Positions 1-64,000 of a DNA stretch of 64,000 bases are shown in pieces. The notes below the pieces were generated by a model, which did not search any database, was not told where the DNA came from, and saw nothing but the letters and a program-made list of their open reading frames with translations. Positions within the stretch are counted from its first letter, which is position 1; each line of letters begins with the position of its first letter. Source of the stretch: Candidatus Saccharimonadota bacterium (GTDB taxonomy: Bacteria > Patescibacteriota > Saccharimonadia > Saccharimonadales > UBA4665); NCBI GenBank assembly GCA_029288485.1, contig JARIHC010000006.1, forward strand, positions 1 to 64,000. The letters are read 5' to 3'. Position numbers and translations under genes: made by a program.

Positions 1-100
1 TTACTAACTTGAGGGCAGCACTCTGACTGTCTGCTTGAATTGTACCTTTGACGTGTTCACCGGTACTGGTATTTCGGGCGGAGTAGTTGTAGGTCAGCAT
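1..100 (-). CDS. pilC: PilC/GspF-family pilus inner-membrane platform protein (5' end only)
   Basis: Only the first 33 codons lie in the window, read leftward from the ATG at 98-100; the rest is beyond position 1. The N-terminus MLTYNYSARN followed by GEHVKGTIQADS matches the usual opening of GspF/PilC proteins (aromatic-rich start, then a G-T-I-x-A-D/E segment). These proteins form the membrane platform on which the PilB and PilT motors act. It follows pilT with a 3-nt gap and closes the visible pilus operon. The call rests on this short segment plus its position. Confidence 0.75.
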   Translation of the reverse strand, partial: MLTYNYSARNTSTGEHVKGTIQADSQSAALKLV

Positions 101-103
101 GCG

Positions 104-1171
104 CTAATCCCTCATCAACCGATCGAGTTCATCGATATCGATCGCGAAGTTGCGCGCTTCATCGTAACTAATGGTACCAGCGTGAATCAAGCTAACTAAG
201 GTTTTATCCATGCTCTGCATGCCAAATTCGGCGCCCGTCTGGATCACGGCTTCCAGCTGATGGCTCTTACCTTCGCGGATGATGTTACGGACTGCAGGCG
301 TGGCTATCAGGACCTCGGCCGCGGCGATACGACCGCCACCAATTGCCGGAACTAACCGCTGAGAACAAATAGCCATCAGGATATTACTGAGCTGGGCGCG
401 GATTTGCGGCTGCTGGTGCGGCGGGAAAACGTCGATCATACGATCAATACTCTGAGCAGCGCTGTTGGTGTGTAAGGTAGCGAACACCAGGTGGCCAGTT
501 TCGGCAATGGTAATAGCACTAGCGATGGTTTCAAGGTCGCGCATCTCACCGATCAATACAACGTCCGGGTCTTCGCGCAGGGCGCTACGCAGGGCGGCGC
601 TAAACGAGTACGTATCGTAGTGAACTTCGCGCTGAACGACCACTGACCTCATGGATTTGTGAGTGTATTCAATAGGGTCTTCGATGGTAATGATGTGAGT
701 CGCTTTTTCTTCGTTAATCTTACGGATCAAAGAAGCTAATGTGGTTGATTTACCAGAACCGGTCGGACCGGTTACTAGCACCAAGCCGCGCGGATAGTCG
801 GCAAACTTATTAACGATCTCTGGCATACCAAGCTGGTCAATAGATAAGATCTCGTTAGGTATGAGACGGAGCGCGGCCGCCATATTACCCCGTTCATGAA
901 AGGCATTAACACGAAAGCGACCAAGATCGCCGTAAGCAAAGCTAAAGTCGAACTCTTTATCTTTAAGCAAAATCTGTTTCTGGTCTTCGTCTAAAATAGC
1001 GAAAACTAGAGTCTCTACCGCTTCTTCGTCCAATGGATCCGCACCAGTCACCGGCGTCAAGGAACCGTCGACGCGCAGCATCGGCGGCAAGCCGACCTGA
1101 ATGTGTAAGTCCGATGCTTTCTTTTTAATAACTTCGTCTAATAAGACTTCTATTCTTGGCTGTCCAGGCAT
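104..1171 (-). CDS. pilT: Type IV pilus retraction ATPase PilT
   Basis: A hexameric cytoplasmic ATPase of the GspE/PilT family that powers pilus retraction. Visible are the N-terminal PAS-like region (ASDLHIQVG), Walker A GPTGSGKST near residue 137, the Asp box (TIEDPIEY), Walker B (DPDVVLIGEMRD) near 205 and the His box (GHLVFATLHTN). The length, 355 residues, is typical. The ATG at 1171 is chosen over a GTG six bases upstream because AGGGGG lies 7 nt before the ATG and would be too close to the GTG. It sits 25 nt after pilB and 3 nt before pilC. Having both PilB and PilT implies dynamic, retractable pili. Confidence 0.95.
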   Translation of the reverse strand: MPGQPRIEVLLDEVIKKKASDLHIQVGLPPMLRVDGSLTPVTGADPLDEEAVETLVFAILDEDQKQILLKDKEFDFSFAYGDLGRFRVNAFHERGNMAAALRLIPNEILSIDQLGMPEIVNKFADYPRGLVLVTGPTGSGKSTTLASLIRKINEEKATHIITIEDPIEYTHKSMRSVVVQREVHYDTYSFSAALRSALREDPDVVLIGEMRDLETIASAITIAETGHLVFATLHTNSAAQSIDRMIDVFPPHQQPQIRAQLSNILMAICSQRLVPAIGGGRIAAAEVLIATPAVRNIIREGKSHQLEAVIQTGAEFGMQSMDKTLVSLIHAGTISYDEARNFAIDIDELDRLMRD

Positions 1172-1196
1172 GCCCACACCCCCTGATTAAGATTTA

Positions 1197-3017
1197 TCAT
1201 GCGTTATCCTCCGCGGCCACACGGTTCACTTCCGCTATTGTTGTCGCCCCCTGCAGCGACTTCAAATAACCGTCTTGGCGCATGTTAACCATGCCCTCGG
1301 ACTCGGCTACTTTTTCGATTTCGCTGCTGGTTGCTCTTTTCATGATTAACGCTTGAATGGCCTCTGTTACCTCGAATACTTCGTATAAACCCATACGTCC
1401 CCGGAAACCACCGGGCGTATCCGGGCTGTCAGTGCCCTTAGCTAAAGTATAAGCGGTTTGGCTCCTTAAGGGCAAGCTTTTATAACCAAGGTCCTGGGCC
1501 GTGGCTGGCATTTGCTCGGCCGTGGCTGGCAGCAAGTGGCCAATAGTATCCTGAATAGCCTTGGTCTCTACCGATGATGATTGGTAGGTTTGGCGGCCGG
1601 TATCTGCCACTCGCCGCACCAGGCGCTGGCCAATCACAGTATGCACCGTACTGGCAATCAGGAACGGCTCAATACCCATATCCAGGAGGCGTGGCAGGAT
1701 ACCGGCCGCGCTGTTAGTGTGCAGCGTGCTAAATACTAAGTGGCCGGTCAAAGCGGCTTGAACGGCTAGCTGGGCGGTTTCTTTGTCGCGGATCTCGCCA
1801 ATCATTACTACGTCGGGGTCTTGGCGCAAGATACTGCGAAGGCCGTTAGCAAAAGTCAGGCCGACTGCTGGATTAACCTGAATCTGATTAATGCCCTCGA
1901 TTTTGTACTCAACTGGATCTTCAAGAGTTACGATGTTGATAGCATCTTTTTTAATCTCCTGGATCAGGGCATACATAGAAGTTGATTTACCAGAACCCGT
2001 CGGGCCGCTGGTTAGAATCATGCCATTTGGCCGAGCAGTACCCTTGCGGATTAAGCGCAAAGAGCGCCCAGCGTAACCCATATCTTCCAGCTTGAGCGAA
2101 GTGCCGGTTTTATCCAGCAAGCGAATAACTACCTGCTCGCCCCACACCGTTGGAGATATAGCGATACGCAGATCAATGGGTTTTTTATCTACGATCACCG
2201 TAAAACCGCCGTCTTGCGGGATACGGTGTTCATCGATCTTTAAATTAGACAAGATTTTAACGCGTGAGATAAACGCCGGTTCAGTATTTTTAGGCAGGCG
2301 CATAATTTCACGCAGCACACCGTCTATGCGAACACGCACCTTGAGCTCGTGTTCTAAAGGCTCGATGTGTACATCGCTAGCACGATTGCGTGCGGCAAAT
2401 TCCAAAATAGCAGATAAGGCTTTGGATATCGGCGAGTCTTGGACAATGGTCTTGACGGCATTGCTATCTTGGTTGAAGGTGGCTTTGACGCCATTCTGTT
2501 TGTCGGCCTCAACGTTTGCCGTCTCTGTGTCGGCAGCCTCTTGTTTGAGCACGGACTCCATTTGAGTATCCAATCGAGCCTCGTATTGCCTGAGCACCTG
2601 CCGGATTCCCGATTCGCTAGCCACGTAAACTTTCAACGGCCGACCAATACGGTTACTCAAATAGTCCACCGCCTGAACGTTGTCAGCATCGAGCATTGCT
2701 ACCACCAACCGGTGCTGCATTTCGCCCAATGGCACAGCCATGTAGCGCTCAGCTATATCTTGCGGCAGCAGTTGCAGAACCTTGGGATCAATCTTGGCTT
2801 GCGTCAGATTAACATACGGCATCTTGGTGACTGTAGCGTTGGCCTTAGTCAGTTGCTCGTCGCTTATATAATTATTGTCCACCAGATAACCAAATAGAGG
2901 CTTTTTCTTGGCTTTAGAGATTTTCTTAGCCTCAGCCAACTTGTTGGCATCAATCATGCCGCTGGACACCAGAACGTCCTGGATTTGCTGTTCGCTAGCG
3001 GCAGACAATACGCTCAT
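1197..3017 (-). CDS. pilB: Type IV pilus assembly ATPase PilB (GspE family), cysteine-free
   Basis: The 606-residue motor for pilus extension. An N-terminal GspE/MshE-N domain (about residues 10-150) is followed by a polar linker, the N2 domain (RASDVHIEP near 212), Walker A GPTGSGKST at 338-346, the Asp box (TLEDPVEY), Walker B (DPDVVMIGEIRD near 400) and the His box (GHLVFSTLHTN). Classical PilB/GspE proteins carry two CxxC pairs after QRLVRR that bind zinc. Here that region reads RVADTGRQTY and later PDTPGGFRGRMG, and the whole protein has no cysteine. GGGAGG lies upstream of the ATG. The gene is 12 nt after the 84-residue pilus-operon protein. Confidence 0.95.
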   Translation of the reverse strand: MSVLSAASEQQIQDVLVSSGMIDANKLAEAKKISKAKKKPLFGYLVDNNYISDEQLTKANATVTKMPYVNLTQAKIDPKVLQLLPQDIAERYMAVPLGEMQHRLVVAMLDADNVQAVDYLSNRIGRPLKVYVASESGIRQVLRQYEARLDTQMESVLKQEAADTETANVEADKQNGVKATFNQDSNAVKTIVQDSPISKALSAILEFAARNRASDVHIEPLEHELKVRVRIDGVLREIMRLPKNTEPAFISRVKILSNLKIDEHRIPQDGGFTVIVDKKPIDLRIAISPTVWGEQVVIRLLDKTGTSLKLEDMGYAGRSLRLIRKGTARPNGMILTSGPTGSGKSTSMYALIQEIKKDAINIVTLEDPVEYKIEGINQIQVNPAVGLTFANGLRSILRQDPDVVMIGEIRDKETAQLAVQAALTGHLVFSTLHTNSAAGILPRLLDMGIEPFLIASTVHTVIGQRLVRRVADTGRQTYQSSSVETKAIQDTIGHLLPATAEQMPATAQDLGYKSLPLRSQTAYTLAKGTDSPDTPGGFRGRMGLYEVFEVTEAIQALIMKRATSSEIEKVAESEGMVNMRQDGYLKSLQGATTIAEVNRVAAEDNA

Positions 3018-3029
3018 AGCGCCGCCTCC

Positions 3030-3284
3030 CTACTGTTGTGACGGGTTTCTGAATGGATCTGGATTGGCGTTTTGGCCAATTGTAATAAGTTGAGTTGGGT
3101 CGAAGGCCTGATTATTGAAGTATCGGCTATCCGGCTTTGGGAAATCAGTCGTAATTGGCTGGACCACTTCCACCTGTTGCTGCCGGTTTTTAGGAGAAGC
3201 GAATATCTTGTTGGAAGCAAAGTACGAAACAACTCCGGCAAAAGCTACGATTAAAATAATCAGGGCAATGTCTTTTTGCTTCAT
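3030..3284 (-). CDS. Small single-pass membrane protein of the pilus operon
   Basis: 84 residues with a short cytoplasmic start (MKQKD), one hydrophobic segment at about residues 6-24 and a polar tail rich in Asn, Gln and Pro. I recognise no family. Its ATG overlaps the pilO stop (ATGA), so it is translated with pilO, and it occupies the place where diderm pilus operons carry pilP. It has no lipobox and no resemblance to PilP that I can see. A role as a small partner of the PilM-N-O platform in a monoderm cell is inference from position and topology. Confidence 0.7.
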   Translation of the reverse strand: MKQKDIALIILIVAFAGVVSYFASNKIFASPKNRQQQVEVVQPITTDFPKPDSRYFNNQAFDPTQLITIGQNANPDPFRNPSQQ

Positions 3285-3955
3285 TTCACTACCTGCGTGG
3301 TTATACTTACCTTCTTAGCCGGCTGGTAATACGTGTGCGCGGTAACGGTAACTGTCATGTTGCTTTGGCCACCACTTATATCAAGCGTATCGATCTGGAG
3401 AGGGCGGATAGATTGCTGCAGCTTAGCTAGCAATTGGTCGACCGACTGATAGTTGGCGTTACTTACGGTGAAAGAAAATGGCATTTGGACTGGTTGAGGG
3501 TTAGCACTAGCTGTGTTACCCTGTTGATTCAATTGGTCATCGGTACCGGAAATACTGGTAACTTGCAGGTGATTATCGGACAGTATTTTCTCAATGCTAG
3601 AAGTAAGCGCCGGGAAATCATAGCGATCCGGCAGAGCATCAAGAATGATCTTAGAATTGGGCCCGTCGTTATCACCAGTACCATTTTTATTGCCGCCAAT
3701 GATATTAGTGGAAGCTGAGTCAAAAGCTTTATAAGCAGTTGCTAGACCATTGTAGTTATTGATATTTTGCTCAAGTTGTTTGTGGGCCGCTTCTTTGGCG
3801 CTAATTACCCTTGCCTGGTAGCGGTTCTGACTAAAGACTGTTTTAGAAGCCACGAGACAAAAGACTGTTACAAACGACGCGATTGCTACAGCAGCTACCA
3901 TTTGTGCGTTAGCTTTACTAATAGCTAACCGTTTGGTCGATAATGCTTTGTCCAT
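3281..3955 (-). CDS. pilO: PilO-like pilus alignment protein
   Basis: 224 residues. One transmembrane helix at about residues 19-40 is followed by a coiled stretch (EAAHKQLEQNINNYNGL) and an extracytoplasmic alpha/beta domain ending in a strand-rich segment. This layout is that of PilO, which pairs with PilN to link the cytoplasmic PilM ring to the pilus. Sequence similarity to PilO is weak by eye and the call leans on topology and operon order. Its ATG overlaps the pilN stop by one base (TAATG), and its own TGA overlaps the next start. Confidence 0.8.
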   Translation of the reverse strand: MDKALSTKRLAISKANAQMVAAVAIASFVTVFCLVASKTVFSQNRYQARVISAKEAAHKQLEQNINNYNGLATAYKAFDSASTNIIGGNKNGTGDNDGPNSKIILDALPDRYDFPALTSSIEKILSDNHLQVTSISGTDDQLNQQGNTASANPQPVQMPFSFTVSNANYQSVDQLLAKLQQSIRPLQIDTLDISGGQSNMTVTVTAHTYYQPAKKVSITTQVVK

Positions 3956-4650
3956 TATTGGCCTCCTTTAGCCGGTGCGGCTTTGAAAAGGTCATTAGCT
4001 TGATTGCTGTCCAGACGAGTGGTCGTAATATTCGGCACCGCTAACTTGACGTTTTGGGTGATGTCAAAGATCGGCTTGTCATAAGAGAGGCTAATAGTAT
4101 AGTTAGCAGCCTGGCCAGCATCTTGAGAGTCAGTATTAAGACTAAAACTGCTTAGCACGACATTGCTAAAGGCTTGCTGAAGATCGTTATTGCTATCAGT
4201 AGAGTACTTAGTGTTCTTTAGTGTATCAACGTATTGGTTAACGCTTGCTAAGCTGCCTGAGGTACCAGTAATAGTAGCTGTTTGCTGGCCGTAGTCGACA
4301 GTAAAGTCAGTTATATTAACACTTGCTGGTGTCACCTGGTTTAGATAACCAATTAAGCGCGCTGCGGCGGGTTTGCTGGCATGTAGGTCAGTTAGGCTTT
4401 GAAGCTGGTTCTGGACTGTTAACATCTTGTTTATCTGAGGTTCGTGCTGAAGTTTGTTGCCTTCCGCTTTAATGTCATTGGTTAAATCGCCGAGATGCTT
4501 TCTTTGCAAGCCGTCAACGCTTAACAGTAGTAGCAGTAACGCCACTGCCACTATAGTTACCAGCGCGGAGACTGTGATCACTAGCCGCCTTACGCGCTCG
4601 GCTTTGATATACTCCATTTTTACAGCTGGCAAAAGGTTTAACTGCATCAT
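3955..4650 (-). CDS. pilN: PilN-like fimbrial assembly protein
   Basis: 231 residues. It starts MMQLNLLPAVKMEYIKAER, the N-L-L-P signature through which PilN tails bind PilM. A transmembrane helix follows at about residues 23-46, then a coiled coil and an extracytoplasmic ferredoxin-like region (VNITDFTVDYGQQTATITG). The ATG overlaps the pilM stop as ATGA, indicating translational coupling. It is expected to form a heterodimer with PilO outside the membrane. The family call is firm on motif and order. Confidence 0.88.
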   Translation of the reverse strand: MMQLNLLPAVKMEYIKAERVRRLVITVSALVTIVAVALLLLLLSVDGLQRKHLGDLTNDIKAEGNKLQHEPQINKMLTVQNQLQSLTDLHASKPAAARLIGYLNQVTPASVNITDFTVDYGQQTATITGTSGSLASVNQYVDTLKNTKYSTDSNNDLQQAFSNVVLSSFSLNTDSQDAGQAANYTISLSYDKPIFDITQNVKLAVPNITTTRLDSNQANDLFKAAPAKGGQ

Positions 4651-5690
4651 GAATTCCTCTCCGCCAGACCTGCGGCCACGCTAAACTGATTTGAGATTGC
4701 CAGCATTTCATTCTGTCGATCTTGGCTGAACGTTACATTGCGCCAGGCGTTGCCAATTTCTACATTGATACCGAATTTATTAGCTATGTACAGAGGAAAT
4801 TCAGGGACTACAGCCGCACCGCCAGTTACTACGGCCTTCTCGACTTTGATGTTTGTATAGCGTGTTTGAAAGAACTTAATAGACTTTTCTACTTCGGTAA
4901 CTAATAAATCTACAGTACCGCTGATGGCTTGAAAGATTTGACCTTCTAGCTTCTCTCGGCTGAGGCCAAACTTAAACACAAATTGCTCTGCTTGTTTGTT
5001 ATCGATGTTGAGTGTTTGAGAAGCGGCTTTTAAGAAAGACTCTATGCCGGTTGGAATGCTGCGTGTTAGATGCGGCGCACCGTTTAAGACAATTACTAGG
5101 TCAGTGGAGCGGTGGCCAACATCTAATAGTAGCTGGGCGCCAGGAGTATCCGGCGTTGTTAGGGCGCGCGCCATAGCCAAGTTGTCGGGCTCAAAAGCCA
5201 TGACGTTTAAGCCAATAGACTCCAGCATATCTAGTCGGTCTTCTACGAATTTATTAGTGACACTTGTAAGCAATATTTCTTGTTTGCTTTTATCGGCCGG
5301 TGAATCGCCGAGTAATGCCCAGTCGATAGTTGATTCGCTGAGCGGCGTTGGGATTAGAGCATCGGCCTGCAATGGTATAGCCTTGGCAAGCTCGTTAGGC
5401 GGCAAACGGTCTACGTCGGCCACGGTCGTGAAGACCCGGCTGGAAGGTATGCCGACAGCTACGTTCTTGGTTGTGACGCGGGCTTGGCTAACGAGTTGGG
5501 CGATCATCTGAGCCAATTTTTGCTGGTCGCTCTTAGCGTCGCTTAACGCCGTAGCAGGATCTACCGGCACATAAGCATATTTTAATAAGGCTTTGGCATT
5601 GCTTGGGCCCTGGAGTTGCACCAAGCGTACCGCCGTAGTACCAATGTCTAACCCAAAAAAGTCCGAAGTCGAACCGAGCAACAAGCTCAT
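4647..5690 (-). CDS. pilM: Actin-like pilus assembly ATPase PilM
   Basis: 347 residues of the FtsA/PilM actin-like fold, a cytoplasmic ring component that binds PilN. Visible are phosphate-1 (FFGLDIGTTAVRLVQL), the middle DVGHRSTDLVIVLNG phosphate-2 loop and the adenosine motif VVTGGAAVVPEF. It is the first annotated gene of the pilus operon. The ATG overlaps the TGA of an 11-codon upstream ORF (5687-5722), and GAGG lies 8 nt before it. No PilP or PilQ follows, as expected for a cell without an outer membrane. Confidence 0.93.
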   Translation of the reverse strand: MSLLLGSTSDFFGLDIGTTAVRLVQLQGPSNAKALLKYAYVPVDPATALSDAKSDQQKLAQMIAQLVSQARVTTKNVAVGIPSSRVFTTVADVDRLPPNELAKAIPLQADALIPTPLSESTIDWALLGDSPADKSKQEILLTSVTNKFVEDRLDMLESIGLNVMAFEPDNLAMARALTTPDTPGAQLLLDVGHRSTDLVIVLNGAPHLTRSIPTGIESFLKAASQTLNIDNKQAEQFVFKFGLSREKLEGQIFQAISGTVDLLVTEVEKSIKFFQTRYTNIKVEKAVVTGGAAVVPEFPLYIANKFGINVEIGNAWRNVTFSQDRQNEMLAISNQFSVAAGLAERNS

Positions 5691-5722
5691 ACTGCAACCT
5701 CGCTAGCGATTGAGGCGTTCAT
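5687..5722 (-). CDS. Candidate leaderless upstream ORF coupled to pilM
   Basis: An 11-codon frame, MNASIASEVAV, begins 7 nt after a TGG-TATAAT extended -10 box (5730-5738) and ends in a TGA that overlaps the pilM ATG as ATGA. That -10 to ATG spacing equals the one seen at many other starts in this window, so transcription would begin at or next to this ATG. No Shine-Dalgarno site precedes it. It could act as a ribosome-loading leader that feeds pilM by termination-reinitiation. Chance occurrence is not excluded; conservation in relatives would decide. Confidence 0.5.
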   Translation of the reverse strand: MNASIASEVAV

Positions 5723-5729
5723 GTCTCGG

Positions 5730-5738
5730 ATTATACCA
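5730..5738 (-). promoter_or_regulatory. Extended -10 promoter of the pilus operon
   Basis: Minus-strand TGGTATAAT is a consensus extended -10 element. No convincing -35 lies 16-18 nt upstream. The predicted start of transcription is at or next to the ATG of the 11-codon ORF at 5722. Confidence 0.6.
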
Positions 5739-5878
5739 TAAGCATTATGGCTGTATTGGCTATCTTGCCCACCCGTGTTTAGCATATTTTCGTTTTCGCC
5801 TGTTATTGATTTACCTCTGTTTGCAAGTATAACAAACATAAGCGGTTAAAGTCCAGTGTTCGCCGCAGTAAATTATCT

Positions 5879-8800
5879 CTACAGAACCGGTGGTAAGTTG
5901 GTCATCGCCTGCCACTGTATCACACCGCCGCCCGGAGGCTGAACTGCTGGGCTGGTTAGGTACAGCGCCGGGCTGTATTCAAATATCTCGGCAGCGCAAG
6001 CTTTGCTATCAGTTTCGGTGCCTTTATTGCTGCAGGCCGTAAATGGCGGCCCTTTGGGTGTTGGTCCTGTGGAGCCGGATGTATTAACACATAGATAGTA
6101 TCCCGACTGCCAGTTAGCATCATGATCAGCCAATTCATTAATCTTCACACACCCCGCACCACCGGCAGAACCAAAACTCAAACCGATATTTTGATCGCTG
6201 CAAAGCCAGTTATCTGCCCATGTGTCCGGATCTCCTGGAACGTTCCACTGAGTACAATAGGGGTACTTCTTGCCTCCAGGAGTACCAACACCGTTTTTTA
6301 TACTATTTAGATATAGCACGCCTGGATCCCCGGCTACGCTCCCTGCACTTTGGTCGCAACCGCTGTAGTTCTCGCAGTGCGTCCAATACAAGTTCACGCT
6401 CGATGAGTTGGGCACACAGATCTTATTGTCAGACCAGCCGTTCGTATCGCTAGGCTCATTGACGGCTGTGCAACGAAGCGTAGATAACTGGGCACTACTC
6501 GGACATGACTCGCCAGCTAAGCCGGCGCCAGCGGTGCCGCAACTGCTCCAAGTAAGATCAACCGCCGGCGTGCCGCCAGGCGAACCCGGATTTGGTTCTT
6601 CGTCGCGCAAAGAGCCAAAGGTACGCATTAGGTTAACCTGGTCGGCCACGAAGCTTCCATAAACCACTAGCTGGTTGTTGCATGTATATAAATCGTGAGC
6701 AGACATTGGAGTAAAGCCGTTGGCACAGGTATAGATTTTACCGCCGGTGCCGCTGCTGTTTTTCTGAGCAATATATAGGCCAGACAAGGTAGTGACGCTT
6801 GGCTTTATATATATGCTGCCAGTAGCATGCAGGACGAATGATGGCGCTGTGCCGGCGGTCCAGCCAGTACCGTAATTTATAGGGCCTGTTATGTAAACAT
6901 TACCGTCCACAAAGACCGACACATTATGTCCGGCAGCTAAAGTGCCGCCGCGAATTGTCAAATCGCCAGAGCGTTTGTAGGCGCCGCTCATGCTGCCAAG
7001 CGCAGGCGCAGTTAAGGTCGCATTTCCAAGTGTTGGCGCTGTTGGCGGTGCCGATTCATTGGTCAGCGTTCGGCAGCCATCAAAGTTACCTCCAAGCACC
7101 GGACTTTCCCTGCTGGCGCTGTCTACCGTAACGTTATGATTAGCAAACGTTAAGTTAGTTGGAGGCCGATTGATGTTTTGCGGATTACGGCCAACTATAC
7201 TCTGAGCACTGGCTACGCCGGTAATTTTAATTAATGCGAGAGCGCTCAGTTCGGAGCTAGAACCGCGGGTAGCACCGGCCGGATCGCTAATATCAGCGTA
7301 GCCAGCCAACGTACCGCCGCCGCCATGGGCATTATCTAAGCACTGATCAAACTCGCCGCCAGTAAATATATCTCCGTTATAGACCTTAAAGTAAGGTTCG
7401 TTAACTACGCGCGGGCATTTAGAGTCCTGGGCCGGACCGACGCCAAATATTACGTTGCTGTCTGGCCCTACATAACCACCTGAATATTGAGCGCTGACCT
7501 CGCTGCAGTACTCGTCGCCAGCCACGTAAGAACCTGGCGCTATTGCACAGCTATGCGACCAAACAGTGTAATAGTCTGGTGGATTCGGCGAAGGAATATT
7601 CCAGGAACCCTGCGAGTAGGAAGATGGTGCGCAAGGTGTGCTTATAGCACCGCTGGGCGTTTTCTTGTAGAGCGAAGCCGAAACTGTGTCGTTAACACTG
7701 TGGCTGAAATTGGCAGGAGGATTAACCCAGTGGAAGGTTATTGTCGCACCGTAATTGACGGTATTGGGATGTTCAATAGTCGGCGAGAGATCGGACTGGG
7801 CGCCAATCGATGAAACAGTAAATTGTTGATAGACATTCGGAGATATCCCACAGCCTGACATATTACTCTCTGACCCATTATATTGAGGCGTAAGGGTTTT
7901 ACTATATGTCTCCACGTCGCTCGGCGCCGCCAAATTTATATCAAAATCGTAGGAGTATCCGTTGTAAGGCACAAAGCCTAAGTTTTTAGTACCATCTGGG
8001 GTATCTAAATAGGCGCCAGCTAACATGTCCAGGTAGTCAGGCGGCGGACTGGTATTAGTAAAGGTACCGTGCACATGTATAGTGCCTCCCGCCAAGACAA
8101 TACCGCCAGGACCATCACCATATACCGATGTTATAGAGCACTGAGCACTAAAACAACTTATGGTTTGAGGGCTAGAACTCCAGGCGAAATGATTGTCAGC
8201 TGTCCGATACAGGTACTGAGTAGCACCGTTACTCCACGTACTGCCACTAAGCGTGTCTGTCCTATAGGTGACAGTAATAGAGTTAGCACTTGGCCAGTAA
8301 GTCCACTCTTTGGACACAGTCATATTTGTTTCGCCGTTCTGCGCAGGAGCACCGGCAACGTCTGGGTTGTCAGGAGGGTCACCCCCAGTACCCGGGCCTA
8401 CAAAACTATTTACGTTGCTTTGACTGAGACCAGTCCACCACTTGCTATTACTTCCATCACTGTGCTGATAGTGAACTTTGTTGACCGTAACATTGCTGAC
8501 GGTGACATATGTCCTTGTCTTTGTGCTGCCAGCAGCTTCAGTAATAGACAGGTTCCTACAGGCGCCTACAGCAGACGGTTGCGGCGGCGGCCCTTCAGGC
8601 ACCCACACAAAAGTAAACCGCATATTGGCGCCGTTGGTGACAGGAAACTTAATATGTGTGGCGCCGCCACTATTGACGTTGCTATCAATAAGATTGAGAC
8701 CTGAATCGTACATTTCCCATCGGCCAGACTGCCCGCTAGGATTATCTATATGGGTAATTTGGAATATGTTATTGTTGCCGCTTGGGTTTTTACAATTCAA

Positions 8801-9241
8801 TACCCAGCCATTACCAACGTTACCGTCAATACCCGGTCCTAGCGCAATCCAGCCGGGACAATTAATTCCACCATCGCCGCTTAAGTGTGTGCCAAATTGA
8901 AAGTCCCCATGCTGCGGCCATTGATCAGTATTGCTAACACTACCGCCGCTACCAATTGGCCAGTGATATATCTGTGCGTTATCTGCCCACCCAGGAGCTG
9001 TTGATGTCAACGTGAAATGCGGATTAAGCAAGTTGCCACTTGTGTCGCGGGCCTTCATTACTAGAGACGACATCACGCCTGCACCTTCCCCGTCGCTGTC
9101 GTTTCCCCAGTCTCCGGGTACGCTGTCACCAGGTGGACAGTAAGTAGGCGCAGCAAGAGTTTTGCTATTGGACGACAGCACTAAACAGGCGCCGGTCATT
9201 ACCAAAGTTACAACTAGGAATTTAATAGCTAGCTTATACAT
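5879..9241 (-). CDS. Very large secreted surface protein of unknown function, Cys-containing
   Basis: About 1,120 residues from the ATG at 9241. A longer frame runs to 9334, but the chosen start gives a clean signal peptide (MYKLAIKFLVV... to TLAAP) and AAGG lies just before it. No family recognised. The mature part is rich in Gly, Ser, Thr, Asn and Trp. It looks like beta-rich domains, with a probable beta-helix near 6600-7000 (VFVDGNVYITG, LVVYGSFVADQVNL). Three segments in the C-terminal fifth share a Cys-x(18-20)-Cys pattern with an internal Trp. No sortase motif or C-terminal anchor is visible. It overlaps the SurA-like gene by 8 nt and lies 188 bases upstream of pilM on the same strand. 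A host-contact or pilus-associated adhesin is inference. Confidence 0.75.
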   Translation of the reverse strand: MYKLAIKFLVVTLVMTGACLVLSSNSKTLAAPTYCPPGDSVPGDWGNDSDGEGAGVMSSLVMKARDTSGNLLNPHFTLTSTAPGWADNAQIYHWPIGSGGSVSNTDQWPQHGDFQFGTHLSGDGGINCPGWIALGPGIDGNVGNGWVLNCKNPSGNNNIFQITHIDNPSGQSGRWEMYDSGLNLIDSNVNSGGATHIKFPVTNGANMRFTFVWVPEGPPPQPSAVGACRNLSITEAAGSTKTRTYVTVSNVTVNKVHYQHSDGSNSKWWTGLSQSNVNSFVGPGTGGDPPDNPDVAGAPAQNGETNMTVSKEWTYWPSANSITVTYRTDTLSGSTWSNGATQYLYRTADNHFAWSSSPQTISCFSAQCSITSVYGDGPGGIVLAGGTIHVHGTFTNTSPPPDYLDMLAGAYLDTPDGTKNLGFVPYNGYSYDFDINLAAPSDVETYSKTLTPQYNGSESNMSGCGISPNVYQQFTVSSIGAQSDLSPTIEHPNTVNYGATITFHWVNPPANFSHSVNDTVSASLYKKTPSGAISTPCAPSSYSQGSWNIPSPNPPDYYTVWSHSCAIAPGSYVAGDEYCSEVSAQYSGGYVGPDSNVIFGVGPAQDSKCPRVVNEPYFKVYNGDIFTGGEFDQCLDNAHGGGGTLAGYADISDPAGATRGSSSELSALALIKITGVASAQSIVGRNPQNINRPPTNLTFANHNVTVDSASRESPVLGGNFDGCRTLTNESAPPTAPTLGNATLTAPALGSMSGAYKRSGDLTIRGGTLAAGHNVSVFVDGNVYITGPINYGTGWTAGTAPSFVLHATGSIYIKPSVTTLSGLYIAQKNSSGTGGKIYTCANGFTPMSAHDLYTCNNQLVVYGSFVADQVNLMRTFGSLRDEEPNPGSPGGTPAVDLTWSSCGTAGAGLAGESCPSSAQLSTLRCTAVNEPSDTNGWSDNKICVPNSSSVNLYWTHCENYSGCDQSAGSVAGDPGVLYLNSIKNGVGTPGGKKYPYCTQWNVPGDPDTWADNWLCSDQNIGLSFGSAGGAGCVKINELADHDANWQSGYYLCVNTSGSTGPTPKGPPFTACSNKGTETDSKACAAEIFEYSPALYLTSPAVQPPGGGVIQWQAMTNLPPVL
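6086..6472 (-). repeat. Three Cys-Trp-Cys repeat units inside the large surface protein
   Basis: Units at 6413-6472, 6197-6256 and 6086-6151 encode CTAVNEPSDT...SDNKIC, CTQWNVPGDP...ADNWLC and CVKINELADH...SGYYLC. Each is 20-22 residues with Cys at both ends, an acidic centre, a central Trp and a hydrophobic residue before the last Cys. A looser match lies near 8792-8860 (C...IDGNVGNGWVLNC). Confidence 0.6.
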
Positions 9242-10193
9242 TGACCTTATATCCATAGTGCTTTTTAGCTTGCGCCAGCTGTTGCTGGAAGGTGGCATCG
9301 CTACCACCGCCCGAAACTTTATCCATTCTAACAACCAGGAAGTAAGATTCGGCGGTGCTGTTCTGATCAGTTGCAGAGTTTGACACTCTTACTACAAACG
9401 GCGAACTGAGCTGACCTGGTTTCATGCTAGTTATTTTTCCCCGGATAGATCTAGCTACTAGTAAGCCAATCTGCTTCAGCGGCCCATTGAATGAACTCGA
9501 ATGCTGCTGTGTCGAATAATAAGAATTCTCACCTACCATAGGATCGGCATGTTCCATCTGAATTGCCTGATCAAATGTGATCTTGCCGGATTTTATTTGA
9601 TTATATAAGTTGGTAATAAACTTCTGGGCGTATTGCTTATCCTGAGCTATAGCCGCCGGATTTCCTAATAACGGGTTGGCTTTTTGTTGTTCGGGCAGCA
9701 GGCCTGATTGGTATGGTACGTAGCGGCTAAAGTTAGCAACCAATAGTTTACCCTGGTAGACCCCTTCATTGTGGTTGTCCAGCTTCGTCAAGTAAAGCTG
9801 GTTTACTAAGTTTTGATAACCATACGGGTTGGTCTTTTTTTGCTTAGTGACACTAGACCCGTAAGCCTGTGTTATGTCAGCTTGAGTAACAGTCACATGA
9901 TATTGCTTGGCCATAGCCTCGGTAAGGTATTTATCGGCCAGCACGGTCGCCGCCTGGTGATCGCTAACTTTATTTTTTTTACCATCAGTCACCTGGAGGC
10001 TCTCTATATCTTTTTTGTATATCTTATGACCGGCCGCTTGGGCGTAGACTTTTTGACCTATATGCCCGGGGTGAGTTATCAGCACTATAGCCGCTATTAC
10101 TACAATACCGAGACCAATAAGAATCAAACGTCCCCTTTGACGATTACTAGGAGCAGGTTGTGCTGGTGGCGCTGAAATCTTTGTATCGGCCAT
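9234..10193 (-). CDS. Membrane-anchored SurA/PrsA-like foldase
   Basis: 319 residues. A short cytoplasmic Pro-rich start and an uncleaved helix (about residues 24-41, LILIGLGIVVIAAIVLI) precede a SurA_N-like helical domain (YKKDIESLQV ... TVTQADITQAYG) and a C-terminal region resembling a parvulin module (KITSMKPGQLSSPFVV, ESYFLVVRMDKV). Such proteins help secreted proteins fold outside the membrane. Whether the parvulin active site is intact cannot be judged by eye. Its last codons overlap the start of the giant secreted protein by 8 nt, so chaperone and probable client are co-translated. Confidence 0.75.
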   Translation of the reverse strand: MADTKISAPPAQPAPSNRQRGRLILIGLGIVVIAAIVLITHPGHIGQKVYAQAAGHKIYKKDIESLQVTDGKKNKVSDHQAATVLADKYLTEAMAKQYHVTVTQADITQAYGSSVTKQKKTNPYGYQNLVNQLYLTKLDNHNEGVYQGKLLVANFSRYVPYQSGLLPEQQKANPLLGNPAAIAQDKQYAQKFITNLYNQIKSGKITFDQAIQMEHADPMVGENSYYSTQQHSSSFNGPLKQIGLLVARSIRGKITSMKPGQLSSPFVVRVSNSATDQNSTAESYFLVVRMDKVSGGGSDATFQQQLAQAKKHYGYKVNV

Positions 10194-10220
10194 ACGTAAC
10201 GCTAGTGTTTATCTAGCATT

Positions 10221-10229
10221 ACTATAGCA
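10221..10229 (-). promoter_or_regulatory. Extended -10 box upstream of the SurA-like gene
   Basis: Minus-strand TGCTATAGT, about 27 nt before the ATG at 10193, giving a leader of roughly 20 nt. No good -35 is visible. Confidence 0.45.
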
Positions 10230-10285
10230 CAGTGCCGCATATGTTAACCAAATTTGCGGGCCGCCATTTTGGCTATAGACAGGAT

Positions 10286-10855
10286 TTAGCCGTCAATCTT
10301 GACCGGAACGTTCTTGATTTTGCCGACAGAGATGATTTTGCCGGTGCGTGGGTCTCTAACAACTACACGGAATTGCTCGCGGGCAGGCTCCCAATGTCCA
10401 TTAACCTTCTTTTCTTTGACGCCGCGGGTAGCCAAGTCCAAAAAGTTGAACGACTTGCCGTTTGAGCTAGACACGGGATACCAGCCGTCGCCTTCTATGC
10501 CTGTCCAGTGGCCTTTAACCTTGATCTGTCCCCTGTGCTGGCCTGATCCTTGCAAGCCTTCGCAGCCTGGCGCATCCCAATACGTACCAGTGGTTTGTAT
10601 CTCCGTCCTGCTAGGATTTATCATAATAGATTTTACATCGTGTGGCGGTCTTTCAAGCTTTTTAATACAGCTTGCGCCGCTGGCCTCAGCAGTGCCCGGA
10701 CCTGCGTAAGCTTGCTGCTCCACTGCCCACGGTACAACCTGCGAACCCAGTTCTTCTGCAGACATGGAGGGCGCTGCGCCCGGAGCTTCGACAGAGCGTA
10801 CTTTGGCCGGTACTTGATCAACGGCCTGAATGGCATGATGCTCGATACTAATCAT
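10286..10855 (-). CDS. Hypothetical protein with GHW-type basic C-terminal domain
   Basis: 189 residues from the ATG at 10855; an ATG nine bases upstream lies inside the -10 box and is rejected. No family recognised, no signal peptide and no membrane helix. The second half is compact and polar with two similar G-H-W segments (KGHWTGIEGDGWYPV, NGHWEPAREQFRVVV) and ends PRTGKIISVGKIKNVPVKIDG. It has the best-spaced consensus promoter in this part of the window, a TTGACA and TATAAT pair, and the start codon lies 7 nt after the -10. That suggests a well-expressed leaderless gene. Confidence 0.7.
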   Translation of the reverse strand: MISIEHHAIQAVDQVPAKVRSVEAPGAAPSMSAEELGSQVVPWAVEQQAYAGPGTAEASGASCIKKLERPPHDVKSIMINPSRTEIQTTGTYWDAPGCEGLQGSGQHRGQIKVKGHWTGIEGDGWYPVSSSNGKSFNFLDLATRGVKEKKVNGHWEPAREQFRVVVRDPRTGKIISVGKIKNVPVKIDG

Positions 10856-10862
10856 AATTGAC

Positions 10863-10890
10863 ATTATACATTATTTGGTGCTTATGTCAA
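10863..10890 (-). promoter_or_regulatory. Consensus sigma70 promoter, leaderless geometry
   Basis: Minus-strand TTGACA, a 16-nt spacer and TATAAT. The -10 ends 7 nt before the ATG at 10855. Confidence 0.75.
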
Positions 10891-10907
10891 GCTATGGGCA
10901 GTCTGAA

Positions 10908-12383
10908 TCAATGTCCAGCCGCGACAGTTGCTTCGCCGTGACTAGGATCGGTTTTCGCCTTTTGCTGACGAATAATAAAAGTGGCTATTAATGCGGCGGC
11001 TATACCGAAGGTAGAGCCTATTAGATATCCATCGTGGAAGCCGTGGACCGTAGCTGATGTAATCTGCTGCTGAGTGGGCGGCGCCATCAAATGCAGATTT
11101 TGAATAAAATCTTTGGCCCCAGAACTAGCTATACCTGTTAGTACAGCCAGGCCAAGCGCTCCACCGACTTGCTGGGATGTATTTAGCAGCCCGGAAGCCA
11201 AGCCGGATTCATGATGAGGAACACCTGAGGTTGCTGCTACAGTGCCGCTCACAAACACTCCCCCCATACCAAATGCCATCAGCATTAAACCGGGTGCGAC
11301 ATCACCCCAAAAAGTACCATGAACCGGGATATGCGACAGCCAAAACAGGCCAGCCGACACAAATAGCGGCGCTATCATTAGAATAGGCTTATAGCCGACC
11401 TTTTTAATAACTTTCGGAACATTGGTCGCGACGATAGCGATGACAAGCGGCATAACCAGGAAGCACAGACCAGTCTTAACTGGCGAGTATCCGAGGACCT
11501 CTTGCATATATAACGTAGTAAAGAAAAATATCGAGAACATTCCGGCGGCCATACAAAACATAAGAAGATCGGCGCCGGATAAGTTGCGAATCCTGAAGAT
11601 ACCTAACGGCACCAACGGGTGTTTTACCCGCCGCTCATTCCACACGAATGCCGCCAGCGCAGCAATAGCGATACCAAAGAATATTAGAGAGCTGGTGGAA
11701 GTCCAGCCGTTAGTCGGCGCCTTTACTAACCCGTAAACCAAGGAGATCAAACCGCCAGTAGCCAGTACTGCTCCTGGCAGATCAAGTTCGCTGTGCTCAA
11801 CGGTCGAGTCGTGCTTGTCCAAGATCATGAGGGCGGCGATGACAACAATAATACCTACTGGCACATTAACGAAGAAGTTCCAGCGCCAATCTAGGTATTG
11901 CGTAAGAATACCGCCGAGCAGCACGCCGGCGGCCGCGCCGCCGGAAGCTACCGCGCCCCAAACGCTCAGCGCCACGTTGCGCTCATGCCCTTCTTTATAT
12001 GTAACGAGCACAATCGATAGTGCGGCCGGAGACATAAAGGCGCCGGCTAGACCCTGCATCCCCCGCGCAATAATAATCCAGCTTTCGGACTGGGCAATAC
12101 CGCATGCTAGCGAGGCGAGAGTAAATACTATTACACCGGCCAGAAAAATTTTGCGGCGGCCAAAGAGGTCGGCGGCGCGGCCGCCCAAAAGCAAAAAACC
12201 GCCAAAGGTTAGCGTATACATAGTGATGATCCACTGCAGATTTTCCTGCGTCATATGAAAAGCGCGCTGGATTGCCGGCAGCGCCACATTGACGATAGAC
12301 ACATCAAGCACGACCATAAACTGGGCTAACGCCAGCAATATTAGGATTAACCAGTGGTTTGTCTGTTTGCTCTTTTTGCTCAC
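10908..12383 (-). CDS. DHA2-family (EmrB/QacA type) MFS exporter
   Basis: 491 residues from a GTG at 12383, with about 14 hydrophobic segments. Family signatures are LDVSIVNVALPAIQ in helix 1 (motif D1 of 14-helix drug:H+ antiporters), motif A in the loop GGRAADLFGRRKIF, and the helix-5 motif C region (GAVASGGAAAGVLLGG). It probably exports drugs or small amphiphiles; the substrate is unknown. A longer frame overlaps the divergent MMPL gene and is rejected, because GTG sits 7 nt after a TATAAA box and begins the protein just before helix 1. It pairs head to head with an MMPL exporter. Confidence 0.88.
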   Translation of the reverse strand: MSKKSKQTNHWLILILLALAQFMVVLDVSIVNVALPAIQRAFHMTQENLQWIITMYTLTFGGFLLLGGRAADLFGRRKIFLAGVIVFTLASLACGIAQSESWIIIARGMQGLAGAFMSPAALSIVLVTYKEGHERNVALSVWGAVASGGAAAGVLLGGILTQYLDWRWNFFVNVPVGIIVVIAALMILDKHDSTVEHSELDLPGAVLATGGLISLVYGLVKAPTNGWTSTSSLIFFGIAIAALAAFVWNERRVKHPLVPLGIFRIRNLSGADLLMFCMAAGMFSIFFFTTLYMQEVLGYSPVKTGLCFLVMPLVIAIVATNVPKVIKKVGYKPILMIAPLFVSAGLFWLSHIPVHGTFWGDVAPGLMLMAFGMGGVFVSGTVAATSGVPHHESGLASGLLNTSQQVGGALGLAVLTGIASSGAKDFIQNLHLMAPPTQQQITSATVHGFHDGYLIGSTFGIAAALIATFIIRQQKAKTDPSHGEATVAAGH

Positions 12384-12390
12384 TATACTA

Positions 12391-12437
12391 TTTATACTAT
12401 AGGAAAGTTTTGTTTTTTCAAATTTAAACGATACATT
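12391..12437. promoter_or_regulatory. Divergent promoter pair between the DHA2 and MMPL exporters
   Basis: Minus strand: TATAAA (12391-12396) ends 7 nt before the GTG at 12383, with TTGAAA 19 nt further upstream. Plus strand: TACATT (12432-12437) ends 7 nt before the ATG at 12445, with TTGTTT 16 nt upstream. Both fit leaderless starts inside a 61-nt intergenic region. Confidence 0.5.
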
Positions 12438-12444
12438 GTAAGTA

Positions 12445-14634
12445 ATGTTTGAGAAAATTGCTCGTTTCTCGGTTCGGTTTCGCTGGCTAGTAATTATTGT
12501 TTGGATAGCTGCCATCCCGATTGTTACAGCCAACTTCCCCAGCATTACCGACGTTTCCAAAAATGATAACTCATCCTTTCTTCCCAAAGATAGTCCTACT
12601 ACGCAGGCCGGCAAGCTAGAAACCGCTTTTCAGAGTGATAAAACAGCTAGCACTGCAGCCATCGTGGCTGTAAGCAGCAGAGGACCGCTGACAGCTGACG
12701 ACAATGTCGCTATCGATCGCATAGCAGCGGCCGTCAGCCATGTAACTTACGTTACCTCCGTACAAAACCAAGGCGTTTCGGCTGACGGCCAAGCCCGGCA
12801 GCTACTTGTAGGTGTCGGCGGCGCGGCCTTTGGCGACCAGGCTACTAGTATCGTGCAAGAGATCCGGGCTCAATTAAATAAGGATGTACCGCCGGGACTC
12901 AGTCTGCACCTGACCGGTGATATGGCCTCTGGCGTAGACGCCGAATCAGCCAATCAAAAAGGTCGCAACAGTACCGAAACCTACACGATTATTATGATTA
13001 TCATTTTGTTGCTGCTGGTCTTCCGCGCTCTGTTAGCCCCGCTAGTAACATTATTGCCGGCCGCCTTAGTACTAGCTATTTCCCAGCCGGTAGTCGCCGA
13101 ATCAACCAAGATTGGCGTGGAAGTATCGTTCATTACCCAGATTTTACTGATTGTCTTAATATTAGGCGCTGGTACCGATTATGGATTATTCCTGGTTTTC
13201 CGGGTGCGCGAAGAGCTGCGGCGCGGCCTAGAACCCAAAGAAGCGGTAATCAAAGCCTTATCGAGAGTTGGCGAATCAATCACTTTTTCGGCCGCTACGG
13301 TTATCGCTGCGCTTGTTAGTTTGCTGCTAGCCACCTTTGGCATGTATAAAGGTCTGGGTCCGGCATTAGCTATCGCTCTAGCAATCATGTTATTGGCGGC
13401 TCTTACATTCTTGCCGGCTCTGTTATCAATACTCGGGCGGGCCGTTTTTTGGCCCAGCAAAACGCGAGCCCGCGAGCCCAAGATTGGCCTGTGGGGTCGA
13501 GTAGCCGACCGGGTTATTCAAAAGCCTAAATTGATGCTAATCGCAGGCGTCATAATTTTTGGCGGCTTGTCGCTCGGGATTATTGGCTATAAGACAACTG
13601 GATTCGGCAACCAAGCTGCCCCAGCCGGCAGCGACTCCGCCCAGGGCCAGCAAGCTATCGCGGCGCATTTCCCGGCCGCCAATAACAATCCTGATCTGTT
13701 AATTCTGCAGTTTAACCAGCCTATTTGGAATAATTTATCAGCTCTTCAAAAGGCTCAAACCGGGCTATCTAGTTCTAAAAGCTTCAAAGACGTAACCGGG
13801 CCTTTTAACGCCAACGGCTTCCAGTTAACGCCGGCGACCCTGCAGCAAATCCATGCCAGCAGTACCGATAACCCTGCTGCCCAAGCGATTTCGCAGTTCA
13901 TTAGCGCCGACGGCAAGACTGTTCAGTTCTATTCACTGCCCTCAGCAGGACCTAGCGGCAGCCAAGCAGCCACCGAGTCCACACCTACCATGCGCGCCGA
14001 GCTGCAAAAGGTCGCTCAAAGTGTAGGCGCCGTACAAAACCAGGTCTATGGTATTGACTCTGTAGGTTACGACGTCAGCCATACCGCCAATAACGACCTA
14101 AAGCGCATCGTGCCTATTGTACTCCTTATAATAGCTCTGTTACTGGCTGTATTACTGCGCAGTCTGGTAGCTCCATGGTATCTCATTGCCACCGTCGGCT
14201 TTTCGTATCTAGCAACTATGGGTTTTGCCATGATCGTCTTCGTCCACTTAGGACACCAAGATGGTCTTAACTTTATCTTGCCCTTCTTAATGTTTATCTT
14301 TTCTATGGCGCTTGGCGAGGATTATAACATTCTGGTCATGAGCCGTATCCGCGAAGAGAGCCACAAAGAAAAAACTCTGTTCGCAGCTGTTACCAAAGCC
14401 GTCGGTGTCACCGGCACTACTGTCACTTCGGCCGGCTTAATACTAGCTGGCACCTTCACTATTCTTGGTTTAGTTGGCGGCAACCAGCAGGTTGAACAGA
14501 TAGGATATTCCATAGCCTTTGGTATTATGTTGGATACATTTTTTGTTCGAACCCTGTTGGTTCCCTCTATTGTCACTCTGCTAGGCCGCTATAATTGGTG
14601 GCCTTCCAAGCTCTACTACGAATCAAAGGGCTAA
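12445..14634 (+). CDS. MMPL/RND-superfamily transporter
   Basis: 729 residues in two similar halves. Each half has one helix, an extracytoplasmic domain and a block of about five helices, the layout of MmpL/YdfJ-type RND exporters. Visible signatures are the start FSVRFRWLVIIVWIAAIP, GAGTDYGLFLVFRVREEL in the first half, and the matching GEDYNILVMSRIREE in the second. Actinobacterial relatives export lipids or drugs; the substrate here is unknown. It is divergent from the DHA2 exporter through 61 bases. Its last 12 bases overlap the convergent DUF1697 gene. Confidence 0.9.
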   Translation: MFEKIARFSVRFRWLVIIVWIAAIPIVTANFPSITDVSKNDNSSFLPKDSPTTQAGKLETAFQSDKTASTAAIVAVSSRGPLTADDNVAIDRIAAAVSHVTYVTSVQNQGVSADGQARQLLVGVGGAAFGDQATSIVQEIRAQLNKDVPPGLSLHLTGDMASGVDAESANQKGRNSTETYTIIMIIILLLLVFRALLAPLVTLLPAALVLAISQPVVAESTKIGVEVSFITQILLIVLILGAGTDYGLFLVFRVREELRRGLEPKEAVIKALSRVGESITFSAATVIAALVSLLLATFGMYKGLGPALAIALAIMLLAALTFLPALLSILGRAVFWPSKTRAREPKIGLWGRVADRVIQKPKLMLIAGVIIFGGLSLGIIGYKTTGFGNQAAPAGSDSAQGQQAIAAHFPAANNNPDLLILQFNQPIWNNLSALQKAQTGLSSSKSFKDVTGPFNANGFQLTPATLQQIHASSTDNPAAQAISQFISADGKTVQFYSLPSAGPSGSQAATESTPTMRAELQKVAQSVGAVQNQVYGIDSVGYDVSHTANNDLKRIVPIVLLIIALLLAVLLRSLVAPWYLIATVGFSYLATMGFAMIVFVHLGHQDGLNFILPFLMFIFSMALGEDYNILVMSRIREESHKEKTLFAAVTKAVGVTGTTVTSAGLILAGTFTILGLVGGNQQVEQIGYSIAFGIMLDTFFVRTLLVPSIVTLLGRYNWWPSKLYYESKG

Positions 14635-15144
14635 AACTTTGCGTAGGGTCTTGAGGTTGCGGTTGGTGTTGAACTGACGGTACTTGGACTTAGTAAGCAG
14701 TTTATTAAAGCCTGTTTTGAGTGTCGCGCCTTTATCCACCCGCCAGTAAACCACTCCTGGTCCAACTGCTACCTGCTCGCCAGGAGTTAGATCACACGGC
14801 TCACTCGCCAGGTCTTTTTCCAAGCCGTTTTCCATGAAAATTACGTAGTCGTGCTGGTCAGTGCCAGCCGTACCAAAGGGGTACTTCTTAACTATCTCCG
14901 CCAGTTTCTCTATTGGTAATACCTGGGCTTTGGCCGGGTAATTGAAGGTCTTTTGGAGAGCCGTTTCTATAGTGATTTTAAGGTCAGTGGTATCTTGGTC
15001 GTCTTCGAAGACCACGTTGCCTGATTGCAGCAGCGTAACCACATTTTTTAGGCCGGCTTTTTCCAGGCAAGCCTTTAGGTCAGCCATTTTGACGATCCGG
15101 CCGCCAACATTTATACCTCTTAGAAAAACTGCGTATTTAGCCAT
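14623..15144 (-). CDS. DUF1697 family protein
   Basis: 173 residues. The opening AKYAVFLRGINVGG and the later LLQSGNVVFED are the hallmarks of DUF1697 (COG3797), a widespread cytoplasmic family of unknown function. The ATG lies 6 nt after an extended -10 (TGA-TAGAAT), so a leaderless start is likely. Its 3' end overlaps the convergent MMPL gene by 12 nt, and only 33 nt separate its start from the divergent HAD gene. Confidence 0.88.
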   Translation of the reverse strand: MAKYAVFLRGINVGGRIVKMADLKACLEKAGLKNVVTLLQSGNVVFEDDQDTTDLKITIETALQKTFNYPAKAQVLPIEKLAEIVKKYPFGTAGTDQHDYVIFMENGLEKDLASEPCDLTPGEQVAVGPGVVYWRVDKGATLKTGFNKLLTKSKYRQFNTNRNLKTLRKVLAL

Positions 15145-15150
15145 GTATTT

Positions 15151-15171
15151 ATTCTATCAGTCTGCTATCCT
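15151..15171. promoter_or_regulatory. Compact divergent promoter pair (DUF1697 / HAD)
   Basis: Minus: TGATAGAAT (15151-15159), 6 nt before the ATG at 15144. Plus: TGCTATCCT (15163-15171), 6 nt before the GTG at 15178. Two extended -10 elements sit back to back with no -35 room needed. Confidence 0.55.
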
Positions 15172-15177
15172 TATATG

Positions 15178-15771
15178 GTGATTAGGGCGATCTTTTTTGA
15201 TTTTTATAATGTATGGCTGCCTAACCCTTTTAATAAGTATCTAGAGTTAGCTAGGCAGCGAGATCCCATCGCGGCCAGCGAACTAGAATCTATCGTAGGA
15301 AAATATTTTGAGGGCGAGGTTGATGCTACTTATGTGGCTGATTTTATTCGTATCAAACTGAGCCAACCTGACGTGAAAGCCGAGCAATTTATCTTGAGCG
15401 AGTCGGCCATATCGCCCGAAGTAACTACTTTCATGCGCGAATTGCATGGACATTTTGTAAAATTGGGCGTATTGGCTAATCTAGGATCCCAGGAATACAA
15501 ACTGCTAACTGACTTTAACAATCATAATCAGTTATTTGAAGTTATTACCGGACCGCTGCCGCAAGGCCTTAAACTACCCCTGTTAAGTCAGGAAGTGTTT
15601 GCTGCTGCCTTGCAGCAGATAGGCGAGCCGCCGCGTTCCTGCGTAGCCATTACTGGAGATTTAACATACCAACGATTTGCCGAAAGCCTAGGTATGAATA
15701 CGTTAGCCTTTGAAGGCTTGCCTAAACTACGCCAGACTTTAGAGCAAGAACTAGCTAGCGAAGTTCCCTAA
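15178..15771 (+). CDS. HAD-superfamily hydrolase-like protein, divergent motifs
   Basis: 197 residues if started at the GTG 15178; an ATG at 15175 would add one residue but lies only 3 nt from the -10 box. The Rossmann-like HAD order is visible: nucleophile Asp in FFDFYNVW (DxY rather than DxD, as in haloacid dehalogenase-like members), a Ser/Thr motif LANLGS, a Lys motif QGLKLP, and ITGDLTY where most members have two acidic residues. Substrate unknown. The weakened motif IV leaves activity uncertain. It converges on the LysM gene with an 18-nt gap. Confidence 0.75.
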   Translation: MIRAIFFDFYNVWLPNPFNKYLELARQRDPIAASELESIVGKYFEGEVDATYVADFIRIKLSQPDVKAEQFILSESAISPEVTTFMRELHGHFVKLGVLANLGSQEYKLLTDFNNHNQLFEVITGPLPQGLKLPLLSQEVFAAALQQIGEPPRSCVAITGDLTYQRFAESLGMNTLAFEGLPKLRQTLEQELASEVP

Positions 15772-15789
15772 ACTGCCTGTAAGCTGATT

Positions 15790-17349
15790 TTAGTGAGTTT
15801 GGTTGCCGTCTTTAATGTGAAGCGGGTTGGTGTCGCTACTGGTATTAACAAAGACTGCTTTTTTGGCTGGGTCAGGCGATGAACTGCTGTTGCCGCTACC
15901 CCAGCCTTTTACCTTAGCGCCAAGGTTTTTTAGTTTATCTAGTGCTGTTGAACTGGAACTAGAATCCGTGGGCGGGTACGTGGAGCTCTTAGGGAAAGCT
16001 GAGCCGGGATGAGTGCCGCCTTGGGGTTTAGCAGCTGGATCAATCAGATGAGTGGGGTGTGTTTTAGGTACTTTGGGGGTAATGGTATGGCCGGGAATCT
16101 GGTTGGCTGGTCCATGGATAGCAGGATCAAAATTTGGCGGCAGATTCAGGCCGTGGTCTTTATTTTGATTGGGTGCCGTGGGACTGGTGGAGCCTAAGTC
16201 ATTGTGATTTTTGTCCTTATTAGGAGAAGTGGGCGACAAACTGGGACTGTTCGGGGGAGTAATCGGCGCCGGTCCAGCGCTAGCTGGCGCGGCCGTACCG
16301 CCTCCGACGCTAGTCGGGCTTGCCGGAGTAGACACAGCTGGCGCGGCCGTACCGCCGCCGCCCAGGTTTATGCTTTGGCCGGGAAAGATTAAGTCCGGAT
16401 TATTGATCTGGGGATTTAAAGATTCAAGATGCGATAGCGACATTCCGTGAGCCGCCGCTATACCACTTAGCGTATCGCCATGCACGACGGTGTATGAACC
16501 AGAGGGTGCAGAAGCTGTAGACACCGCGGTGCTTGGGCCCGTGCTAGCTGGCGCGGCCGTACCGCCTCCGCTACCTCCAACCGAACCAGAACTGGCAGCC
16601 GGACTAACGGTACCGCTGGCTCCGCCCAGGTTTACGCTTTGGCCGGGAAAGATTAAATCAGGGTTCTTAATCTGAGGGTTTAGGGATTCGAGCCGTGCAA
16701 GTGAGATCCCGTGCGACGCTGCAATGCCGCTTAGCGTATCTCCGTGCACCACTGTATATGAGCCACCGGCTCCAGAAGCACTGCTAGACGCAGACACTCC
16801 ACCACCACTGCCGCTGCTGCCGTGAGGTATGGATATGCCGCCGCTACCTGATGGTGCGGGCGCTGCAACGCCACCAGTCTGAGAGCCGTTTGAAGACCCG
16901 CTCGGCACTGTCGTGCCGCCATTGGCGTGGCTTTGTGCGGCATCAGACGCAGCCTTCAGCGAGGCCTGAGGAGCTATGCCGCCAGTATCATTATTATAAT
17001 TGGGATTGATTGGAGGAGTGCCCACGCTTGGAGCCGTGGTGCCGCCGTTGCCGCTGTTATGCGGAGCACCTATAGGCGTGTTAGCAACTACTGGGCTGGG
17101 AGCCGGAGAAACAATCGCGCCGCTAACGCCAGGTGCTGGAGCCTGAGGTACTGCCGAATGATTGCCGAGAGCTGGCTGTTGCGCGTGTCCGGCAGTAGTG
17201 CCGCCGTTGCCGTTATGATTAGCGTTATTATTGTGGGTGGCGGTTGTGGCCCCGTTGCTACCGTTAGCCGCGTGGCCAGATGATAGGCCTGCATTATTAC
17301 CGCCGGATGGTGCGGTTGTACCGCCGCTCTGACCTGATTTTTTCGCCAT
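15790..17349 (-). CDS. Repeat-rich protein with two LysM domains, no signal peptide
   Basis: 519 residues. Two almost identical LysM modules lie at about residues 197-241 and 285-329 (YTVVHGDTLSGIA ... LNPQI ... LIFPGQS), which bind peptidoglycan or chitin-type glycans. The rest is low complexity (Gly, Ser, Thr, Ala, Pro, Asn) with GGTTAP and GGGTAAPAS repeats and a Pro-rich C-terminus. No signal peptide, transmembrane helix or sortase motif is present; the start is MAKKSGQSGG. Its own promoter gives a leader of about 70 nt with AAAGGCG before the ATG. Surface display is expected of LysM proteins, but the export route is unclear. Confidence 0.85.
   Translation of the reverse strand: MAKKSGQSGGTTAPSGGNNAGLSSGHAANGSNGATTATHNNNANHNGNGGTTAGHAQQPALGNHSAVPQAPAPGVSGAIVSPAPSPVVANTPIGAPHNSGNGGTTAPSVGTPPINPNYNNDTGGIAPQASLKAASDAAQSHANGGTTVPSGSSNGSQTGGVAAPAPSGSGGISIPHGSSGSGGGVSASSSASGAGGSYTVVHGDTLSGIAASHGISLARLESLNPQIKNPDLIFPGQSVNLGGASGTVSPAASSGSVGGSGGGTAAPASTGPSTAVSTASAPSGSYTVVHGDTLSGIAAAHGMSLSHLESLNPQINNPDLIFPGQSINLGGGGTAAPAVSTPASPTSVGGGTAAPASAGPAPITPPNSPSLSPTSPNKDKNHNDLGSTSPTAPNQNKDHGLNLPPNFDPAIHGPANQIPGHTITPKVPKTHPTHLIDPAAKPQGGTHPGSAFPKSSTYPPTDSSSSSTALDKLKNLGAKVKGWGSGNSSSSPDPAKKAVFVNTSSDTNPLHIKDGNQTH
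16363..16761 (-). repeat. Duplicated LysM-coding units and flanking Ala/Pro repeats
   Basis: Units at 16627-16761 and 16363-16497, 264 bases apart, are nearly identical in DNA. Copies of GCTGGCGCGGCCGTACCGCC (plus strand) recur near 16285, 16340 and 16550. This suggests recent tandem duplication or slippage. Confidence 0.75.
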
Positions 17350-17423
17350 GTCTTTCGCCTTTTTATTTTTCTTTAATTATGCCTACTAGGTGTCGTATTT
17401 TGTGATTTATAAATTTCGGGAGA

Positions 17424-17453
17424 AGTATACCACGAGCATTAGCGTTTCGTCAA
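17424..17453 (-). promoter_or_regulatory. Promoter of the LysM gene
   Basis: Minus-strand TTGACG, an 18-nt spacer and TATACT with an extended TGG. The transcript would carry a leader of about 70 nt. Confidence 0.7.
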
Positions 17454-17470
17454 AACATAAAAAACAGATG

Positions 17471-19381
17471 TTATAGCTGGCCGCTTACCTGGAGCTGGTA
17501 TGCGTACTGTTCAATACCGCCAAACTCTTGCACGTCTATCAGGCGCCCGTCTTGTAAAACATATATGCTATCCATGAGACTTAATAGCGGTAGACGATGA
17601 GTAACTAATAGGACTGTTTTATCGTGAATTAGCGAACCAATTGAGTCATGAATCAGTTTCTCTGATTTATCGTCAAGCGCAGAAGTTGGCTCATCCATGC
17701 AGATAATTGGCGCGTTCTTAAGAAGTGCCCGGGCTATAGAGATGCGCTGGCGCTGGCCGCCGCTCAGGCTCGTGCCGCCTTCCCCGGCGATTGACTGAAT
17801 GCCCATCGGCAATTTATTAACAAATTCTTCTATGTTGGCGGCCTGCGCCGCCCAACCGATTTCTTCTGACGTCATCTGACGGGTAATATCGCCATCAGCC
17901 ATGTTATCTAGAATTGAAGTGCCAAAAAGCTGTGGCTGCTGGCTTATCCAGGCAATATTGCGGCGCAGGTCTTGCAAACTGACTGTCTGAATATCGTGGC
18001 CATCTATTAATATACGCCCTGCTGTCGGTTCTAGATACAGATCGAGCAGTCTAAGCAAGGTGCTTTTGCCCGAGCCGCTTGGGCCTATAATCCCCACTTT
18101 TTGGCCCGGTTCTATAGTCAGGCTCATTTGGTCAAGTACGGTGACTCCGCGGGCAGTATAGGAAACATTTTGGAATTGTATTCTGCCCTGCGCTCTTGGC
18201 AATGATTTGCCCTCCCGCAGATGCTCCACACCTTCATGGTCGCTTAGTACTTCGTATACTCGACTAACATTAACCAGCTTTTGGCGGCGAATAGTAATCT
18301 GCTCGGTAATGTCTTGGATAGGCCCAATCAGATAGCCTAGATAAGTCATGAATATTAACAAGCTACCGAGAGAGAATTGCCCGTTCAGGGCTTCGGTACC
18401 ACCCACGTATATGACAATTGATGTACCCAAGATAACTACCAGTCCGTTGCTAAATTCAAAACCTTTACCCCAGAACAAACCCCGACGCGAGATCTTATAA
18501 GTCTGCATCCACAGATCTTTGAGTTTTTGGACCTGGCGCTCTTGCAGCGAGAAAGCCTGTACTGCTTCGGCGTTATCGATCGACTCGGCGATCAACGAAG
18601 AAGTTTGGCTAAAAAGTTTAGTCAGAGCTTGGCCGAGCCGGCCCATGACTGGTCCAAAGACGCGCACTGAAATAATCAAGAAAGGTATAACAAAGATCGT
18701 AAAAAGAGTTAGTTTAGCGTTCAGTATGAGCATTATTACTGTCACGCCAACTATTAAGATTACCGAGCCTATAATCTGCGAAGTAGTATTAAGGATCAGG
18801 TCTGACAAGCTGTTGGTAACTTCGTTTTGGCGATATATGTAATCGCCTTTTGGCAAACGCCCTTCATGGTACAGCGGCAAATGAAGAATATGGCGAAAAG
18901 CCTCTTCTTTGATCGAACGGTTCAGCCAGTAGTCTATTTTGAGCAGTAAATAATCTTTAATAACGCCGAAAGCCTGGCCTATCAAGAATATGAACAGCGT
19001 CATAGCAGAAACTATCAATATTAAGTGCGGTGTGTGCGTATAAGGCTGGAGCGGTCCTGGCGCCGGCTTAGAACCAAACACCGAATCGGCTAGTATTTTG
19101 ACCGGCCAGGGCTGAAGCAGTGCTATAGCCGAAGCAATCGTATTGAGTACTACCATCAAGGCAATAGCCGGTTTAGCCTGACTATAGTATTTCTTAAGCC
19201 ACTCTGTAAATTCGGTAGTCTTTTGGCTGCGGCCATTTTCCTGGAGCCAGGTCTCTACAGTCTCATCAACCATATCCTGCGGCCAGCCAGCGCGTTTTAG
19301 GCTATAGGCAATGAAGTCCATCGGCACCCCTTTGGACACACCCTCCTCAATCGCGTTTTTGAGTCTCTCTGCTTGCTGCAT
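17471..19381 (-). CDS. ABC exporter half-transporter (fused TMD-NBD) with N-terminal AGWP-type domain
   Basis: 636 residues. About six transmembrane helices (residues 75-370) precede a nucleotide-binding domain with Walker A GPSGSGKST, the signature LSGGQRQRISIARALL, Walker B IICMDEPTSALD and an H-loop THR. It would act as a homodimer or with another half; substrate unknown. Before the membrane part is a helical module of about 50 residues (IEEGVSKGVPMDFIAYSL, then KRAGWPQDMVDETVETWL) that standard exporters lack. A TATACT box ends 16 nt before the ATG, allowing a short leader with AGAGAAG. It is divergent from ychF. Confidence 0.92.
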   Translation of the reverse strand: MQQAERLKNAIEEGVSKGVPMDFIAYSLKRAGWPQDMVDETVETWLQENGRSQKTTEFTEWLKKYYSQAKPAIALMVVLNTIASAIALLQPWPVKILADSVFGSKPAPGPLQPYTHTPHLILIVSAMTLFIFLIGQAFGVIKDYLLLKIDYWLNRSIKEEAFRHILHLPLYHEGRLPKGDYIYRQNEVTNSLSDLILNTTSQIIGSVILIVGVTVIMLILNAKLTLFTIFVIPFLIISVRVFGPVMGRLGQALTKLFSQTSSLIAESIDNAEAVQAFSLQERQVQKLKDLWMQTYKISRRGLFWGKGFEFSNGLVVILGTSIVIYVGGTEALNGQFSLGSLLIFMTYLGYLIGPIQDITEQITIRRQKLVNVSRVYEVLSDHEGVEHLREGKSLPRAQGRIQFQNVSYTARGVTVLDQMSLTIEPGQKVGIIGPSGSGKSTLLRLLDLYLEPTAGRILIDGHDIQTVSLQDLRRNIAWISQQPQLFGTSILDNMADGDITRQMTSEEIGWAAQAANIEEFVNKLPMGIQSIAGEGGTSLSGGQRQRISIARALLKNAPIICMDEPTSALDDKSEKLIHDSIGSLIHDKTVLLVTHRLPLLSLMDSIYVLQDGRLIDVQEFGGIEQYAYQLQVSGQL

Positions 19382-19431
19382 ACCGTTTTACTTCTCTAGT
19401 ATAAGCATAACAGAGTTCATCAGAACCAATC

Positions 19432-19440
19432 TGTTAAAAT
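19432..19440 (+). promoter_or_regulatory. Extended -10 of ychF
   Basis: TGTTAAAAT ends 7 nt before the ATG at 19448. No convincing -35. Confidence 0.55.
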
Positions 19441-19447
19441 GGTGTTA

Positions 19448-20530
19448 ATGAGTCTTTCTGTAGGTATCGTCGGCTTACCGAACGTCGGTAAGTCTACCCT
19501 GTTTAATGCGCTGACGGGCAGTAATATCCTTGCGGCTAACTATCCTTTTGCGACGATTGAACCTAACACCGGCATAGTACCGGTACCGGATGAACGTCTA
19601 GCAAAGCTAGCGGCGATGTACAACACCAGTAAAATCGTACCCGCTACGGTGACCTTTGTAGATATCGCCGGCTTGGTAGCTGGGGCTAGCGAAGGCGAAG
19701 GCTTGGGCAACCAGTTCCTAAGCCATATCCGTTCCACCAATATGATCGTTCAGGTGGTACGAGCTTTTGAGGAGCCTAACGTCACGCACGTCGATGATAA
19801 GCACGACCCTGCTAAGGATATTGAGACCATCAACACAGAACTAGTGCTGGCTGATTTACAGACCGTATCAAAACGTCTGCCAAAGTTTGAAAAAGAGGTC
19901 CGCGCCAACCCTAAACTGCGGCCTGTTTTGGAGGCCTATCAGCAAGTGAATACATTTCTAGACACGGGTCACCCGTTATGGCAGCACCCTGAAATCGACA
20001 AAGATAAGTTAGCTGATCTACAACTGTTAACCTGCAAGCCAATCATATATTTATTCAATGTTGATGAAGCTGGATTAAATGACAACGAGAAACGCGCCAG
20101 CCTAAGCCAGTTGGTTGCGCCGGCGCAGGCCTTGTTCGTTTGCGCCAAGCTAGAGAGCGAGCTAAAAGATCTCGACCAGGCGGATGCCGCTGAGTTGCTA
20201 GAAAGTTACGGACAGGCGCAATCCGGGCTAGTCCAACTTATAAATGGAACTTACCAAACGTTGGGCTTACAGAGTTTTTTGACTGCCGGAGAGAAGGAGG
20301 TGCGTGCCTGGACCATACCTAAAGGCAGTACTGCGCCGCAAGCGGCCGGGGCGATTCATAGTGATTTTGAGCGCGGCTTTATAGCCGCCGACATAGTTAG
20401 CTATGACGATTTAATCACTGCGGGGTCGCTGCCCGCTGCTCGAAGCGCCGGCAAGGTCCGCACCGAGGGTAAAACATACGTTATGCGACCGAACGATGTC
20501 GTCGAGTTCAAATTCAACGTCTCCAAGTAA
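19448..20530 (+). CDS. ychF: YchF/OLA1-family P-loop ATPase
   Basis: 360 residues of the universally conserved Obg-related YchF family, ribosome-associated and ATP- rather than GTP-preferring. Visible are G1 GLPNVGKSTLF, G3 DIAGLVAGASEGEGLGN, the altered G4 NVDE in place of NKxD, and the C-terminal TGS domain (KGSTAPQAAGAIHSDFERGF). An upstream in-frame ATG at 19439 overlaps the -10 box, so the ATG at 19448 is chosen and gives MSLSVGIVGLPN. Likely leaderless. Confidence 0.95.
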   Translation: MSLSVGIVGLPNVGKSTLFNALTGSNILAANYPFATIEPNTGIVPVPDERLAKLAAMYNTSKIVPATVTFVDIAGLVAGASEGEGLGNQFLSHIRSTNMIVQVVRAFEEPNVTHVDDKHDPAKDIETINTELVLADLQTVSKRLPKFEKEVRANPKLRPVLEAYQQVNTFLDTGHPLWQHPEIDKDKLADLQLLTCKPIIYLFNVDEAGLNDNEKRASLSQLVAPAQALFVCAKLESELKDLDQADAAELLESYGQAQSGLVQLINGTYQTLGLQSFLTAGEKEVRAWTIPKGSTAPQAAGAIHSDFERGFIAADIVSYDDLITAGSLPAARSAGKVRTEGKTYVMRPNDVVEFKFNVSK

Positions 20531-20658
20531 TCCTGTCTAAATCTGATCGAAAGAAGTTCTTGTGACAAAAATCTCACCTTATTTGTAAGGATTCTCACCG
20601 TCTACCCAGGCGAATGGCGCTATGATAGAGGTACAAAACCAGTTGGAGGAGGTTCACC

Positions 20659-21582
20659 ATGGTTACGAGAGAATCCGTGGAGGCACAGCTAAAAAAGATC
20701 GGTGTTAACTACCGGGGATGGGGTCGCACCGAAATACGCGAGTTGCCGAACATTATCTTGCCCGACGAGGAGATTTACGAGTGCGTGAACGGTGTATACG
20801 AAGGCGGTTTTGCACTGGCAGTCGCCACCAACGTACGCGTCATACTAATAGATAAAAAACCACTAAGATACCTTACGATCGAGGATTTACGCTTCGATAT
20901 GATTAACGAAATTGATTACAGCCACCGCTTAATCGGAGCCCAGATCAGCATTTCTACCGGTTCGAAAAACTTGCGTTTCACCAGCCTTAATCAAACAAGG
21001 CTGCGCCAATTGATCGGACAAGTACAACGCTGTATGGCCGAAGGCAAGCAGAAACAATCAGAGCATGCGGAAGAGCAAAAGCTGCACTTAGAGCAAATTA
21101 ATCAGCAGCTTCAGGCGTATTTGTTAGCTCAGCACCAACAGCAACAGAGAATTCAAGAACATCTGGAAAGGAACAGTTCTCAGCCACTAAATATTGAACC
21201 GCTGCAGCCAAGTCCCGAGCTATCCGACTACCTGTACGCTCAAGGCCTATTGGCTCGTCATAATCAAGCTAACCAGCCAATTGACGCCACAACGACGACT
21301 AGCCCTGCTTCAGCTACTGGACGCCATGCACTTCAGGCGGCTGCAGCGTCTACATCACCTGTCCCGGGGGCTAAGCCATCGCTAGATGACCTATATAACG
21401 AGGGTCGTAAAGAAATTTTTGGCAATCAATCTGAGCCAGCCGACAGCACTCTTAATCCCTTAAAAATTGCTTACTCAAAGTTGCCGCTAGCCATGCGCAA
21501 TAAAAAGTTTGGGCGGCCGTCTTTTCACGCCCACAGCCAACAAGACAACCTCCAACCTCAGTCTGCTGTGCCATCAGATTAG
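20659..21582 (+). CDS. Bacterial PH-domain-like protein with Gln-rich tail
   Basis: 307 residues. The first 115 resemble bacterial pleckstrin-homology-like domains (YokE/bPH type): LPDEEIYECVNGVYEGG, then VATNVRVILIDKK and SHRLIGAQISISTG. A Gln/His-rich coiled stretch (about 118-180) and a disordered tail follow. No signal peptide or membrane helix. It has an unusually strong Shine-Dalgarno (GGAGGAGG, 7 nt before ATG), so it is one of the few genes here with a real leader. TATGAT at 20621-20626 is a possible -10. Function unknown. Confidence 0.75.
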   Translation: MVTRESVEAQLKKIGVNYRGWGRTEIRELPNIILPDEEIYECVNGVYEGGFALAVATNVRVILIDKKPLRYLTIEDLRFDMINEIDYSHRLIGAQISISTGSKNLRFTSLNQTRLRQLIGQVQRCMAEGKQKQSEHAEEQKLHLEQINQQLQAYLLAQHQQQQRIQEHLERNSSQPLNIEPLQPSPELSDYLYAQGLLARHNQANQPIDATTTTSPASATGRHALQAAAASTSPVPGAKPSLDDLYNEGRKEIFGNQSEPADSTLNPLKIAYSKLPLAMRNKKFGRPSFHAHSQQDNLQPQSAVPSD

Positions 21583-21607
21583 AGCTATCCTGTAGCTAAC
21601 TCAGTCA

Positions 21608-21636
21608 TTGACTTTTAGTCTAGCTTCTCTCATAAT
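21608..21636 (+). promoter_or_regulatory. Promoter of the Crp/Fnr-family gene, leaderless geometry
   Basis: TTGACT, 17-nt spacer, CATAAT; the -10 ends 6 nt before the ATG at 21643 and no Shine-Dalgarno site is possible. Confidence 0.75.
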
Positions 21637-21642
21637 AAATAT

Positions 21643-22296
21643 ATGTTGGCCACGCTGAAACAGACAGCGCAATTGGTGGAACTTTTCAAGTTGCGGGGCC
21701 TAAAACAAAACTATCGTAAAGGTGACTTTATAATACGCCCCGGCGAAACGCCGCAGGGCATTTTTTATATAGATCAAGGTTTAGTCAAAGCCTACGACAT
21801 AACCAAATATAACGAAGAGAATTTGCTGATCATCCGTAAATCAGAGGAAATATTTCCCCTTATTTGGGCTATTACCGGCCAGGAACGCAGCGTTATCTAT
21901 CAATCATTGGCGCCGACTACCACTTGGCAGCTTAGCCGCAAAGACTTCTTAATTTTTATTAAAGACCACCCCGAGGCTTTAGCGCCACTTCTAGATATGA
22001 CTATAGAAATGTACCGGCTTCATAGCGAGCGCATTCTAAACTTAGAGTACCGGACTGTCCGGGAGCGGATTATCTCTTTTTTGCTTACCATGGGTCAGCG
22101 CTTCGGTAAAAAGACCGAGGCAGGATTAGTGATAGAAGTCCCCCTGCGTCATCAGGACATTGCCAGCTCGGTTAATTCAACCCGTGAGACTACTAGCCGT
22201 GAGTTGTCTGCTCTGGAGCGCAAAGGCCTGGTGCGAAATCATCAATCCTTGATACTACTACAAGATGTAGAAACGCTGCGCAGTTATCTTAAGTAG
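21643..22296 (+). CDS. Crp/Fnr-family transcription regulator
   Basis: 217 residues. The N-terminal cyclic-nucleotide-binding-like beta barrel (KGDFIIRPGETPQGIFYIDQG) is followed by a dimerisation helix and a C-terminal winged helix (VPLRHQDIASSV, TRETTSRELSALERKGLV) typical of HTH_Crp. No cysteine cluster for an Fe-S sensor is present. The glycine-rich phosphate cassette of true cAMP binders is not obvious, so the ligand is unknown. It follows the PH-domain gene after 60 nt but has its own promoter. It converges on the PRTase-like gene. Confidence 0.9.
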   Translation: MLATLKQTAQLVELFKLRGLKQNYRKGDFIIRPGETPQGIFYIDQGLVKAYDITKYNEENLLIIRKSEEIFPLIWAITGQERSVIYQSLAPTTTWQLSRKDFLIFIKDHPEALAPLLDMTIEMYRLHSERILNLEYRTVRERIISFLLTMGQRFGKKTEAGLVIEVPLRHQDIASSVNSTRETTSRELSALERKGLVRNHQSLILLQDVETLRSYLK

Positions 22297-22308
22297 ACAA
22301 GCAAGCAC

Positions 22309-22965
22309 CTATTGCCATTTATTAACTATCTCTTTGACTATTTTTACTATTGTGTCGTGATCAGGCACATCCTGCTTGTCGTAGTAGTGATTAGTCTCCA
22401 TGTAATCCTCGATCACATTCAAGCAGAATAAATCATCCGCTAAGACGTGCATGCGGTCTACGGCTTTAAGGCTAGCAAATGGTGTAGCTACAATCAGTTT
22501 TCTCATAGATACCGGCTTTAGGTATTCAACTGCTAGATCAACCTCAAAACCTGTTTTTAGACCATCTGACACCAGCACTACATTACGGTTTTCTAATAAA
22601 CGCCTATTAATGGTGCCGCCGCCCTCAAGTGCGTTATTCATATCATGCATTTTTATAAGCTTTTCTTGTTCGACCACGTTGTAGTACTCGCCTAGCAGCT
22701 CGTCTATTTCACCTTTGGAATACTCATTGTTATAGGTGACTGTACCGCCAGATGTAATGCCGGCTATCGCCCGCGGTTCGCGCGGCAGTAGGATTTCTTC
22801 GCTCATGAGCAACATCAATGCGCAGTGAAGTTGAGTTGAAATTTGCGTGCCAACCATAACGCCGCCATCATTTAAGGCCATAACAACGCATTTTTCGTTA
22901 TGGTATTTTTTAGTTAATTGGGTAGCCAGCATACGGCCAGCTTGCAGCCGCGAAGCGAAATACAT
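22309..22965 (-). CDS. Phosphoribosyltransferase-domain protein (COG1926-like)
   Basis: 218 residues. An N-terminal FASRLQAGRMLATQL segment and a central PRPP-type loop (NRNVVLVSDGLKTGFEVDLAVEYL) resemble predicted phosphoribosyltransferases of the COG1926 kind. The usual acidic pair before DGxxTG is reduced (SDG rather than DDG), so catalysis is uncertain. The ATG lies 6 nt after TGC-TACACT and one base past the tlyA stop. Its promoter therefore sits inside the tlyA 3' end. Substrate unknown. Confidence 0.7.
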   Translation of the reverse strand: MYFASRLQAGRMLATQLTKKYHNEKCVVMALNDGGVMVGTQISTQLHCALMLLMSEEILLPREPRAIAGITSGGTVTYNNEYSKGEIDELLGEYYNVVEQEKLIKMHDMNNALEGGGTINRRLLENRNVVLVSDGLKTGFEVDLAVEYLKPVSMRKLIVATPFASLKAVDRMHVLADDLFCLNVIEDYMETNHYYDKQDVPDHDTIVKIVKEIVNKWQ

Positions 22966-22966
22966 A

Positions 22967-23680
22967 TTAGCAGTGTAGCAAATAGAAGCGCTCTAAGTTG
23001 CCTTTTGCGCCCGGTACTCGTGAATCCGCCTTATTGACTACTACGAATTGGCTAGTTACCCAGTTTTCAAAATCCTTAAGAATATTTCGTCTCATCCGTT
23101 CGTTTTTGACAACGCCTTTGTGCTTGAGCCCGGTTTGTCCTGCCTCGAACTGGGGCTTAACCATGGCCACAATCATGGTGTTTTTGGCAGCCAGTTTCGT
23201 TATTGACGGCAAAATTTCTCTGAGTGATATAAATGATAAATCAGCCACCATAATGTCGATTGAAGCTTCGGTTTTGAAGTCCCGAATGTCGGTCTTCTCG
23301 TGTAATTCTACCCGTGGATTATGCCGAAGCGACGAGTGCAGTTGATCAGTGCCAACGTCGACGGCAATAACTTTTTTAGCACCATGCTGCAGAGAGTAAT
23401 CGGTGAAACCACCAGTGCTGCTACCTATATCTAGTACCGTTTTATTTTTAAAATCCAGTTTTAGCGCCCCAGCTACCGACGCTAGCTTGAGACCGGCCCG
23501 GCTAACATATTGCTCATCTGAATTTAGCTTAACTTTGTCTTCTGAGTCTACTAAAAACCCAGGCTTAGTTACCAGCTTACTATTAACTTTAACTCGCTCT
23601 AGTTTGACGTAATTTGCAGCTTGGCTGCGCGTGTTTGCTAGCCCAAGCTCTACCAGTTTTTGATCAAGTCTTTGCTTCAT
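22967..23680 (-). CDS. tlyA: TlyA-family rRNA 2'-O-methyltransferase
   Basis: 237 residues. An S4 RNA-binding domain (about 1-60; LDQKLVELGLANTRSQA, KVNSKLVTKPG) is fused to an FtsJ-type SAM methyltransferase (VLDIGSSTGGFTDYSLQHGAKKV, IMVADLSFISL). This is the layout of TlyA/hemolysin A enzymes, which methylate 16S and 23S rRNA. Length is typical. The ATG follows an extended -10 (TGG-TAGACT) by 6 nt. It lies 36 nt beyond efp, so it may be read both from its own promoter and from the ribosomal operon. Confidence 0.93.
   Translation of the reverse strand: MKQRLDQKLVELGLANTRSQAANYVKLERVKVNSKLVTKPGFLVDSEDKVKLNSDEQYVSRAGLKLASVAGALKLDFKNKTVLDIGSSTGGFTDYSLQHGAKKVIAVDVGTDQLHSSLRHNPRVELHEKTDIRDFKTEASIDIMVADLSFISLREILPSITKLAAKNTMIVAMVKPQFEAGQTGLKHKGVVKNERMRRNILKDFENWVTSQFVVVNKADSRVPGAKGNLERFYLLHC
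22972..22980 (-). promoter_or_regulatory. Extended -10 of the PRTase-like gene
   Basis: Minus-strand TGCTACACT, 6 nt before the ATG at 22965, lying within tlyA coding sequence. Confidence 0.45.
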
Positions 23681-23686
23681 GCGTAA

Positions 23687-23695
23687 AGTCTACCA
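23687..23695 (-). promoter_or_regulatory. Extended -10 of tlyA
   Basis: Minus-strand TGGTAGACT, 6 nt before the ATG at 23680. Confidence 0.5.
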
Positions 23696-23716
23696 TGCAG
23701 CGACAGGACGCATCAC

Positions 23717-24283
23717 TTAATCCTTGACGCGTTCGCGGTAAGCGCCTGTAGCAGTGTCAACCGAAATAACGTCGCCTTGCTTAATAAAGGCCGGTACTTT
23801 TACGTTAAGCCCCGTCTCAAGAGTGGCGTTTTTAGTAATGGCTGTGGAAGTGTCGCCTTTAACAGCGTTTTCAGCATGAGCTACCTTCAATGGCACGTTC
23901 TTAGGCAGCTCCACGTTAATCGGGCGACCGTTAAAAAACTGCAGCTCAACACGGTCACCTTCTTTGATGTAACCCGCTCCATCGCCAACCAAATCCGCAG
24001 GCACTTCAAATTGCTCAAAACTTTTTTCGTTCATGAAATAGAACGTTGAGCCATCGTTATATAGATACTGAACAGTTTGGTTAGTAACGTCCGCGGTGTC
24101 TAGTTGTTCGTTACCCTTAAACGTTTTCTCCAGAACCTTGCCGTCAAGCAAACTTTTAATTCGGACGTTGACTATAGAGCCGCCGCGGCCCATGACCTTC
24201 TGATTGTATTCAACCACGCGGAAGGGCTCGCCTTGCCACTGGAAAAGTGTACCTTTCTTAAGATTAGTTATGCTGAGCGCCAT
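23717..24283 (-). CDS. efp: Translation elongation factor P
   Basis: 188 residues with the three-domain EF-P layout: KOW-like start (ITNLKKGTLFQWQGEPFRVVEY), OB domain (TFYFMNEKSFEQFEVP) and C-terminal OB domain ending DTATGAYRERV. EF-P relieves ribosome stalling at proline runs. The loop tip that carries the modified lysine in E. coli reads MGRGGS, so the tip residue is Arg33. Some lineages use rhamnosylated Arg, but no EarP-type enzyme is visible here. The gene starts directly after the rpsR stop with no gap. Confidence 0.95.
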   Translation of the reverse strand: MALSITNLKKGTLFQWQGEPFRVVEYNQKVMGRGGSIVNVRIKSLLDGKVLEKTFKGNEQLDTADVTNQTVQYLYNDGSTFYFMNEKSFEQFEVPADLVGDGAGYIKEGDRVELQFFNGRPINVELPKNVPLKVAHAENAVKGDTSTAITKNATLETGLNVKVPAFIKQGDVISVDTATGAYRERVKD

Positions 24284-24487
24284 TTAGTTGCTCGCTACAA
24301 AAGGCAATAGAGCTATGTGCCGAGCACGCTTTATAGCCACCGCTAACCGGCGTTGCTGACTTTCAGTCAGACCGGTTTTTTTGCGGGTTTCTATCTGTCC
24401 ATAGACATTCACATAACGCTGCAAGGTTTTAAAATCCTTGTAGTCAAAGAATGCTACATCTGTTTTACTCTTAAATATCTTTGCCAT
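24284..24487 (-). CDS. rpsR: Ribosomal protein bS18
   Basis: 67 residues, a small basic protein of the 30S platform that partners bS6. Family-typical segments are FFDYKDFKTLQRYVN and TGLTESQQRRLAVAIKRARHIALLPF. It sits in the conserved order rpsF-ssb-rpsR with efp following at zero distance. An AAGGAG-type site (minus strand, around 24492) precedes the ATG. Confidence 0.96.
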   Translation of the reverse strand: MAKIFKSKTDVAFFDYKDFKTLQRYVNVYGQIETRKKTGLTESQQRRLAVAIKRARHIALLPFVASN

Positions 24488-24497
24488 TAATTACTCC

Positions 24498-24983
24498 TTA
24501 AAATGGTATGTCGTCTAGATTTATAGGTTCATCGCCAACGTCTTCAATCACAACGTCGTCTTTTTTAGATTTTTTACTTGGCTTAGGCTTATCTTCTGAT
24601 TTTGGTGCTTCGGCGGATGGTGCTGAGTTATCACTGCCGCTGTCATCACCACCGCGGTTATCTAAGAACGTTACATCGTTAGCCAGCACCTCTACCTTGC
24701 TGCGCTTCTGGCCTTCTTGCTCCCATGAGCGGCTCTGTAAACGGCCTTGCACTAAACAGCGGCGGCCTTTGCTCATGTATTGCGCCACGCGTTCGGCCAG
24801 CTGCCCCCAGCAGACAATGTCTACATAATCAGTAACCTCTTGCCATTCGCCGCTTTGATCCTTGTAAGCACGGTTCAATGCCAGGCTGAAATTAGTAACC
24901 GTTTGGCCGTTGGGCGTCTGCCTAAGCTCCGGGTCACGCGTAAGATTACCCATTAATATTACTTGGTTTAAGCTTCGTGCCAT
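24498..24983 (-). CDS. ssb: Single-stranded DNA-binding protein SSB
   Basis: 161 residues. The N-terminal OB fold (RSLNQVILMGNLTRDPELRQT, WQEVTDYVDIVCWGQLAERV) is followed by a disordered acidic/Lys linker and ends in NLDDIPF, the conserved acidic tip that recruits repair and replication proteins. It lies between rpsF and rpsR, the standard bacterial arrangement. GGAGG lies upstream of the start. Confidence 0.96.
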   Translation of the reverse strand: MARSLNQVILMGNLTRDPELRQTPNGQTVTNFSLALNRAYKDQSGEWQEVTDYVDIVCWGQLAERVAQYMSKGRRCLVQGRLQSRSWEQEGQKRSKVEVLANDVTFLDNRGGDDSGSDNSAPSAEAPKSEDKPKPSKKSKKDDVVIEDVGDEPINLDDIPF

Positions 24984-25072
24984 TGTCTAGTCCTCCTTGG
25001 TTGGTTCTACCCCTACCCTACGCCGATGGTAAAATATCCGTCAAGCTTGGGCATATAGTATCTTAAATTTAC

Positions 25073-25462
25073 TTAAGACTTGTCCTCTTCTTCGCTATCT
25101 TCATCTTCTGTAGCTTCGCCGCGTTCGGCCGCTTTCTTAGCCTTTTCAGCTTTCTGCGCCTCAGCTTTGGCAATAGCTTTCAGATCCGGTTTGGTTACTA
25201 AAAATCGAATCACCTCATCGGTTATATTAAGAGTGCTTTCGACTTTTTGGATGGCTTCTGGCGGTAATTCCACGGTATAAAATACATACACAGCGTGCTC
25301 ATTACCTTTAATTTTATAGGCTAGCTTGCGCTTGCCCCAGTTATCGTTGGCAGTTACTTTGCCACCGTTATCCGTGATGATTTTCTTAACTCGATCTTCG
25401 GCTTTGGATAGATCAACTTCCAGGCCTGGATCGTAAAGCACGGCAATTTCATATTGCGTCAC
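25073..25462 (-). CDS. rpsF: Ribosomal protein bS6 with charged C-terminal extension
   Basis: 129 residues starting at a GTG with AAGGAAC upstream. The core (TQYEIAVLYDPGLEVDLSKAEDRV, KRKLAYKIKGNEHAVYVFYTVELP) is standard bS6. About 35 extra residues rich in Ala, Lys, Glu and Asp follow. It begins the rpsF-ssb-rpsR-efp operon from a near-consensus promoter within the end of the upstream gene, giving a leader of about 60 nt. In other bacteria the S6:S18 complex can bind its own leader. Confidence 0.95.
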   Translation of the reverse strand: MTQYEIAVLYDPGLEVDLSKAEDRVKKIITDNGGKVTANDNWGKRKLAYKIKGNEHAVYVFYTVELPPEAIQKVESTLNITDEVIRFLVTKPDLKAIAKAEAQKAEKAKKAAERGEATEDEDSEEEDKS

Positions 25463-25525
25463 GAGCGTTCCTTCCTTTGGATTAAGCCCATACTCACTAG
25501 GGGATATGAGCTGAAGTTTATAGTA
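25463..25525 (-). promoter_or_regulatory. rpsF leader, possible autoregulatory RNA
   Basis: The roughly 60-nt leader can form a weak stem (CTCAT pairing with GTGAG around an 8-nt C-rich loop). S6:S18 leaders in other bacteria bind the protein pair at a C-rich bulge. The resemblance is only suggestive. Confidence 0.25.
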
Positions 25526-25531
25526 ACTACG

Positions 25532-25560
25532 ATTATACCTAAACTACCTCTGTTGGTCAA
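25532..25560 (-). promoter_or_regulatory. Promoter of the rpsF-ssb-rpsR-efp operon
   Basis: Minus-strand TTGACC, 17-nt spacer, TATAAT. The -35 overlaps the last codon of the preceding gene. Confidence 0.75.
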
Positions 25561-26345
25561 GCTGCTGTAGCTAAAGTCCGGCTATCATTTACCACATGTC
25601 TTAGTTTGAGAGAGCGCTGCGCCACGAATTTGCCTAAATTGGTTGCCAGCTCTTTTGGAGAGTCGCAGGGCTCAATCAATCTAAACTCTGGCGGCACTCG
25701 CCTCAGTTCGCTCATATGGCGCTCCACGCCCCTAAAGTGTTTGTCCAAAATTTCAGCTATGTATTCCCGGGCAAATTCATCCTCTTCTTGGAACGTAATT
25801 ACCTCCGGATGCCTCTCGATGTACTTTGAGCGCTTTTCAGCCCGTTTTTCCCATAGCACTACGCGCCGCGCGCTGCTGAACAAATTTACTGCCACTCGCC
25901 AAGCTTCCATGCGGTACTGAATCACTTCTCTGTCCGGCATATCTGGAGGCAGCGTTATTAAATGCAGCCAGTTTTCAAATTCCCTAGGTAAGTCGCCTTT
26001 GTGAATAGGCAGGTCACGAAACCGTCCTGTACTATATGTTCTTTTATCGCTATTCCATTTGTCGTCGTAAGAATAGCGAGATGCCGGCCAGTAAAAATGA
26101 TGCGTGCTATCTGCCTGCTGCCAAATATACTCTGGATCAACCGTACTTTTTACTTGTTCCACAAGTTGTTCGATATCGACTATGCCTCTTTCGTCGACTG
26201 GCGTTTCTATGGGTCCGTCTGGCAAGCGCCAAAATTCCCGCGGCGGCAGCCATGAAGCATCTTCTAGCCCAGAAGTTTGCGTAGGCACAAACAACTCGGC
26301 CGCACCTGTCAGCTGTCCGGGTAGAATTAGTTGTTCGCCTGCCAC
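25557..26345 (-). CDS. Hypothetical soluble protein
   Basis: 262 residues from a GTG start. No family recognised. It has no signal peptide or membrane helix and is rich in Trp, Arg, Glu and Pro; the second half is helical and charged (VVLWEKRAEKRSKYIERHPE). It has its own promoter with a 32-nt leader containing a 14-nt motif shared with the 5' region of another orphan at 42318. It lies upstream of the ribosomal operon and downstream of ftsK on the same strand. Confidence 0.65.
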   Translation of the reverse strand: MAGEQLILPGQLTGAAELFVPTQTSGLEDASWLPPREFWRLPDGPIETPVDERGIVDIEQLVEQVKSTVDPEYIWQQADSTHHFYWPASRYSYDDKWNSDKRTYSTGRFRDLPIHKGDLPREFENWLHLITLPPDMPDREVIQYRMEAWRVAVNLFSSARRVVLWEKRAEKRSKYIERHPEVITFQEEDEFAREYIAEILDKHFRGVERHMSELRRVPPEFRLIEPCDSPKELATNLGKFVAQRSLKLRHVVNDSRTLATAA

Positions 26346-26352
26346 GAGTAAA

Positions 26353-26366
26353 TCTCTTGTTTAGTT
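26353..26366 (-). repeat. 14-nt leader motif shared with 42335-42348
   Basis: Minus strand AACTAAACAAGAGA, 7-20 nt before the GTG at 26345. The identical 14-mer lies just before the ATG at 42318. Confidence 0.5.
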
Positions 26367-26376
26367 GTTATCTTAA

Positions 26377-26405
26377 ATTATAAGAAGTTCTTGGCAGCTT
26401 GACAA
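26377..26405 (-). promoter_or_regulatory. Promoter of the orphan gene at 26345
   Basis: Minus-strand TTGTCA, 17-nt spacer, TATAAT. Leader about 25-30 nt. Confidence 0.65.
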
Positions 26406-26431
26406 GGAGTCGTCAAAGATCTATGAGACGT

Positions 26432-28675
26432 TTAGCGGTTTCGGTATTCTTCTTTTTCGGATTCTTCCGGAAAGTTTTCGTCAAGAGCAGCATCCGCCTC
26501 GGCGGTTTGGCTGCCACCAAAAACTTCTTCGGCTGAGTGGACTAGTACCTCGCGCGGACGCGAACCATCGGCTGGGCCGACTATTCCTTGTTCTTCCATG
26601 GTTTCTATTAGTCGAGCAGCACGGCCGTAGCCTATGCGCAAGCGCCGTTGCAGTAAGCTAGTGCTAGCTTTACGGTTTTCGATCACTACCTGAACAGCGT
26701 CTTTGAACATTTCATCGTCGGCGTCCTGGCCGCCGCCGCTAGCCATGGCAGTTCCCTTGCCGCCCAACTGGACCGGCTGTGAAACCACTTCGTCGTCGTA
26801 CTGCGGGGGCCGCTGCATGCGGATAAAATCAGTCACTTTGGCAGTTTCATCGTCGCCGATAAAGGCTCCTTGCACGCGTCTTGGCTTAGGTGTGTTGGCT
26901 GTCGTAAACAGCATATCTCCCTGGCCAAGTAACTTCTCGGCACCAATCTGGTCAATGATAGTGCGGCTATCTACCTGGCTGGGTACCGCAAAGGCAATAC
27001 GCGCCGGAATATTGTTTTTGATCAGGCCAGTTATAACGTCAACGCTTGGTCGCTGAGTAGCTACTACCAGATGGATACCCACCGCTCGAGCTTTTTGAGC
27101 AATACGCACGATCAGAGCTTCGACGTCGCGGGCAGCCATCATCATAAGATCAGCCAGCTCGTCTATCACGATGACTATATAAGGCATGCCTTCCTCTTTT
27201 TTGAGGTTGTTATATTCAACTATATTGCGTTTCTTGGCTTCGGCCAGCGCTCGGTAGCGGCGCTCCATTTCAGCCACCGCCCATTTGAGCGCGCTAATAC
27301 ATTTTTCAGGCTCAACAATCACCGGCGACAATAAGTGCGGAATATCATTGTATGGCGTTAGCTCGACGCGCTTCGGGTCAACCAGGATAAGTTTTAAGTC
27401 GGCTGGCGAGTTACGGTACAGCAAGCTGGTTAGGATGGTGTTAATAATTACCGATTTACCAGCACCGGTCTGACCGGCTACCAGCAGGTGCGGCATACTA
27501 TCCAAATTAGCGACTACAGGAGTACCGGATATATCTTTACCAATAGCTACGCCTAAAGGGCTCTGCAGCTTCTGCCACTCCTGAGAAGTAAGAATGGAGC
27601 TTAGTCGAACCGTGGCCGACTTTACATTAGGTACCTCTATACCTACTGCTCGTTTGCCGGGAATCGGCGCTTCAATGCGGATACTGTGAGCCGCTAGATC
27701 AAGCGCCAAGTTGTCGGCTAACGCCGTTATCTTGGTTAGCTTAGCTCCCGATGGCGGCTTTAGAGTGTACTGCGTAACACGCGGACCGATGTTAGCGCCC
27801 TCCATCTCGACGTCAATATTAAAGTTGGCGAACGTATCGTGGATAGCCTGGGCGTTCGAGTTTACGTCGCCAGCGTCAGCCTTATCCTGTTTTTTGTTCA
27901 ACAGGTCGACATTTGGAAACTGCCAGTCTGGATCGCTGGCGGTCGTCAGCGCCTCATGGTTCTCGTTGGTGGTCAATTTTTCGGCAGTATTTTTGAGCGT
28001 AGACAGCTTGGCCGGCTGCGGATCGCCCTTGTGGTGAACTACCGGCACGCCTTCGTTCAGCTTGAAATCTGAATCTTTGGCTTTTAGCGCCGCCAGATCG
28101 GAATCTTCTTCGACCGGCTGTTTAAATATGTTAGCTAGCTTCAGTAGAACTTTTGGCGAAATGCCGAAAGCGAAGAACACGGCAAGTACTGTAAAGACTA
28201 AGAATATCAATGACGCCGGCACCTTATCGAGCGCCGTTAGTACAATATTACCGATAGTCATACCGATCTCGCCGCCGTGACCGCCCTGCCAGCCCACGGC
28301 ATTCTTAGCAGCAAAGCTAACATGCGCCCAGCAGCTGGCAAATAATAGTACGCATAGCATGCCGGTCATATTCTCCAGTGGAATCTGGCGGTCTTCGGCG
28401 CGGAATTTATGCACTCCCCAATATACTAGCGCCACCGGTGTTAAATAAGCTACCCAGCCAAGCAGCCAATAAGCGCCATGGAAGAGGTTTACTGGCAGCG
28501 GGCCGCCAATACCAAAACCGCCTAGCAAAAGCAGGAACGCCAGCAACATTAATCCAATAGCGCCAGCCAGCGCCCAAAACGGTGACTGCTGTAGATCAAC
28601 TTTTTTGCCGGCCGCTTTAGCGCCTTTTGCCGGCCGCGCCGAACCCTTTTTAACCGGTTTTTTCTTTTGTGCCAT
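26432..28675 (-). CDS. ftsK: DNA translocase FtsK/SpoIIIE
   Basis: 747 residues from the ATG at 28675; a frame extending to 29017 runs through the promoter and the divergent gene. A basic N-terminus and about four membrane helices (residues 32-175) precede a short linker, the alpha/beta motor (Walker A GQTGAGKS at 401-408, Walker B IVIVIDELADLMM, ATQRPSVDVITG) and a winged-helix gamma domain (near 660-715) that reads orienting DNA sequences. It pumps chromosome through the division septum. Start codon 7 nt after TGT-TATAAT, so probably leaderless. Confidence 0.95.
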   Translation of the reverse strand: MAQKKKPVKKGSARPAKGAKAAGKKVDLQQSPFWALAGAIGLMLLAFLLLLGGFGIGGPLPVNLFHGAYWLLGWVAYLTPVALVYWGVHKFRAEDRQIPLENMTGMLCVLLFASCWAHVSFAAKNAVGWQGGHGGEIGMTIGNIVLTALDKVPASLIFLVFTVLAVFFAFGISPKVLLKLANIFKQPVEEDSDLAALKAKDSDFKLNEGVPVVHHKGDPQPAKLSTLKNTAEKLTTNENHEALTTASDPDWQFPNVDLLNKKQDKADAGDVNSNAQAIHDTFANFNIDVEMEGANIGPRVTQYTLKPPSGAKLTKITALADNLALDLAAHSIRIEAPIPGKRAVGIEVPNVKSATVRLSSILTSQEWQKLQSPLGVAIGKDISGTPVVANLDSMPHLLVAGQTGAGKSVIINTILTSLLYRNSPADLKLILVDPKRVELTPYNDIPHLLSPVIVEPEKCISALKWAVAEMERRYRALAEAKKRNIVEYNNLKKEEGMPYIVIVIDELADLMMMAARDVEALIVRIAQKARAVGIHLVVATQRPSVDVITGLIKNNIPARIAFAVPSQVDSRTIIDQIGAEKLLGQGDMLFTTANTPKPRRVQGAFIGDDETAKVTDFIRMQRPPQYDDEVVSQPVQLGGKGTAMASGGGQDADDEMFKDAVQVVIENRKASTSLLQRRLRIGYGRAARLIETMEEQGIVGPADGSRPREVLVHSAEEVFGGSQTAEADAALDENFPEESEKEEYRNR

Positions 28676-28682
28676 TACTTTA

Positions 28683-28691
28683 ATTATAACA
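28683..28691 (-). promoter_or_regulatory. Extended -10 of ftsK
   Basis: Minus-strand TGTTATAAT, 7 nt before the ATG at 28675. Confidence 0.65.
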
Positions 28692-28765
28692 GTTGTTACC
28701 CTTATGTTATCGTTGATAATTATAGCAATTTTTACAACTTTAGTCAATATGGGCGCGTTGACGAT

Positions 28766-29542
28766 ATGATATTTGAGTGTTATGGTTTTGAGATGTTGAT
28801 TCCAGAGAGAACTATTGTTTCTACGCCCGTCCACGAGTACACACACCCTGAGTTTGAGAATCAAATCACCCTGATGGGAATGATCCATATTGCCCAAGAA
28901 TCTTATTATAGATCCGTGCAAGAAATGATCGCTGGGCATGAAGCTGGCGGCGCCATAGTACACTACGAAGGTGTAAAAGATGTTCGGCCCTCCACTGCAG
29001 ATATACCTGAGGCGCATATTGAAAAAGCAGACAGATTAAAAGCTGTTATGTCGTCTATATATGGCTGGTTTGAAAACAGCGGGTTGTCGCTGCAGACTGA
29101 AGTCCTTGAATATAGCGAAGACTGGGAAAACCACGACTCTACGTTAATCGAACTGGCTGGCAGGATGAGCAACCTGAGCAGCCGGCGCTTATCTCGATTT
29201 ATCGGTTTTTACGATCACCTTTTCGAAGACATGAAGCCAGAGCAGCAGCAGAAACTGGTTCTTAAATTTGCCCAGGCAATGGAACGCGGTCTATCCAAAG
29301 ATCGCCAGATGGGCTGGGCTTCCAGGTTATTGCTTGGCAACTTAAAAGGTCCTATTCTTGACTATCGTAACGATATTGCCTTGGCGGCACTAGATGAAGC
29401 GTCCGCTGCCGATCCTGAGTCAGATTTTGTTTTAGTGTGGGGCGCAGGTCATTTGCGCGGATTAGGCAAAGGCTTGGTTAAACGCGGCTACCAAAAAGTA
29501 GACGAAGACAAAGTACAAGCTATAGATACTGCTCTGCTTTAA
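28766..29542 (+). CDS. TraB/TIKI-superfamily-like protein
   Basis: 258 residues from the ATG at 28766; the 33 in-frame codons upstream overlap ftsK and its promoter and look non-coding. Two GxxH-type motifs at the ends, LMGMIHIAQESYY and VWGAGHLRGLGKGLVKRGY, match the TraB/PrgY/GumN fold, whose members include pheromone-shutdown proteins and TIKI metalloproteases. No signal peptide or transmembrane helix is seen, unlike archaeal TraB. It converges on RNase J with 3 nt between stops. Enzyme activity is unproven. Confidence 0.6.
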   Translation: MIFECYGFEMLIPERTIVSTPVHEYTHPEFENQITLMGMIHIAQESYYRSVQEMIAGHEAGGAIVHYEGVKDVRPSTADIPEAHIEKADRLKAVMSSIYGWFENSGLSLQTEVLEYSEDWENHDSTLIELAGRMSNLSSRRLSRFIGFYDHLFEDMKPEQQQKLVLKFAQAMERGLSKDRQMGWASRLLLGNLKGPILDYRNDIALAALDEASAADPESDFVLVWGAGHLRGLGKGLVKRGYQKVDEDKVQAIDTALL

Positions 29543-29545
29543 GCT

Positions 29546-31612
29546 TTAGTCTATCCGAGCGTCTTGAGTGAGCAAGCGTTCGCGCATTTCCTGGAAGCGT
29601 TTTTGCTGCTCGGCAGCTACATCTTCGGCGTTTTTAGTCTTGTTCTGGTGAACAGTCTTAACGTCGCCCTTGCCACCGATCACGTTAACTACCGGAATCA
29701 CTATAGGGCTGCGTCCTGTGTGCTCAAACAGATAGTGCGTAACGTGGTCTTTTAGCTCGGCCTTAAAGCGGTCCAGATCAACGCGTTTGAAGCGCTGCTG
29801 AACAGCCCGCTTGAGTTCGGTGCGCAGACCGTTCATGATTTCTTCGTTGTCGCGCATGTAGATGAAGCCACGACTAATGATGTCAGGGCTGGTCAGCAGC
29901 GCGCCACCCTTCTTGTCAACGGTTAGAATCACGGCTACTAGACCCTCTTCGCTTAATAGAACTCTGTCTTTGACCACTACGTGGTTAACAATCGATCCTG
30001 TCTGATCTACCAAAACTGTCCCGTGCGGCACTTCACCGGCAATTTCCATCTTGTCTGGAGTAAGAGCGACAATCTGGCCGTTACCGGTGTTAAGCGTATT
30101 GGCGCGCGGTACCAGACCATCTTCGATCGCCAGATCTATGTAGCGCTGCTTGGAGCGGTACGGACCGTAAATCGGCACAAAGAATTTAGGTTTGGTCGCC
30201 TTGACCATCTCGGCGTATTCGTCGCGGCTAGCGTGGCCTGAAACGTGCAGCGGACCCATGCCGTCAATTTCGTGGTTGCGATGTTCAAACACATGCACGC
30301 CGCGCTTCATTAGATCGTCAACCATATCGCCGACCGACCGATCGTTGCCAGTCTCGGGAATCGGCGTACTAGATAGAATGACTGTATCCTGTTCTTTGAG
30401 CTTAATATTGCGGTGTTCACCAGTAGCCATACGCTGCAGAGCTGAGCTGGGTTCAGCCTGCGAGCCGGTACAGACCACTACCACATCCTGGTCTTTCATA
30501 TTGCCGACCGTAGCAATCGGTACAAAAGTGCCCTTCGGTACCTTCATGAAGCCATGGCGGATAGCCATTTCTAGAGTACTGACCATGCTGCGGCCGTCCA
30601 TAGCAATCTTTCGTCCATGATGTACAGCGGCATTAATGATCATCTGAATGCGGTTCATGTTGGTACTAAACACACCGACAAAGATCCGGCCTGGGGCCTG
30701 GTCAATTATATTGACGAAGCTTTTTTCTATCTCCGATTCACTTAATGTGCGGCCTGGCCGCTCGGTGCTGGTGCTCTCGCTTAGCAGTAGTAGAACGCCT
30801 TCGCGGCCAAGTTCTTCTAGGCGCTCCATATCGGTGCGCTCGTGGTCTAGCGGATTAGGGTCAAACCTAAAGTCACCGCTGTTAATTATCCGCCCGACCG
30901 GCGTATCCAACACAATACAAGTGCTGCCGGGAATAGAGTGTGTTATCCGTACTAGCTCAACAAAGAATTCGCCGATTTTCAGGCGTTCGTGGGTATTTTC
31001 GTTCATGGTAACGGTTTTTAGCTCAAAGCCATCGGGCATTGGCAGACCGAAGTTTTCAAAAATTTCCTCTACCCTGCCGATGGTAAATTTACTACCGTAA
31101 ATTGGAGCTGGGAGTTTGGGTACAATGTGCGGCAGCGCGCCAATGTGATCTAAGTGGCCATGTGTTATCACGTAAGCCTTCAGCTTGTGCTTAATACTTT
31201 CTAGGTAAGTAGTGTCGGCGATGGCATAGTTAATGCCTGGCAGGTCAATACCCAGCTCGACGCCGCAGTCCATGACAACGGCATCATCTTTATATTCCAC
31301 AAGGATCATGTTTTTGGAGCCGGCGCCGTCTTGGCCGCCCAGCGAGATTACTTTAAGCCGCGGGCTGTCATCTATCACGTTGGCCCGAGCCGGTTTTTTA
31401 GTTTGGTCAGCTGCTACGTACTGGCTAGCAATACGCTGCGCATCCTGCTGGCTGCGCCGCTGCGCTCGCACAGCCTGGCCACGCGAGGTTGTCAGGTTAC
31501 TGGAAATCGGTTTGCTGGCTTTGCTGTTGCCGCCAGCTTGGTTGTTTTTGCCGCCATTGCCGTTATTGCGCTTTGGCTGACGTTTGGGTTTATTGTTCTT
31601 ATTTGGTTGCAT
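29546..31612 (-). CDS. rnj: Ribonuclease J
   Basis: 688 residues. About 80 N-terminal residues are basic and low complexity. The metallo-beta-lactamase/beta-CASP catalytic core follows, with HGHLDH at 151-156, STSTERPGRT-type and GHASRDE beta-CASP motifs, and a C-terminal domain. All metal-binding His/Asp positions look intact. RNase J is a 5'-3' exo/endonuclease for mRNA decay and rRNA maturation. AAAGGAG lies before the ATG. It ends a minus-strand cluster that begins with rpsO and pnp, so both main RNA-decay nucleases may share transcription. Confidence 0.95.
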   Translation of the reverse strand: MQPNKNNKPKRQPKRNNGNGGKNNQAGGNSKASKPISSNLTTSRGQAVRAQRRSQQDAQRIASQYVAADQTKKPARANVIDDSPRLKVISLGGQDGAGSKNMILVEYKDDAVVMDCGVELGIDLPGINYAIADTTYLESIKHKLKAYVITHGHLDHIGALPHIVPKLPAPIYGSKFTIGRVEEIFENFGLPMPDGFELKTVTMNENTHERLKIGEFFVELVRITHSIPGSTCIVLDTPVGRIINSGDFRFDPNPLDHERTDMERLEELGREGVLLLLSESTSTERPGRTLSESEIEKSFVNIIDQAPGRIFVGVFSTNMNRIQMIINAAVHHGRKIAMDGRSMVSTLEMAIRHGFMKVPKGTFVPIATVGNMKDQDVVVVCTGSQAEPSSALQRMATGEHRNIKLKEQDTVILSSTPIPETGNDRSVGDMVDDLMKRGVHVFEHRNHEIDGMGPLHVSGHASRDEYAEMVKATKPKFFVPIYGPYRSKQRYIDLAIEDGLVPRANTLNTGNGQIVALTPDKMEIAGEVPHGTVLVDQTGSIVNHVVVKDRVLLSEEGLVAVILTVDKKGGALLTSPDIISRGFIYMRDNEEIMNGLRTELKRAVQQRFKRVDLDRFKAELKDHVTHYLFEHTGRSPIVIPVVNVIGGKGDVKTVHQNKTKNAEDVAAEQQKRFQEMRERLLTQDARID

Positions 31613-31636
31613 ATATTTTTCTCCTTTATGCGTTAT

Positions 31637-32206
31637 TTAAGATGATTTAATTTTCTCTAGAATGGCCGGGATGAGCGCGAAGTCGTCAATCAGCGTCTGG
31701 CGCATACCGCCGTTATACAGCGCGGCGGCCGGGTGAAACAAAGGCAAATAAACTAAGCCTTTATACCTTTTCGGCTGGCCATGGCACTGGCTGATACTCA
31801 AATCCGGCAAGAAACAATTCAAACTGTGCCGGCCAAGCGTGACCACCAGCTTAGGTTGAATTGCCTCTATTTGGGATTCCAAATACGACATAAATTTTTC
31901 TTTTTCGTCAGGATATGGGTCGCGGTTATTCGGCGGCCGATATTTAACGATGTTAGTAATGTAAATATCCGCTCGCTTTAGACCAATCATCTCCAGCATC
32001 TCATCCAAGAACTTACCGGCGGCACCGACAAACGGCTCGCCCTTTAGATCCTCATTCTTGCCAGGCGCCTCGCCTATGAACACAATTTCAGCATCGGGAC
32101 TGCCAACTCCGAACACTAATTGAGTAGCACCTTCTTTAAGCTCCGGCGTGGGGTCGTCATCTAGTATTTTTTGCTTGATATCATCCAGTTGCTTCTGTTT
32201 ACTCAT
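31637..32206 (-). CDS. Family 4-type uracil-DNA glycosylase lacking Fe-S cysteines
   Basis: 189 residues. Active-site motif [36 protein letters not shown], and the His motif [11 protein letters not shown] define the UDG family 4 fold. These enzymes normally hold a 4Fe-4S cluster through four Cys: two near the N-terminus, one in NVVKCRPP and one in a CxxYL motif. Here the N-terminus has no Cys, the third position is Tyr89 and the fourth is Phe105. The only two Cys (131, 141) lie elsewhere. The enzyme probably folds without a cluster. It overlaps the next upstream gene by 8 nt. Confidence 0.88.
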
Positions 32207-32549
32207 GATGCCGCCTCACTACTTCTGTAGCAGCCACAGAGATTAGAACGGCCGCCGCAAAACAGAGCGCTAAATTCATATTCTTAGCTAGAAAATTTTT
32301 CTCGTCCAGGCAGCCGGATGAGTCGCTCCGGGAGGGCCGGCTGGTAGTAATAGGAAAGCCTTTCGTCGTAAGCGCCCGGTCACACTCGCCAATCGGCACA
32401 GAGGCCGGCACTGGAGTTGACCATCCGTAATCCAAACTGTACGAATGCTTAGACAAACCAGGTAACTGGATTACTAAAGCAAAGGCTGCAAACAGTCCTA
32501 TAGTTAATAGCAGCGAGAAAAGTACCATGCTAGCGTTTCGGCTTGCCAC
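32199..32549 (-). CDS. Small membrane protein, two helices
   Basis: 116 residues. Helices lie at about 8-30 and 90-110, with an extracytoplasmic loop between them that contains two Cys (GECDRAL and SSGCLDE) which could form a disulfide. No family recognised. It overlaps its neighbours on both sides (8 nt with the glycosylase, 20 nt with the next small membrane gene), so it belongs to the pnp-rnj cluster by translation coupling. Confidence 0.7.
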   Translation of the reverse strand: MASRNASMVLFSLLLTIGLFAAFALVIQLPGLSKHSYSLDYGWSTPVPASVPIGECDRALTTKGFPITTSRPSRSDSSGCLDEKNFLAKNMNLALCFAAAVLISVAATEVVRRHHE

Positions 32550-32739
32550 GAATAAACGCTCCTATTAATTTAAAGATATTTTGCAAAGCGCCAACTAAAA
32601 ATATCAGCGTCAGTAAGTACCACCATGGGCCACCTCGATCGATAGCTAGGCTGGCAAAACCATAGGCTACGGCCAGCTCGACCAGGCCAAAAAATAGTAG
32701 TCCCACCTTTGTTTGATGCCACTTATGCAGGCTTTTCAT
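32530..32739 (-). CDS. Small membrane protein, two helices
   Basis: 69 residues: a basic N-terminus (MKSLHKWHQTK), two hydrophobic helices at about 12-31 and 38-58, and a basic tail (RGKPKR). No family recognised. It overlaps the 3' end of pnp by 17 nt and the next gene by 20 nt. Its place between PNPase and RNase J raises the possibility of a membrane link for RNA decay, but nothing in the sequence shows it. Confidence 0.65.
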   Translation of the reverse strand: MKSLHKWHQTKVGLLFFGLVELAVAYGFASLAIDRGGPWWYLLTLIFLVGALQNIFKLIGAFIRGKPKR

Positions 32740-34885
32740 CTCGTTTCTTCTTGTCGTTTTCTGAGCGTTTGACGGCTTTCATGCTTAGTTGTAGGCGGCC
32801 GCGGTCGTCGATAGCAACCAACTTGACATCAACCTTATCGCCTTCTTTCACCACATCGCTCGGCTTATTAACTCGTTCCTCAGCCATTTCAGACACATGG
32901 ACCAGGCCATCTTTACCAGGCAAAATTTGCACGAAGGCGCCAAAGTCCATGACGCTAACCACTGGCCGATCTTTGTATATCTTACCGACTTCTGGCTCCT
33001 CCACAATGGAGTTGATCCACTGCTTAGCAGCGTTGATGCTCTGGCCGTCCGGGCTAGCGATCATGATGGTGCCATCGTCCTTGATGTCGATAGTAGCGCC
33101 GGTTTCGCCAGTAATCTTTTGGATAGTTTCACCGCCTTTACCGATAACATCGCGTATCTTATCTGGATTAATTGAAATAGATTCGACTTGCGGTGCGTAG
33201 GGACTGAGCTCGCTGCTAGGCTTGTCTATGGTGCTTAACATGTGCTCCAGGATAAAGGAGCGGCCTTCTTTGCCCTGCTCCAAAGCCTTTTGCAGAACTT
33301 CTACTGGCAGACCGTGAACTTTCATGTCCATCTGTAGCGCAGTGATACCTTTGGCGGTACCGGCTACTTTAAAGTCCATATCGCCAGCAAAGTCCTCGGC
33401 ATCGGCGATGTCACTCAGAACATAAGCCTGATCGCCATCCATCATTAGACCCATAGCGATACCGCTCACTGCCGCTTTTAGGGGAACGCCGGCATTCATC
33501 AAGGCCATACAGCTAGAGCAAGTAGCAGCCATGCTGGTAGAGCCATTCTGGCTCATGATTTCGGTGACAGAACGGATAGCATATGGGAATTCAGCTTCAT
33601 CCGGCAACACGGCCGTCAGGGCACGTTCCGCCAAGTAGCCGTGGCCAATCTCGCGGCGACCCGGACTGCCCAAGCGCTTGACTTCGCCAACTGTGTAACC
33701 GGGCGCGTTGTAATGATGCATGTAGCGCCGTTCGGTGTCTTTTTCCATAGTGTCGACGATTTGCGCGAAACTGGCTGGCGCCAGAGTGACGATATTCATA
33801 GCCTGCGTAACACCGCGCGTAAATAGGCTGGAACCGTGAGCCCGCGGCAATAGCCCAACTTCGCTACTAAGAGGCCGCACTTCATCCATCTTGCGCCCGT
33901 CCGGACGAGTATTATCTTCGACTATGCCTTTGCGCACATCTTTGTGCAGAGCCATCTGGAAGGCGTCGCGGTAATGGTCAATCAGCTCCATGAACTCGTC
34001 TTCGTTAAACTTCTCGGCGAAGGCGTCGATCATCTCTTCGCGCAGCTGAGTCACAAACTCATTGCGCTCTGGATAAGGCTTGCGCAGATCTTCGCCCAGC
34101 TTACCTTCCAGCCACGTGTCAACGGCTTCTTGAATCTTTGGATCAGGCAAGCTGAGTTCATACTCTTGTTTTGTGACACCGATCTTTTTGACGAGTTCTT
34201 GTTGCAACTTAATAGCTGGCTGCATGGCTTTAAAGGCGAAATCAATCGCCTTTATCATAGCTTTTTCGTCTACCTCGCTGGCACCAGCTTCCACCATCAT
34301 AACTCCGCTGTCACGGCCAGCCACCACTAGATCCAGACCGCCCTCGTCCAACTGCTCGGAAGAGAGAAAAGCTGCTAACTTACCGTCTTTGTCGTAACCC
34401 ACGCGCAAGCCGGCAACCGGGCCTTCAAACGGCGCGCCGCTTAAGCTGAATGCAGCGCTCATAGCGATCATGGCGATCATGTCCGGTCGGAAATCAGGAT
34501 CCATGCTCAAAACCGTAGCCACACCTTGAGCTTCGTGCCGATAGCCCTTGGGCCAAAGCGGCCGGATCGGTCGGTCTATTAAGCGGCTAATTAAAATGGC
34601 GTCATCGCTAGGGCGGCCCTCGCGTTTAATGAACCGTGAACCGCTGATCTTGCCGGCAGCATACATTTTTTCTTCGTAATCAATACTCAGAGGAAAGTAA
34701 TCCATGGCAATCGGCTTGTTGCCGACCATAGCAGTGCCGAGTACTACAGTATCTCCGTAGCGCACTATTACACTAGCACTGGTACGGAAACCAACACGTC
34801 CTACTTCTAGGCTGAGCTTGCGTCCGCAGAAGTCAGTTTCGACTTTAGTTATTTTCTTACCGAATGGATTAATAGTTTGTCCCAT
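32723..34885 (-). CDS. pnp: Polynucleotide phosphorylase
   Basis: 720 residues with two RNase PH cores (first at 10-220; second with RPDGRKMDEVRPL, FTRGVTQAM and the catalytic-domain NGSTSMAATC), a KH domain (PDKIRDVIGKGGETIQKITGE) and an S1 domain (VGKIYKDRPVVSVMDFGAFVQI). It degrades RNA 3'-5' using phosphate. It follows rpsO, the arrangement known from E. coli, with a 168-base spacer holding two stem-loops. The start has GGAAGG about 11 nt upstream. Confidence 0.96.
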   Translation of the reverse strand: MGQTINPFGKKITKVETDFCGRKLSLEVGRVGFRTSASVIVRYGDTVVLGTAMVGNKPIAMDYFPLSIDYEEKMYAAGKISGSRFIKREGRPSDDAILISRLIDRPIRPLWPKGYRHEAQGVATVLSMDPDFRPDMIAMIAMSAAFSLSGAPFEGPVAGLRVGYDKDGKLAAFLSSEQLDEGGLDLVVAGRDSGVMMVEAGASEVDEKAMIKAIDFAFKAMQPAIKLQQELVKKIGVTKQEYELSLPDPKIQEAVDTWLEGKLGEDLRKPYPERNEFVTQLREEMIDAFAEKFNEDEFMELIDHYRDAFQMALHKDVRKGIVEDNTRPDGRKMDEVRPLSSEVGLLPRAHGSSLFTRGVTQAMNIVTLAPASFAQIVDTMEKDTERRYMHHYNAPGYTVGEVKRLGSPGRREIGHGYLAERALTAVLPDEAEFPYAIRSVTEIMSQNGSTSMAATCSSCMALMNAGVPLKAAVSGIAMGLMMDGDQAYVLSDIADAEDFAGDMDFKVAGTAKGITALQMDMKVHGLPVEVLQKALEQGKEGRSFILEHMLSTIDKPSSELSPYAPQVESISINPDKIRDVIGKGGETIQKITGETGATIDIKDDGTIMIASPDGQSINAAKQWINSIVEEPEVGKIYKDRPVVSVMDFGAFVQILPGKDGLVHVSEMAEERVNKPSDVVKEGDKVDVKLVAIDDRGRLQLSMKAVKRSENDKKKRDEKPA

Positions 34886-35053
34886 TTGTTACTTTTCCTT
34901 CCAGAATATTCCCGGGCAGAGTTCAAATATATGGCGCACCTCTTGTGCGTAATGATATGGGGCTATATATCTGCAGCTCTGACGAGGAATACTCCTCTAC
35001 TTTAATGTGCACAAGCTAGGTCTCTCGAATCTCGAGAGAAAAAGTCTGGGCAC
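34886..35053 (-). promoter_or_regulatory. rpsO-pnp spacer with two perfect stem-loops
   Basis: Inverted repeats GAGGA/TCCTC (34984-34997, loop of 4) and TCTCTCGA/TCGAGAGA (35021-35039, loop of 3) lie between rpsO and pnp. On the transcribed strand neither is followed by a T-run, so they are not intrinsic terminators. In E. coli the same spacer holds an RNase III-cleaved stem used for pnp autoregulation; a similar role here is inference. Confidence 0.55.
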
Positions 35054-35320
35054 TTAGCGGCGAATGCCGAGTTTTTTGATTAGCTCCAGATACGTTTTGC
35101 TATCTCGATTAGCGATATAGCGAAGCAAGCGACGACGTTTGCCGACCATTTGCAACAAACCACGCCTGGCGGCAAAGTCATGCTTATGGGTCTTTAGATG
35201 ATCAGTTAGCTCTTTAATGCGCTCAGTCAGTACAGCGACCTGGGCACTCGCACCGCCCGTGTCGTTCTTATGTACCTGCGCGCTCTTAATAGCGGCTGTC
35301 TTTTTCTCACTTGTTATCAT
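35054..35320 (-). CDS. rpsO: Ribosomal protein uS15
   Basis: 88 residues from the ATG at 35320. An ATG six bases upstream is rejected because it follows the -10 box by only two bases. Family sequence is clear: KTAAIKSAQVHKNDTGGASAQ, THKHDFAARRGLLQMVGKRR and YLELIKKLGIRR. It binds 16S rRNA early in 30S assembly. Leaderless geometry: TGT-TAAAAT ends 8 nt before the ATG. pnp follows. Confidence 0.96.
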   Translation of the reverse strand: MITSEKKTAAIKSAQVHKNDTGGASAQVAVLTERIKELTDHLKTHKHDFAARRGLLQMVGKRRRLLRYIANRDSKTYLELIKKLGIRR

Positions 35321-35328
35321 GTACATGC

Positions 35329-35337
35329 ATTTTAACA
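35329..35337 (-). promoter_or_regulatory. Extended -10 of rpsO
   Basis: Minus-strand TGTTAAAAT, with TTGCGC 18 nt upstream of the hexamer. Start codon 8 nt downstream. Confidence 0.6.
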
Positions 35338-35390
35338 GATGTGACTCCTAAGCGCAACCCCTGCTTAGCCTAAAATGTGTTCAACATATG

Positions 35391-35396
35391 TATAAT
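35391..35396 (+). promoter_or_regulatory. -10 box of the prsW-like gene
   Basis: TATAAT, 11 nt before the GTG at 35408; leader of about 4 nt at most. Confidence 0.5.
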
Positions 35397-35407
35397 TAAA
35401 CTTAAGC

Positions 35408-36178
35408 GTGATTTTGTTTGCCGTAGTCATATCGTTTATAGCCGCTGGCGGAGGATTGGTGTGGTATCTCCTAAGCCACGATCACGGTGAAAAAGAGCCG
35501 GTTTCTGCCCTTTGGGCAGCTGCTGGTTTTGGCTTCGGCGGAGCTATCCTAGCGGCAATTATTGAGGGCTTGGTAATTCCATCTAGTATCTTGAATAGCC
35601 TTAATCCTCCTTTGGGCCCGCTGCTACTAGTTATGCTCGGCGTAGGATTTATAGAAGAATCATGCAAATTTTTCCCCTTAGCCTTTTTCATTTACCGCAA
35701 GAGGTATTTCAACGAGCACACCGATGGGATTATATATTTTGCCATAGCCGGCCTAGCTTTTGGAATACCCGAAAATATCCTTTACTCCATAGCTTTCGGG
35801 TCAAGCGTAGGAGTAGCTCGTATAATACTAACTCCCCTGTTCCACGCCGCCACAACTAGTATGGTGGGTTATTTTTTGGCTAGCGCCAAAACTGAAAATC
35901 GATCGCTTGGCAGAACCGGGCTAGTATTCCTGGCCGCAGCTCTTTTACACGGTATATATGATTTTGGCTTAGCTTCTAGGAGCCCGCTTTTAGTAGTAAT
36001 GTCGCTTATGATCACAATTGGTATAACTACGGTGTTATTTATACTTTTTATGAGAGCCGGCGAAAAAGATCAGGCAGGGGGGCTCAGTGCCGTAGGCCAT
36101 AATAGCTTCTGCCGGTCATGCGGACATCCTAATCCAAGCCACAACCTTTATTGCACTAACTGTGGTAAACGTGCTTAA
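35408..36178 (+). CDS. prsW: PrsW-family intramembrane metalloprotease with C-terminal zinc ribbon
   Basis: 256 residues from a GTG. About seven hydrophobic segments carry the PrsW/CPBP-like motifs: FIEESCKF (EExxK), HTDG, GIPENILY and PLFHAATTS (metal-binding His). After the membrane part comes a zinc ribbon, FCRSCGHPNPSHNLYCTNCG (CxxC-x11-CxxC). In Bacillus PrsW performs site-1 cleavage of an anti-sigma factor. The next gene, 26 nt on, encodes a membrane protein with the same kind of zinc ribbon, a candidate partner or substrate. The protease call is firm; the pathway is inference. Confidence 0.85.
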   Translation: MILFAVVISFIAAGGGLVWYLLSHDHGEKEPVSALWAAAGFGFGGAILAAIIEGLVIPSSILNSLNPPLGPLLLVMLGVGFIEESCKFFPLAFFIYRKRYFNEHTDGIIYFAIAGLAFGIPENILYSIAFGSSVGVARIILTPLFHAATTSMVGYFLASAKTENRSLGRTGLVFLAAALLHGIYDFGLASRSPLLVVMSLMITIGITTVLFILFMRAGEKDQAGGLSAVGHNSFCRSCGHPNPSHNLYCTNCGKRA

Positions 36179-36204
36179 ATACATGCAATAACTAAGGAAC
36201 AAAA

Positions 36205-37254
36205 ATGAATTGTCCAAAGTGCAACCAACCCGTAGAGCCTGGTGCAGCTTTTTGCGGTAATTGCGGCCAGCCTTTGCAAGCAAATAGCGCTCCGCCCGCT
36301 ACCCCAACCGTATCCCCTCCGCAACCGGCGCAGCAAGCTCAACCCGTACAGCCCCAGCAGTCCGCGCCAGTTGTTTCAGCTCCGTCAATTACCTCACAAA
36401 ATACTCCGCAACCGGCGCAGAACGGCTCGCCAGTAGCCCAAGTAATGGCAAATCAAGCAACCGCTCCCGCTGCTCCGACCCCCAATTTCAATAGCCCTGT
36501 AGTTGGCACAGTTGGCGCCGGGACCAATGTCCCGGCTTACGCTATGCCAAACACTGCCGCTGCCGGCCACAGCGGTGAAACCAGAGCAATTGTCGGCTTG
36601 GTGGTAGGTGTAATAGGCATTCCGGCTGCCCTCTTGCCTATTATTGGTTTGATACTAGGCATTACCGGCGTAGTGCTAGGCACGACTGCACGCGCTAAGT
36701 ACAAACACTTAGTTAGTTTATTAGCAATCATCTTCTCTACATTAGCAATTTTGGCATCGCTTGGAATATGGGTCTACAACGTCCAGCGCATAGAGCAAGC
36801 TCGAGGCGGTGTCGGCAGTTCTGACACCTCTAGCTCAGGATCGTTCAAAGCAGTTTCTACACCTTGCTACGACGTTAAGATTGACGGCGGTTTAAATAAC
36901 TATCAGCCAAGTGGGTGCAGTTTTGATTCGGCTAGCGCAGATAAGGAATATACTGTCCAGGCCATGGTTAAACCCGAGGTTACGGCCAGCAATTTGTCGC
37001 AGTACGGACCCACAGCCATGCAAGCAGGCGCCCAAGCAGTTAACGGCACTGTAGATTCAGGCAAGCTAGGTCAGTTCGCCGGCAGCCCCGCTTATATAGC
37101 AAATATTAGCGCAGCCAATAACCAGCATGGCATCTTCGCTCTCGTGCTGCATCAATCAGCTAATCAGCAAAACGTCTTTCTAGTAGCGCACGTCAGCAAG
37201 TCCAGTTCCGTCTCTGACTTCGGTAATTTGGAGAAATATTGGCAATGGAAGTAA
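36205..37254 (+). CDS. Zinc-ribbon membrane protein with DUF4190-like helices
   Basis: 349 residues: N-terminal zinc ribbon (CPKCNQPVEPGAAFCGNCG, CxxC-x11-CxxC), a Pro/Gln/Ala-rich linker (30-105), two or three hydrophobic helices with the DUF4190 look (GLVVGVIGIPAALLPIIGLI, GITGVVLGTTA), and a probable extracytoplasmic domain of about 140 residues. AAGGAAC precedes the ATG. It lies between the PrsW-like protease and a small membrane gene it overlaps by 10 nt. A sensor or protease-substrate role is inference. Confidence 0.8.
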   Translation: MNCPKCNQPVEPGAAFCGNCGQPLQANSAPPATPTVSPPQPAQQAQPVQPQQSAPVVSAPSITSQNTPQPAQNGSPVAQVMANQATAPAAPTPNFNSPVVGTVGAGTNVPAYAMPNTAAAGHSGETRAIVGLVVGVIGIPAALLPIIGLILGITGVVLGTTARAKYKHLVSLLAIIFSTLAILASLGIWVYNVQRIEQARGGVGSSDTSSSGSFKAVSTPCYDVKIDGGLNNYQPSGCSFDSASADKEYTVQAMVKPEVTASNLSQYGPTAMQAGAQAVNGTVDSGKLGQFAGSPAYIANISAANNQHGIFALVLHQSANQQNVFLVAHVSKSSSVSDFGNLEKYWQWK

Positions 37255-37562
37255 GGCAGCACGTGGTCCCGTCAGCGTTAATAATTATTGGTGCTTTTGT
37301 GGTGACCACCGTGGCTACATTTTATACTGCCCTGCCAGCTGGCTCGGACTTCGGCAGCACATTCTCAAGCTCCAACCGCGCTTTAACTACTAGCAGCATA
37401 CACGTTAAGCCGCTCAGAAACGGTTTGGCTGAGGTTTCGTTCCGCCCTTCTGACTCTACGCAAACAAATGTTAATAGCGGCAGCAAGCTAGGCAAGCAGC
37501 TAAGCTCTACTTCATTAAATCTATTGTCTGCTCAATCAGTTCTTGATCAGCCCCAGCCCTAG
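37245..37562 (+). CDS. Small single-pass membrane protein
   Basis: 105 residues from the ATG at 37245, overlapping the previous gene's end by 10 nt. A signal-anchor helix at about residues 9-29 is followed by a Ser/Thr/Asn-rich extracytoplasmic tail. No family recognised. It is third in the PrsW/zinc-ribbon cassette and ends 2 nt from the convergent truB stop. GGAG lies 11 nt before the start, which is only fair support. Confidence 0.6.
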   Translation: MEVRQHVVPSALIIIGAFVVTTVATFYTALPAGSDFGSTFSSSNRALTTSSIHVKPLRNGLAEVSFRPSDSTQTNVNSGSKLGKQLSSTSLNLLSAQSVLDQPQP

Positions 37563-37564
37563 TC

Positions 37565-38239
37565 TTAGCTAAAGATATTGGCCAAAAGATTATCCTGTTT
37601 GACGCTTGCGCCTTTTTCAAATTGCCCGACTTTTGTTCGCTCGAGCGCTGCTGTGTAGGCTCCCGTTTCTAAAACTCGGCCAATATCTTCTACTAACGAG
37701 CGAATATAGGTGCCAGATGAGACTTCAGCCACTAATTTGACATTGGGATAAGTATAGTCGATCAGTTCTAGCTTGCTGATTGTTACCTTCCGGGACTCTA
37801 ACTTAACCTCCTGGCCCTTCCTAGCGAGTTTGTATGCCCTCTGTCCGTTAACTTTTATTGCCGAGTATACCGGCGGCACTTGGGATATCTCCCCTGTAAA
37901 TTGCCCTAGAGCTTGGATAAGCGCTTTTTCACTCGGCTGAGCATCGGACACGGCTTTTATTTCGCCCTCCGGGTCGCCGGTAGAACTAGTAGCGCCAAGG
38001 CGCATAGTCATTTCGTAAGTTTTATCCAGTTTGGAAAGTTCGCCGGCACGCTTGGTATACTCTTTGCCGATCAAAAGCACCAGTAGTCCGGTGGCAAATG
38101 GGTCTAGCGTGCCGGTGTGGCCAACTTTAACCTGGCGCGGCTTTTTGTCTTCCGTTCGAGCCACCATTTTACGAACGTAATTCACTACGTCATGACTGGT
38201 CCATCCAGTCGGTTTATCAACTAGTAATATGCCTTGCAT
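37565..38239 (-). CDS. truB: tRNA pseudouridine-55 synthase TruB
   Basis: 224 residues. Motif I KPTGWTSHDVVNYVRK and the catalytic GHTGTLDPFATGLL (with the nucleophilic Asp) are intact. PPVYSAIKVNGQRAYKLAR and YIRSLVEDIG complete the core. It lacks a long C-terminal PUA domain, as in short bacterial TruB enzymes. It makes psi-55 in the T loop of tRNAs. TACACT ends 7 nt before the ATG. Confidence 0.95.
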   Translation of the reverse strand: MQGILLVDKPTGWTSHDVVNYVRKMVARTEDKKPRQVKVGHTGTLDPFATGLLVLLIGKEYTKRAGELSKLDKTYEMTMRLGATSSTGDPEGEIKAVSDAQPSEKALIQALGQFTGEISQVPPVYSAIKVNGQRAYKLARKGQEVKLESRKVTISKLELIDYTYPNVKLVAEVSSGTYIRSLVEDIGRVLETGAYTAALERTKVGQFEKGASVKQDNLLANIFS

Positions 38240-38246
38240 GCTTTTA

Positions 38247-38252
38247 AGTGTA
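38247..38252 (-). promoter_or_regulatory. -10 box of truB
   Basis: Minus-strand TACACT, 7 nt before the ATG at 38239. Confidence 0.4.
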
Positions 38253-38266
38253 CTGCAAATGGTTTT

Positions 38267-40084
38267 TTACAGCGGTGCTGGAGGTTGCTGACCAGGTGTT
38301 TTACTGGCGTTGTCGATTGCCTCTTGTGGCAATGGCGGCGCTACTGGCGGTGGCGCTGTCGAATCAGTTACTTGGGGAGTTGGCGATAACAAGTCTGGCG
38401 CCAGAGGTTGATTGGGATTGGTATCCGAAGATTCCGGCGCGGGCGGCCCCAGCGGCAATGGCGGTGAATCCTTTGGTTTTATCTCTGGCGGCGGGGCGGA
38501 GTCCGAATGCAAACTGCCGCCTAAAGGCTGGGCATTCAAAGCGGAAATAGGAGTTGGCATTTCTTCGACGCTGTCTTTAAGTGCTGCTTCGACTTCATCA
38601 CGGGCCGTATTAAGCTTAGATTCATCTACGTGAGGGCTATCAACCGACCGCTCGATCTCAGTAAGTGTTTGCGGTGCACCGCCAGGTACGCCAGTAGCTG
38701 CAGGGGGAGTAAACGGCGACGTCGGCGGTGTTAAAGGAGCTGGCGAGAGAGGCGGGGGCGATAGAGGCGTAGATACTGGAGATGGCGCCGGGGTAGGCGG
38801 AGGTGCTTGGATCGGTGCCGGTGCGGGTGCTGGCTGAGGCGATATTTGCAGCGGAGTTAACGGTGGTCCAGTAGGCTTAGACGCCGATTGTTTTTTAGGT
38901 CGCTCCAGTAACTGGTCAGGCTCTGCTTTCGGCATACTAAGCGGATCGGTCACCGGGTCGAGGCCTTCCGGCTTGGTATTGGCAGTTAGCGACCCATCTA
39001 AAGTCGATGGCTCTCCAAGATACTTGGCGCCCGGCTTAAGCTGGCTGCCAAATGACGGCTTGGGCGGCGGCGATAGAGGCTGAGGCGACAAAGGCTGAGC
39101 CTGAGGCGCCATAGGTGTCGGCAGCTCTGTAGGCGGCTGCTTGTTATCTTCATCTTTTCGCGGCGTGCCTTTTTTGGCGGCTTTTTTGCCGCCAGGGTCT
39201 TTTTCTTTAGCATGCGAGATGGTTAATGTTCCGTCGGGAGACTCTGATGATTCTTCCTCGTCTTCCGGCTGATCCGAATCTTCCTCGTCAGAAGCAGATT
39301 GTTTAGGTTTAGCCGATTGTTCCAGCTTATTTGCAACCAACTGTTGGTTGGCACCAGCAGCCATCAACACCGAGCTGGCTTCCATAGTCTGAGAACTAGT
39401 CTTATCATTGCTGAACCTATTCGTCTCCGCCACTATCCCGGTAAGAAGTGCTGTGGCTATCTGATTGTCGAGCAGTTTGTCGCCAAGTAATTGTGCTAAG
39501 TCTGTTACTAACTCGCTGAGGCTACTAGCCTTAGGATCCTGCCAGTTAATAGTGCCTAACCCGGAAGCATCTTGCGATAAATTGATGCTGGCTACCGTGG
39601 CATCATGCAGAATCCGGCCATGAGCAGTAATAGCCTGGTCGAGGTCCTCTTGCTGTTTAACACCCAGTCCGACTACTACATCGACATTGAAGTCGCCCTG
39701 GCTAAATTCTAGATCTTTTTCGCTAATCGAGGTTTTATAGGGGGTAATAAAGATGCGAACAACGTTATCCTCTACCTTATAACGTAGTTTATCTGCCTTA
39801 TCTTTATCGAGAGCAATTATAAAGTCGCGCAGTGAATCAGTAGTTTTCTCTATGGTTTCCGCCGGCTTCAGGAACTCTATGGTCGAGGGAACTTGGCCGC
39901 TAAATACAGCTACCGAGTGTTTATTCATCTTGTTGAGCAATATAGTTAGCCCCAAACAAGCTGCCAGCTGATCAACAGAGGGGTTGCGGCTAACTGTTAC
40001 CAATATGTTATTGGCCGATTTTAACCGGTCAGCAAGCTCTTGCTCGGGACTGCCGCTGCTATTAGCATTATTAGGATCGTCCAT
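38267..40084 (-). CDS. DHH/NrnA-like protein with degenerate motifs and Pro-rich tail
   Basis: 605 residues. The first 260 follow the DHH phosphoesterase layout (strand, then SRNPSVDQLAACLGL where active enzymes have HxxPDxDAxGS; later ASINLSQDAS where the DHH motif should be; and TALLTGIVAETNRFSN, matching the usual TGIxxDTxxF segment). The metal-binding His/Asp are largely gone, so it is probably a non-catalytic relative that may still bind nucleotides. The remaining 345 residues are acidic then strongly Pro/Ser/Ala-rich and likely disordered. No signal peptide. TAAAAT ends 6 nt before ATG. Confidence 0.7.
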   Translation of the reverse strand: MDDPNNANSSGSPEQELADRLKSANNILVTVSRNPSVDQLAACLGLTILLNKMNKHSVAVFSGQVPSTIEFLKPAETIEKTTDSLRDFIIALDKDKADKLRYKVEDNVVRIFITPYKTSISEKDLEFSQGDFNVDVVVGLGVKQQEDLDQAITAHGRILHDATVASINLSQDASGLGTINWQDPKASSLSELVTDLAQLLGDKLLDNQIATALLTGIVAETNRFSNDKTSSQTMEASSVLMAAGANQQLVANKLEQSAKPKQSASDEEDSDQPEDEEESSESPDGTLTISHAKEKDPGGKKAAKKGTPRKDEDNKQPPTELPTPMAPQAQPLSPQPLSPPPKPSFGSQLKPGAKYLGEPSTLDGSLTANTKPEGLDPVTDPLSMPKAEPDQLLERPKKQSASKPTGPPLTPLQISPQPAPAPAPIQAPPPTPAPSPVSTPLSPPPLSPAPLTPPTSPFTPPAATGVPGGAPQTLTEIERSVDSPHVDESKLNTARDEVEAALKDSVEEMPTPISALNAQPLGGSLHSDSAPPPEIKPKDSPPLPLGPPAPESSDTNPNQPLAPDLLSPTPQVTDSTAPPPVAPPLPQEAIDNASKTPGQQPPAPL

Positions 40085-40090
40085 GTTTTT

Positions 40091-40096
40091 ATTTTA
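40091..40096 (-). promoter_or_regulatory. -10 box of the DHH-like gene
   Basis: Minus-strand TAAAAT, 6 nt before the ATG at 40084. Confidence 0.4.
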
Positions 40097-40158
40097 CGTT
40101 TTTCGTTTACGCTTTTCTACCTTTCAGGCTACCATAAACAGGTTATTCTGTCTATCAC

Positions 40159-40187
40159 TTTACAAATCCAAGCGACCCCTGTATAGT
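40159..40187 (+). promoter_or_regulatory. Promoter of rpsT
   Basis: TTTACA, 17-nt spacer, TATAGT. The transcript has a leader of about 32 nt with GGAG before the ATG, unlike most promoters here. Confidence 0.7.
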
Positions 40188-40225
40188 TGAGCATCGTAAT
40201 TTAATTAACTGATAGCAGGAGACCC

Positions 40226-40573
40226 ATGCCAATTATCAAATCAGCTAAGAAGCGTGTACGAGTAGCCAGGAAAGCTGCCGCCCGCAACAGCAAAACTAAG
40301 CGCAACTTTAAAAGCGCTCTAAAACTTTTCTCTAAAAGTCCGGGTACCAAGTCGCTTAGCGACGCTCAGAGCAAACTGGACACAGCCGCTAAAAAAGGTG
40401 TTATTCACAAAAACAAGGCTGCTCGCCTGAAGAAGCGTGCCGCTGCGAAAGCTAAAGCTGCTGGCGTAAAACCAGCTAAGGCTACTGCTAAGCCAGCCGC
40501 TAAAAAGCCGGCAACAAAGAAGGCTGCCGCTAAGAAATCTCCAGCCAAGAAAAAACCCGCCGCCAAGAAGTAG
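40226..40573 (+). CDS. rpsT: Ribosomal protein bS20 with histone H1-like tail
   Basis: 115 residues. The core MPIIKSAKKRVRVARKAA through HKNKAARLKKR is standard bS20, which is normally 85-90 residues. About 35 residues are added, made almost only of Ala, Lys and Pro (AKPAAKKPATKKAAAKK), like histone H1 tails. GGAG lies 6 nt before the ATG. It converges on an orphan gene with 12 nt between stops. Confidence 0.93.
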   Translation: MPIIKSAKKRVRVARKAAARNSKTKRNFKSALKLFSKSPGTKSLSDAQSKLDTAAKKGVIHKNKAARLKKRAAAKAKAAGVKPAKATAKPAAKKPATKKAAAKKSPAKKKPAAKK

Positions 40574-40585
40574 CTGGCGCCACTG

Positions 40586-41041
40586 TTAGGCTGAAGGCAC
40601 GCCTATATCTTCCATAAACTGGTCGTATTCAGGCGTTCCAAAGCTATTCTGCACCATAGCTCTAAAGGAGTCGGCTTCATGTTGAGTGATGCCGAACATC
40701 GCTGGAAAGTTATCAAAAAGATGATTGCCAGTCCAAATATCGAGGTTTCTTGAGGTAACCCCTGCCCGACCCGAGCCAGCCGCCATTCCTATCCAGGGAT
40801 ACTCCTGCAATATACCGACTATTCGGCGCCCAACTTCTCTTTCGTCTCGCTTAGCTTCATCTATCGGTGTTTCGTTTTTGGTAACGATTGCGTCATTTAC
40901 TTCGCGGAAGCCAACAAAAGATTCGCCAAGCCCCAATACTTTGCTTAATCCTTCAAGTGCTGTAAGTCCGTCGGTGGTTTTAGGGTCATCGAGTTGATCA
41001 TAAAAAATTTCAGGAATTGTCGACTTAGCTTCTTTACTCAT
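40586..41041 (-). CDS. Hypothetical soluble acidic protein
   Basis: 151 residues, start MSKEAKSTIPEIFYDQL. No family recognised; no signal peptide or membrane helix. It is predicted helical, with a conserved-looking GMAAGSGRAGVTSRN segment. It has one of the best leaderless promoters of the window (TTGCAT, 17 nt, TATAAT, 6 nt, ATG) and leads into holA after 24 nt (next gene upstream on the strand is holA; both are minus). Confidence 0.65.
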   Translation of the reverse strand: MSKEAKSTIPEIFYDQLDDPKTTDGLTALEGLSKVLGLGESFVGFREVNDAIVTKNETPIDEAKRDEREVGRRIVGILQEYPWIGMAAGSGRAGVTSRNLDIWTGNHLFDNFPAMFGITQHEADSFRAMVQNSFGTPEYDQFMEDIGVPSA

Positions 41042-41047
41042 ACACTG

Positions 41048-41076
41048 ATTATAAAATCGTGTCTGTTATGATGCAA
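41048..41076 (-). promoter_or_regulatory. Promoter of the orphan gene at 41041, leaderless geometry
   Basis: Minus-strand TTGCAT, 17-nt spacer, TATAAT, ending 6 nt before the ATG. It overlaps the 3' end of holA. Confidence 0.7.
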
Positions 41077-41986
41077 GTCTTAGAAGATAATGCTGCAGCG
41101 CTTCATCAGCGTCAATTGCCGAGCGCTTAATAGCAACGTCTACCTTAAGTAGGTCTGCCACCAACTTTTTCACTTTAGCCAGAGACAGCCCGCTGGCAAT
41201 ACCTTGAGTTTTACGCACTACAAATGGGTTGAGTTTAGCTTCCCTGGCAATTGTGTCAGCCGGCCGGTCGCCGGCTGCTTTTATGACAGCTAGTACATGT
41301 AGTTGCCAAGTTAGCATGGCAATCACTTGAGCTGGTTCAGTTTTTTGAGCTCGTTGGTCAGCATACAGCTCCAACACAGTTTTTGTGCGACCGGCAAAGG
41401 CTGCTTCCAGCAGCTGGAAAATGGTACTCTGCGGCGTTGGATCTGTGAGTAAATCAATTGTGCGGCGATCAATCTTTGAATCATAAAGCAGCAGCTTCTC
41501 GAGTTCGCCGGATAAAAGTTGTTGGTTGGCGCCAACTCTCTCTACCAGATATCGTGCGTCTGATGAGCTCAGCGATCCGCCGCGAGCCTTAGCGTCTTTA
41601 GCCAGCCAATTCGCCAGACCAATCTGGTCAAGCTCTGGAAATTCGCGAAAGTCAGTCTGTTTTTGCAGGTATTTATAATAAGCTGTCCGCTTGTCTAATT
41701 TAGGCTCGATTAAAATTATTCCATTTGTTTCGGGCGCGTTCGCAAATAATTGTTCAGCCTGCTCTACAAACTGCATATTTGTGCTCGGCATCCGCAGAAC
41801 CACCAGTTTTTTACTCGCCAGAAATGGCAAGCCACTTATGGATTCTTGGATTTTCTCAAAATCGGCCTCTTCGCCGTCTAGACGTTCCAACGCCAAGTCG
41901 CCGTGCTGCTTTACGAAATCACGTACTAATTTGTCCAGTTCCTGGCGCAAGGCAAAATTGTTTTCTCCTGTTAGCGTAATGATCAT
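41066..41986 (-). CDS. holA: DNA polymerase III delta subunit HolA
   Basis: 306 residues. The start MIITLTGENNFALRQELDKLV, the middle PETNGIILIEPKLDKRTAYYKYL and the three-domain AAA+-like layout with LQHYLLRLAS at the end match the delta clamp-loader subunit, which opens the sliding clamp. Like most HolA proteins it has no functional Walker motif. Its ATG overlaps the previous stop as ATGA, so it is coupled to the small orphan at 41983-42318. Confidence 0.88.
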   Translation of the reverse strand: MIITLTGENNFALRQELDKLVRDFVKQHGDLALERLDGEEADFEKIQESISGLPFLASKKLVVLRMPSTNMQFVEQAEQLFANAPETNGIILIEPKLDKRTAYYKYLQKQTDFREFPELDQIGLANWLAKDAKARGGSLSSSDARYLVERVGANQQLLSGELEKLLLYDSKIDRRTIDLLTDPTPQSTIFQLLEAAFAGRTKTVLELYADQRAQKTEPAQVIAMLTWQLHVLAVIKAAGDRPADTIAREAKLNPFVVRKTQGIASGLSLAKVKKLVADLLKVDVAIKRSAIDADEALQHYLLRLAS

Positions 41987-42318
41987 GCGTCTGTAGCGAA
42001 AGATCCAAGCCAGGATATAAACTCATGGGGTTTTTCTATGTGTAGCAGAAACTCATTCAGTTGCAGGAAAGTGCTCATGTCTCTATCTGTTGCCTCTTCA
42101 AGCCCTTTTGCATATTTCCAGTCAAGGAACGTCGCGTTCATTCTGGCTGCAGAGTGCCCGCTTGCGTCAAGTTCTGCGATAGAAGGCGGCTCGTCAGTTA
42201 ATCCTCTGCAATACTGTTCATAGGACTCATAAAACTGATCAATAGGCCAATAGTCATTATATGGCTCAAGTTCCTCGGCGAGAGCTTCTACGATATGTTG
42301 ATTATCAGCTTCACTCAT
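41983..42318 (-). CDS. Hypothetical small acidic protein
   Basis: 111 residues, strongly acidic and aromatic-rich (MSEADNQHIVEALAEELEPYNDYWPIDQFYESYEQY). No family recognised; no membrane segment. It lies between mutM and holA with a 24-nt gap to mutM and an ATGA overlap with holA. GGAGCG precedes the ATG. The 14-nt motif that also precedes the orphan at 26345 lies across the mutM stop codon. Confidence 0.65.
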   Translation of the reverse strand: MSEADNQHIVEALAEELEPYNDYWPIDQFYESYEQYCRGLTDEPPSIAELDASGHSAARMNATFLDWKYAKGLEEATDRDMSTFLQLNEFLLHIEKPHEFISWLGSFATDA

Positions 42319-42334
42319 ATTTTAACGCTCCTTG

Positions 42335-42348
42335 TCTCTTGTTTAGTT
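42335..42348 (-). repeat. Second copy of the 14-nt leader motif
   Basis: Minus-strand AACTAAACAAGAGA, overlapping the mutM TAA and ending 17 nt before the ATG at 42318; identical to 26353-26366. Confidence 0.5.
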
Positions 42349-43218
42349 TACTGTTTTTTGGCAATGCGTACAAATATGCGTACCGCGGCCAGCAACACGG
42401 ATTTTCTCAATAGTGCGGCCGCAACGCGGGCAAGCCTGACCTTCGCGCCGAAAAACTCGGGCAAAACTAATATAACTGCCCTTTTTGCCCTCAGCATTAA
42501 CATAATTGCGGTCTGATGAGCCGCCTTTTTCTATGGAAAGCCGCAGTACGTAAATTAGTTCGTCGTATAGTTTATGAAACTTAGCCGGCGAAACATCACG
42601 GACCAGCGTAGCTGGGTGCAGACGCGCACCCCACAGCGCTTCATCAGCGTAAATATTGCCCACGCCAGCAATCACGGTTTGGTCAAGCAAAGTTGCTTTA
42701 ATAGAAGTGTTTTTACGGCGTAGCAGCCGCCCGCGGAACTGGCGCCAATCAAAATCATCGCTCAGCGGCTCTGGTCCGACCTTCTTAAAAAAGTCCAGAT
42801 TAACGATTTCGGCAGTCGGCAGCAGCCGCATCCAGCCAAACTTACGCTGATCATTGAAAAAAAGTTTACTGCCATCCTTAAAAGTAAGTGTTACGCGAGT
42901 AGACTTATCGGGTAGCTGGCCAACCAGACTATCATTAGGGTGTCCTGCGCCAAATCGTTCTTTAGACGATGCAAATACCAGCTGACCAGTCATTTTAAGA
43001 TGGATCACTAGGGAGTACTTGCTGGACAATTCAATCAATAGCACCTTCGCGCGGCGGCGCACTTCCACCACCTTAGAGCCAACGGCAAATTTTTTTACAT
43101 CATTAGGCGCATTCGGGAAAGATTTAGGCCAGTCAAAATCAACCGACGCAATAACCCGGCCTGGCAAAAATTTAGCCAACCCCATACGGACTGTTTCTAC
43201 TTCTGGCAACTCCGGCAT
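42343..43218 (-). CDS. mutM: Formamidopyrimidine-DNA glycosylase (Fpg/MutM)
   Basis: 291 residues. The catalytic N-terminus PELPEVETVR, the H2TH region (GVGNIYADEALW) and the C-terminal zinc finger CPRCGRTIEKIRVAGRGTHICTHC are all intact, so this DNA-binding zinc site has been kept. It removes 8-oxoguanine and nicks abasic sites. Its ATG lies 8 nt after TATAAT in a 22-base region shared with the divergent DUF721-like gene. Confidence 0.96.
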   Translation of the reverse strand: MPELPEVETVRMGLAKFLPGRVIASVDFDWPKSFPNAPNDVKKFAVGSKVVEVRRRAKVLLIELSSKYSLVIHLKMTGQLVFASSKERFGAGHPNDSLVGQLPDKSTRVTLTFKDGSKLFFNDQRKFGWMRLLPTAEIVNLDFFKKVGPEPLSDDFDWRQFRGRLLRRKNTSIKATLLDQTVIAGVGNIYADEALWGARLHPATLVRDVSPAKFHKLYDELIYVLRLSIEKGGSSDRNYVNAEGKKGSYISFARVFRREGQACPRCGRTIEKIRVAGRGTHICTHCQKTVN

Positions 43219-43226
43219 GACTTTCC

Positions 43227-43234
43227 ATTATACT
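43227..43234. promoter_or_regulatory. Overlapping divergent -10 boxes in a 22-bp intergenic region
   Basis: Minus TATAAT (43227-43232) for mutM overlaps plus TATACT (43229-43234) for the DUF721-like gene by four bases. They lie 8 and 6 nt from the two start codons. Confidence 0.55.
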
Positions 43235-43240
43235 AAGGAT

Positions 43241-43477
43241 ATGGACAGTCTGGATAGTATTCTAAAGCGCAAGGATTTTGATGAACCGCCCGAAATAACG
43301 GCAATCAAGAAATACGTTCAGAGTGAATTTAAAACAGTCGTCGGGATACAGGTCCGCGACAAGGACATTGTTATAGAAGTACCAGGCGCGGCGCTGGCCA
43401 ACACCCTGAGGCTGCGTGCACCAGATATAAAGCGCCGTTGCCAAATTGATAAACGCTTAACTTTCAGAATAGTTTAG
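43241..43477 (+). CDS. Small DUF721/DciA-like protein
   Basis: 78 residues: MDSLDSILKRKDFDEPPEI, then GIQVRDKDIVIEVPGAALANTL and a final KRLTFRIV strand. The strand-helix-strand order and the I-V-I-E-V-P-x-x-A-L-A-N-T-L stretch resemble DUF721, the domain of the replicative-helicase loader DciA. Similarity is short and judged by eye, so a KH-like fold of other function is possible. Start 6 nt after TATACT. Its stop overlaps the convergent gene's stop (TTAG). Confidence 0.5.
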   Translation: MDSLDSILKRKDFDEPPEITAIKKYVQSEFKTVVGIQVRDKDIVIEVPGAALANTLRLRAPDIKRRCQIDKRLTFRIV

Positions 43478-44040
43478 AACTGGATACCCTGAGTAATATT
43501 GGGATAATTTGGCACCTGAAGCTGGAACAGCTGGATGGTTTGGTATAGGTTGCCATTATAGGTTCTAGGCTTACCGCAGTCTGTGGCCCAGTAACGCGTT
43601 ATATCTTGGCCATTGCCATCGATAGTCTCAAAGACGTAACGCCTGTATAAAGCGCAGCGCCCTTTCTCGGCGCCAACCAGGTTGGAATCATTATTACCGT
43701 TCGTGTAGCCTGCACGCATAAGCGCGAATAAGAAGTTATTATAAGCATTTTGATTATTAGCAAAGGTTTGCTCATCCACCACAGTGCCTTCATAACCCTG
43801 TATATGCTCATAAGTTACGTTACTTTGGCCAACAGTGATACGCACAGCATTATGGTTTTGGTCAGCATTAATTTTACCGTCAATACTTAAGCGTACAGTG
43901 ACATCTGTAGAGGAGTAATCAGGTAGTAGTTTAACGTGCGGACGAGGCTTTTTATTATTACCGTGGCCACCGGTAAACAATAGCAATATCAAGACTATAA
44001 GCAGCCCGACAGTCACCAAAAAACCTATAAAATACCTCAT
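43474..44040 (-). CDS. Membrane-anchored hypothetical protein
   Basis: 188 residues from the ATG at 44040; one nine bases upstream is too close to the -10 box. One N-terminal helix (RYFIGFLVTVGLLIVLILLLF) anchors an extracytoplasmic domain of about 160 residues with two Cys (EKGRCALYRR, ATDCGKPRTY) that could pair. No family recognised. Promoter TTGAAA, 17 nt, TGT-TAGTAT, then 9 nt to ATG. Confidence 0.7.
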   Translation of the reverse strand: MRYFIGFLVTVGLLIVLILLLFTGGHGNNKKPRPHVKLLPDYSSTDVTVRLSIDGKINADQNHNAVRITVGQSNVTYEHIQGYEGTVVDEQTFANNQNAYNNFLFALMRAGYTNGNNDSNLVGAEKGRCALYRRYVFETIDGNGQDITRYWATDCGKPRTYNGNLYQTIQLFQLQVPNYPNITQGIQF

Positions 44041-44049
44041 ATCTGGCAT

Positions 44050-44078
44050 ATACTAACACTTTTATGCTTGTTTTTCAA
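44050..44078 (-). promoter_or_regulatory. Promoter of the gene at 44040
   Basis: Minus-strand TTGAAA, 17-nt spacer, TAGTAT with extended TGT; ends 9 nt before ATG. Confidence 0.65.
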
Positions 44079-44087
44079 GATTTTGCC

Positions 44088-44114
44088 TTGACTTTTAAGC
44101 TTACGGTTTATAAT
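44088..44114 (+). promoter_or_regulatory. Promoter of the gene at 44124
   Basis: TTGACT (44088-44093), a short 15-nt spacer, TATAAT (44109-44114); ends 9 nt before ATG. Confidence 0.55.
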
Positions 44115-44123
44115 GTCTGCAGC

Positions 44124-44588
44124 ATGCAATGGAAATCAGAAGTCGGCATAATCACTTTCGTGCAGTTTATAGTTCTGGCTTTACTGAGCTTGGCTAACGC
44201 CCTCAACTCTATTATCTCGACCTGTTTTAAGGCGAGCGGACAATGTATAGAAAATATGATTCCATCCATTATTTTGTTTATTATGATCTGTGCGTGGTTT
44301 GCCTACATTTGGATTTTAGGATACACCGTACAAGAAAGGCGTACCCGCAAGCTAACCGCGTTATTAGTGGGTTCGGAGTTCGCTGTAGCTCTATTGGCGC
44401 TATTTAGCGTGAAGCACCACAACGACTGGTTGAGTTTGTGGACTAGCCTGATCGACCTAATTTTAGCAGTTTGGGTGATGTTATTAGGGGTTAGGATTTT
44501 CTTGGCGGGCGGCGGACGCGTAGTTAGCCGCCACCGTGTTGGCCGCAGTCGAGCTAGGCACCGCCGGCCGCCTACAGCAAGTCAGTAA
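44124..44588 (+). CDS. Four-helix membrane protein with Arg-rich tail
   Basis: 154 residues from the ATG at 44124; the 20 codons upstream include the promoter. About four membrane helices (8-28, 45-66, 75-92, 104-128) and a very basic C-terminus (RVVSRHRVGRSRARHRR). No family recognised. Its 3' end overlaps the convergent NUDIX gene by 17 nt. Confidence 0.7.
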   Translation: MQWKSEVGIITFVQFIVLALLSLANALNSIISTCFKASGQCIENMIPSIILFIMICAWFAYIWILGYTVQERRTRKLTALLVGSEFAVALLALFSVKHHNDWLSLWTSLIDLILAVWVMLLGVRIFLAGGGRVVSRHRVGRSRARHRRPPTASQ

Positions 44589-45000
44589 ATACCGCTGGAT
44601 ACTTATGAGTCAAACGCTTCTTGGCTTCTTCTCGGCTAACCCATTCGTAAGCAACGTGTTCGGCACTCATTTTAATTTTGCTGCCCGCGGGGATTTTTAC
44701 TTTGTAGATCATTAGAGCCAGACCATAAACCGCATCGCCGCGCGGTATCTGATGGTTGGAGATAACTGCCGTGAAAAATTTATGGTCCAAAACCTCAGCA
44801 ATGCCTGTTTCTTCGTATATCTCGCGCTTTAGGGTATCTAGAGCTCCCTCTTCGCCTTCATCAACCCGGCCACCAGGCATATCCCAATAAGGTTCTTTGT
44901 TTTTCCTATGTTTAGTAACATCTGCTTTAAAAAGAAGTAATTTGCCCTCTTGATCTTCAACTAGTGCTTTAACGCCAATAAAAAATAATTTCTCAGCCAT
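44572..45000 (-). CDS. NUDIX hydrolase
   Basis: 142 residues from the ATG at 45000. The NUDIX box GGRVDEGEEGALDTLKREIY followed by EETG is complete, with all metal-binding Glu. An upstream frame to 45075 crosses the promoter and is rejected. It probably cleans up a nucleoside diphosphate derivative; substrate unknown. TGA-TACAAT ends 7 nt before the ATG. It is divergent from an orphan and convergent with the four-helix protein. Confidence 0.92.
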   Translation of the reverse strand: MAEKLFFIGVKALVEDQEGKLLLFKADVTKHRKNKEPYWDMPGGRVDEGEEGALDTLKREIYEETGIAEVLDHKFFTAVISNHQIPRGDAVYGLALMIYKVKIPAGSKIKMSAEHVAYEWVSREEAKKRLTHKYPAVFTDLL

Positions 45001-45007
45001 TAGGACA

Positions 45008-45016
45008 ATTGTATCA
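45008..45016 (-). promoter_or_regulatory. Extended -10 of the NUDIX gene
   Basis: Minus-strand TGATACAAT, 7 nt before the ATG at 45000. Confidence 0.5.
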
Positions 45017-45039
45017 GGCCTTAGTTTGTGTCTATTGTT

Positions 45040-45068
45040 TTGACATTTATATGCAAAATAGGTATTGT
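45040..45068 (+). promoter_or_regulatory. Promoter of the orphan gene at 45078
   Basis: TTGACA, 17-nt spacer, TATTGT; ends 9 nt before the ATG. Confidence 0.7.
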
Positions 45069-45077
45069 AAGCCAACT

Positions 45078-45860
45078 ATGTCTGAGTTTAAGGACAGTCT
45101 AGAGTTTGAGCCTGCTGTTGAAACTGTAGCCGCCGGCATTGAGTATTGGCTAATGAAAGAAGTTGGCAGCTCGGTGGTCGGCCGCAACAAAGTGCTGGAT
45201 GACTTCCAAGATTGGCACCATAGCCTTCTTTTAGACTACGACGATCCAGGCAACGTAAACGCTAGAAAAAATAAAAATCACTATAGCCAGCTAATAAATT
45301 GGACTAACGGCTTAGTAGAGTATTACGACGATTTCCGACCTGACCAAATTGACTATGCCCTAGCTCGTCAAATGTTCCGCGCGCAGATGTATTTATCGGG
45401 CCTGTTCCGTGTTAGTTGTTTCATGAAAGCCACCGATCAAGAAGATTATTATCAGCGGCGGCTTGAAATTACCCGCTCCAGCATAGACGTAGATCCTAAG
45501 ATAGAGATTTCCAGGAGCCTATACCGTCTATATGATTACATACCTGACGAGGCGGCTATATTTCCCCCGGCACTGACACTACCTGAACTGACATCTCGAA
45601 CGCTTAAGCTAAATGATGAGCAGCAGGCTTACGTTAGAGAACTGCATATTAGCGGCAGAAACGACATCGGCCAAGAAGAGTCATCGACATTGGATGCTAT
45701 CGCAAACATGGAAAACAAGTGGATTGGCCACCTAGTAGACTATATATCTTTTATAGCCAGCGAACGTGGCGGCCAGTTATCCGCCGTACCTTTTCTAGAG
45801 CCAAAAAGTATTAGTGAAGATCCGCAACCTTATTATCCCTTCGCTCCTACATCAGATTAA
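45078..45860 (+). CDS. Hypothetical soluble acidic protein
   Basis: 260 residues from the ATG at 45078 (MSEFKDSLEFEPAVETVAAG), chosen because the frame upstream contains the promoter. No family recognised; predicted mostly helical, acidic, with many Tyr and Asp. No signal peptide or membrane helix. Its stop overlaps that of the MazG-like gene as TTAA. It resembles the other orphans of this window in composition, though not obviously in sequence. Confidence 0.65.
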   Translation: MSEFKDSLEFEPAVETVAAGIEYWLMKEVGSSVVGRNKVLDDFQDWHHSLLLDYDDPGNVNARKNKNHYSQLINWTNGLVEYYDDFRPDQIDYALARQMFRAQMYLSGLFRVSCFMKATDQEDYYQRRLEITRSSIDVDPKIEISRSLYRLYDYIPDEAAIFPPALTLPELTSRTLKLNDEQQAYVRELHISGRNDIGQEESSTLDAIANMENKWIGHLVDYISFIASERGGQLSAVPFLEPKSISEDPQPYYPFAPTSD

Positions 45861-46177
45861 TCCGATGCAACTTCTTCCAAAAAGATTTTCTTATTAAACG
45901 CGCCTCGTTTGAGGGCTTTATCGTGCCGAAATTCTTCTAATTCTTGGGGTGTAATTTTAAGTGTTTCAGCTAAAGCCAATAAAACTTCATGAACATCAGC
46001 TAACTCTTCTATATTACGTGCCTCCGCAAGCTCGGCAACTTCCTCTTCCAGTTTTTTCAGTAGGGCTTCTAGGTGCTGAGCGTCGTCCAGCACACGGCTT
46101 TTAAGCCGCTTACCGTCAGCCTGAATAATCTCAGGGATCCTATCGCGTACAAGTTTGTTATACACCCTCCTACCCAT
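45857..46177 (-). CDS. MazG-like/phosphoribosyl-ATP pyrophosphohydrolase-like protein
   Basis: 106 residues. The start YNKLVRDRIPEIIQADGK and the paired acidic helices LEEEVAELAEA and EELADVHEVLLAL (ExxE-x12-ExxD) are typical of all-alpha NTP pyrophosphatases. No histidine genes are nearby, so a house-cleaning role on nucleotides fits better than HisE. TAAACT ends 6 nt before ATG, with GGTGGT between, so either a leaderless or a short-leader start is possible. Confidence 0.85.
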   Translation of the reverse strand: MGRRVYNKLVRDRIPEIIQADGKRLKSRVLDDAQHLEALLKKLEEEVAELAEARNIEELADVHEVLLALAETLKITPQELEEFRHDKALKRGAFNKKIFLEEVASD

Positions 46178-46220
46178 ACCACCAGTTTACAACACAGTCG
46201 CTATACATACTTACTACCTC

Positions 46221-46249
46221 TTGTTTATTTTTACTATTTGTGTCATAAT
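46221..46249 (+). promoter_or_regulatory. Promoter of the CCA/poly(A) polymerase-type gene
   Basis: TTGTTT, 17-nt spacer, CATAAT with extended TGT; ends 6 nt before ATG. Confidence 0.6.
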
Positions 46250-46255
46250 TAGGAA

Positions 46256-47701
46256 ATGGCAGAGATTATTAAGTCCTGTGAGACTCTGACCGCTCCATAC
46301 GAGACTTTTCTGGAGCGCGCTGCCCATGAAACAGATCAGAGTTTTGCTGAAGATTTGTACTTAGGCGCTGAAATTGCCGCCGAACTGGAAGTATCCGGCG
46401 GTTTAGCACTGGCTGTCGGTGGCTACGCGCGGGATAGCGTTATGGCCCGTTTACACGGCGAGCCGTTGGAGTCCAAAGACATCGACATGGAAGTATACGG
46501 TTTAGAGTTTGAGGACTTAGCTTGCATTCTAGAAAATTATGGTCGTGTAGACCTTGTAGGTGCTAGTTTTGGAGTTGCAAAAGTCACTAATCCGGCTAGC
46601 GGTAACACCTTAGATTTTTCAATTCCCCGCCGCGACTCCAAAGTCGACAAAGGCCACAAAGGTTTTCAGGTGACTGGCGATCCAGACATGAGCGTTGACG
46701 AGGCTGCTCGCCGACGTGATCTAACAATTAACGCCCTAGCACTCAACCCGCTAACAGGCGAATTGATTGATCATTACGGCGGCATAGAGGACGCAAAAGC
46801 TGGCATCTTGCGCGCCACTGACCCAGAGCTCTTCAAAGACGACCCCCTCAGGGTGCTGCGAGTAATGCAATTCGCCGGCCGGTTTGGATTTGAAGTCGAT
46901 CCGGATACGGCTGAGATCTGCCGGTCCATGGCGCGCTCATTCGACTTTAAAGAGCTGCCGGGATCTAGAGTCGGCGAAGAATGGGTTAAGTTAATGGTTA
47001 AGTCAGAGCGTCCGAGTGTGGGCCTAGAAGTTGCCCGTGATCTGAAAGTAATAGACGGTCTACACCCTCCCCTGGCCGCCATATACACTATTTCAGGAGA
47101 TACTTTTGGCGCTAGCTGGGAGCGTATGGTGCAATCAGTTGACGCGGCAGCCGAGATTATCCGACAAAACAACCTTTCTCTTGATGAAAAAACCATCATC
47201 ATGTTTGCCAGCTTATGCATGGATATGCATCAAGCATTCGGCAAAAATCCAGACGCCGCCAATGATTTTTTAACGTCACTAGAGATATCCAAGAAATCTA
47301 TTGCCAAGATAATTAGTTTGATTGACGCTTCGCCGCCGTCAACGGACGGCAAAGCAGGTATAAGCGATAAAGATGTTTATTTATTCGCTCAGGATCTTAA
47401 ACCAGCCAACATACGGCTTTGGCACCTTGTGCGCCAAGCTGACTCTGCCAACAATACGCTAGAGTCTCAGAACTTATACGATCAAGCTGCGCATCTGGAG
47501 GTTACAGAAGAACCCGCTAAACCTATAATTCAAGGACGCCACTTGATAGCTTACATGGGCTTGTCTCCCGGCAAACGATTTAAAGACATTCTGGATTTTA
47601 TGTACGATGCTCAAATCAGCGGACATTTTTCTACGCTAGACGAGGGTGTTGCCTTTTATCGAAGCACTCTGCCGCATCAAATCCCTTTGTTCGAATCGTA
47701 A
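46256..47701 (+). CDS. Class II CCA-adding enzyme / poly(A) polymerase-type nucleotidyltransferase
   Basis: 481 residues. The catalytic head has ALAVGGYARDSVMARL, the metal-binding DIDMEVYG, and DEAARRRDLTINALALNPLTGELIDHYGG. Next come the neck, with DDPLRVLRVMQFAGRFGFEV, and a long helical body. An HD domain is not evident (SLCMDMHQ where HD would be). It most likely repairs or completes tRNA 3' CCA ends; a poly(A) polymerase role cannot be ruled out by eye. About 45 residues precede the head. Confidence 0.88.
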   Translation: MAEIIKSCETLTAPYETFLERAAHETDQSFAEDLYLGAEIAAELEVSGGLALAVGGYARDSVMARLHGEPLESKDIDMEVYGLEFEDLACILENYGRVDLVGASFGVAKVTNPASGNTLDFSIPRRDSKVDKGHKGFQVTGDPDMSVDEAARRRDLTINALALNPLTGELIDHYGGIEDAKAGILRATDPELFKDDPLRVLRVMQFAGRFGFEVDPDTAEICRSMARSFDFKELPGSRVGEEWVKLMVKSERPSVGLEVARDLKVIDGLHPPLAAIYTISGDTFGASWERMVQSVDAAAEIIRQNNLSLDEKTIIMFASLCMDMHQAFGKNPDAANDFLTSLEISKKSIAKIISLIDASPPSTDGKAGISDKDVYLFAQDLKPANIRLWHLVRQADSANNTLESQNLYDQAAHLEVTEEPAKPIIQGRHLIAYMGLSPGKRFKDILDFMYDAQISGHFSTLDEGVAFYRSTLPHQIPLFES

Positions 47702-47704
47702 TGG

Positions 47705-48451
47705 CTAGCGAAAAAACAACAGCTTAATACTAGACGCCAGCGTTACTATCACAAATATTATCCGAACCCAGGCGTTGCCCTTCTCTAACGCTACTTTTGC
47801 GCCTATAGCTCCGCCTATAAACATGCCTACAGTCATCGGTAAACCAAGTTTCCAGCTAACCAAGCCGTGTGCAGCGAAAACTAAAAAAGCTGTACCTGCT
47901 AGGAAGAATGAGGGCACAGAAATAGTGGCCTTGCCCTGAATATATGTCATACCCAAAAAGAAAATCAGGGTGTACATGGCAAATATGCCGGCGCCGGCAC
48001 CAAAAAAGCCGCCATATACCATAACTAAAAAGTATAGAATGTACCCCAAGGCTACACGGTCTTTGCCAGCCCGAAAAGTTTTAAGCCCTTTATCGCCATT
48101 TAAAAGCACCACGGGTATAAGCAGCAACAAAAGTATACCTACAACGACTGTTAAAGCGTCCGCGTCAACTCGAACTAGAGCCTTAGAACCTATGAATCCG
48201 CCCACTACCGCTAAAGGAATCAGTTGGATACCGGTGCGCACCCGAACCTGATGAGCTTTGTAATAGCTTGGCAGCGCAGAAACAACCATACCCAAAGTCG
48301 CGAGCGCGTTAGTAGCTATCGCTTGGTTAGTAGGTAGACCCAGAAATATTAGGGCTGGAATAGATAGTATGCCAGCGCCGCCCGTCACCGCGCCAACGAA
48401 TCCGGCTGCTACACCCGCTAAGAGAGCAATGATTGTTTGTGTTATATCCAC
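47705..48451 (-). CDS. TauE/SafE-family membrane transporter
   Basis: 248 residues from a GTG. About eight helices with the two family half-motifs GFVGAVTGGAGILSIPALIFLG and VYGGFFGAGAGIFAMYTLIFFLG. Family members move sulfite, sulfoacetate or other organic anions across the cytoplasmic membrane; no neighbour hints at the substrate. TAAACT ends 6 nt before the GTG. It follows the HAD gene by 4 nt. Confidence 0.9.
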   Translation of the reverse strand: MDITQTIIALLAGVAAGFVGAVTGGAGILSIPALIFLGLPTNQAIATNALATLGMVVSALPSYYKAHQVRVRTGIQLIPLAVVGGFIGSKALVRVDADALTVVVGILLLLLIPVVLLNGDKGLKTFRAGKDRVALGYILYFLVMVYGGFFGAGAGIFAMYTLIFFLGMTYIQGKATISVPSFFLAGTAFLVFAAHGLVSWKLGLPMTVGMFIGGAIGAKVALEKGNAWVRIIFVIVTLASSIKLLFFR

Positions 48452-48455
48452 CGTA

Positions 48456-49043
48456 CTAGTTTACTACGTCTTCTCTAAGTACTTTTTCTAGATCTTTTTG
48501 GAATTTCATAAATGACTCGTACAAAATTGCCTTCATGCCAACAGCCCGCGCACCTTCGCAGTACGATTCCCTGTCATCTATAAAGACACATTCGTCTAAC
48601 CTAACCCCTAGTTCGTCAGCGATAATTTCGTAGGCCTCGGGCTCGGGTTTGGCAAAGCCAATTTCTGCCGAAGCTACAGAAGCATCAAAATATTCGTTTA
48701 GTTCATCGGCATGGAAGCGCCGCAGCAATCCACCGTAGCTAACATTGCTCATCATGCCTGTCTTATAGTTTTGGCGTAGTTTTTTGATGTAGTTCAGAAG
48801 TGCTTGATCCTTAGTCTCACCGTCTGCTTTGCGTCGAACGTATTTGTCTGTAGGTATATCAAGAACCTCGGCTATTTGGGCGTTGGTTTCCTCGACACTT
48901 AAAAGTCCGCGGCTAGATTGATGTATCAAAGCTTCGGCTTGCTTGGCTCTGTTCTCGTCCTTTAAAGACAGTTTATCAACCATAACTTTTAAGGCGTCTG
49001 TTATAACCACACCAAAGCAATCAAAAATAATAGCCTTTATCAA
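48456..49043 (-). CDS. HAD-superfamily hydrolase, subfamily IA-like
   Basis: 195 residues from a TTG at 49043 that overlaps the polA TGA (TTGA), with GGGGCG upstream; another TTG lies at 49055. Motifs are canonical: IIFDCFGVV, MMSNVSYGG, FAKPEPEAYEII and CVFIDDRESY. It probably acts as a small phosphatase. It is translationally coupled to polA. Substrate unknown. Confidence 0.85.
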   Translation of the reverse strand: MIKAIIFDCFGVVITDALKVMVDKLSLKDENRAKQAEALIHQSSRGLLSVEETNAQIAEVLDIPTDKYVRRKADGETKDQALLNYIKKLRQNYKTGMMSNVSYGGLLRRFHADELNEYFDASVASAEIGFAKPEPEAYEIIADELGVRLDECVFIDDRESYCEGARAVGMKAILYESFMKFQKDLEKVLREDVVN

Positions 49044-51697
49044 AGTTCGCCCCAATTGCGGCCAATCGAGGTATCCACCGTAAGCTTAACGTCAAGTTTA
49101 TAGACCTGTTCCATAGTTTCTTTTATTAGCTTTGCGATGCGCTCGGCCACGGACTCAGGACATTCTACCAATACCGAGTCATGAATTTGCAGCAAGATAT
49201 TGCAGTCATTGTGCTGGGCGCGTAGTTTTTCATCGACAGCGATCATAGCCATTTTCATGATGTCGGCCGCGCTGCCCTGAAGCGGCATATTAACAGCCGC
49301 TCTGTATGCTGCTTCGCGAACTGCGAAGTTAGACGATTTAACATCCGGCGTCGGCCGCCGTCGGCCAAATATATTCTCTACATAGCCGTTCTTTTCGGCA
49401 TCTTTTCGAGTTTTTTCTATAAATTCTTTTAGCTTAGGACGGATTTCGAAATATTTATCTATAAAATGTTTGGCAGATTTAAAGTCCATGCCAGTCAACA
49501 GACTCAGAGCGTGCGGTCCTTGGCCGTACATAGTGCCAAAGTTAACGGCTTTGGCAGCATAGCGCTGCTGTTTGGTAACATCTTCCGGATCGCGGCCATA
49601 GACTTGAGCTGCCGTCATAGTATGAACATCCGCGTCTTTATTGAACATATCTATCAAATTTTTATCGCCGGCTAACACAGCCGCCAGCCGGAGCTCAAAC
49701 TGCGAATAATCAGCGCTAACCAACTTCTTACCCTTACTGGCTACAAGCGCCGTGCGGATACGCCGTCCCAGCTCAGTACGGACCGGTATATTTTGCAAAT
49801 TCGGATCCGAACTATTTAGCCGGCCAGTCTGGGCGTTAGTAAGGCCAAACGTGGTATGCAGCCGCGAATTTTTATCCACTTGCTGCGGCAGTGTATCGAT
49901 ATAAGTATTCTTAAGCTTGGTGACCTCGCGGTACTGAGTAATAAGATCAATGATCGGGTGCTGGCCGCGCAATTTGTCCAGTTCGCTGGCAGCCGTACTA
50001 TAGCCGGTCCTACCCTTTTTAATACCGGCCGTGGGCAATTTAAGCGTACTGAACAAAACTTCGGATAGCTGCCCCGGCGAACTAATATTGAACTCGTGGT
50101 CAGCGTAGCCGTAAATTTGCTGTTCATAGTCCGAGATCATGTCGTTAACTTCGGCCGCGAACTTTTCGAGGTATTTGGTATCCAGCTCTATACCCTCATA
50201 CTCCATGCGCGCCAGTACTGGAATCACCCGCCATTCGATATCTTTTGCCAGCTTCGATATTTTAGGTAACTTTTTGAGTTCAGCCGTTTGTTGTTCGTGC
50301 AACTTTTTGATAACAGCAATGATCTCCGGTGCCCGCGTTACAACCTCCTCTTTGTCTAACTCTTCAAACGAGGAGCCTTCATAATCTAAGTCGGCCTCGG
50401 CCAGTTCGGTCAAAGTTTGTTCGCGGCGCAAGCTGTTGATCAAAAAAGCGCCTACTTTCACATCATGGCCGACCGCCGGCAACTCTTGAACGCCTAGCTC
50501 CATCAGCACCTCGAGCGTCGATTTCACGTCGTAGCCGACCAGCGGCCGCACATCGCGGAACTCTTTAGCAATAGCCGCCGTATCGAGCTTGTGCAGGTCC
50601 AGGGTATAAGTATTTTCTCCGTCTAGGCTGATAATCAGCACTTCTGGCTTTTGTCCGTGCTTTCCGGCCGAACGGCTATGTATATAAAAGTATTCGCTGT
50701 CGCCCAGTTTGAGTTCGGCGGCTTTTTTATCGCTATCTATCAGCACATTTTTGCCGGTTTTGATCGAACCGCCGCCGTTTTTGGCATGATGATCATCTAT
50801 AGCCACTTGCATAACTTCCGGCAGCTGCCGCGCCAGCGAACGAAATTCCAGTTTTTGTAGCAGATGCAGCACTTTTTCCGGCTGCACATTGTGGCCGTCT
50901 ACTTCTTTCAAATCGAGCTTAATCGGCGCGTCCGTCCAAATCCGCGCCAGCTCCTTGCTCAAATACGCCAAGTCTTTACCGGCTTCCAGTTTTTTGCGCG
51001 TAGTTTCTTTGATAAGAGGTAAGTTTTCGTAAACTTTATCCAGCGTCTCGTAATCTTGCAGCAATTGCACGGCGCCTTTTTCGCCAATACCCGGCACGCC
51101 CGGAATGTTGTCCGAGCTATCGCCTTTGATCGACTTCATATCCAAAAATTGATCGACCCGAATACCATATTTGGCCTCAAAACTCTTCGGTGAATACAAT
51201 TCTATATTGCTAAGACCTTTTTTAAGCGCGTAGACCTTTATGTCGCCATCGACCATTTGCAGCATATCTAGATCCGACGTTACCAGCAGCGTCTCAATCC
51301 CTTTTTTACTAGCCTGTGTTGCCAGCGCGCCCATAATATCGTCGGCTTCGTAATCGTCTAGTTCGTAGAGCGGCCAGCCAAAAGCATCCAGCAATTCATG
51401 CAGTAGAGGAATTTGATCATAAAAATCCGGCGGCGCAGGTTTGCGGCCGGCTTTGTATTCAGGATAAAGTTTCAGCCGCTTTCGAATGTTCGTCTTAGGC
51501 TTATCCCACGCTACCGCCACATAATCCGGCTGCAACCGCTTAATAACTTCCAGAGCCATGGTGGCAAAACCAAACACTCCGCCGGTCGGCGTGCCATCTT
51601 TTGTGCTCAAGCTCGGCATGGCGTAATAGCCGCGGTAAAAAACGCTTTTACCGTCTATAATCGCGAACTTCTTTTTCCCGGAATCCGCCTCAGCCAT
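49040..51697 (-). CDS. polA: DNA polymerase I
   Basis: 885 residues. A 5'-3' exonuclease domain (1-290; IDGKSVFYRGYYAM, DYEADDIMGALA, GDSSDNIPGVPGIG) is followed by a 3'-5' exonuclease-like domain in which the usual D-x-E metal ligands cannot be found, and an intact polymerase domain (SADYSQFELRLAAVLAGD, AKAVNFGTMYGQGP, LLQIHDSVLVE). Loss of proofreading residues also occurs in Taq and Bacillus Pol I. TATACT ends 8 nt before ATG. It is 6 nt after the M15 peptidase gene. Confidence 0.96.
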   Translation of the reverse strand: MAEADSGKKKFAIIDGKSVFYRGYYAMPSLSTKDGTPTGGVFGFATMALEVIKRLQPDYVAVAWDKPKTNIRKRLKLYPEYKAGRKPAPPDFYDQIPLLHELLDAFGWPLYELDDYEADDIMGALATQASKKGIETLLVTSDLDMLQMVDGDIKVYALKKGLSNIELYSPKSFEAKYGIRVDQFLDMKSIKGDSSDNIPGVPGIGEKGAVQLLQDYETLDKVYENLPLIKETTRKKLEAGKDLAYLSKELARIWTDAPIKLDLKEVDGHNVQPEKVLHLLQKLEFRSLARQLPEVMQVAIDDHHAKNGGGSIKTGKNVLIDSDKKAAELKLGDSEYFYIHSRSAGKHGQKPEVLIISLDGENTYTLDLHKLDTAAIAKEFRDVRPLVGYDVKSTLEVLMELGVQELPAVGHDVKVGAFLINSLRREQTLTELAEADLDYEGSSFEELDKEEVVTRAPEIIAVIKKLHEQQTAELKKLPKISKLAKDIEWRVIPVLARMEYEGIELDTKYLEKFAAEVNDMISDYEQQIYGYADHEFNISSPGQLSEVLFSTLKLPTAGIKKGRTGYSTAASELDKLRGQHPIIDLITQYREVTKLKNTYIDTLPQQVDKNSRLHTTFGLTNAQTGRLNSSDPNLQNIPVRTELGRRIRTALVASKGKKLVSADYSQFELRLAAVLAGDKNLIDMFNKDADVHTMTAAQVYGRDPEDVTKQQRYAAKAVNFGTMYGQGPHALSLLTGMDFKSAKHFIDKYFEIRPKLKEFIEKTRKDAEKNGYVENIFGRRRPTPDVKSSNFAVREAAYRAAVNMPLQGSAADIMKMAMIAVDEKLRAQHNDCNILLQIHDSVLVECPESVAERIAKLIKETMEQVYKLDVKLTVDTSIGRNWGEL

Positions 51698-51703
51698 ATA
51701 CCT

Positions 51704-52309
51704 TTAGTATACGCTACGCCACCGCGGTTTCTGAAAGTGCTGGTAGTCTACAATGCCTTCTTTTTCCAGTGTCCAGTTGCCGCCCCAATGCCAGCCAAAG
51801 CCTTCCATCAGCAAAACTAACGGATGGCTGGAGTGCAGCGTGCCAGGCACCTGTTTGCGCCATACCGACCCGGGCGGATTCGTAAGCTTCTTTTGTTTGT
51901 CGTATCTAATACACGGATTAAGCCTGGTATTGACGTCAATGGCCATGCCTTTTCCGTGCTGGGACGTGCGCTTTGTGCCGGCAACCGCTCGATAGTTAAA
52001 TCCCGATGTATTGTTATCGGCCATCATTTTTTGATCGTCCCAGCCGTAACGCGGATCGGCCGCCGGAATAACCTTTTCTATCGGAAACTCAAGCTCCAAT
52101 GCCCGCTTAAAGAACGCCTCGACCTCCGACATCACATGGATAGCCACAACAATTTGACCGCGGTGCAGCTTGCCGTCAAAGCCAATATACTTAACATCTA
52201 GTAAGCCCAGCGAGTCCAAAATCTCCGCCGGACACGGGTTATCAGGGTTTTGTTTAATCACCTCTGAGGGCTGATACTGCGCATCAACGATGATTGATTC
52301 TTTATCCAT
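51704..52309 (-). CDS. M15-type D,D- or L,D-peptidase without signal peptide
   Basis: 201 residues. The zinc and catalytic motifs SQHGKGMAIDVN (SxHxxGxAxD) and GWHWGGNW ... DYQHF are complete and match the VanY/L-Ala-D-Glu peptidase (M15) fold. Most cellular members are exported; phage endolysins of this type lack signal peptides. This protein starts MDKESIIVDAQY with no signal or membrane segment. It could trim its own wall after holin-like release or cut a neighbour's wall; neither is shown. It is 32 nt from the upstream orphan and may share its operon. Confidence 0.85.
   Translation of the reverse strand: MDKESIIVDAQYQPSEVIKQNPDNPCPAEILDSLGLLDVKYIGFDGKLHRGQIVVAIHVMSEVEAFFKRALELEFPIEKVIPAADPRYGWDDQKMMADNNTSGFNYRAVAGTKRTSQHGKGMAIDVNTRLNPCIRYDKQKKLTNPPGSVWRKQVPGTLHSSHPLVLLMEGFGWHWGGNWTLEKEGIVDYQHFQKPRWRSVY
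51706..51711 (-). promoter_or_regulatory. -10 box of polA
   Basis: Minus-strand TATACT, 8 nt before the ATG at 51697, inside the 3' end of the M15 gene. Confidence 0.5.
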
Positions 52310-52341
52310 AATCCCTTTGTGTTTAGTTTAGTATGTTGGTC

Positions 52342-53352
52342 TTAACTTCCAATTTCGGCAAGCAACTGCTGAAGTTTGTCATGTGTCTGACGGATATCGC
52401 CTGGCAATTGGTTCAATCGAGCGCCTGGCTGCATCGGTTCGTCTTTAACTTCTGCCAATGTCGCGCGACCATACATAGCAACTCCATACTGGCGACCGTT
52501 GTCGAGTCCCGCCCGAATAGCATCAACTTTTCTGGATGCATAGGCATTGGAAGTTCCAAAAATTACAGGAGTTTGATTATCGCCGGTTTCCTTTAAAATG
52601 TCGGAAATTATTCCCATACGACGCATCGGGTCTGGCTGATATTGGTACTTGTCGGTCTCGGGCATCACCTCACGATCAACCCTCATAGTAATTACGTCTT
52701 TCCCGTCGGCGTTTTGGCCTAGTTTCACGAACTGGCCGGTCGCTTCAGATACAAAGGGGTTGCCTTCACTAATTTCATATCCATACGGCAAAACCTCTTT
52801 CTCGACCGGTCCGACAACCATAGATTGGGCTATCTCGACGGCTTCGTCGTACTCTGTAAAGCCCTCCAAGGACTTCTCATATTCATCAACTTGAGACGCT
52901 ACTTCGTCTTCGGACATACCTGCCGGCAGCTGCTTTTTGAATTTTGCTACTTTGTGGGCTTTTTCGTCATCGCCGATCAGGCGATATGGCGATCCGGACA
53001 TTACTACGGAATGTAAGTCTTCTTCGTCTGCCTGGGCCTCGGCTTCTGACTCCATCTTCCAGACTTTGCCGCCCTCCCCTAAAAATACTCCGCCGCGTAG
53101 ACCCGAATGTACGTTTTTCTCCGAGGCATAGCCCAGACTTTCGGCTAGGTTCCTAGCTACCGCCTCTTGCTGTTCATCCCAATCCGGATCAAGAGCATCG
53201 TCGCGGACTTCAGGCGGTTGCGGAAATACCTCGTCTAATTCAGCACCTTCGCCGCCAATTTGTACCACAGCAATCTCTATCCGGCTGATTTGTTCTTTGG
53301 CTTGCTCTGCGATGGCAACTTGGGGGTCTTGGTCGTGGAAACGTTCGCTCAT
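52342..53352 (-). CDS. Hypothetical soluble acidic protein
   Basis: 336 residues, strongly acidic (MSERFHDQDPQVAIAEQAKE). No family recognised, no membrane segment. The N-terminal third is helical and Glu-rich. The middle contains GVFLGEGGKVWKME, a short stretch reminiscent of a kinase-like glycine loop but without the later motifs. The C-terminal part has FGTSNAYASRKVDAIRAGL. AAGGAATAATT precedes the ATG. It follows the Cys-tailed small protein by 26 nt and precedes the M15 peptidase. Confidence 0.65.
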   Translation of the reverse strand: MSERFHDQDPQVAIAEQAKEQISRIEIAVVQIGGEGAELDEVFPQPPEVRDDALDPDWDEQQEAVARNLAESLGYASEKNVHSGLRGGVFLGEGGKVWKMESEAEAQADEEDLHSVVMSGSPYRLIGDDEKAHKVAKFKKQLPAGMSEDEVASQVDEYEKSLEGFTEYDEAVEIAQSMVVGPVEKEVLPYGYEISEGNPFVSEATGQFVKLGQNADGKDVITMRVDREVMPETDKYQYQPDPMRRMGIISDILKETGDNQTPVIFGTSNAYASRKVDAIRAGLDNGRQYGVAMYGRATLAEVKDEPMQPGARLNQLPGDIRQTHDKLQQLLAEIGS

Positions 53353-53378
53353 AATTATTCCTTATTTTTTTCTTGCTA

Positions 53379-53633
53379 TTAAGCGCAGCCGTCGCAACAG
53401 CCGGGCGTATGAGAATCACAATAGGAGCATCCGTGCTCGCGGATATCGTCGTAGAATCCACCTTCGCCGGCACCTACCTCATCCCAGTACCGGACCAGCT
53501 CTTCGCCTTCTAACCCGGCATCGTTGGCGACTATCTCGTTTTGGCCTGGAGCATAACCCTGTAGGGCTCCTTTGGCACGCATAAACAGATCGTCGGCCAG
53601 TTCAATTCTTGCGCGTCTTAATTCTTCGCTCAT
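53379..53633 (-). CDS. Small protein with Cys-rich C-terminal tail
   Basis: 84 residues from the ATG at 53633 (MSEELRRARIELADDLFMRA). An acidic helical body ends in HGCSYCDSHTPGCCDGCA, with five Cys in the last 16 residues. The tail could bind zinc (CxxC pairs) or form disulfides. It has the look of a leader-plus-core precursor but no modification enzyme is nearby. Its promoter is a perfect consensus. The GGAG in the leader is 13 nt from the ATG, longer than usual. Confidence 0.65.
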   Translation of the reverse strand: MSEELRRARIELADDLFMRAKGALQGYAPGQNEIVANDAGLEGEELVRYWDEVGAGEGGFYDDIREHGCSYCDSHTPGCCDGCA

Positions 53634-53661
53634 GGTTAAATTTGTACTCCTAACGTGCTTC

Positions 53662-53673
53662 TTACTTGCACAT
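53662..53673 (-). other. Three-codon mini-ORF at a leaderless position
   Basis: Minus strand ATG TGC AAG TAA begins 6 nt after TATAAT, the spacing of other leaderless starts here, in the leader of the Cys-tailed small protein. Confidence 0.3.
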
Positions 53674-53679
53674 AATTGC

Positions 53680-53708
53680 ATTATATATTATCGCGTGTAT
53701 TTTGTCAA
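53680..53708 (-). promoter_or_regulatory. Perfect consensus promoter of the Cys-tailed protein operon
   Basis: Minus-strand TTGACA, 17-nt spacer, TATAAT. It lies 47 bases from the inverted repeat at 53755-53779. Confidence 0.8.
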
Positions 53709-53754
53709 TGCCTTTTATACAATTATTAAATGTAAGGTGTTAGATTATTATCTG

Positions 53755-53779
53755 TTTTGTGAAAAAGAATTTCACAAAA
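53755..53779. promoter_or_regulatory. 10-bp inverted repeat, probable operator of the TrmB-type regulator
   Basis: TTTTGTGAAA (53755-53764), 5-nt spacer, TTTCACAAAA (53770-53779), a perfect inverted repeat overlapping the -35 box. A further half-site TTTGTG lies at 53787-53792, facing CACAAA at 53773-53778. Confidence 0.65.
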
Positions 53780-53799
53780 ATGATTCTTTGTGCTATTAT
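53771..53799 (+). promoter_or_regulatory. Promoter of the TrmB-type regulator
   Basis: TTCACA, 17-nt spacer, TATTAT with extended TGC; ends 8 nt before the ATG at 53808. Confidence 0.7.
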
Positions 53800-53807
53800 G
53801 CTTAATT

Positions 53808-54596
53808 ATGGATTTGTCTAAACTCATTGCAGTTGGCCTAAATGAACAGCAGGCAGAGGCTTATGCCTTGCTGCTAGAAAAAGGTTCCGCTTCCCCTGCC
53901 CAGGCTGCCGCCAAGCTTAAACTGAGTCGCACCAACGCTTACAAAGTTTTTGACAGACTGGTGGAATTCCAGCTCGCTAGCAAGAAAGAAGAGAAGAAAA
54001 AGATTGTTTACTCGCCAGCCAACCCAATGGCCATTTCCAGCTTAGTGGCTGAACAGCGTAACTTGGCTACTCAGCGCGAAGAAGCCGCCAACATTCTGAT
54101 AGCAGAGTTATTGGCCAAATATCATTCTCATACCACGCAACCAGACGCCAAGGCCGTGACCGGCCGGACACAAGTAGCCGATGCGTACAGGGCGCAAATC
54201 CGGCAAAAGGAAACCATTTACTTTATCCGATCCCGGGCGGACATACCGGTCATGGGGTTCGACACCATGCATGAGATCCGCACCACTCCGGCCCGTTACG
54301 GCTCAAAGCGCTTTGGTATTAATCCGGATATAGCCACCGGCACTACCCCGAACCCGGAACCTTCGGAGCGTTCAAATTTTACCCGTACGTGGGTTAGACA
54401 AGAGGATTACACCGCTCCAGTAGAGTGGAGCGTTAGCGGTTCCACTCTACTAATCGTAGTTTTTGAAGACGAACCGCATGCTATCACCATCGATAGTCCT
54501 GTGGTCGCTGAAGCTTTTCGACAGTTGTGGCACATCATGGACACTTGCATAAGAGCTATGCCCTATTACAAGCAACTGCCCCGGCCAGTCAAGTAA
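53808..54596 (+). CDS. TrmB-family transcription regulator
   Basis: 262 residues from the ATG at 53808; an in-frame ATG at 53790 lies before the -10 box. The N-terminal winged helix (LIAVGLNEQQAEAYALLLEKG, SRTNAYKVFDRLVE) is typical of TrmB regulators, followed by a coiled segment and an effector domain (VTGRTQVADAYRAQIRQKETIYFIRS). TrmB proteins often sense sugars. An inverted repeat overlaps its own -35, so autoregulation is likely, and the divergent operon could be under the same control. DUF1345 follows 52 nt on. Confidence 0.82.
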   Translation: MDLSKLIAVGLNEQQAEAYALLLEKGSASPAQAAAKLKLSRTNAYKVFDRLVEFQLASKKEEKKKIVYSPANPMAISSLVAEQRNLATQREEAANILIAELLAKYHSHTTQPDAKAVTGRTQVADAYRAQIRQKETIYFIRSRADIPVMGFDTMHEIRTTPARYGSKRFGINPDIATGTTPNPEPSERSNFTRTWVRQEDYTAPVEWSVSGSTLLIVVFEDEPHAITIDSPVVAEAFRQLWHIMDTCIRAMPYYKQLPRPVK

Positions 54597-54648
54597 GTAC
54601 GTTTCGCGGGATTTCATATATAATTGTAAATAGCATCGAGGAATAAAC

Positions 54649-55302
54649 ATGAGACCGAAAATTAGCCGATCAGAACTTTTGCAAGTAGAAGTTGCTTTGT
54701 TTGCGGCCATAGGCTTGCAGGTGGTTACCCGGACTGTAGGCAATGAATTACTCCCAGGTTCACAATTGGTGATCATATTGACCGAACTAGGACTAGCCGT
54801 ACTTATAGGCCTAACTGTTAATAAACACCGCGAGCGGGCACTGGGCCATCATGCCTTAGCTATTTTGCTACTAGGATTAATTTCAGTTATTAATGTGAGC
54901 GGCTTGATTTATGTGCTCAACGCACTGGTTATTAACCATGCTGCGCTCAACGGCGAAAAGTTACTGGCTTCAGCATTGGCTATTTTTGCCACTAATATTA
55001 TCGTCTTTGCGCTCTGGTACTGGGAGATTGACAGCCCTGGTTTATCTGGCCTGCAGTGGTCCAAACACGATAAGGACTTTCAATTCACTCAGCAAGATAG
55101 CGGCCTAGCCAGCGAGTTTCCTAACTGGCGACCGCAGTTCGGCGACTATTTATATCTGTCAATTACTAACGCCGTTAATTTTGCGCCGGCCGATGTAAGG
55201 CCAATCACCTTGCAGGCTAAGGCGCTTATGTCTGCACAATCGCTGATTTCCGTTTTTACGCTAGCACTCGTACTGGCTCGATCGGTTAGTATTCTTCGCT
55301 AG
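54649..55302 (+). CDS. DUF1345 family membrane protein
   Basis: 217 residues with about five to six helices. The C-terminal part (FGDYLYLSITNAVNFAPADVRPITLQAKAL, SLISVFTLALVLARSV) carries the DUF1345 signature (DYLYLSxTxAxxFxPxDVxPxT). Function unknown in all lineages. GAGG precedes the ATG by 8 nt, and TATAAT lies at about 54619. Its stop overlaps the convergent kinase stop as CTAG. Confidence 0.85.
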   Translation: MRPKISRSELLQVEVALFAAIGLQVVTRTVGNELLPGSQLVIILTELGLAVLIGLTVNKHRERALGHHALAILLLGLISVINVSGLIYVLNALVINHAALNGEKLLASALAIFATNIIVFALWYWEIDSPGLSGLQWSKHDKDFQFTQQDSGLASEFPNWRPQFGDYLYLSITNAVNFAPADVRPITLQAKALMSAQSLISVFTLALVLARSVSILR

Positions 55303-55883
55303 AGACCAAGAGCGTCTTCAACGGTTTTTTGGAATTTATCCAGATCAGCACCATCGTTATCTAAGAAAATGTCTGAGCGTTCTTTGACTCCAGCGATGTT
55401 TAGAGTAGCTTCGTCGCCGCTTTGGTGCATCTCGGCCTCTTGTTCAGCCATAAATTGCTCAAACGTTTTTTGGTCTTCACCGGCGCGGCCGCGTGAGGCA
55501 GCATTAGCCTGAACACGTTCATACCGAATGTACGGATCAGCATCTACCCATACCATGGTGCCGCCTAGTTTGTGAACGCGATCGGCCTCTCCTGGATTGC
55601 GCAAGCTAGCCATAACGACACCTGCATAATTATCAGAGGCCTTTTTATATTCGGCGACAGCTTTATCTACCAGAACGCCCAGCCCGGATTGCCGGCGCCA
55701 CTCGGCACTTATCTGGCGCAGGTTCTCGCGCTCCACCGCCACCCCGCGTTTCCTGGCTTCTTCGCGTAGCAAATCGGTAACCGATATAAAGAGGTAGTTA
55801 TGTCGCTTAGCTAATAACTTGCCGACCGTATCTTTACCGGAACCATTCGTGCCAGACAAACCAATAATCTGTAATTTGTTCAT
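55299..55883 (-). CDS. P-loop nucleotide kinase (dephospho-CoA/dNMP kinase-like)
   Basis: 194 residues. Walker A GLSGTNGSGKDT, an acidic SVTDLLREEARKRG segment, VVMASLRNPGEADRVHKLGG and a lid-like ANAASRGRAGEDQKTFEQF resemble CoaE and deoxynucleoside monophosphate kinases. The substrate cannot be settled by eye. It is divergent from dcd, which would fit a dNTP pathway, but this is weak evidence. No clear promoter geometry. Confidence 0.75.
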   Translation of the reverse strand: MNKLQIIGLSGTNGSGKDTVGKLLAKRHNYLFISVTDLLREEARKRGVAVERENLRQISAEWRRQSGLGVLVDKAVAEYKKASDNYAGVVMASLRNPGEADRVHKLGGTMVWVDADPYIRYERVQANAASRGRAGEDQKTFEQFMAEQEAEMHQSGDEATLNIAGVKERSDIFLDNDGADLDKFQKTVEDALGL

Positions 55884-55947
55884 TTTCCTACTACTTTTTG
55901 GTCAATATTTACTGTAGCACATTACCAGTGCTTAATCTGTCATAATA

Positions 55948-55976
55948 TTGACTTTTAATAAAATTTACATTAAAAT
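55948..55976 (+). promoter_or_regulatory. Promoter of dcd
   Basis: TTGACT, 17-nt spacer, TAAAAT; ends 11 nt before the ATG, giving a leader of about 4 nt. Confidence 0.65.
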
Positions 55977-55987
55977 ATTATATTGTT

Positions 55988-56653
55988 ATGTCGATTGTTA
56001 TTAAGCACGAGATTTTAGAGTCTATTAAGAATGGTGAGCTTAAGTTTACCCCCGCCCTTGATCGCCTGCAATTTCGCCCTCACGCCGTTGATTTAAGACT
56101 TGGCAACACCTTTCGTATCCCTAAGCGGACTTTCAAGGTCAGTCGTAATAGCGAGGGTAGGACCGCGGTCCCCCTGGACCACATGGCCGTCAATAACGGT
56201 CATTTTGCCGTTTACGATGAAATTGATCTAAAGCCCGGTCAATATTTTGACATCTTACCCGGCGAGTGGGTTATGGGTTTTACAATGGAGAAGGTTCATC
56301 TTAAAAGCAACACTTTGATGGGTGTCTTGTATCCGCGCTCTTCCGTAAACCGGCGCGGTTTAGCTGTGGATCTAACAGGCATAGTAGATACCGGCTACAA
56401 CGGCCGTCTGATGATTCCGATTCACAACACTACTGGCATGCAAGTAATACGCGTTTATCCAGGCGAGCGTATTTGTCAGCTCGTATTTGAGCGGCTTGAG
56501 CAGCCAGTTCGTGAAGGTTACCAAGGTCGTTATATCGACAAGAAAAAGAAGATTGCAGGCACTTATATTCCTGAAACCGAAAGCCGGGAAATCGAGCTGA
56601 TTCGTTCTGGCGACATCAAGAAAATCAAAAAAGAGTTCAAAGTCGTCGCCTAA
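55988..56653 (+). CDS. dcd: dCTP deaminase / dUTPase-family protein
   Basis: 221 residues. The family motifs FRPHAVDLRLGN, GVLYPRSSVNRRGLAVD (PRSS phosphate loop) and GIVDTGYNGRLMIPIHNTT are clear. dCTP deaminase makes dUTP for thymidylate synthesis. The deaminase catalytic Glu expected in VELFN-type strands is not obvious here (MIPIHN), so a dUTPase-like activity is a reasonable alternative. It converges on rpoD with 3 nt between stops. Confidence 0.85.
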   Translation: MSIVIKHEILESIKNGELKFTPALDRLQFRPHAVDLRLGNTFRIPKRTFKVSRNSEGRTAVPLDHMAVNNGHFAVYDEIDLKPGQYFDILPGEWVMGFTMEKVHLKSNTLMGVLYPRSSVNRRGLAVDLTGIVDTGYNGRLMIPIHNTTGMQVIRVYPGERICQLVFERLEQPVREGYQGRYIDKKKKIAGTYIPETESREIELIRSGDIKKIKKEFKVVA

Positions 56654-56656
56654 AGC

Positions 56657-57850
56657 TTACTTAATGTAATCGTGAAGTTTTTTAGCGTCGCGGTGTTTGC
56701 GCAGTTTGGCAAGCGCCTTAGCTTCTATTTGGCGGATGCGTTCGCGGGTCACACTAAACTCTTGTCCTACTTCTTCTAAGGTGTGCGACTTGCCATCTTC
56801 CAAACCAAAGCGCAGTTTAAGTATTTTTTGCTCGCGTTCAGTTAGAGCGCCTAGCATATCCTTAACTTGTTCCTTCAGCAGCTGGCCGGTGGCTGATTCC
56901 TCTGGAGAAGCGGTGTCTTCGTCTTCGATAAAATCTGCCAATACAGAGTCTTCTTCATCGTCGCGGATAGAAGCGTCGAGGCTAGAAATATCCTGCTTAA
57001 TCTTCATGATGTGTTCGACCTTATCAACATCAATCTCCATGGCCTTGGCGATTTCATCGTTAGTCGGTTCCCTGTTCAACTCTTGCGTCAGTCGGCGCTG
57101 GGTCCTGAGCAACTTATTAATAGTTTCGACCATATGCACTGGTATACGGATTGTTCGGGCCTGGTCGGCAATAGCTCGAGTAATAGCCTGGCGAATCCAC
57201 CAAGTGGCATAGGTGCTAAATTTAAAGCCTTTGTCCGGATCAAACTTTTCTACGGCGCGCAGGAGGCCGGTATTACCTTCTTGAATGAGATCTAATAGGT
57301 CCAGACCGCGACCCACATAGCGTTTAGCAATCGATACCACCAAGCGCATATTGGCTTCGGCCATTTGGTCTTTGGCTTTTTTATCGCCGGCAACTACGCG
57401 CTGCGCGAGCGCAAGTTCTTCCTCGGCGCTGAGCAGTGGGATTTTACCGATTTCGCGCAGGTACAAACGCACTGAATCATCGGCCACGTCATCGTCTAAG
57501 TAGGCAGCGGCTTTTTCGTTTTCTTCTTCCTCTTCTTCGTCATCATCCGCCCATTCATCGGTGAACTTCGAAGTATCGGGATCAGAAGCGGTAATCTCAA
57601 TATTGAGATCAGCCAGCTCCGTATAAAGCGAATCGAGCACTTCGGCGTTCTCGGCGGTCTCTGGAATTTGAGCTAAGATATCGCGCTGGTCCAAGTGTTT
57701 TTCTTTTTTAGCGCGCTTAATCAGTTCCTGCTTTTTTTGCTCAATGTCAGGATTTGCTTCAACTTTTTTATTCTTTTTGGATTCAGCGGGCTTTTTTGCT
57801 GTCTTAGTTTTAGTTTTTGCGTTCTTAGCTTGGGCTTTGGCTTTGGCCAT
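56657..57850 (-). CDS. rpoD: Primary sigma factor RpoD/SigA
   Basis: 397 residues. A Lys/Glu-rich N-terminus is followed by region 1.2 ([17 protein letters not shown]), region 2 ([38 protein letters not shown]), region 3 and region 4 with helix-turn-helix ([21 protein letters not shown]). It would read the TTGACA/TATAAT and extended -10 promoters seen throughout this window. Its start overlaps the dnaG end by 26 nt, the conserved dnaG-rpoD arrangement of the macromolecular synthesis operon. Confidence 0.96.
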
Positions 57851-59609
57851 AAGCAGCTCCCTTCACTTGGTTCAATAATTGATCGTATTTTTTAGCTTCA
57901 CCCAGTAACACGTTAGTGGCCGATTCATCGGCAGTTTCCAGTTTCTCGGCGAGTTTCATTTTTTGATTTTTTACGTATTGTTCTATCAATCGAGCCTGCA
58001 GGCGGGCTGCTTCATAATGAAGTTCGTTCAGCTCAAGACCTTGGTACAGTTCCTCGTAGAGTAATGTCTCTATTTTAACATAATCAGCAAGCGGCTTCAA
58101 TTGCTCGGTTTCAGCCGGCTTGCCCTTAAAGTCCGGATTTGTCTTAAGAAAGTCTAGCAGCTGGCGAGCGTTGTCTTCGTATAACATCTCTAGTGTAATA
58201 ATATCTAGAAATTCGCGCAGTGTTTGGCGGCTAAACATCAGCGCTAAAAATTGGTCTTGAGCCTTCTTGCTCTCCACCGTCTTTTTATCTACCGGTTGAG
58301 GCTTCACTTTAGGCCGGCGGCGCTGAGCTGTTTCAGGACCGTCAGTTTTGGATAGTTTTTGGTCTAGAGCTTCGCGGTTAACACCTATTTTCTCGGCTAT
58401 AGTGTTTAAATAATGGTCCCTCTCTACGTCATCGGACAAAGCTCGAACTACGGGTAGTAAAACGTCGCTAAATTGCCTTTTACCCGGAGCCGAGTCTATA
58501 TCCAGCTCTTTTTCGTATCGTTCCATAAGCCAATCCAGAGCATACTGATTACGGCCGATAGCTTGCTGCCATAGCTTGGGGTCTTTGCGGATAAGCTCAT
58601 CTGGATCCTTGGCTTCGGGCATGCTGATCATGCTCAGCGAGACTTTTACACGGCTGGCAATCGGTATAGCTCGCTCGGTAGCGGCTAAGCCAGCTTTGTC
58701 AGCATCAAACGCCAGCCTAATATCACCGGTGAATCGGCTCAGAGCTTTTAAATGCGGTTCAGTCAGCGCCGTACCAGCAGTTGCCACCGTCTGGTGCACT
58801 CCGGCTTGGTGGCTAGCAATAACATCTAAGTTGCCTTCGACCATCACTACGAACTTGTTTTTGCGTATTGATTCTTTGGCCAAATGCAGTCCGTAGATAT
58901 GCCGGCTTTTATCATAAAGAACAGTCTGAGGAGTGTTTATATATTTTGGAGCATTGGCATCATCTTGCAGTAAGCGGGCCGTAAAGCCTATTACCCGGCC
59001 GAAAGGATCGTGCAGCGGGATCATTAACCGGCCGCGGAACATATCGCGTATACCGCCTTTATAGCCCTGGGTGCTCAAGCCGGCCTGCTTGATCTCGGCC
59101 TCTGTGAATCCTTGTTTTTTGGCGAAATCTATCAGCGCCGTTCCGTTGTTAGGTGAATAGCCAATCTGCCACTGCAGCGCTGTTTCTTTGCTAAACTTAC
59201 GCTTTTTGAGCACGTATTCTAGGGCCATTTGGTTCTTACTAAACTGCACCTGGTAAAATTTAGCGGCCTGTTCTAATAAGTTATGCAGGCGCTCTTTATT
59301 GGGCCCGTTGCGCTTAGCACTTGAGTTGTATTGATCTAGGTCAATGCCAGCTTTGCGCGCCAATAGCTCTAACGCGGCTTTAAAATCTATGCCCTCCATC
59401 TCCATAACGAAGCTGAACATATTGCCGCCTTTGCCAGAACTAAAATCGTGCCATATCTGTTTTTCCGGGCTAACCATGAAACTAGGAGTTTTTTCGTTAG
59501 TCCACGGACTGATCCCCCGCCAATTGCGGCCAGCACGCTTTAGCTGAATGTATTCACTAACTACATCCTCTATACTTAAGCGGCCTTTGACCTCCTCTAC
59601 AGCGTCCAT
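57825..59609 (-). CDS. dnaG: DNA primase DnaG lacking its zinc ligands
   Basis: 594 residues. The N-terminal domain keeps the CHC2 layout ([19 protein letters not shown]), but the zinc ligands Cys-His-Cys-Cys are replaced by Ser34, Thr37, Asp55 and Ser58. The RNA polymerase/TOPRIM core is intact ([25 protein letters not shown]), and a helicase-binding C-terminal helical domain follows. It synthesises replication primers. Promoter TTGCTA, 17 nt, GATACT, 8 nt, ATG. rpoD is coupled downstream. Confidence 0.95.
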
Positions 59610-59617
59610 ACTAATTA

Positions 59618-59646
59618 AGTATCTAGTAACTGCTAGGCAGTAGCAA
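59618..59646 (-). promoter_or_regulatory. Promoter of dnaG-rpoD
   Basis: Minus-strand TTGCTA, 17-nt spacer, GATACT; ends 8 nt before the ATG at 59609. Confidence 0.55.
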
Positions 59647-59661
59647 GTTCAAGCAGTTTGA

Positions 59662-61176
59662 CTATCTACGCTTAGGGTTACGGATCCCTATGAGCGAGAC
59701 TATGCCGCCAGCTATAACTAGACCGGCAGTAGCCCCCATACCGGAGTGAAAGGCCGAGACAGAAGCTTTTTCTAGGCCTTCCTTGTAAATCTTTGGTATT
59801 TGATCCCATTGATATCTTGTTTGGTCGTAGGGTTTTGGAGGAGTAGTTACTAAGGGGGTTTGTTCGGAAAGATGAATAGCAACTGGGTCAAGCCGCCATG
59901 GTTTAGCAAAAGTATTAAGCGAGGCGCTGAATTGCGCTGACACTATAGCTCCAACGGCAGCTATAGCTAACAGGCCAGCAATCCGCGCAACCGCGTTATT
60001 GACGGCCGAGGCAATGCCAGCCTGCTCTCTTGGTACATCACCCAGAATAGCGGCAGTCAACGGCGCCACGGTCACCGATAAACCGAGACCAAACACTACG
60101 ATAGCCGGAAACAACTGCGTCCAATAATTAACGTTTGTTTGCAGCCCAAGCATCATCAAAAAACCAGCGCCGGCAATTAACGGACCAATTCCCATAAATA
60201 ACCGCGGGCCATACTTGCCAGACATCATGCCAAAGCGCGGCGACAACAAAAACATGATAATCGTCACTGGTAGAATCGCCATACCTGCAGCTAGCGCCGA
60301 GTATCCGCTTACCTGTTGCAAAAAGACCACTATCAGAAAGGTTGCTACGCTCAAGCCGGCGTAAATACCAAGTGTCGCGATGTTGCCAACACTGAAGTTG
60401 TGGTTTCGAAAAATACCCAGAGGCAACATAGGGTGTTTGTTTTTGTGCTCATACAGCAGAAACGCTCCTAATAGTATTAATCCCGCCGTAAGCGGCAAAT
60501 AAATAGACGGGCTGCCCCAGCCATAATGCGGCTGTTCAATAAGGGCAAAAACCGGTCCAGCCAAACCAAGCGCGCAGAGCAGCGCACCCCATATATCAAC
60601 TGCCGCCATAGATGTTTTTTGCTTTTCGGCCCTGACACCGTTCAGTAAGTAAAGTGTGGCTGCTATAGGCAACACATTAATAGCAAATATCCATCGCCAA
60701 GAAGCTGAATCTACCAGAATACCGCCAAGCAACGGACCGATAACGAAGGCGATCCCGGTCCAAGCTGTCCAAGTTCCAACCGCCTTAGCTTGAGCCGTAC
60801 CGCTAAAGGTAGCAATAATTAGAGCCAGCGAACTAGGCACTAATAAGGCGCCGGCCACACCCTGCAGAGCTCGAAAAGCAATCAAAGAACCGCTGGTTGG
60901 TGCTAGAGCGCAGAGCACGGATGCTATGCCAAAACCAGCCAGCCCCAGAGTTAAGATCTTTTTACGACCCAGCAGGTCTGATAATGAGCCGGCAATCAAT
61001 ATAAAAGAGCCGAGAGTTAAGAGATAGGCATCGACTATCCACTGTTGAGCCGCCAACCCGCCGCCTAGTTGGGTACGGATAGCCGGCAACGCCACGTTGA
61101 CTATAGCGCCGTCCAAGAAAGCCACGAACGAAGCTAGTATGCTGACCGCCAAAACTAACTTCTGCTGTTTGGTCAT
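59662..61176 (-). CDS. DHA2-family MFS exporter (second copy)
   Basis: 504 residues from the ATG at 61176; the first ATG of the frame at 61188 lies within the -10 box. About 14 helices. Signatures FLDGAIVNVALPAIRTQ (motif D1), GSLSDLLGRKKILT (motif A) and WTAWTGIAFVIGPLLGG (motif C) mark a drug:H+ antiporter. It differs clearly from the DHA2 protein at 10908-12383, so this is not a recent duplicate. Substrate unknown. Confidence 0.88.
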   Translation of the reverse strand: MTKQQKLVLAVSILASFVAFLDGAIVNVALPAIRTQLGGGLAAQQWIVDAYLLTLGSFILIAGSLSDLLGRKKILTLGLAGFGIASVLCALAPTSGSLIAFRALQGVAGALLVPSSLALIIATFSGTAQAKAVGTWTAWTGIAFVIGPLLGGILVDSASWRWIFAINVLPIAATLYLLNGVRAEKQKTSMAAVDIWGALLCALGLAGPVFALIEQPHYGWGSPSIYLPLTAGLILLGAFLLYEHKNKHPMLPLGIFRNHNFSVGNIATLGIYAGLSVATFLIVVFLQQVSGYSALAAGMAILPVTIIMFLLSPRFGMMSGKYGPRLFMGIGPLIAGAGFLMMLGLQTNVNYWTQLFPAIVVFGLGLSVTVAPLTAAILGDVPREQAGIASAVNNAVARIAGLLAIAAVGAIVSAQFSASLNTFAKPWRLDPVAIHLSEQTPLVTTPPKPYDQTRYQWDQIPKIYKEGLEKASVSAFHSGMGATAGLVIAGGIVSLIGIRNPKRR

Positions 61177-61183
61177 ATACTCC

Positions 61184-61192
61184 AGCATAGCA
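61184..61192 (-). promoter_or_regulatory. Extended -10 of the second DHA2 gene
   Basis: Minus-strand TGCTATGCT, 7 nt before the ATG at 61176. Confidence 0.5.
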
Positions 61193-61222
61193 GACCGCTA
61201 CTTCCCCGAGGCGCAACGCTTA

Positions 61223-61231
61223 TGGTTTAAT
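61223..61231 (+). promoter_or_regulatory. Extended -10 of the gene at 61239
   Basis: TGGTTTAAT, 7 nt before the ATG. Confidence 0.45.
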
Positions 61232-61238
61232 TATAGGT

Positions 61239-62336
61239 ATGCGGCTTTCGCAATCTTCTATTAATCGGCAACAGCATATCCCTTCGCATATCCAACAGGC
61301 CATGAACCAGCATATGCAAAGTACCTTGCCCGCAAATTTGCAGCGTCAGATGGGCAGTGGCGCACACATGTCTCCTCAAGCTCAGAGAGCCATTAACGCT
61401 CACATGCAAAAAACTATGCCGGCACACCTTAAGCAATACGCCGGAGCATATATGGAACAGCAAGTAGTTAACCCAGGTTTGGCAGGGGGCGGCAGCTTTA
61501 CCCCCGGATCTACTGTGCGACCTCACGCTCCAGTACCAGACCGTATGCGTTTGGATCATTCAAACGTATCGGCTGGCCAATATGACGCCCAGTTTCACCA
61601 TGACTTATTCGCTCCCGACCAAACGGCCGCCGCGCCAGCTCAATATGAAGCACCAGGCGGCCCGCCGCCTGCGCCCCAGCCCCAATCGGGCCAGCCTAGT
61701 CAACCCGGCCAAAACCCGGCCGGCGGCTCATATGATTCTGAATATAGCTTTATTATGGAACCGACTCCGCCGCCGCGGCGTAATCTTCTTCCTACCGGCT
61801 CCTCTATGCCTATCCGCGCCGCACTAGTTGGAGGCGGTGTTCTGCTACTACTAATTTTCTTCTTGGTGATAAAAGGATTGTTAAGCGGCGGCGGTAATTC
61901 TGCTTCGCTTCTTAGTGTAGCCCAGGATCAACAAGCGATTATTCATATAGTTACCAGCACCACCTCGTCGCAAAATGGTCAGCAAGCTGCATTATCAGCG
62001 ACTAATCAGAATTTTGCCGTTACCGCCCAATTAACCCTCACAAGCGCGCAGCAGGAGCTCCTTACGTATATGCAGAAGAATGGTAAAAAAGTAAAAACTA
62101 AGACGCTGGGCCTAAAAATTAATACTATGACCGATCAACAATTGACCGCGGCGGCAACAAACAGCACCTACGACGCAACCTTTAAACAAATAATGCAGAC
62201 ACAGCTAACTGATTATCAGACCGCAATAAAGCAGGCTTACCAACAGACCGCAGGAGCCAAGGGCCGGAAATTGCTAAACGACGACTACAAAGCTTCCCAG
62301 CTTCTGCTCACCCAGCTTAACTCGCCGTCCAGTTAA
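61239..62336 (+). CDS. Single-pass membrane protein with His/Met/Gln-rich N-terminal repeat
   Basis: 365 residues. The cytoplasmic N-terminus has an internal duplication (NQHMQSTLPANLQRQM and NAHMQKTMPAHLKQY), then a Pro/Gln/Gly-rich linker, one helix at about 190-213 (ALVGGGVLLLLIFFLVIKGLL) and a helical extracytoplasmic domain of about 150 residues. No family recognised. Stop shared with the convergent YjbR gene (TTAA). Confidence 0.75.
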   Translation: MRLSQSSINRQQHIPSHIQQAMNQHMQSTLPANLQRQMGSGAHMSPQAQRAINAHMQKTMPAHLKQYAGAYMEQQVVNPGLAGGGSFTPGSTVRPHAPVPDRMRLDHSNVSAGQYDAQFHHDLFAPDQTAAAPAQYEAPGGPPPAPQPQSGQPSQPGQNPAGGSYDSEYSFIMEPTPPPRRNLLPTGSSMPIRAALVGGGVLLLLIFFLVIKGLLSGGGNSASLLSVAQDQQAIIHIVTSTTSSQNGQQAALSATNQNFAVTAQLTLTSAQQELLTYMQKNGKKVKTKTLGLKINTMTDQQLTAAATNSTYDATFKQIMQTQLTDYQTAIKQAYQQTAGAKGRKLLNDDYKASQLLLTQLNSPSS

Positions 62337-62653
62337 CTCTCAGCCACCAGTAGGTAGCTATGACGGATCAGATCCTGCACCTCCGGCCACTTAAGCTGGC
62401 CGGTTAACACGAGTGTATTCCAATGCTTTTTATTCAAGTGATAACCAGGCATAACCTCTTCGTACTTTTCCCTTAGAGTCAGGTTAAGTTTGGGGTCGCC
62501 TTTTAGGCTGAGTCTAACTGGCTGCTTGCCTTCGCTGATTAAAGCGAACATTTTATCGCCAGCTTTATAGACAGCTACACCCTCGCCAAATGGATAATCC
62601 AGCCGAGCGTTCGGCATACTTAAGATATATTCTTCGACAGTTTTATGGTCCAT
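62333..62653 (-). CDS. MmcQ/YjbR-family protein
   Basis: 106 residues. The start VEEYILSMPNARLDYPFGEG, the middle KMFALISEGKQPVRLSLKG and the HLNKKHWNTL segment match YjbR/MmcQ (DUF419-type, CyaY-like fold), small cytoplasmic proteins suspected of DNA binding. Length is typical. No clear promoter geometry. Confidence 0.88.
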   Translation of the reverse strand: MDHKTVEEYILSMPNARLDYPFGEGVAVYKAGDKMFALISEGKQPVRLSLKGDPKLNLTLREKYEEVMPGYHLNKKHWNTLVLTGQLKWPEVQDLIRHSYLLVAES

Positions 62654-62705
62654 AGCTATCCATATTACTATAACTCGCTAACGTTAAGTATTTATAAAAA
62701 TCTTA

Positions 62706-62734
62706 TTGCAATAAATAAAAGTAAGTTGTATACT
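62706..62734 (+). promoter_or_regulatory. Promoter of the polysaccharide deacetylase gene
   Basis: TTGCAA, 17-nt spacer, TATACT. Leader of about 50 nt with a hairpin and a Shine-Dalgarno site. Confidence 0.7.
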
Positions 62735-62747
62735 AGATAATCTAAAC

Positions 62748-62772
62748 GGACAGTTTTGGTGGAGTTCTGTCC
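62748..62772 (+). promoter_or_regulatory. Leader stem-loop before the deacetylase
   Basis: GGACAG (62748-62753) pairs with CTGTCC (62767-62772) around a 13-nt loop. AAACGGA occurs both at the hairpin foot (62744-62750) and at the ribosome site (62778-62784). Confidence 0.4.
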
Positions 62773-62790
62773 TGAATAAACGGAGTTTTT

Positions 62791-64000
62791 ATGAAGTTCT
62801 TCCAAGGTTTACGAGTCACTATTATGGCAACCATCGCCTTTGCGTTAATCGCCGTACCTATTCAGCCCTCGTCACAATCCAGCATCAAGATATCGCCAGC
62901 TTTTCAGACCGCTGCCAAGAAAACCACAACCAACTCCGCATCTAATAAAAGTTCCGCCAAAACCCCTAAAGCTTCTAAGACTCCTAAAGTAACCGCACCG
63001 ACAATTAGTATCACAAGCCCTTCTAACAAAGCGAAGGTAGCCGGTTCGCAAACTATTACCGCAAATGTTGCCGATAAAAATGGCACTATTGCTAATGTCC
63101 AATATAAATTGGATGGTGTTAACTTAGGCTCTGCTGTTACTGCTACGCCATATAGTTTCACGTGGGACACCACTTCTACCACCAACGCCAGCCATAAGTT
63201 AACCGCTGTGGCAACCAATACCGCCGGCATGGCTACAACCTCAAAGGCTGTCACCGTGACCGTCAATAATCCAGTTGTAGATCCTAATCCGCCAATCACT
63301 GTTCCAACTACTCCGCCGACAAATACCAGCCTATCACCGTCCGGCCGCATTTCGTTTACTTTTGACGACGGCTTGGCCAGCACCTATAACTATGCTGCAC
63401 CTACTTTAGCTAAGTACGGCCTAACCGGGACTGATTACGTTATAACCAGTTGCGTCGATATGGTAACAGCACCGAATACTTGCCACGCCAATGGTGATAC
63501 CACCTATATGACATGGCAGCAGATAGAAAGTCTGCAAAACGCTGGATGGGAAATTGGTTCGCATACTGCTGACCACCCTTGTTTAGCCAGCAATGCTAGC
63601 ACCGATCCAGACGATTGTCCGCAAACTTCTCTCACAAAAGCTCAGGTTGACCAGGAGCTGGCTGGCAGTCAAGCGGCACTGGCTGCTCATGGTATTAACG
63701 CCACTGACATTTCTACTCCTTACGGCGACTACAATAACAGCTCCTTGGCCGAGATCGCCAAATATTACGCTACTCAGCGTGGTTTCGCCGATCAGAATAC
63801 TAATGTTTGGGGTTACACCAACGATTACATCATCAACGACTACCATGTCGAAGGTACAACCACAGTCGCCCAAGTTGAAGCAAAGATCGACACCGCTATA
63901 GCCAATAATCAGTGGTTAGTGCTGACTTTCCATGACGTCTTCCCGAACGCCAGTACCGATCCCGACGACTATCAGTGGGACGTAACCAAACTTGATCAAA
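62791..64000 (+). CDS. Secreted polysaccharide deacetylase (CE4/NodB) with Ig-like domain, 3' end outside window
   Basis: 403 residues are visible and the frame is still open. A signal peptide (MKFFQGLRVTIMATIAFALI...) and a Lys/Ser/Thr-rich linker precede one Ig-like domain (about 70-160; TISITSPSNKAKVAG, YSFTWDTTSTT). A NodB deacetylase domain follows, with motif 1 ISFTFDDG and motif 2 IGSHTADHP (HxxxH zinc ligands), then STPYGDYN and LVLTFHD. It would remove acetyl groups from peptidoglycan or another glycan outside the cell, its own or a host's. CGGAG lies 5 nt before ATG. Confidence 0.9.
   Translation, partial: MKFFQGLRVTIMATIAFALIAVPIQPSSQSSIKISPAFQTAAKKTTTNSASNKSSAKTPKASKTPKVTAPTISITSPSNKAKVAGSQTITANVADKNGTIANVQYKLDGVNLGSAVTATPYSFTWDTTSTTNASHKLTAVATNTAGMATTSKAVTVTVNNPVVDPNPPITVPTTPPTNTSLSPSGRISFTFDDGLASTYNYAAPTLAKYGLTGTDYVITSCVDMVTAPNTCHANGDTTYMTWQQIESLQNAGWEIGSHTADHPCLASNASTDPDDCPQTSLTKAQVDQELAGSQAALAAHGINATDISTPYGDYNNSSLAEIAKYYATQRGFADQNTNVWGYTNDYIINDYHVEGTTTVAQVEAKIDTAIANNQWLVLTFHDVFPNASTDPDDYQWDVTKLDQ

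Follow-up and report, generated by a model that had tools for sequence, protein, structure and literature searches.

Mycobacteria possess leaderless small ORFs coupled through RTGA to the gene that follows, and this linkage is kept although the sequence is not (Shell et al. 2015, PMC4633059), while E. coli leadered mRNAs can harbor uORFs that open on a 5'-terminal uAUG (Beck et al. 2016, PMC4965119), and overlapping stop and start codons are known to give translational coupling (PMC12548453; PMC6728339). For the phylum to which Saccharibacteria belong, the open-access library searched yielded neither a paper on translation starts or leader ORFs nor any transcript start-site data. We find that the leader of pilM in the window, the whole 64,000-nucleotide stretch of DNA analyzed here, fits the RTGA class, with a stop that overlaps the gene start, a frame that is commoner than chance, a conserved position and a peptide that is not conserved. 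As in mycobacteria (PMC4633059), a short frame lies at or near the predicted transcript start, its TGA overlaps the start of the main gene, and the peptide is free to vary; the differences are that the phylum is another one and that the promoter lies inside the frame, so that a long and a short version would end at the same stop. The E. coli uORFs (PMC4965119) share with pilM an AUG at the 5' end, which is predicted here, and a separate Shine-Dalgarno sequence for the main gene, but the frame before pilM runs precisely up to the start of the gene, and relatives keep an equivalent of it. Described stop/start junctions (PMC12548453; PMC6728339) resemble this ATGA with its nearby Shine-Dalgarno sequence, a junction type that recurs in the pilus operon; here, however, what stands upstream is a leader frame that is not conserved, in place of a gene. 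What is unusual against all of these cases, as read from the DNA, is a promoter embedded in the frame and a frame kept across a clade of many genera. Such a clade-wide frame with an inner promoter suggests that initiation of the leaderless and coupled kind, as in mycobacteria, reaches into Patescibacteria.

The pilus operon and the pilM leader

The genome that contains the window (0.91 Mb) and its relatives are Saccharibacteria, tiny episymbiotic bacteria. These episymbionts use type IV pili to hold on to their hosts and to move on them, and the locus that TM7x numbers as one is, like that of the window, a pilus locus with a retraction ATPase (PMC12206443). If a leader ORF with an inner promoter is coupled to pilM throughout a clade, it offers a way to test what sets the level of pili. 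The type IV pilus assembly gene pilM (4647–5690, minus strand; PilM_2, PF11104, E = 6.4e-39) is the first large gene of a minus-strand pilM-pilN-pilO-x-pilB-pilT operon, in which Pfam identifies PilN (PF05137), a T2SSE protein with MshEN (the pilB-type ATPase) and a second T2SSE protein (the pilT-type ATPase); the third gene is pilO-like and the fourth is a small gene without assignment. The tight junctions described in the earlier note are all present, with pilM and pilN overlapping at 4650–4647, pilN and pilO sharing one base at 3955, and pilO and the next gene overlapping at 3284–3281. Upstream of pilM lies a gene for a large, secreted-looking protein (5879–9334, minus strand) that ends in NLPPVL and gave zero matches in a Pfam search. 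The gene preceding pilM in most relatives likewise ends in L(S/P)P(V/I)L. The frames at 5879–9334 and 9234–10193, both on the minus strand, share ~100 nt, which probably means that the TTG start assigned to the former lies too far upstream.

Reading down the minus strand, TGG (5738–5736) and TATAAT (5735–5730) are followed by CCGAGAC (5729–5723) and an ATG (5722–5720) that opens the 11 codons MNASIASEVAV (5687–5722), whose TGA (5689–5687) overlaps the pilM ATG (5690–5688) as ATGA; the earlier note had given these positions, the 7-nt spacing and the peptide exactly. This mini-ORF, with its own ATG at a leaderless distance from the -10 hexamer, is only the in-frame 3' third of a longer open frame, the leader ORF, which ends at the same TGA and runs for 32 codons (MLNTGGQDSQYSHNAYGIIRDMNASIASEVAV; 5687–5785, minus strand) from an ATG at 5785, or for 50 codons from an ATG at 5839. 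Since the frame is open from 5785 or 5839, the TATAAT, part of an extended -10 promoter that we call P2 (TGGTATAAT; 5730–5738, minus strand), sits inside it. The Shine-Dalgarno sequence of pilM, GAGG (5698–5701, minus strand), lies 7 nt before the pilM ATG, and the 16S tail of two relatives reads GGATTACCTCCTTT, with the anti-Shine-Dalgarno sequence intact; the 16S gene of this genome is absent from the assembly. A candidate upstream promoter, P1 (TGTTATACT; 5826–5834, minus strand), has TGGACT 18 nt before its hexamer and is a consensus match only, of a kind found twice where 1.8 are expected. In two other loci, L009 and L029, and perhaps in the window too (5834–5826), two copies of the pilM promoter flank the start of the leader ORF. 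The folding energies of leader RNA equal those of shuffled sequences (z of 0.10, -0.24 and 0.84), and a search for RNA structure shared among the leaders of relatives found none; we therefore rejected both a hairpin that masks GAGG and an attenuator or other structured leader.

A coupled frame in relatives

We compared ~70 orthologous pilM loci and scored 63 of them for a coupled frame, defined as one that starts with ATG, has at least 8 codons and ends exactly at the RTGA of pilM, with dinucleotide shuffles as controls, in which the close promoter block was left intact. The short frame that the earlier note proposed to look for upstream of pilM is indeed there, in 32 of 63 family loci compared with 8.3 ± 2.5 in shuffles. 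On the PilM tree the window belongs to a 17-member group (support 87, not starred), of which 16 members have enough upstream sequence to be checkable; all 16 have the coupled frame, versus 3.0 expected and a maximum of 10 in 3000 simulations. Frames that end likewise in the other two registers occur in 0/16 and 0/16 clade members, but stops in the promoter block cause part of this contrast, which makes the simulation with that block fixed the fairer test. An independent-pairs test on the PilM tree offered few supported pairs. Two loci, L018 and L019, are identical in the sequence upstream of pilM and in its start, though assigned to different genera (G009 and G055); G055 has several pilM copies, and the identity probably reflects mis-binning.

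The conserved frame is usually 19–38 codons long in the clade, and this range, together with its presence clade-wide, would suit a functional microprotein of the pilus system. We consider this very improbable, as substitutions in the leader peptides are spread evenly over the three codon positions (39/50/38) with no third-position excess, the recurrent AYxII is what the promoter spells when translated, and GG/RW comes from a single nucleotide motif in more than one reading frame. With peptides that vary in this way, the linkage and not the product is probably what is kept, and the identity of the mini-ORF codons, which had been proposed to set pilus expression, is unlikely to matter. With the arrangement kept by all checkable close relatives, pilM is probably fed by ribosomes leaving the short frame, and that some form of leader frame is coupled to pilM we regard as likely.

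Promoter position and leaderless starts

Nearly every one of the ~70 family members keeps the extended -10 sequence GCTTATGNTATAAT ahead of pilM, P2 being the copy in the window. Most family genomes start pilM 9, 10 or 12 nt after this -10, a spacing that predicts a pilM leader of ~2–6 nt and hence near-leaderless initiation in most relatives, and in sister Saccharibacteria families pilM itself stands at leaderless spacing, as is probably also the case in the lineage of the genetically tractable TM7x; in the window the distance is 39 nt. By this comparison, promoter and pilM have moved apart in the window lineage. The expectation that relatives would keep the spacing between the -10 and the mini-ORF is thus borne out for the extended -10 but not for the ATG, because the start codon 9–12 nt downstream in relatives is that of pilM itself. 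A leaderless 11-codon start occurs in none of the relatives compared, which include no genome of the same genus, so that from the original proposal of an 11-codon leaderless ORF at the head of the pilus operon the short ATGA-coupled frame survives clade-wide, while the conserved frame is longer and no relative is leaderless at that point. At 11 loci the promoter has been lost or stands at a distance from pilM, and a short frame ends at or beside the pilM start in 11/11; it ends at RTGA in nine (L005, L006, L007, L016, L025, L032, L053, L066 and L076) and 3–8 nt before the pilM start in the other two (L028 and L049).

These data bear on a rival account, in which an mRNA from P2 has an ordinary leader of ~32 nt, the 30S subunit binds GAGG and starts pilM directly, and both ATG 5722 and the frame are incidental. 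The ideal spacing of GAGG before pilM, the intact anti-Shine-Dalgarno sequence of two relatives and the ability of most relatives to start pilM without a leader frame are all consistent with it, but it leaves unexplained both the excess over shuffles in the clade and the short frame that ends at or beside the pilM start at every locus with a distant promoter. We judge it unlikely.

Is a leaderless start at 5722 plausible in this organism? In a genome sample of 324 kb (the window plus L096–L108; 313 frames of at least 100 codons), -10 hexamers peak 6 nt (15 cases) and 7 nt (18 cases) before ATGs in start regions, versus ~2.5 per position elsewhere, which confirms that leaderless spacing occurs here beyond chance. 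Exact TATAAT followed by 6–7 nt and an ATG leads into a frame of at least 60 codons in 15 of 19 cases, and leaderless mRNAs appear to be common in this Saccharibacterium. The -10 of the mini-ORF lies within this 6–7-nt range, its 7 nt being a modal leaderless distance of the genome, and the genomic peak makes a leaderless start at 5722 credible; we think that it is somewhat more probably used than not. The longer pattern, TGNTATAAT followed by 6–7 nt and an ATG, occurs four times in the 324 kb, and the window mini-ORF is the only one of the four that opens a short frame. Coupled leader ORFs precede 9 of 113 eligible RTGA starts genome-wide, several of these being probably wrong starts, and the arrangement is therefore not a general habit of this genome. 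A second candidate for a leaderless coupled frame, at C2:119561, was discarded, since it falls inside a large oxidase-like gene.

The 7-nt spacing, together with the 9–12 nt that separate pilM of relatives from the same -10, would also fit a mini-ORF that acts alone, as a leaderless regulatory uORF of this lineage that was born when a short insertion pushed pilM away from the promoter that had made it near-leaderless, with no translation farther upstream. The frame, however, stays open far beyond 5722 on the upstream side, and this upstream portion, including an ATG close to the GGTGGG element described below, occurs in most clade relatives; we therefore hold this reading to be quite improbable. 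The explanation that we favor, with reasonable though incomplete confidence, is translational coupling of pilM to a leader ORF that exists in two forms, one of 32 codons and a leaderless one of 11 codons. Transcripts from upstream would carry the 32-codon frame from 5785, whereas those from the embedded P2 would begin leaderless at ATG 5722; ribosomes on either form would terminate at the TGA within ATGA and begin again on the pilM ATG that overlaps it, aided by GAGG, and this coupling would set pilus levels. Some observations count against this explanation: the GAGG of pilM could suffice, the close promoter of many relatives would start pilM near-leaderless and bypass the frame, and the coupled frame is missing from half of the family. 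As pilM has its own Shine-Dalgarno sequence, coupling need not be the sole entry.

The GGTGGG element of two pilus loci

A GGTGGG element (5768–5773, minus strand) lies near the start of the leader ORF, and the clade conserves it although its reading frame varies; GGTGG is found near the start of the leader frame in 14 of 16 clade members, in different frames, and 14 of 21 leaders of pilM2, in a second pilus locus, have it at the pilM2 start or directly ahead of it. This raises the speculative and rather doubtful idea that the GGTGGG of the pilM1 and pilM2 leaders is a shared RNA or DNA site, through which one factor would set initiation at both pilus operons, the coupled leader ORF relaying control to pilM1. 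The element was noticed before it was counted, and its evidence weighs less than the frame test for that reason. Three other roles were rejected. As a general promoter-linked motif, GGTGGG gives 29 genome hits, most of them unrelated, compared with 46 for the reversed control; as a Shine-Dalgarno sequence, it is a poor fit to the 16S tail GGATTACCTCC and is often located after the ATG; and conserved GGTGG/CCRCC pairing with the end of the upstream gene is confined to a few loci, with z near 0. In this genome (L002; C7, ~30740–30830) and in L111–L130, the extended form GGTGGG(C/T)A is conserved, either at the start of pilM2 or immediately ahead of it. At five pilM2 loci (L112, L114, L116, L117 and L123), the GTG within GGTGGG opens a frame of 2–5 codons that ends at the pilM2 ATGA.
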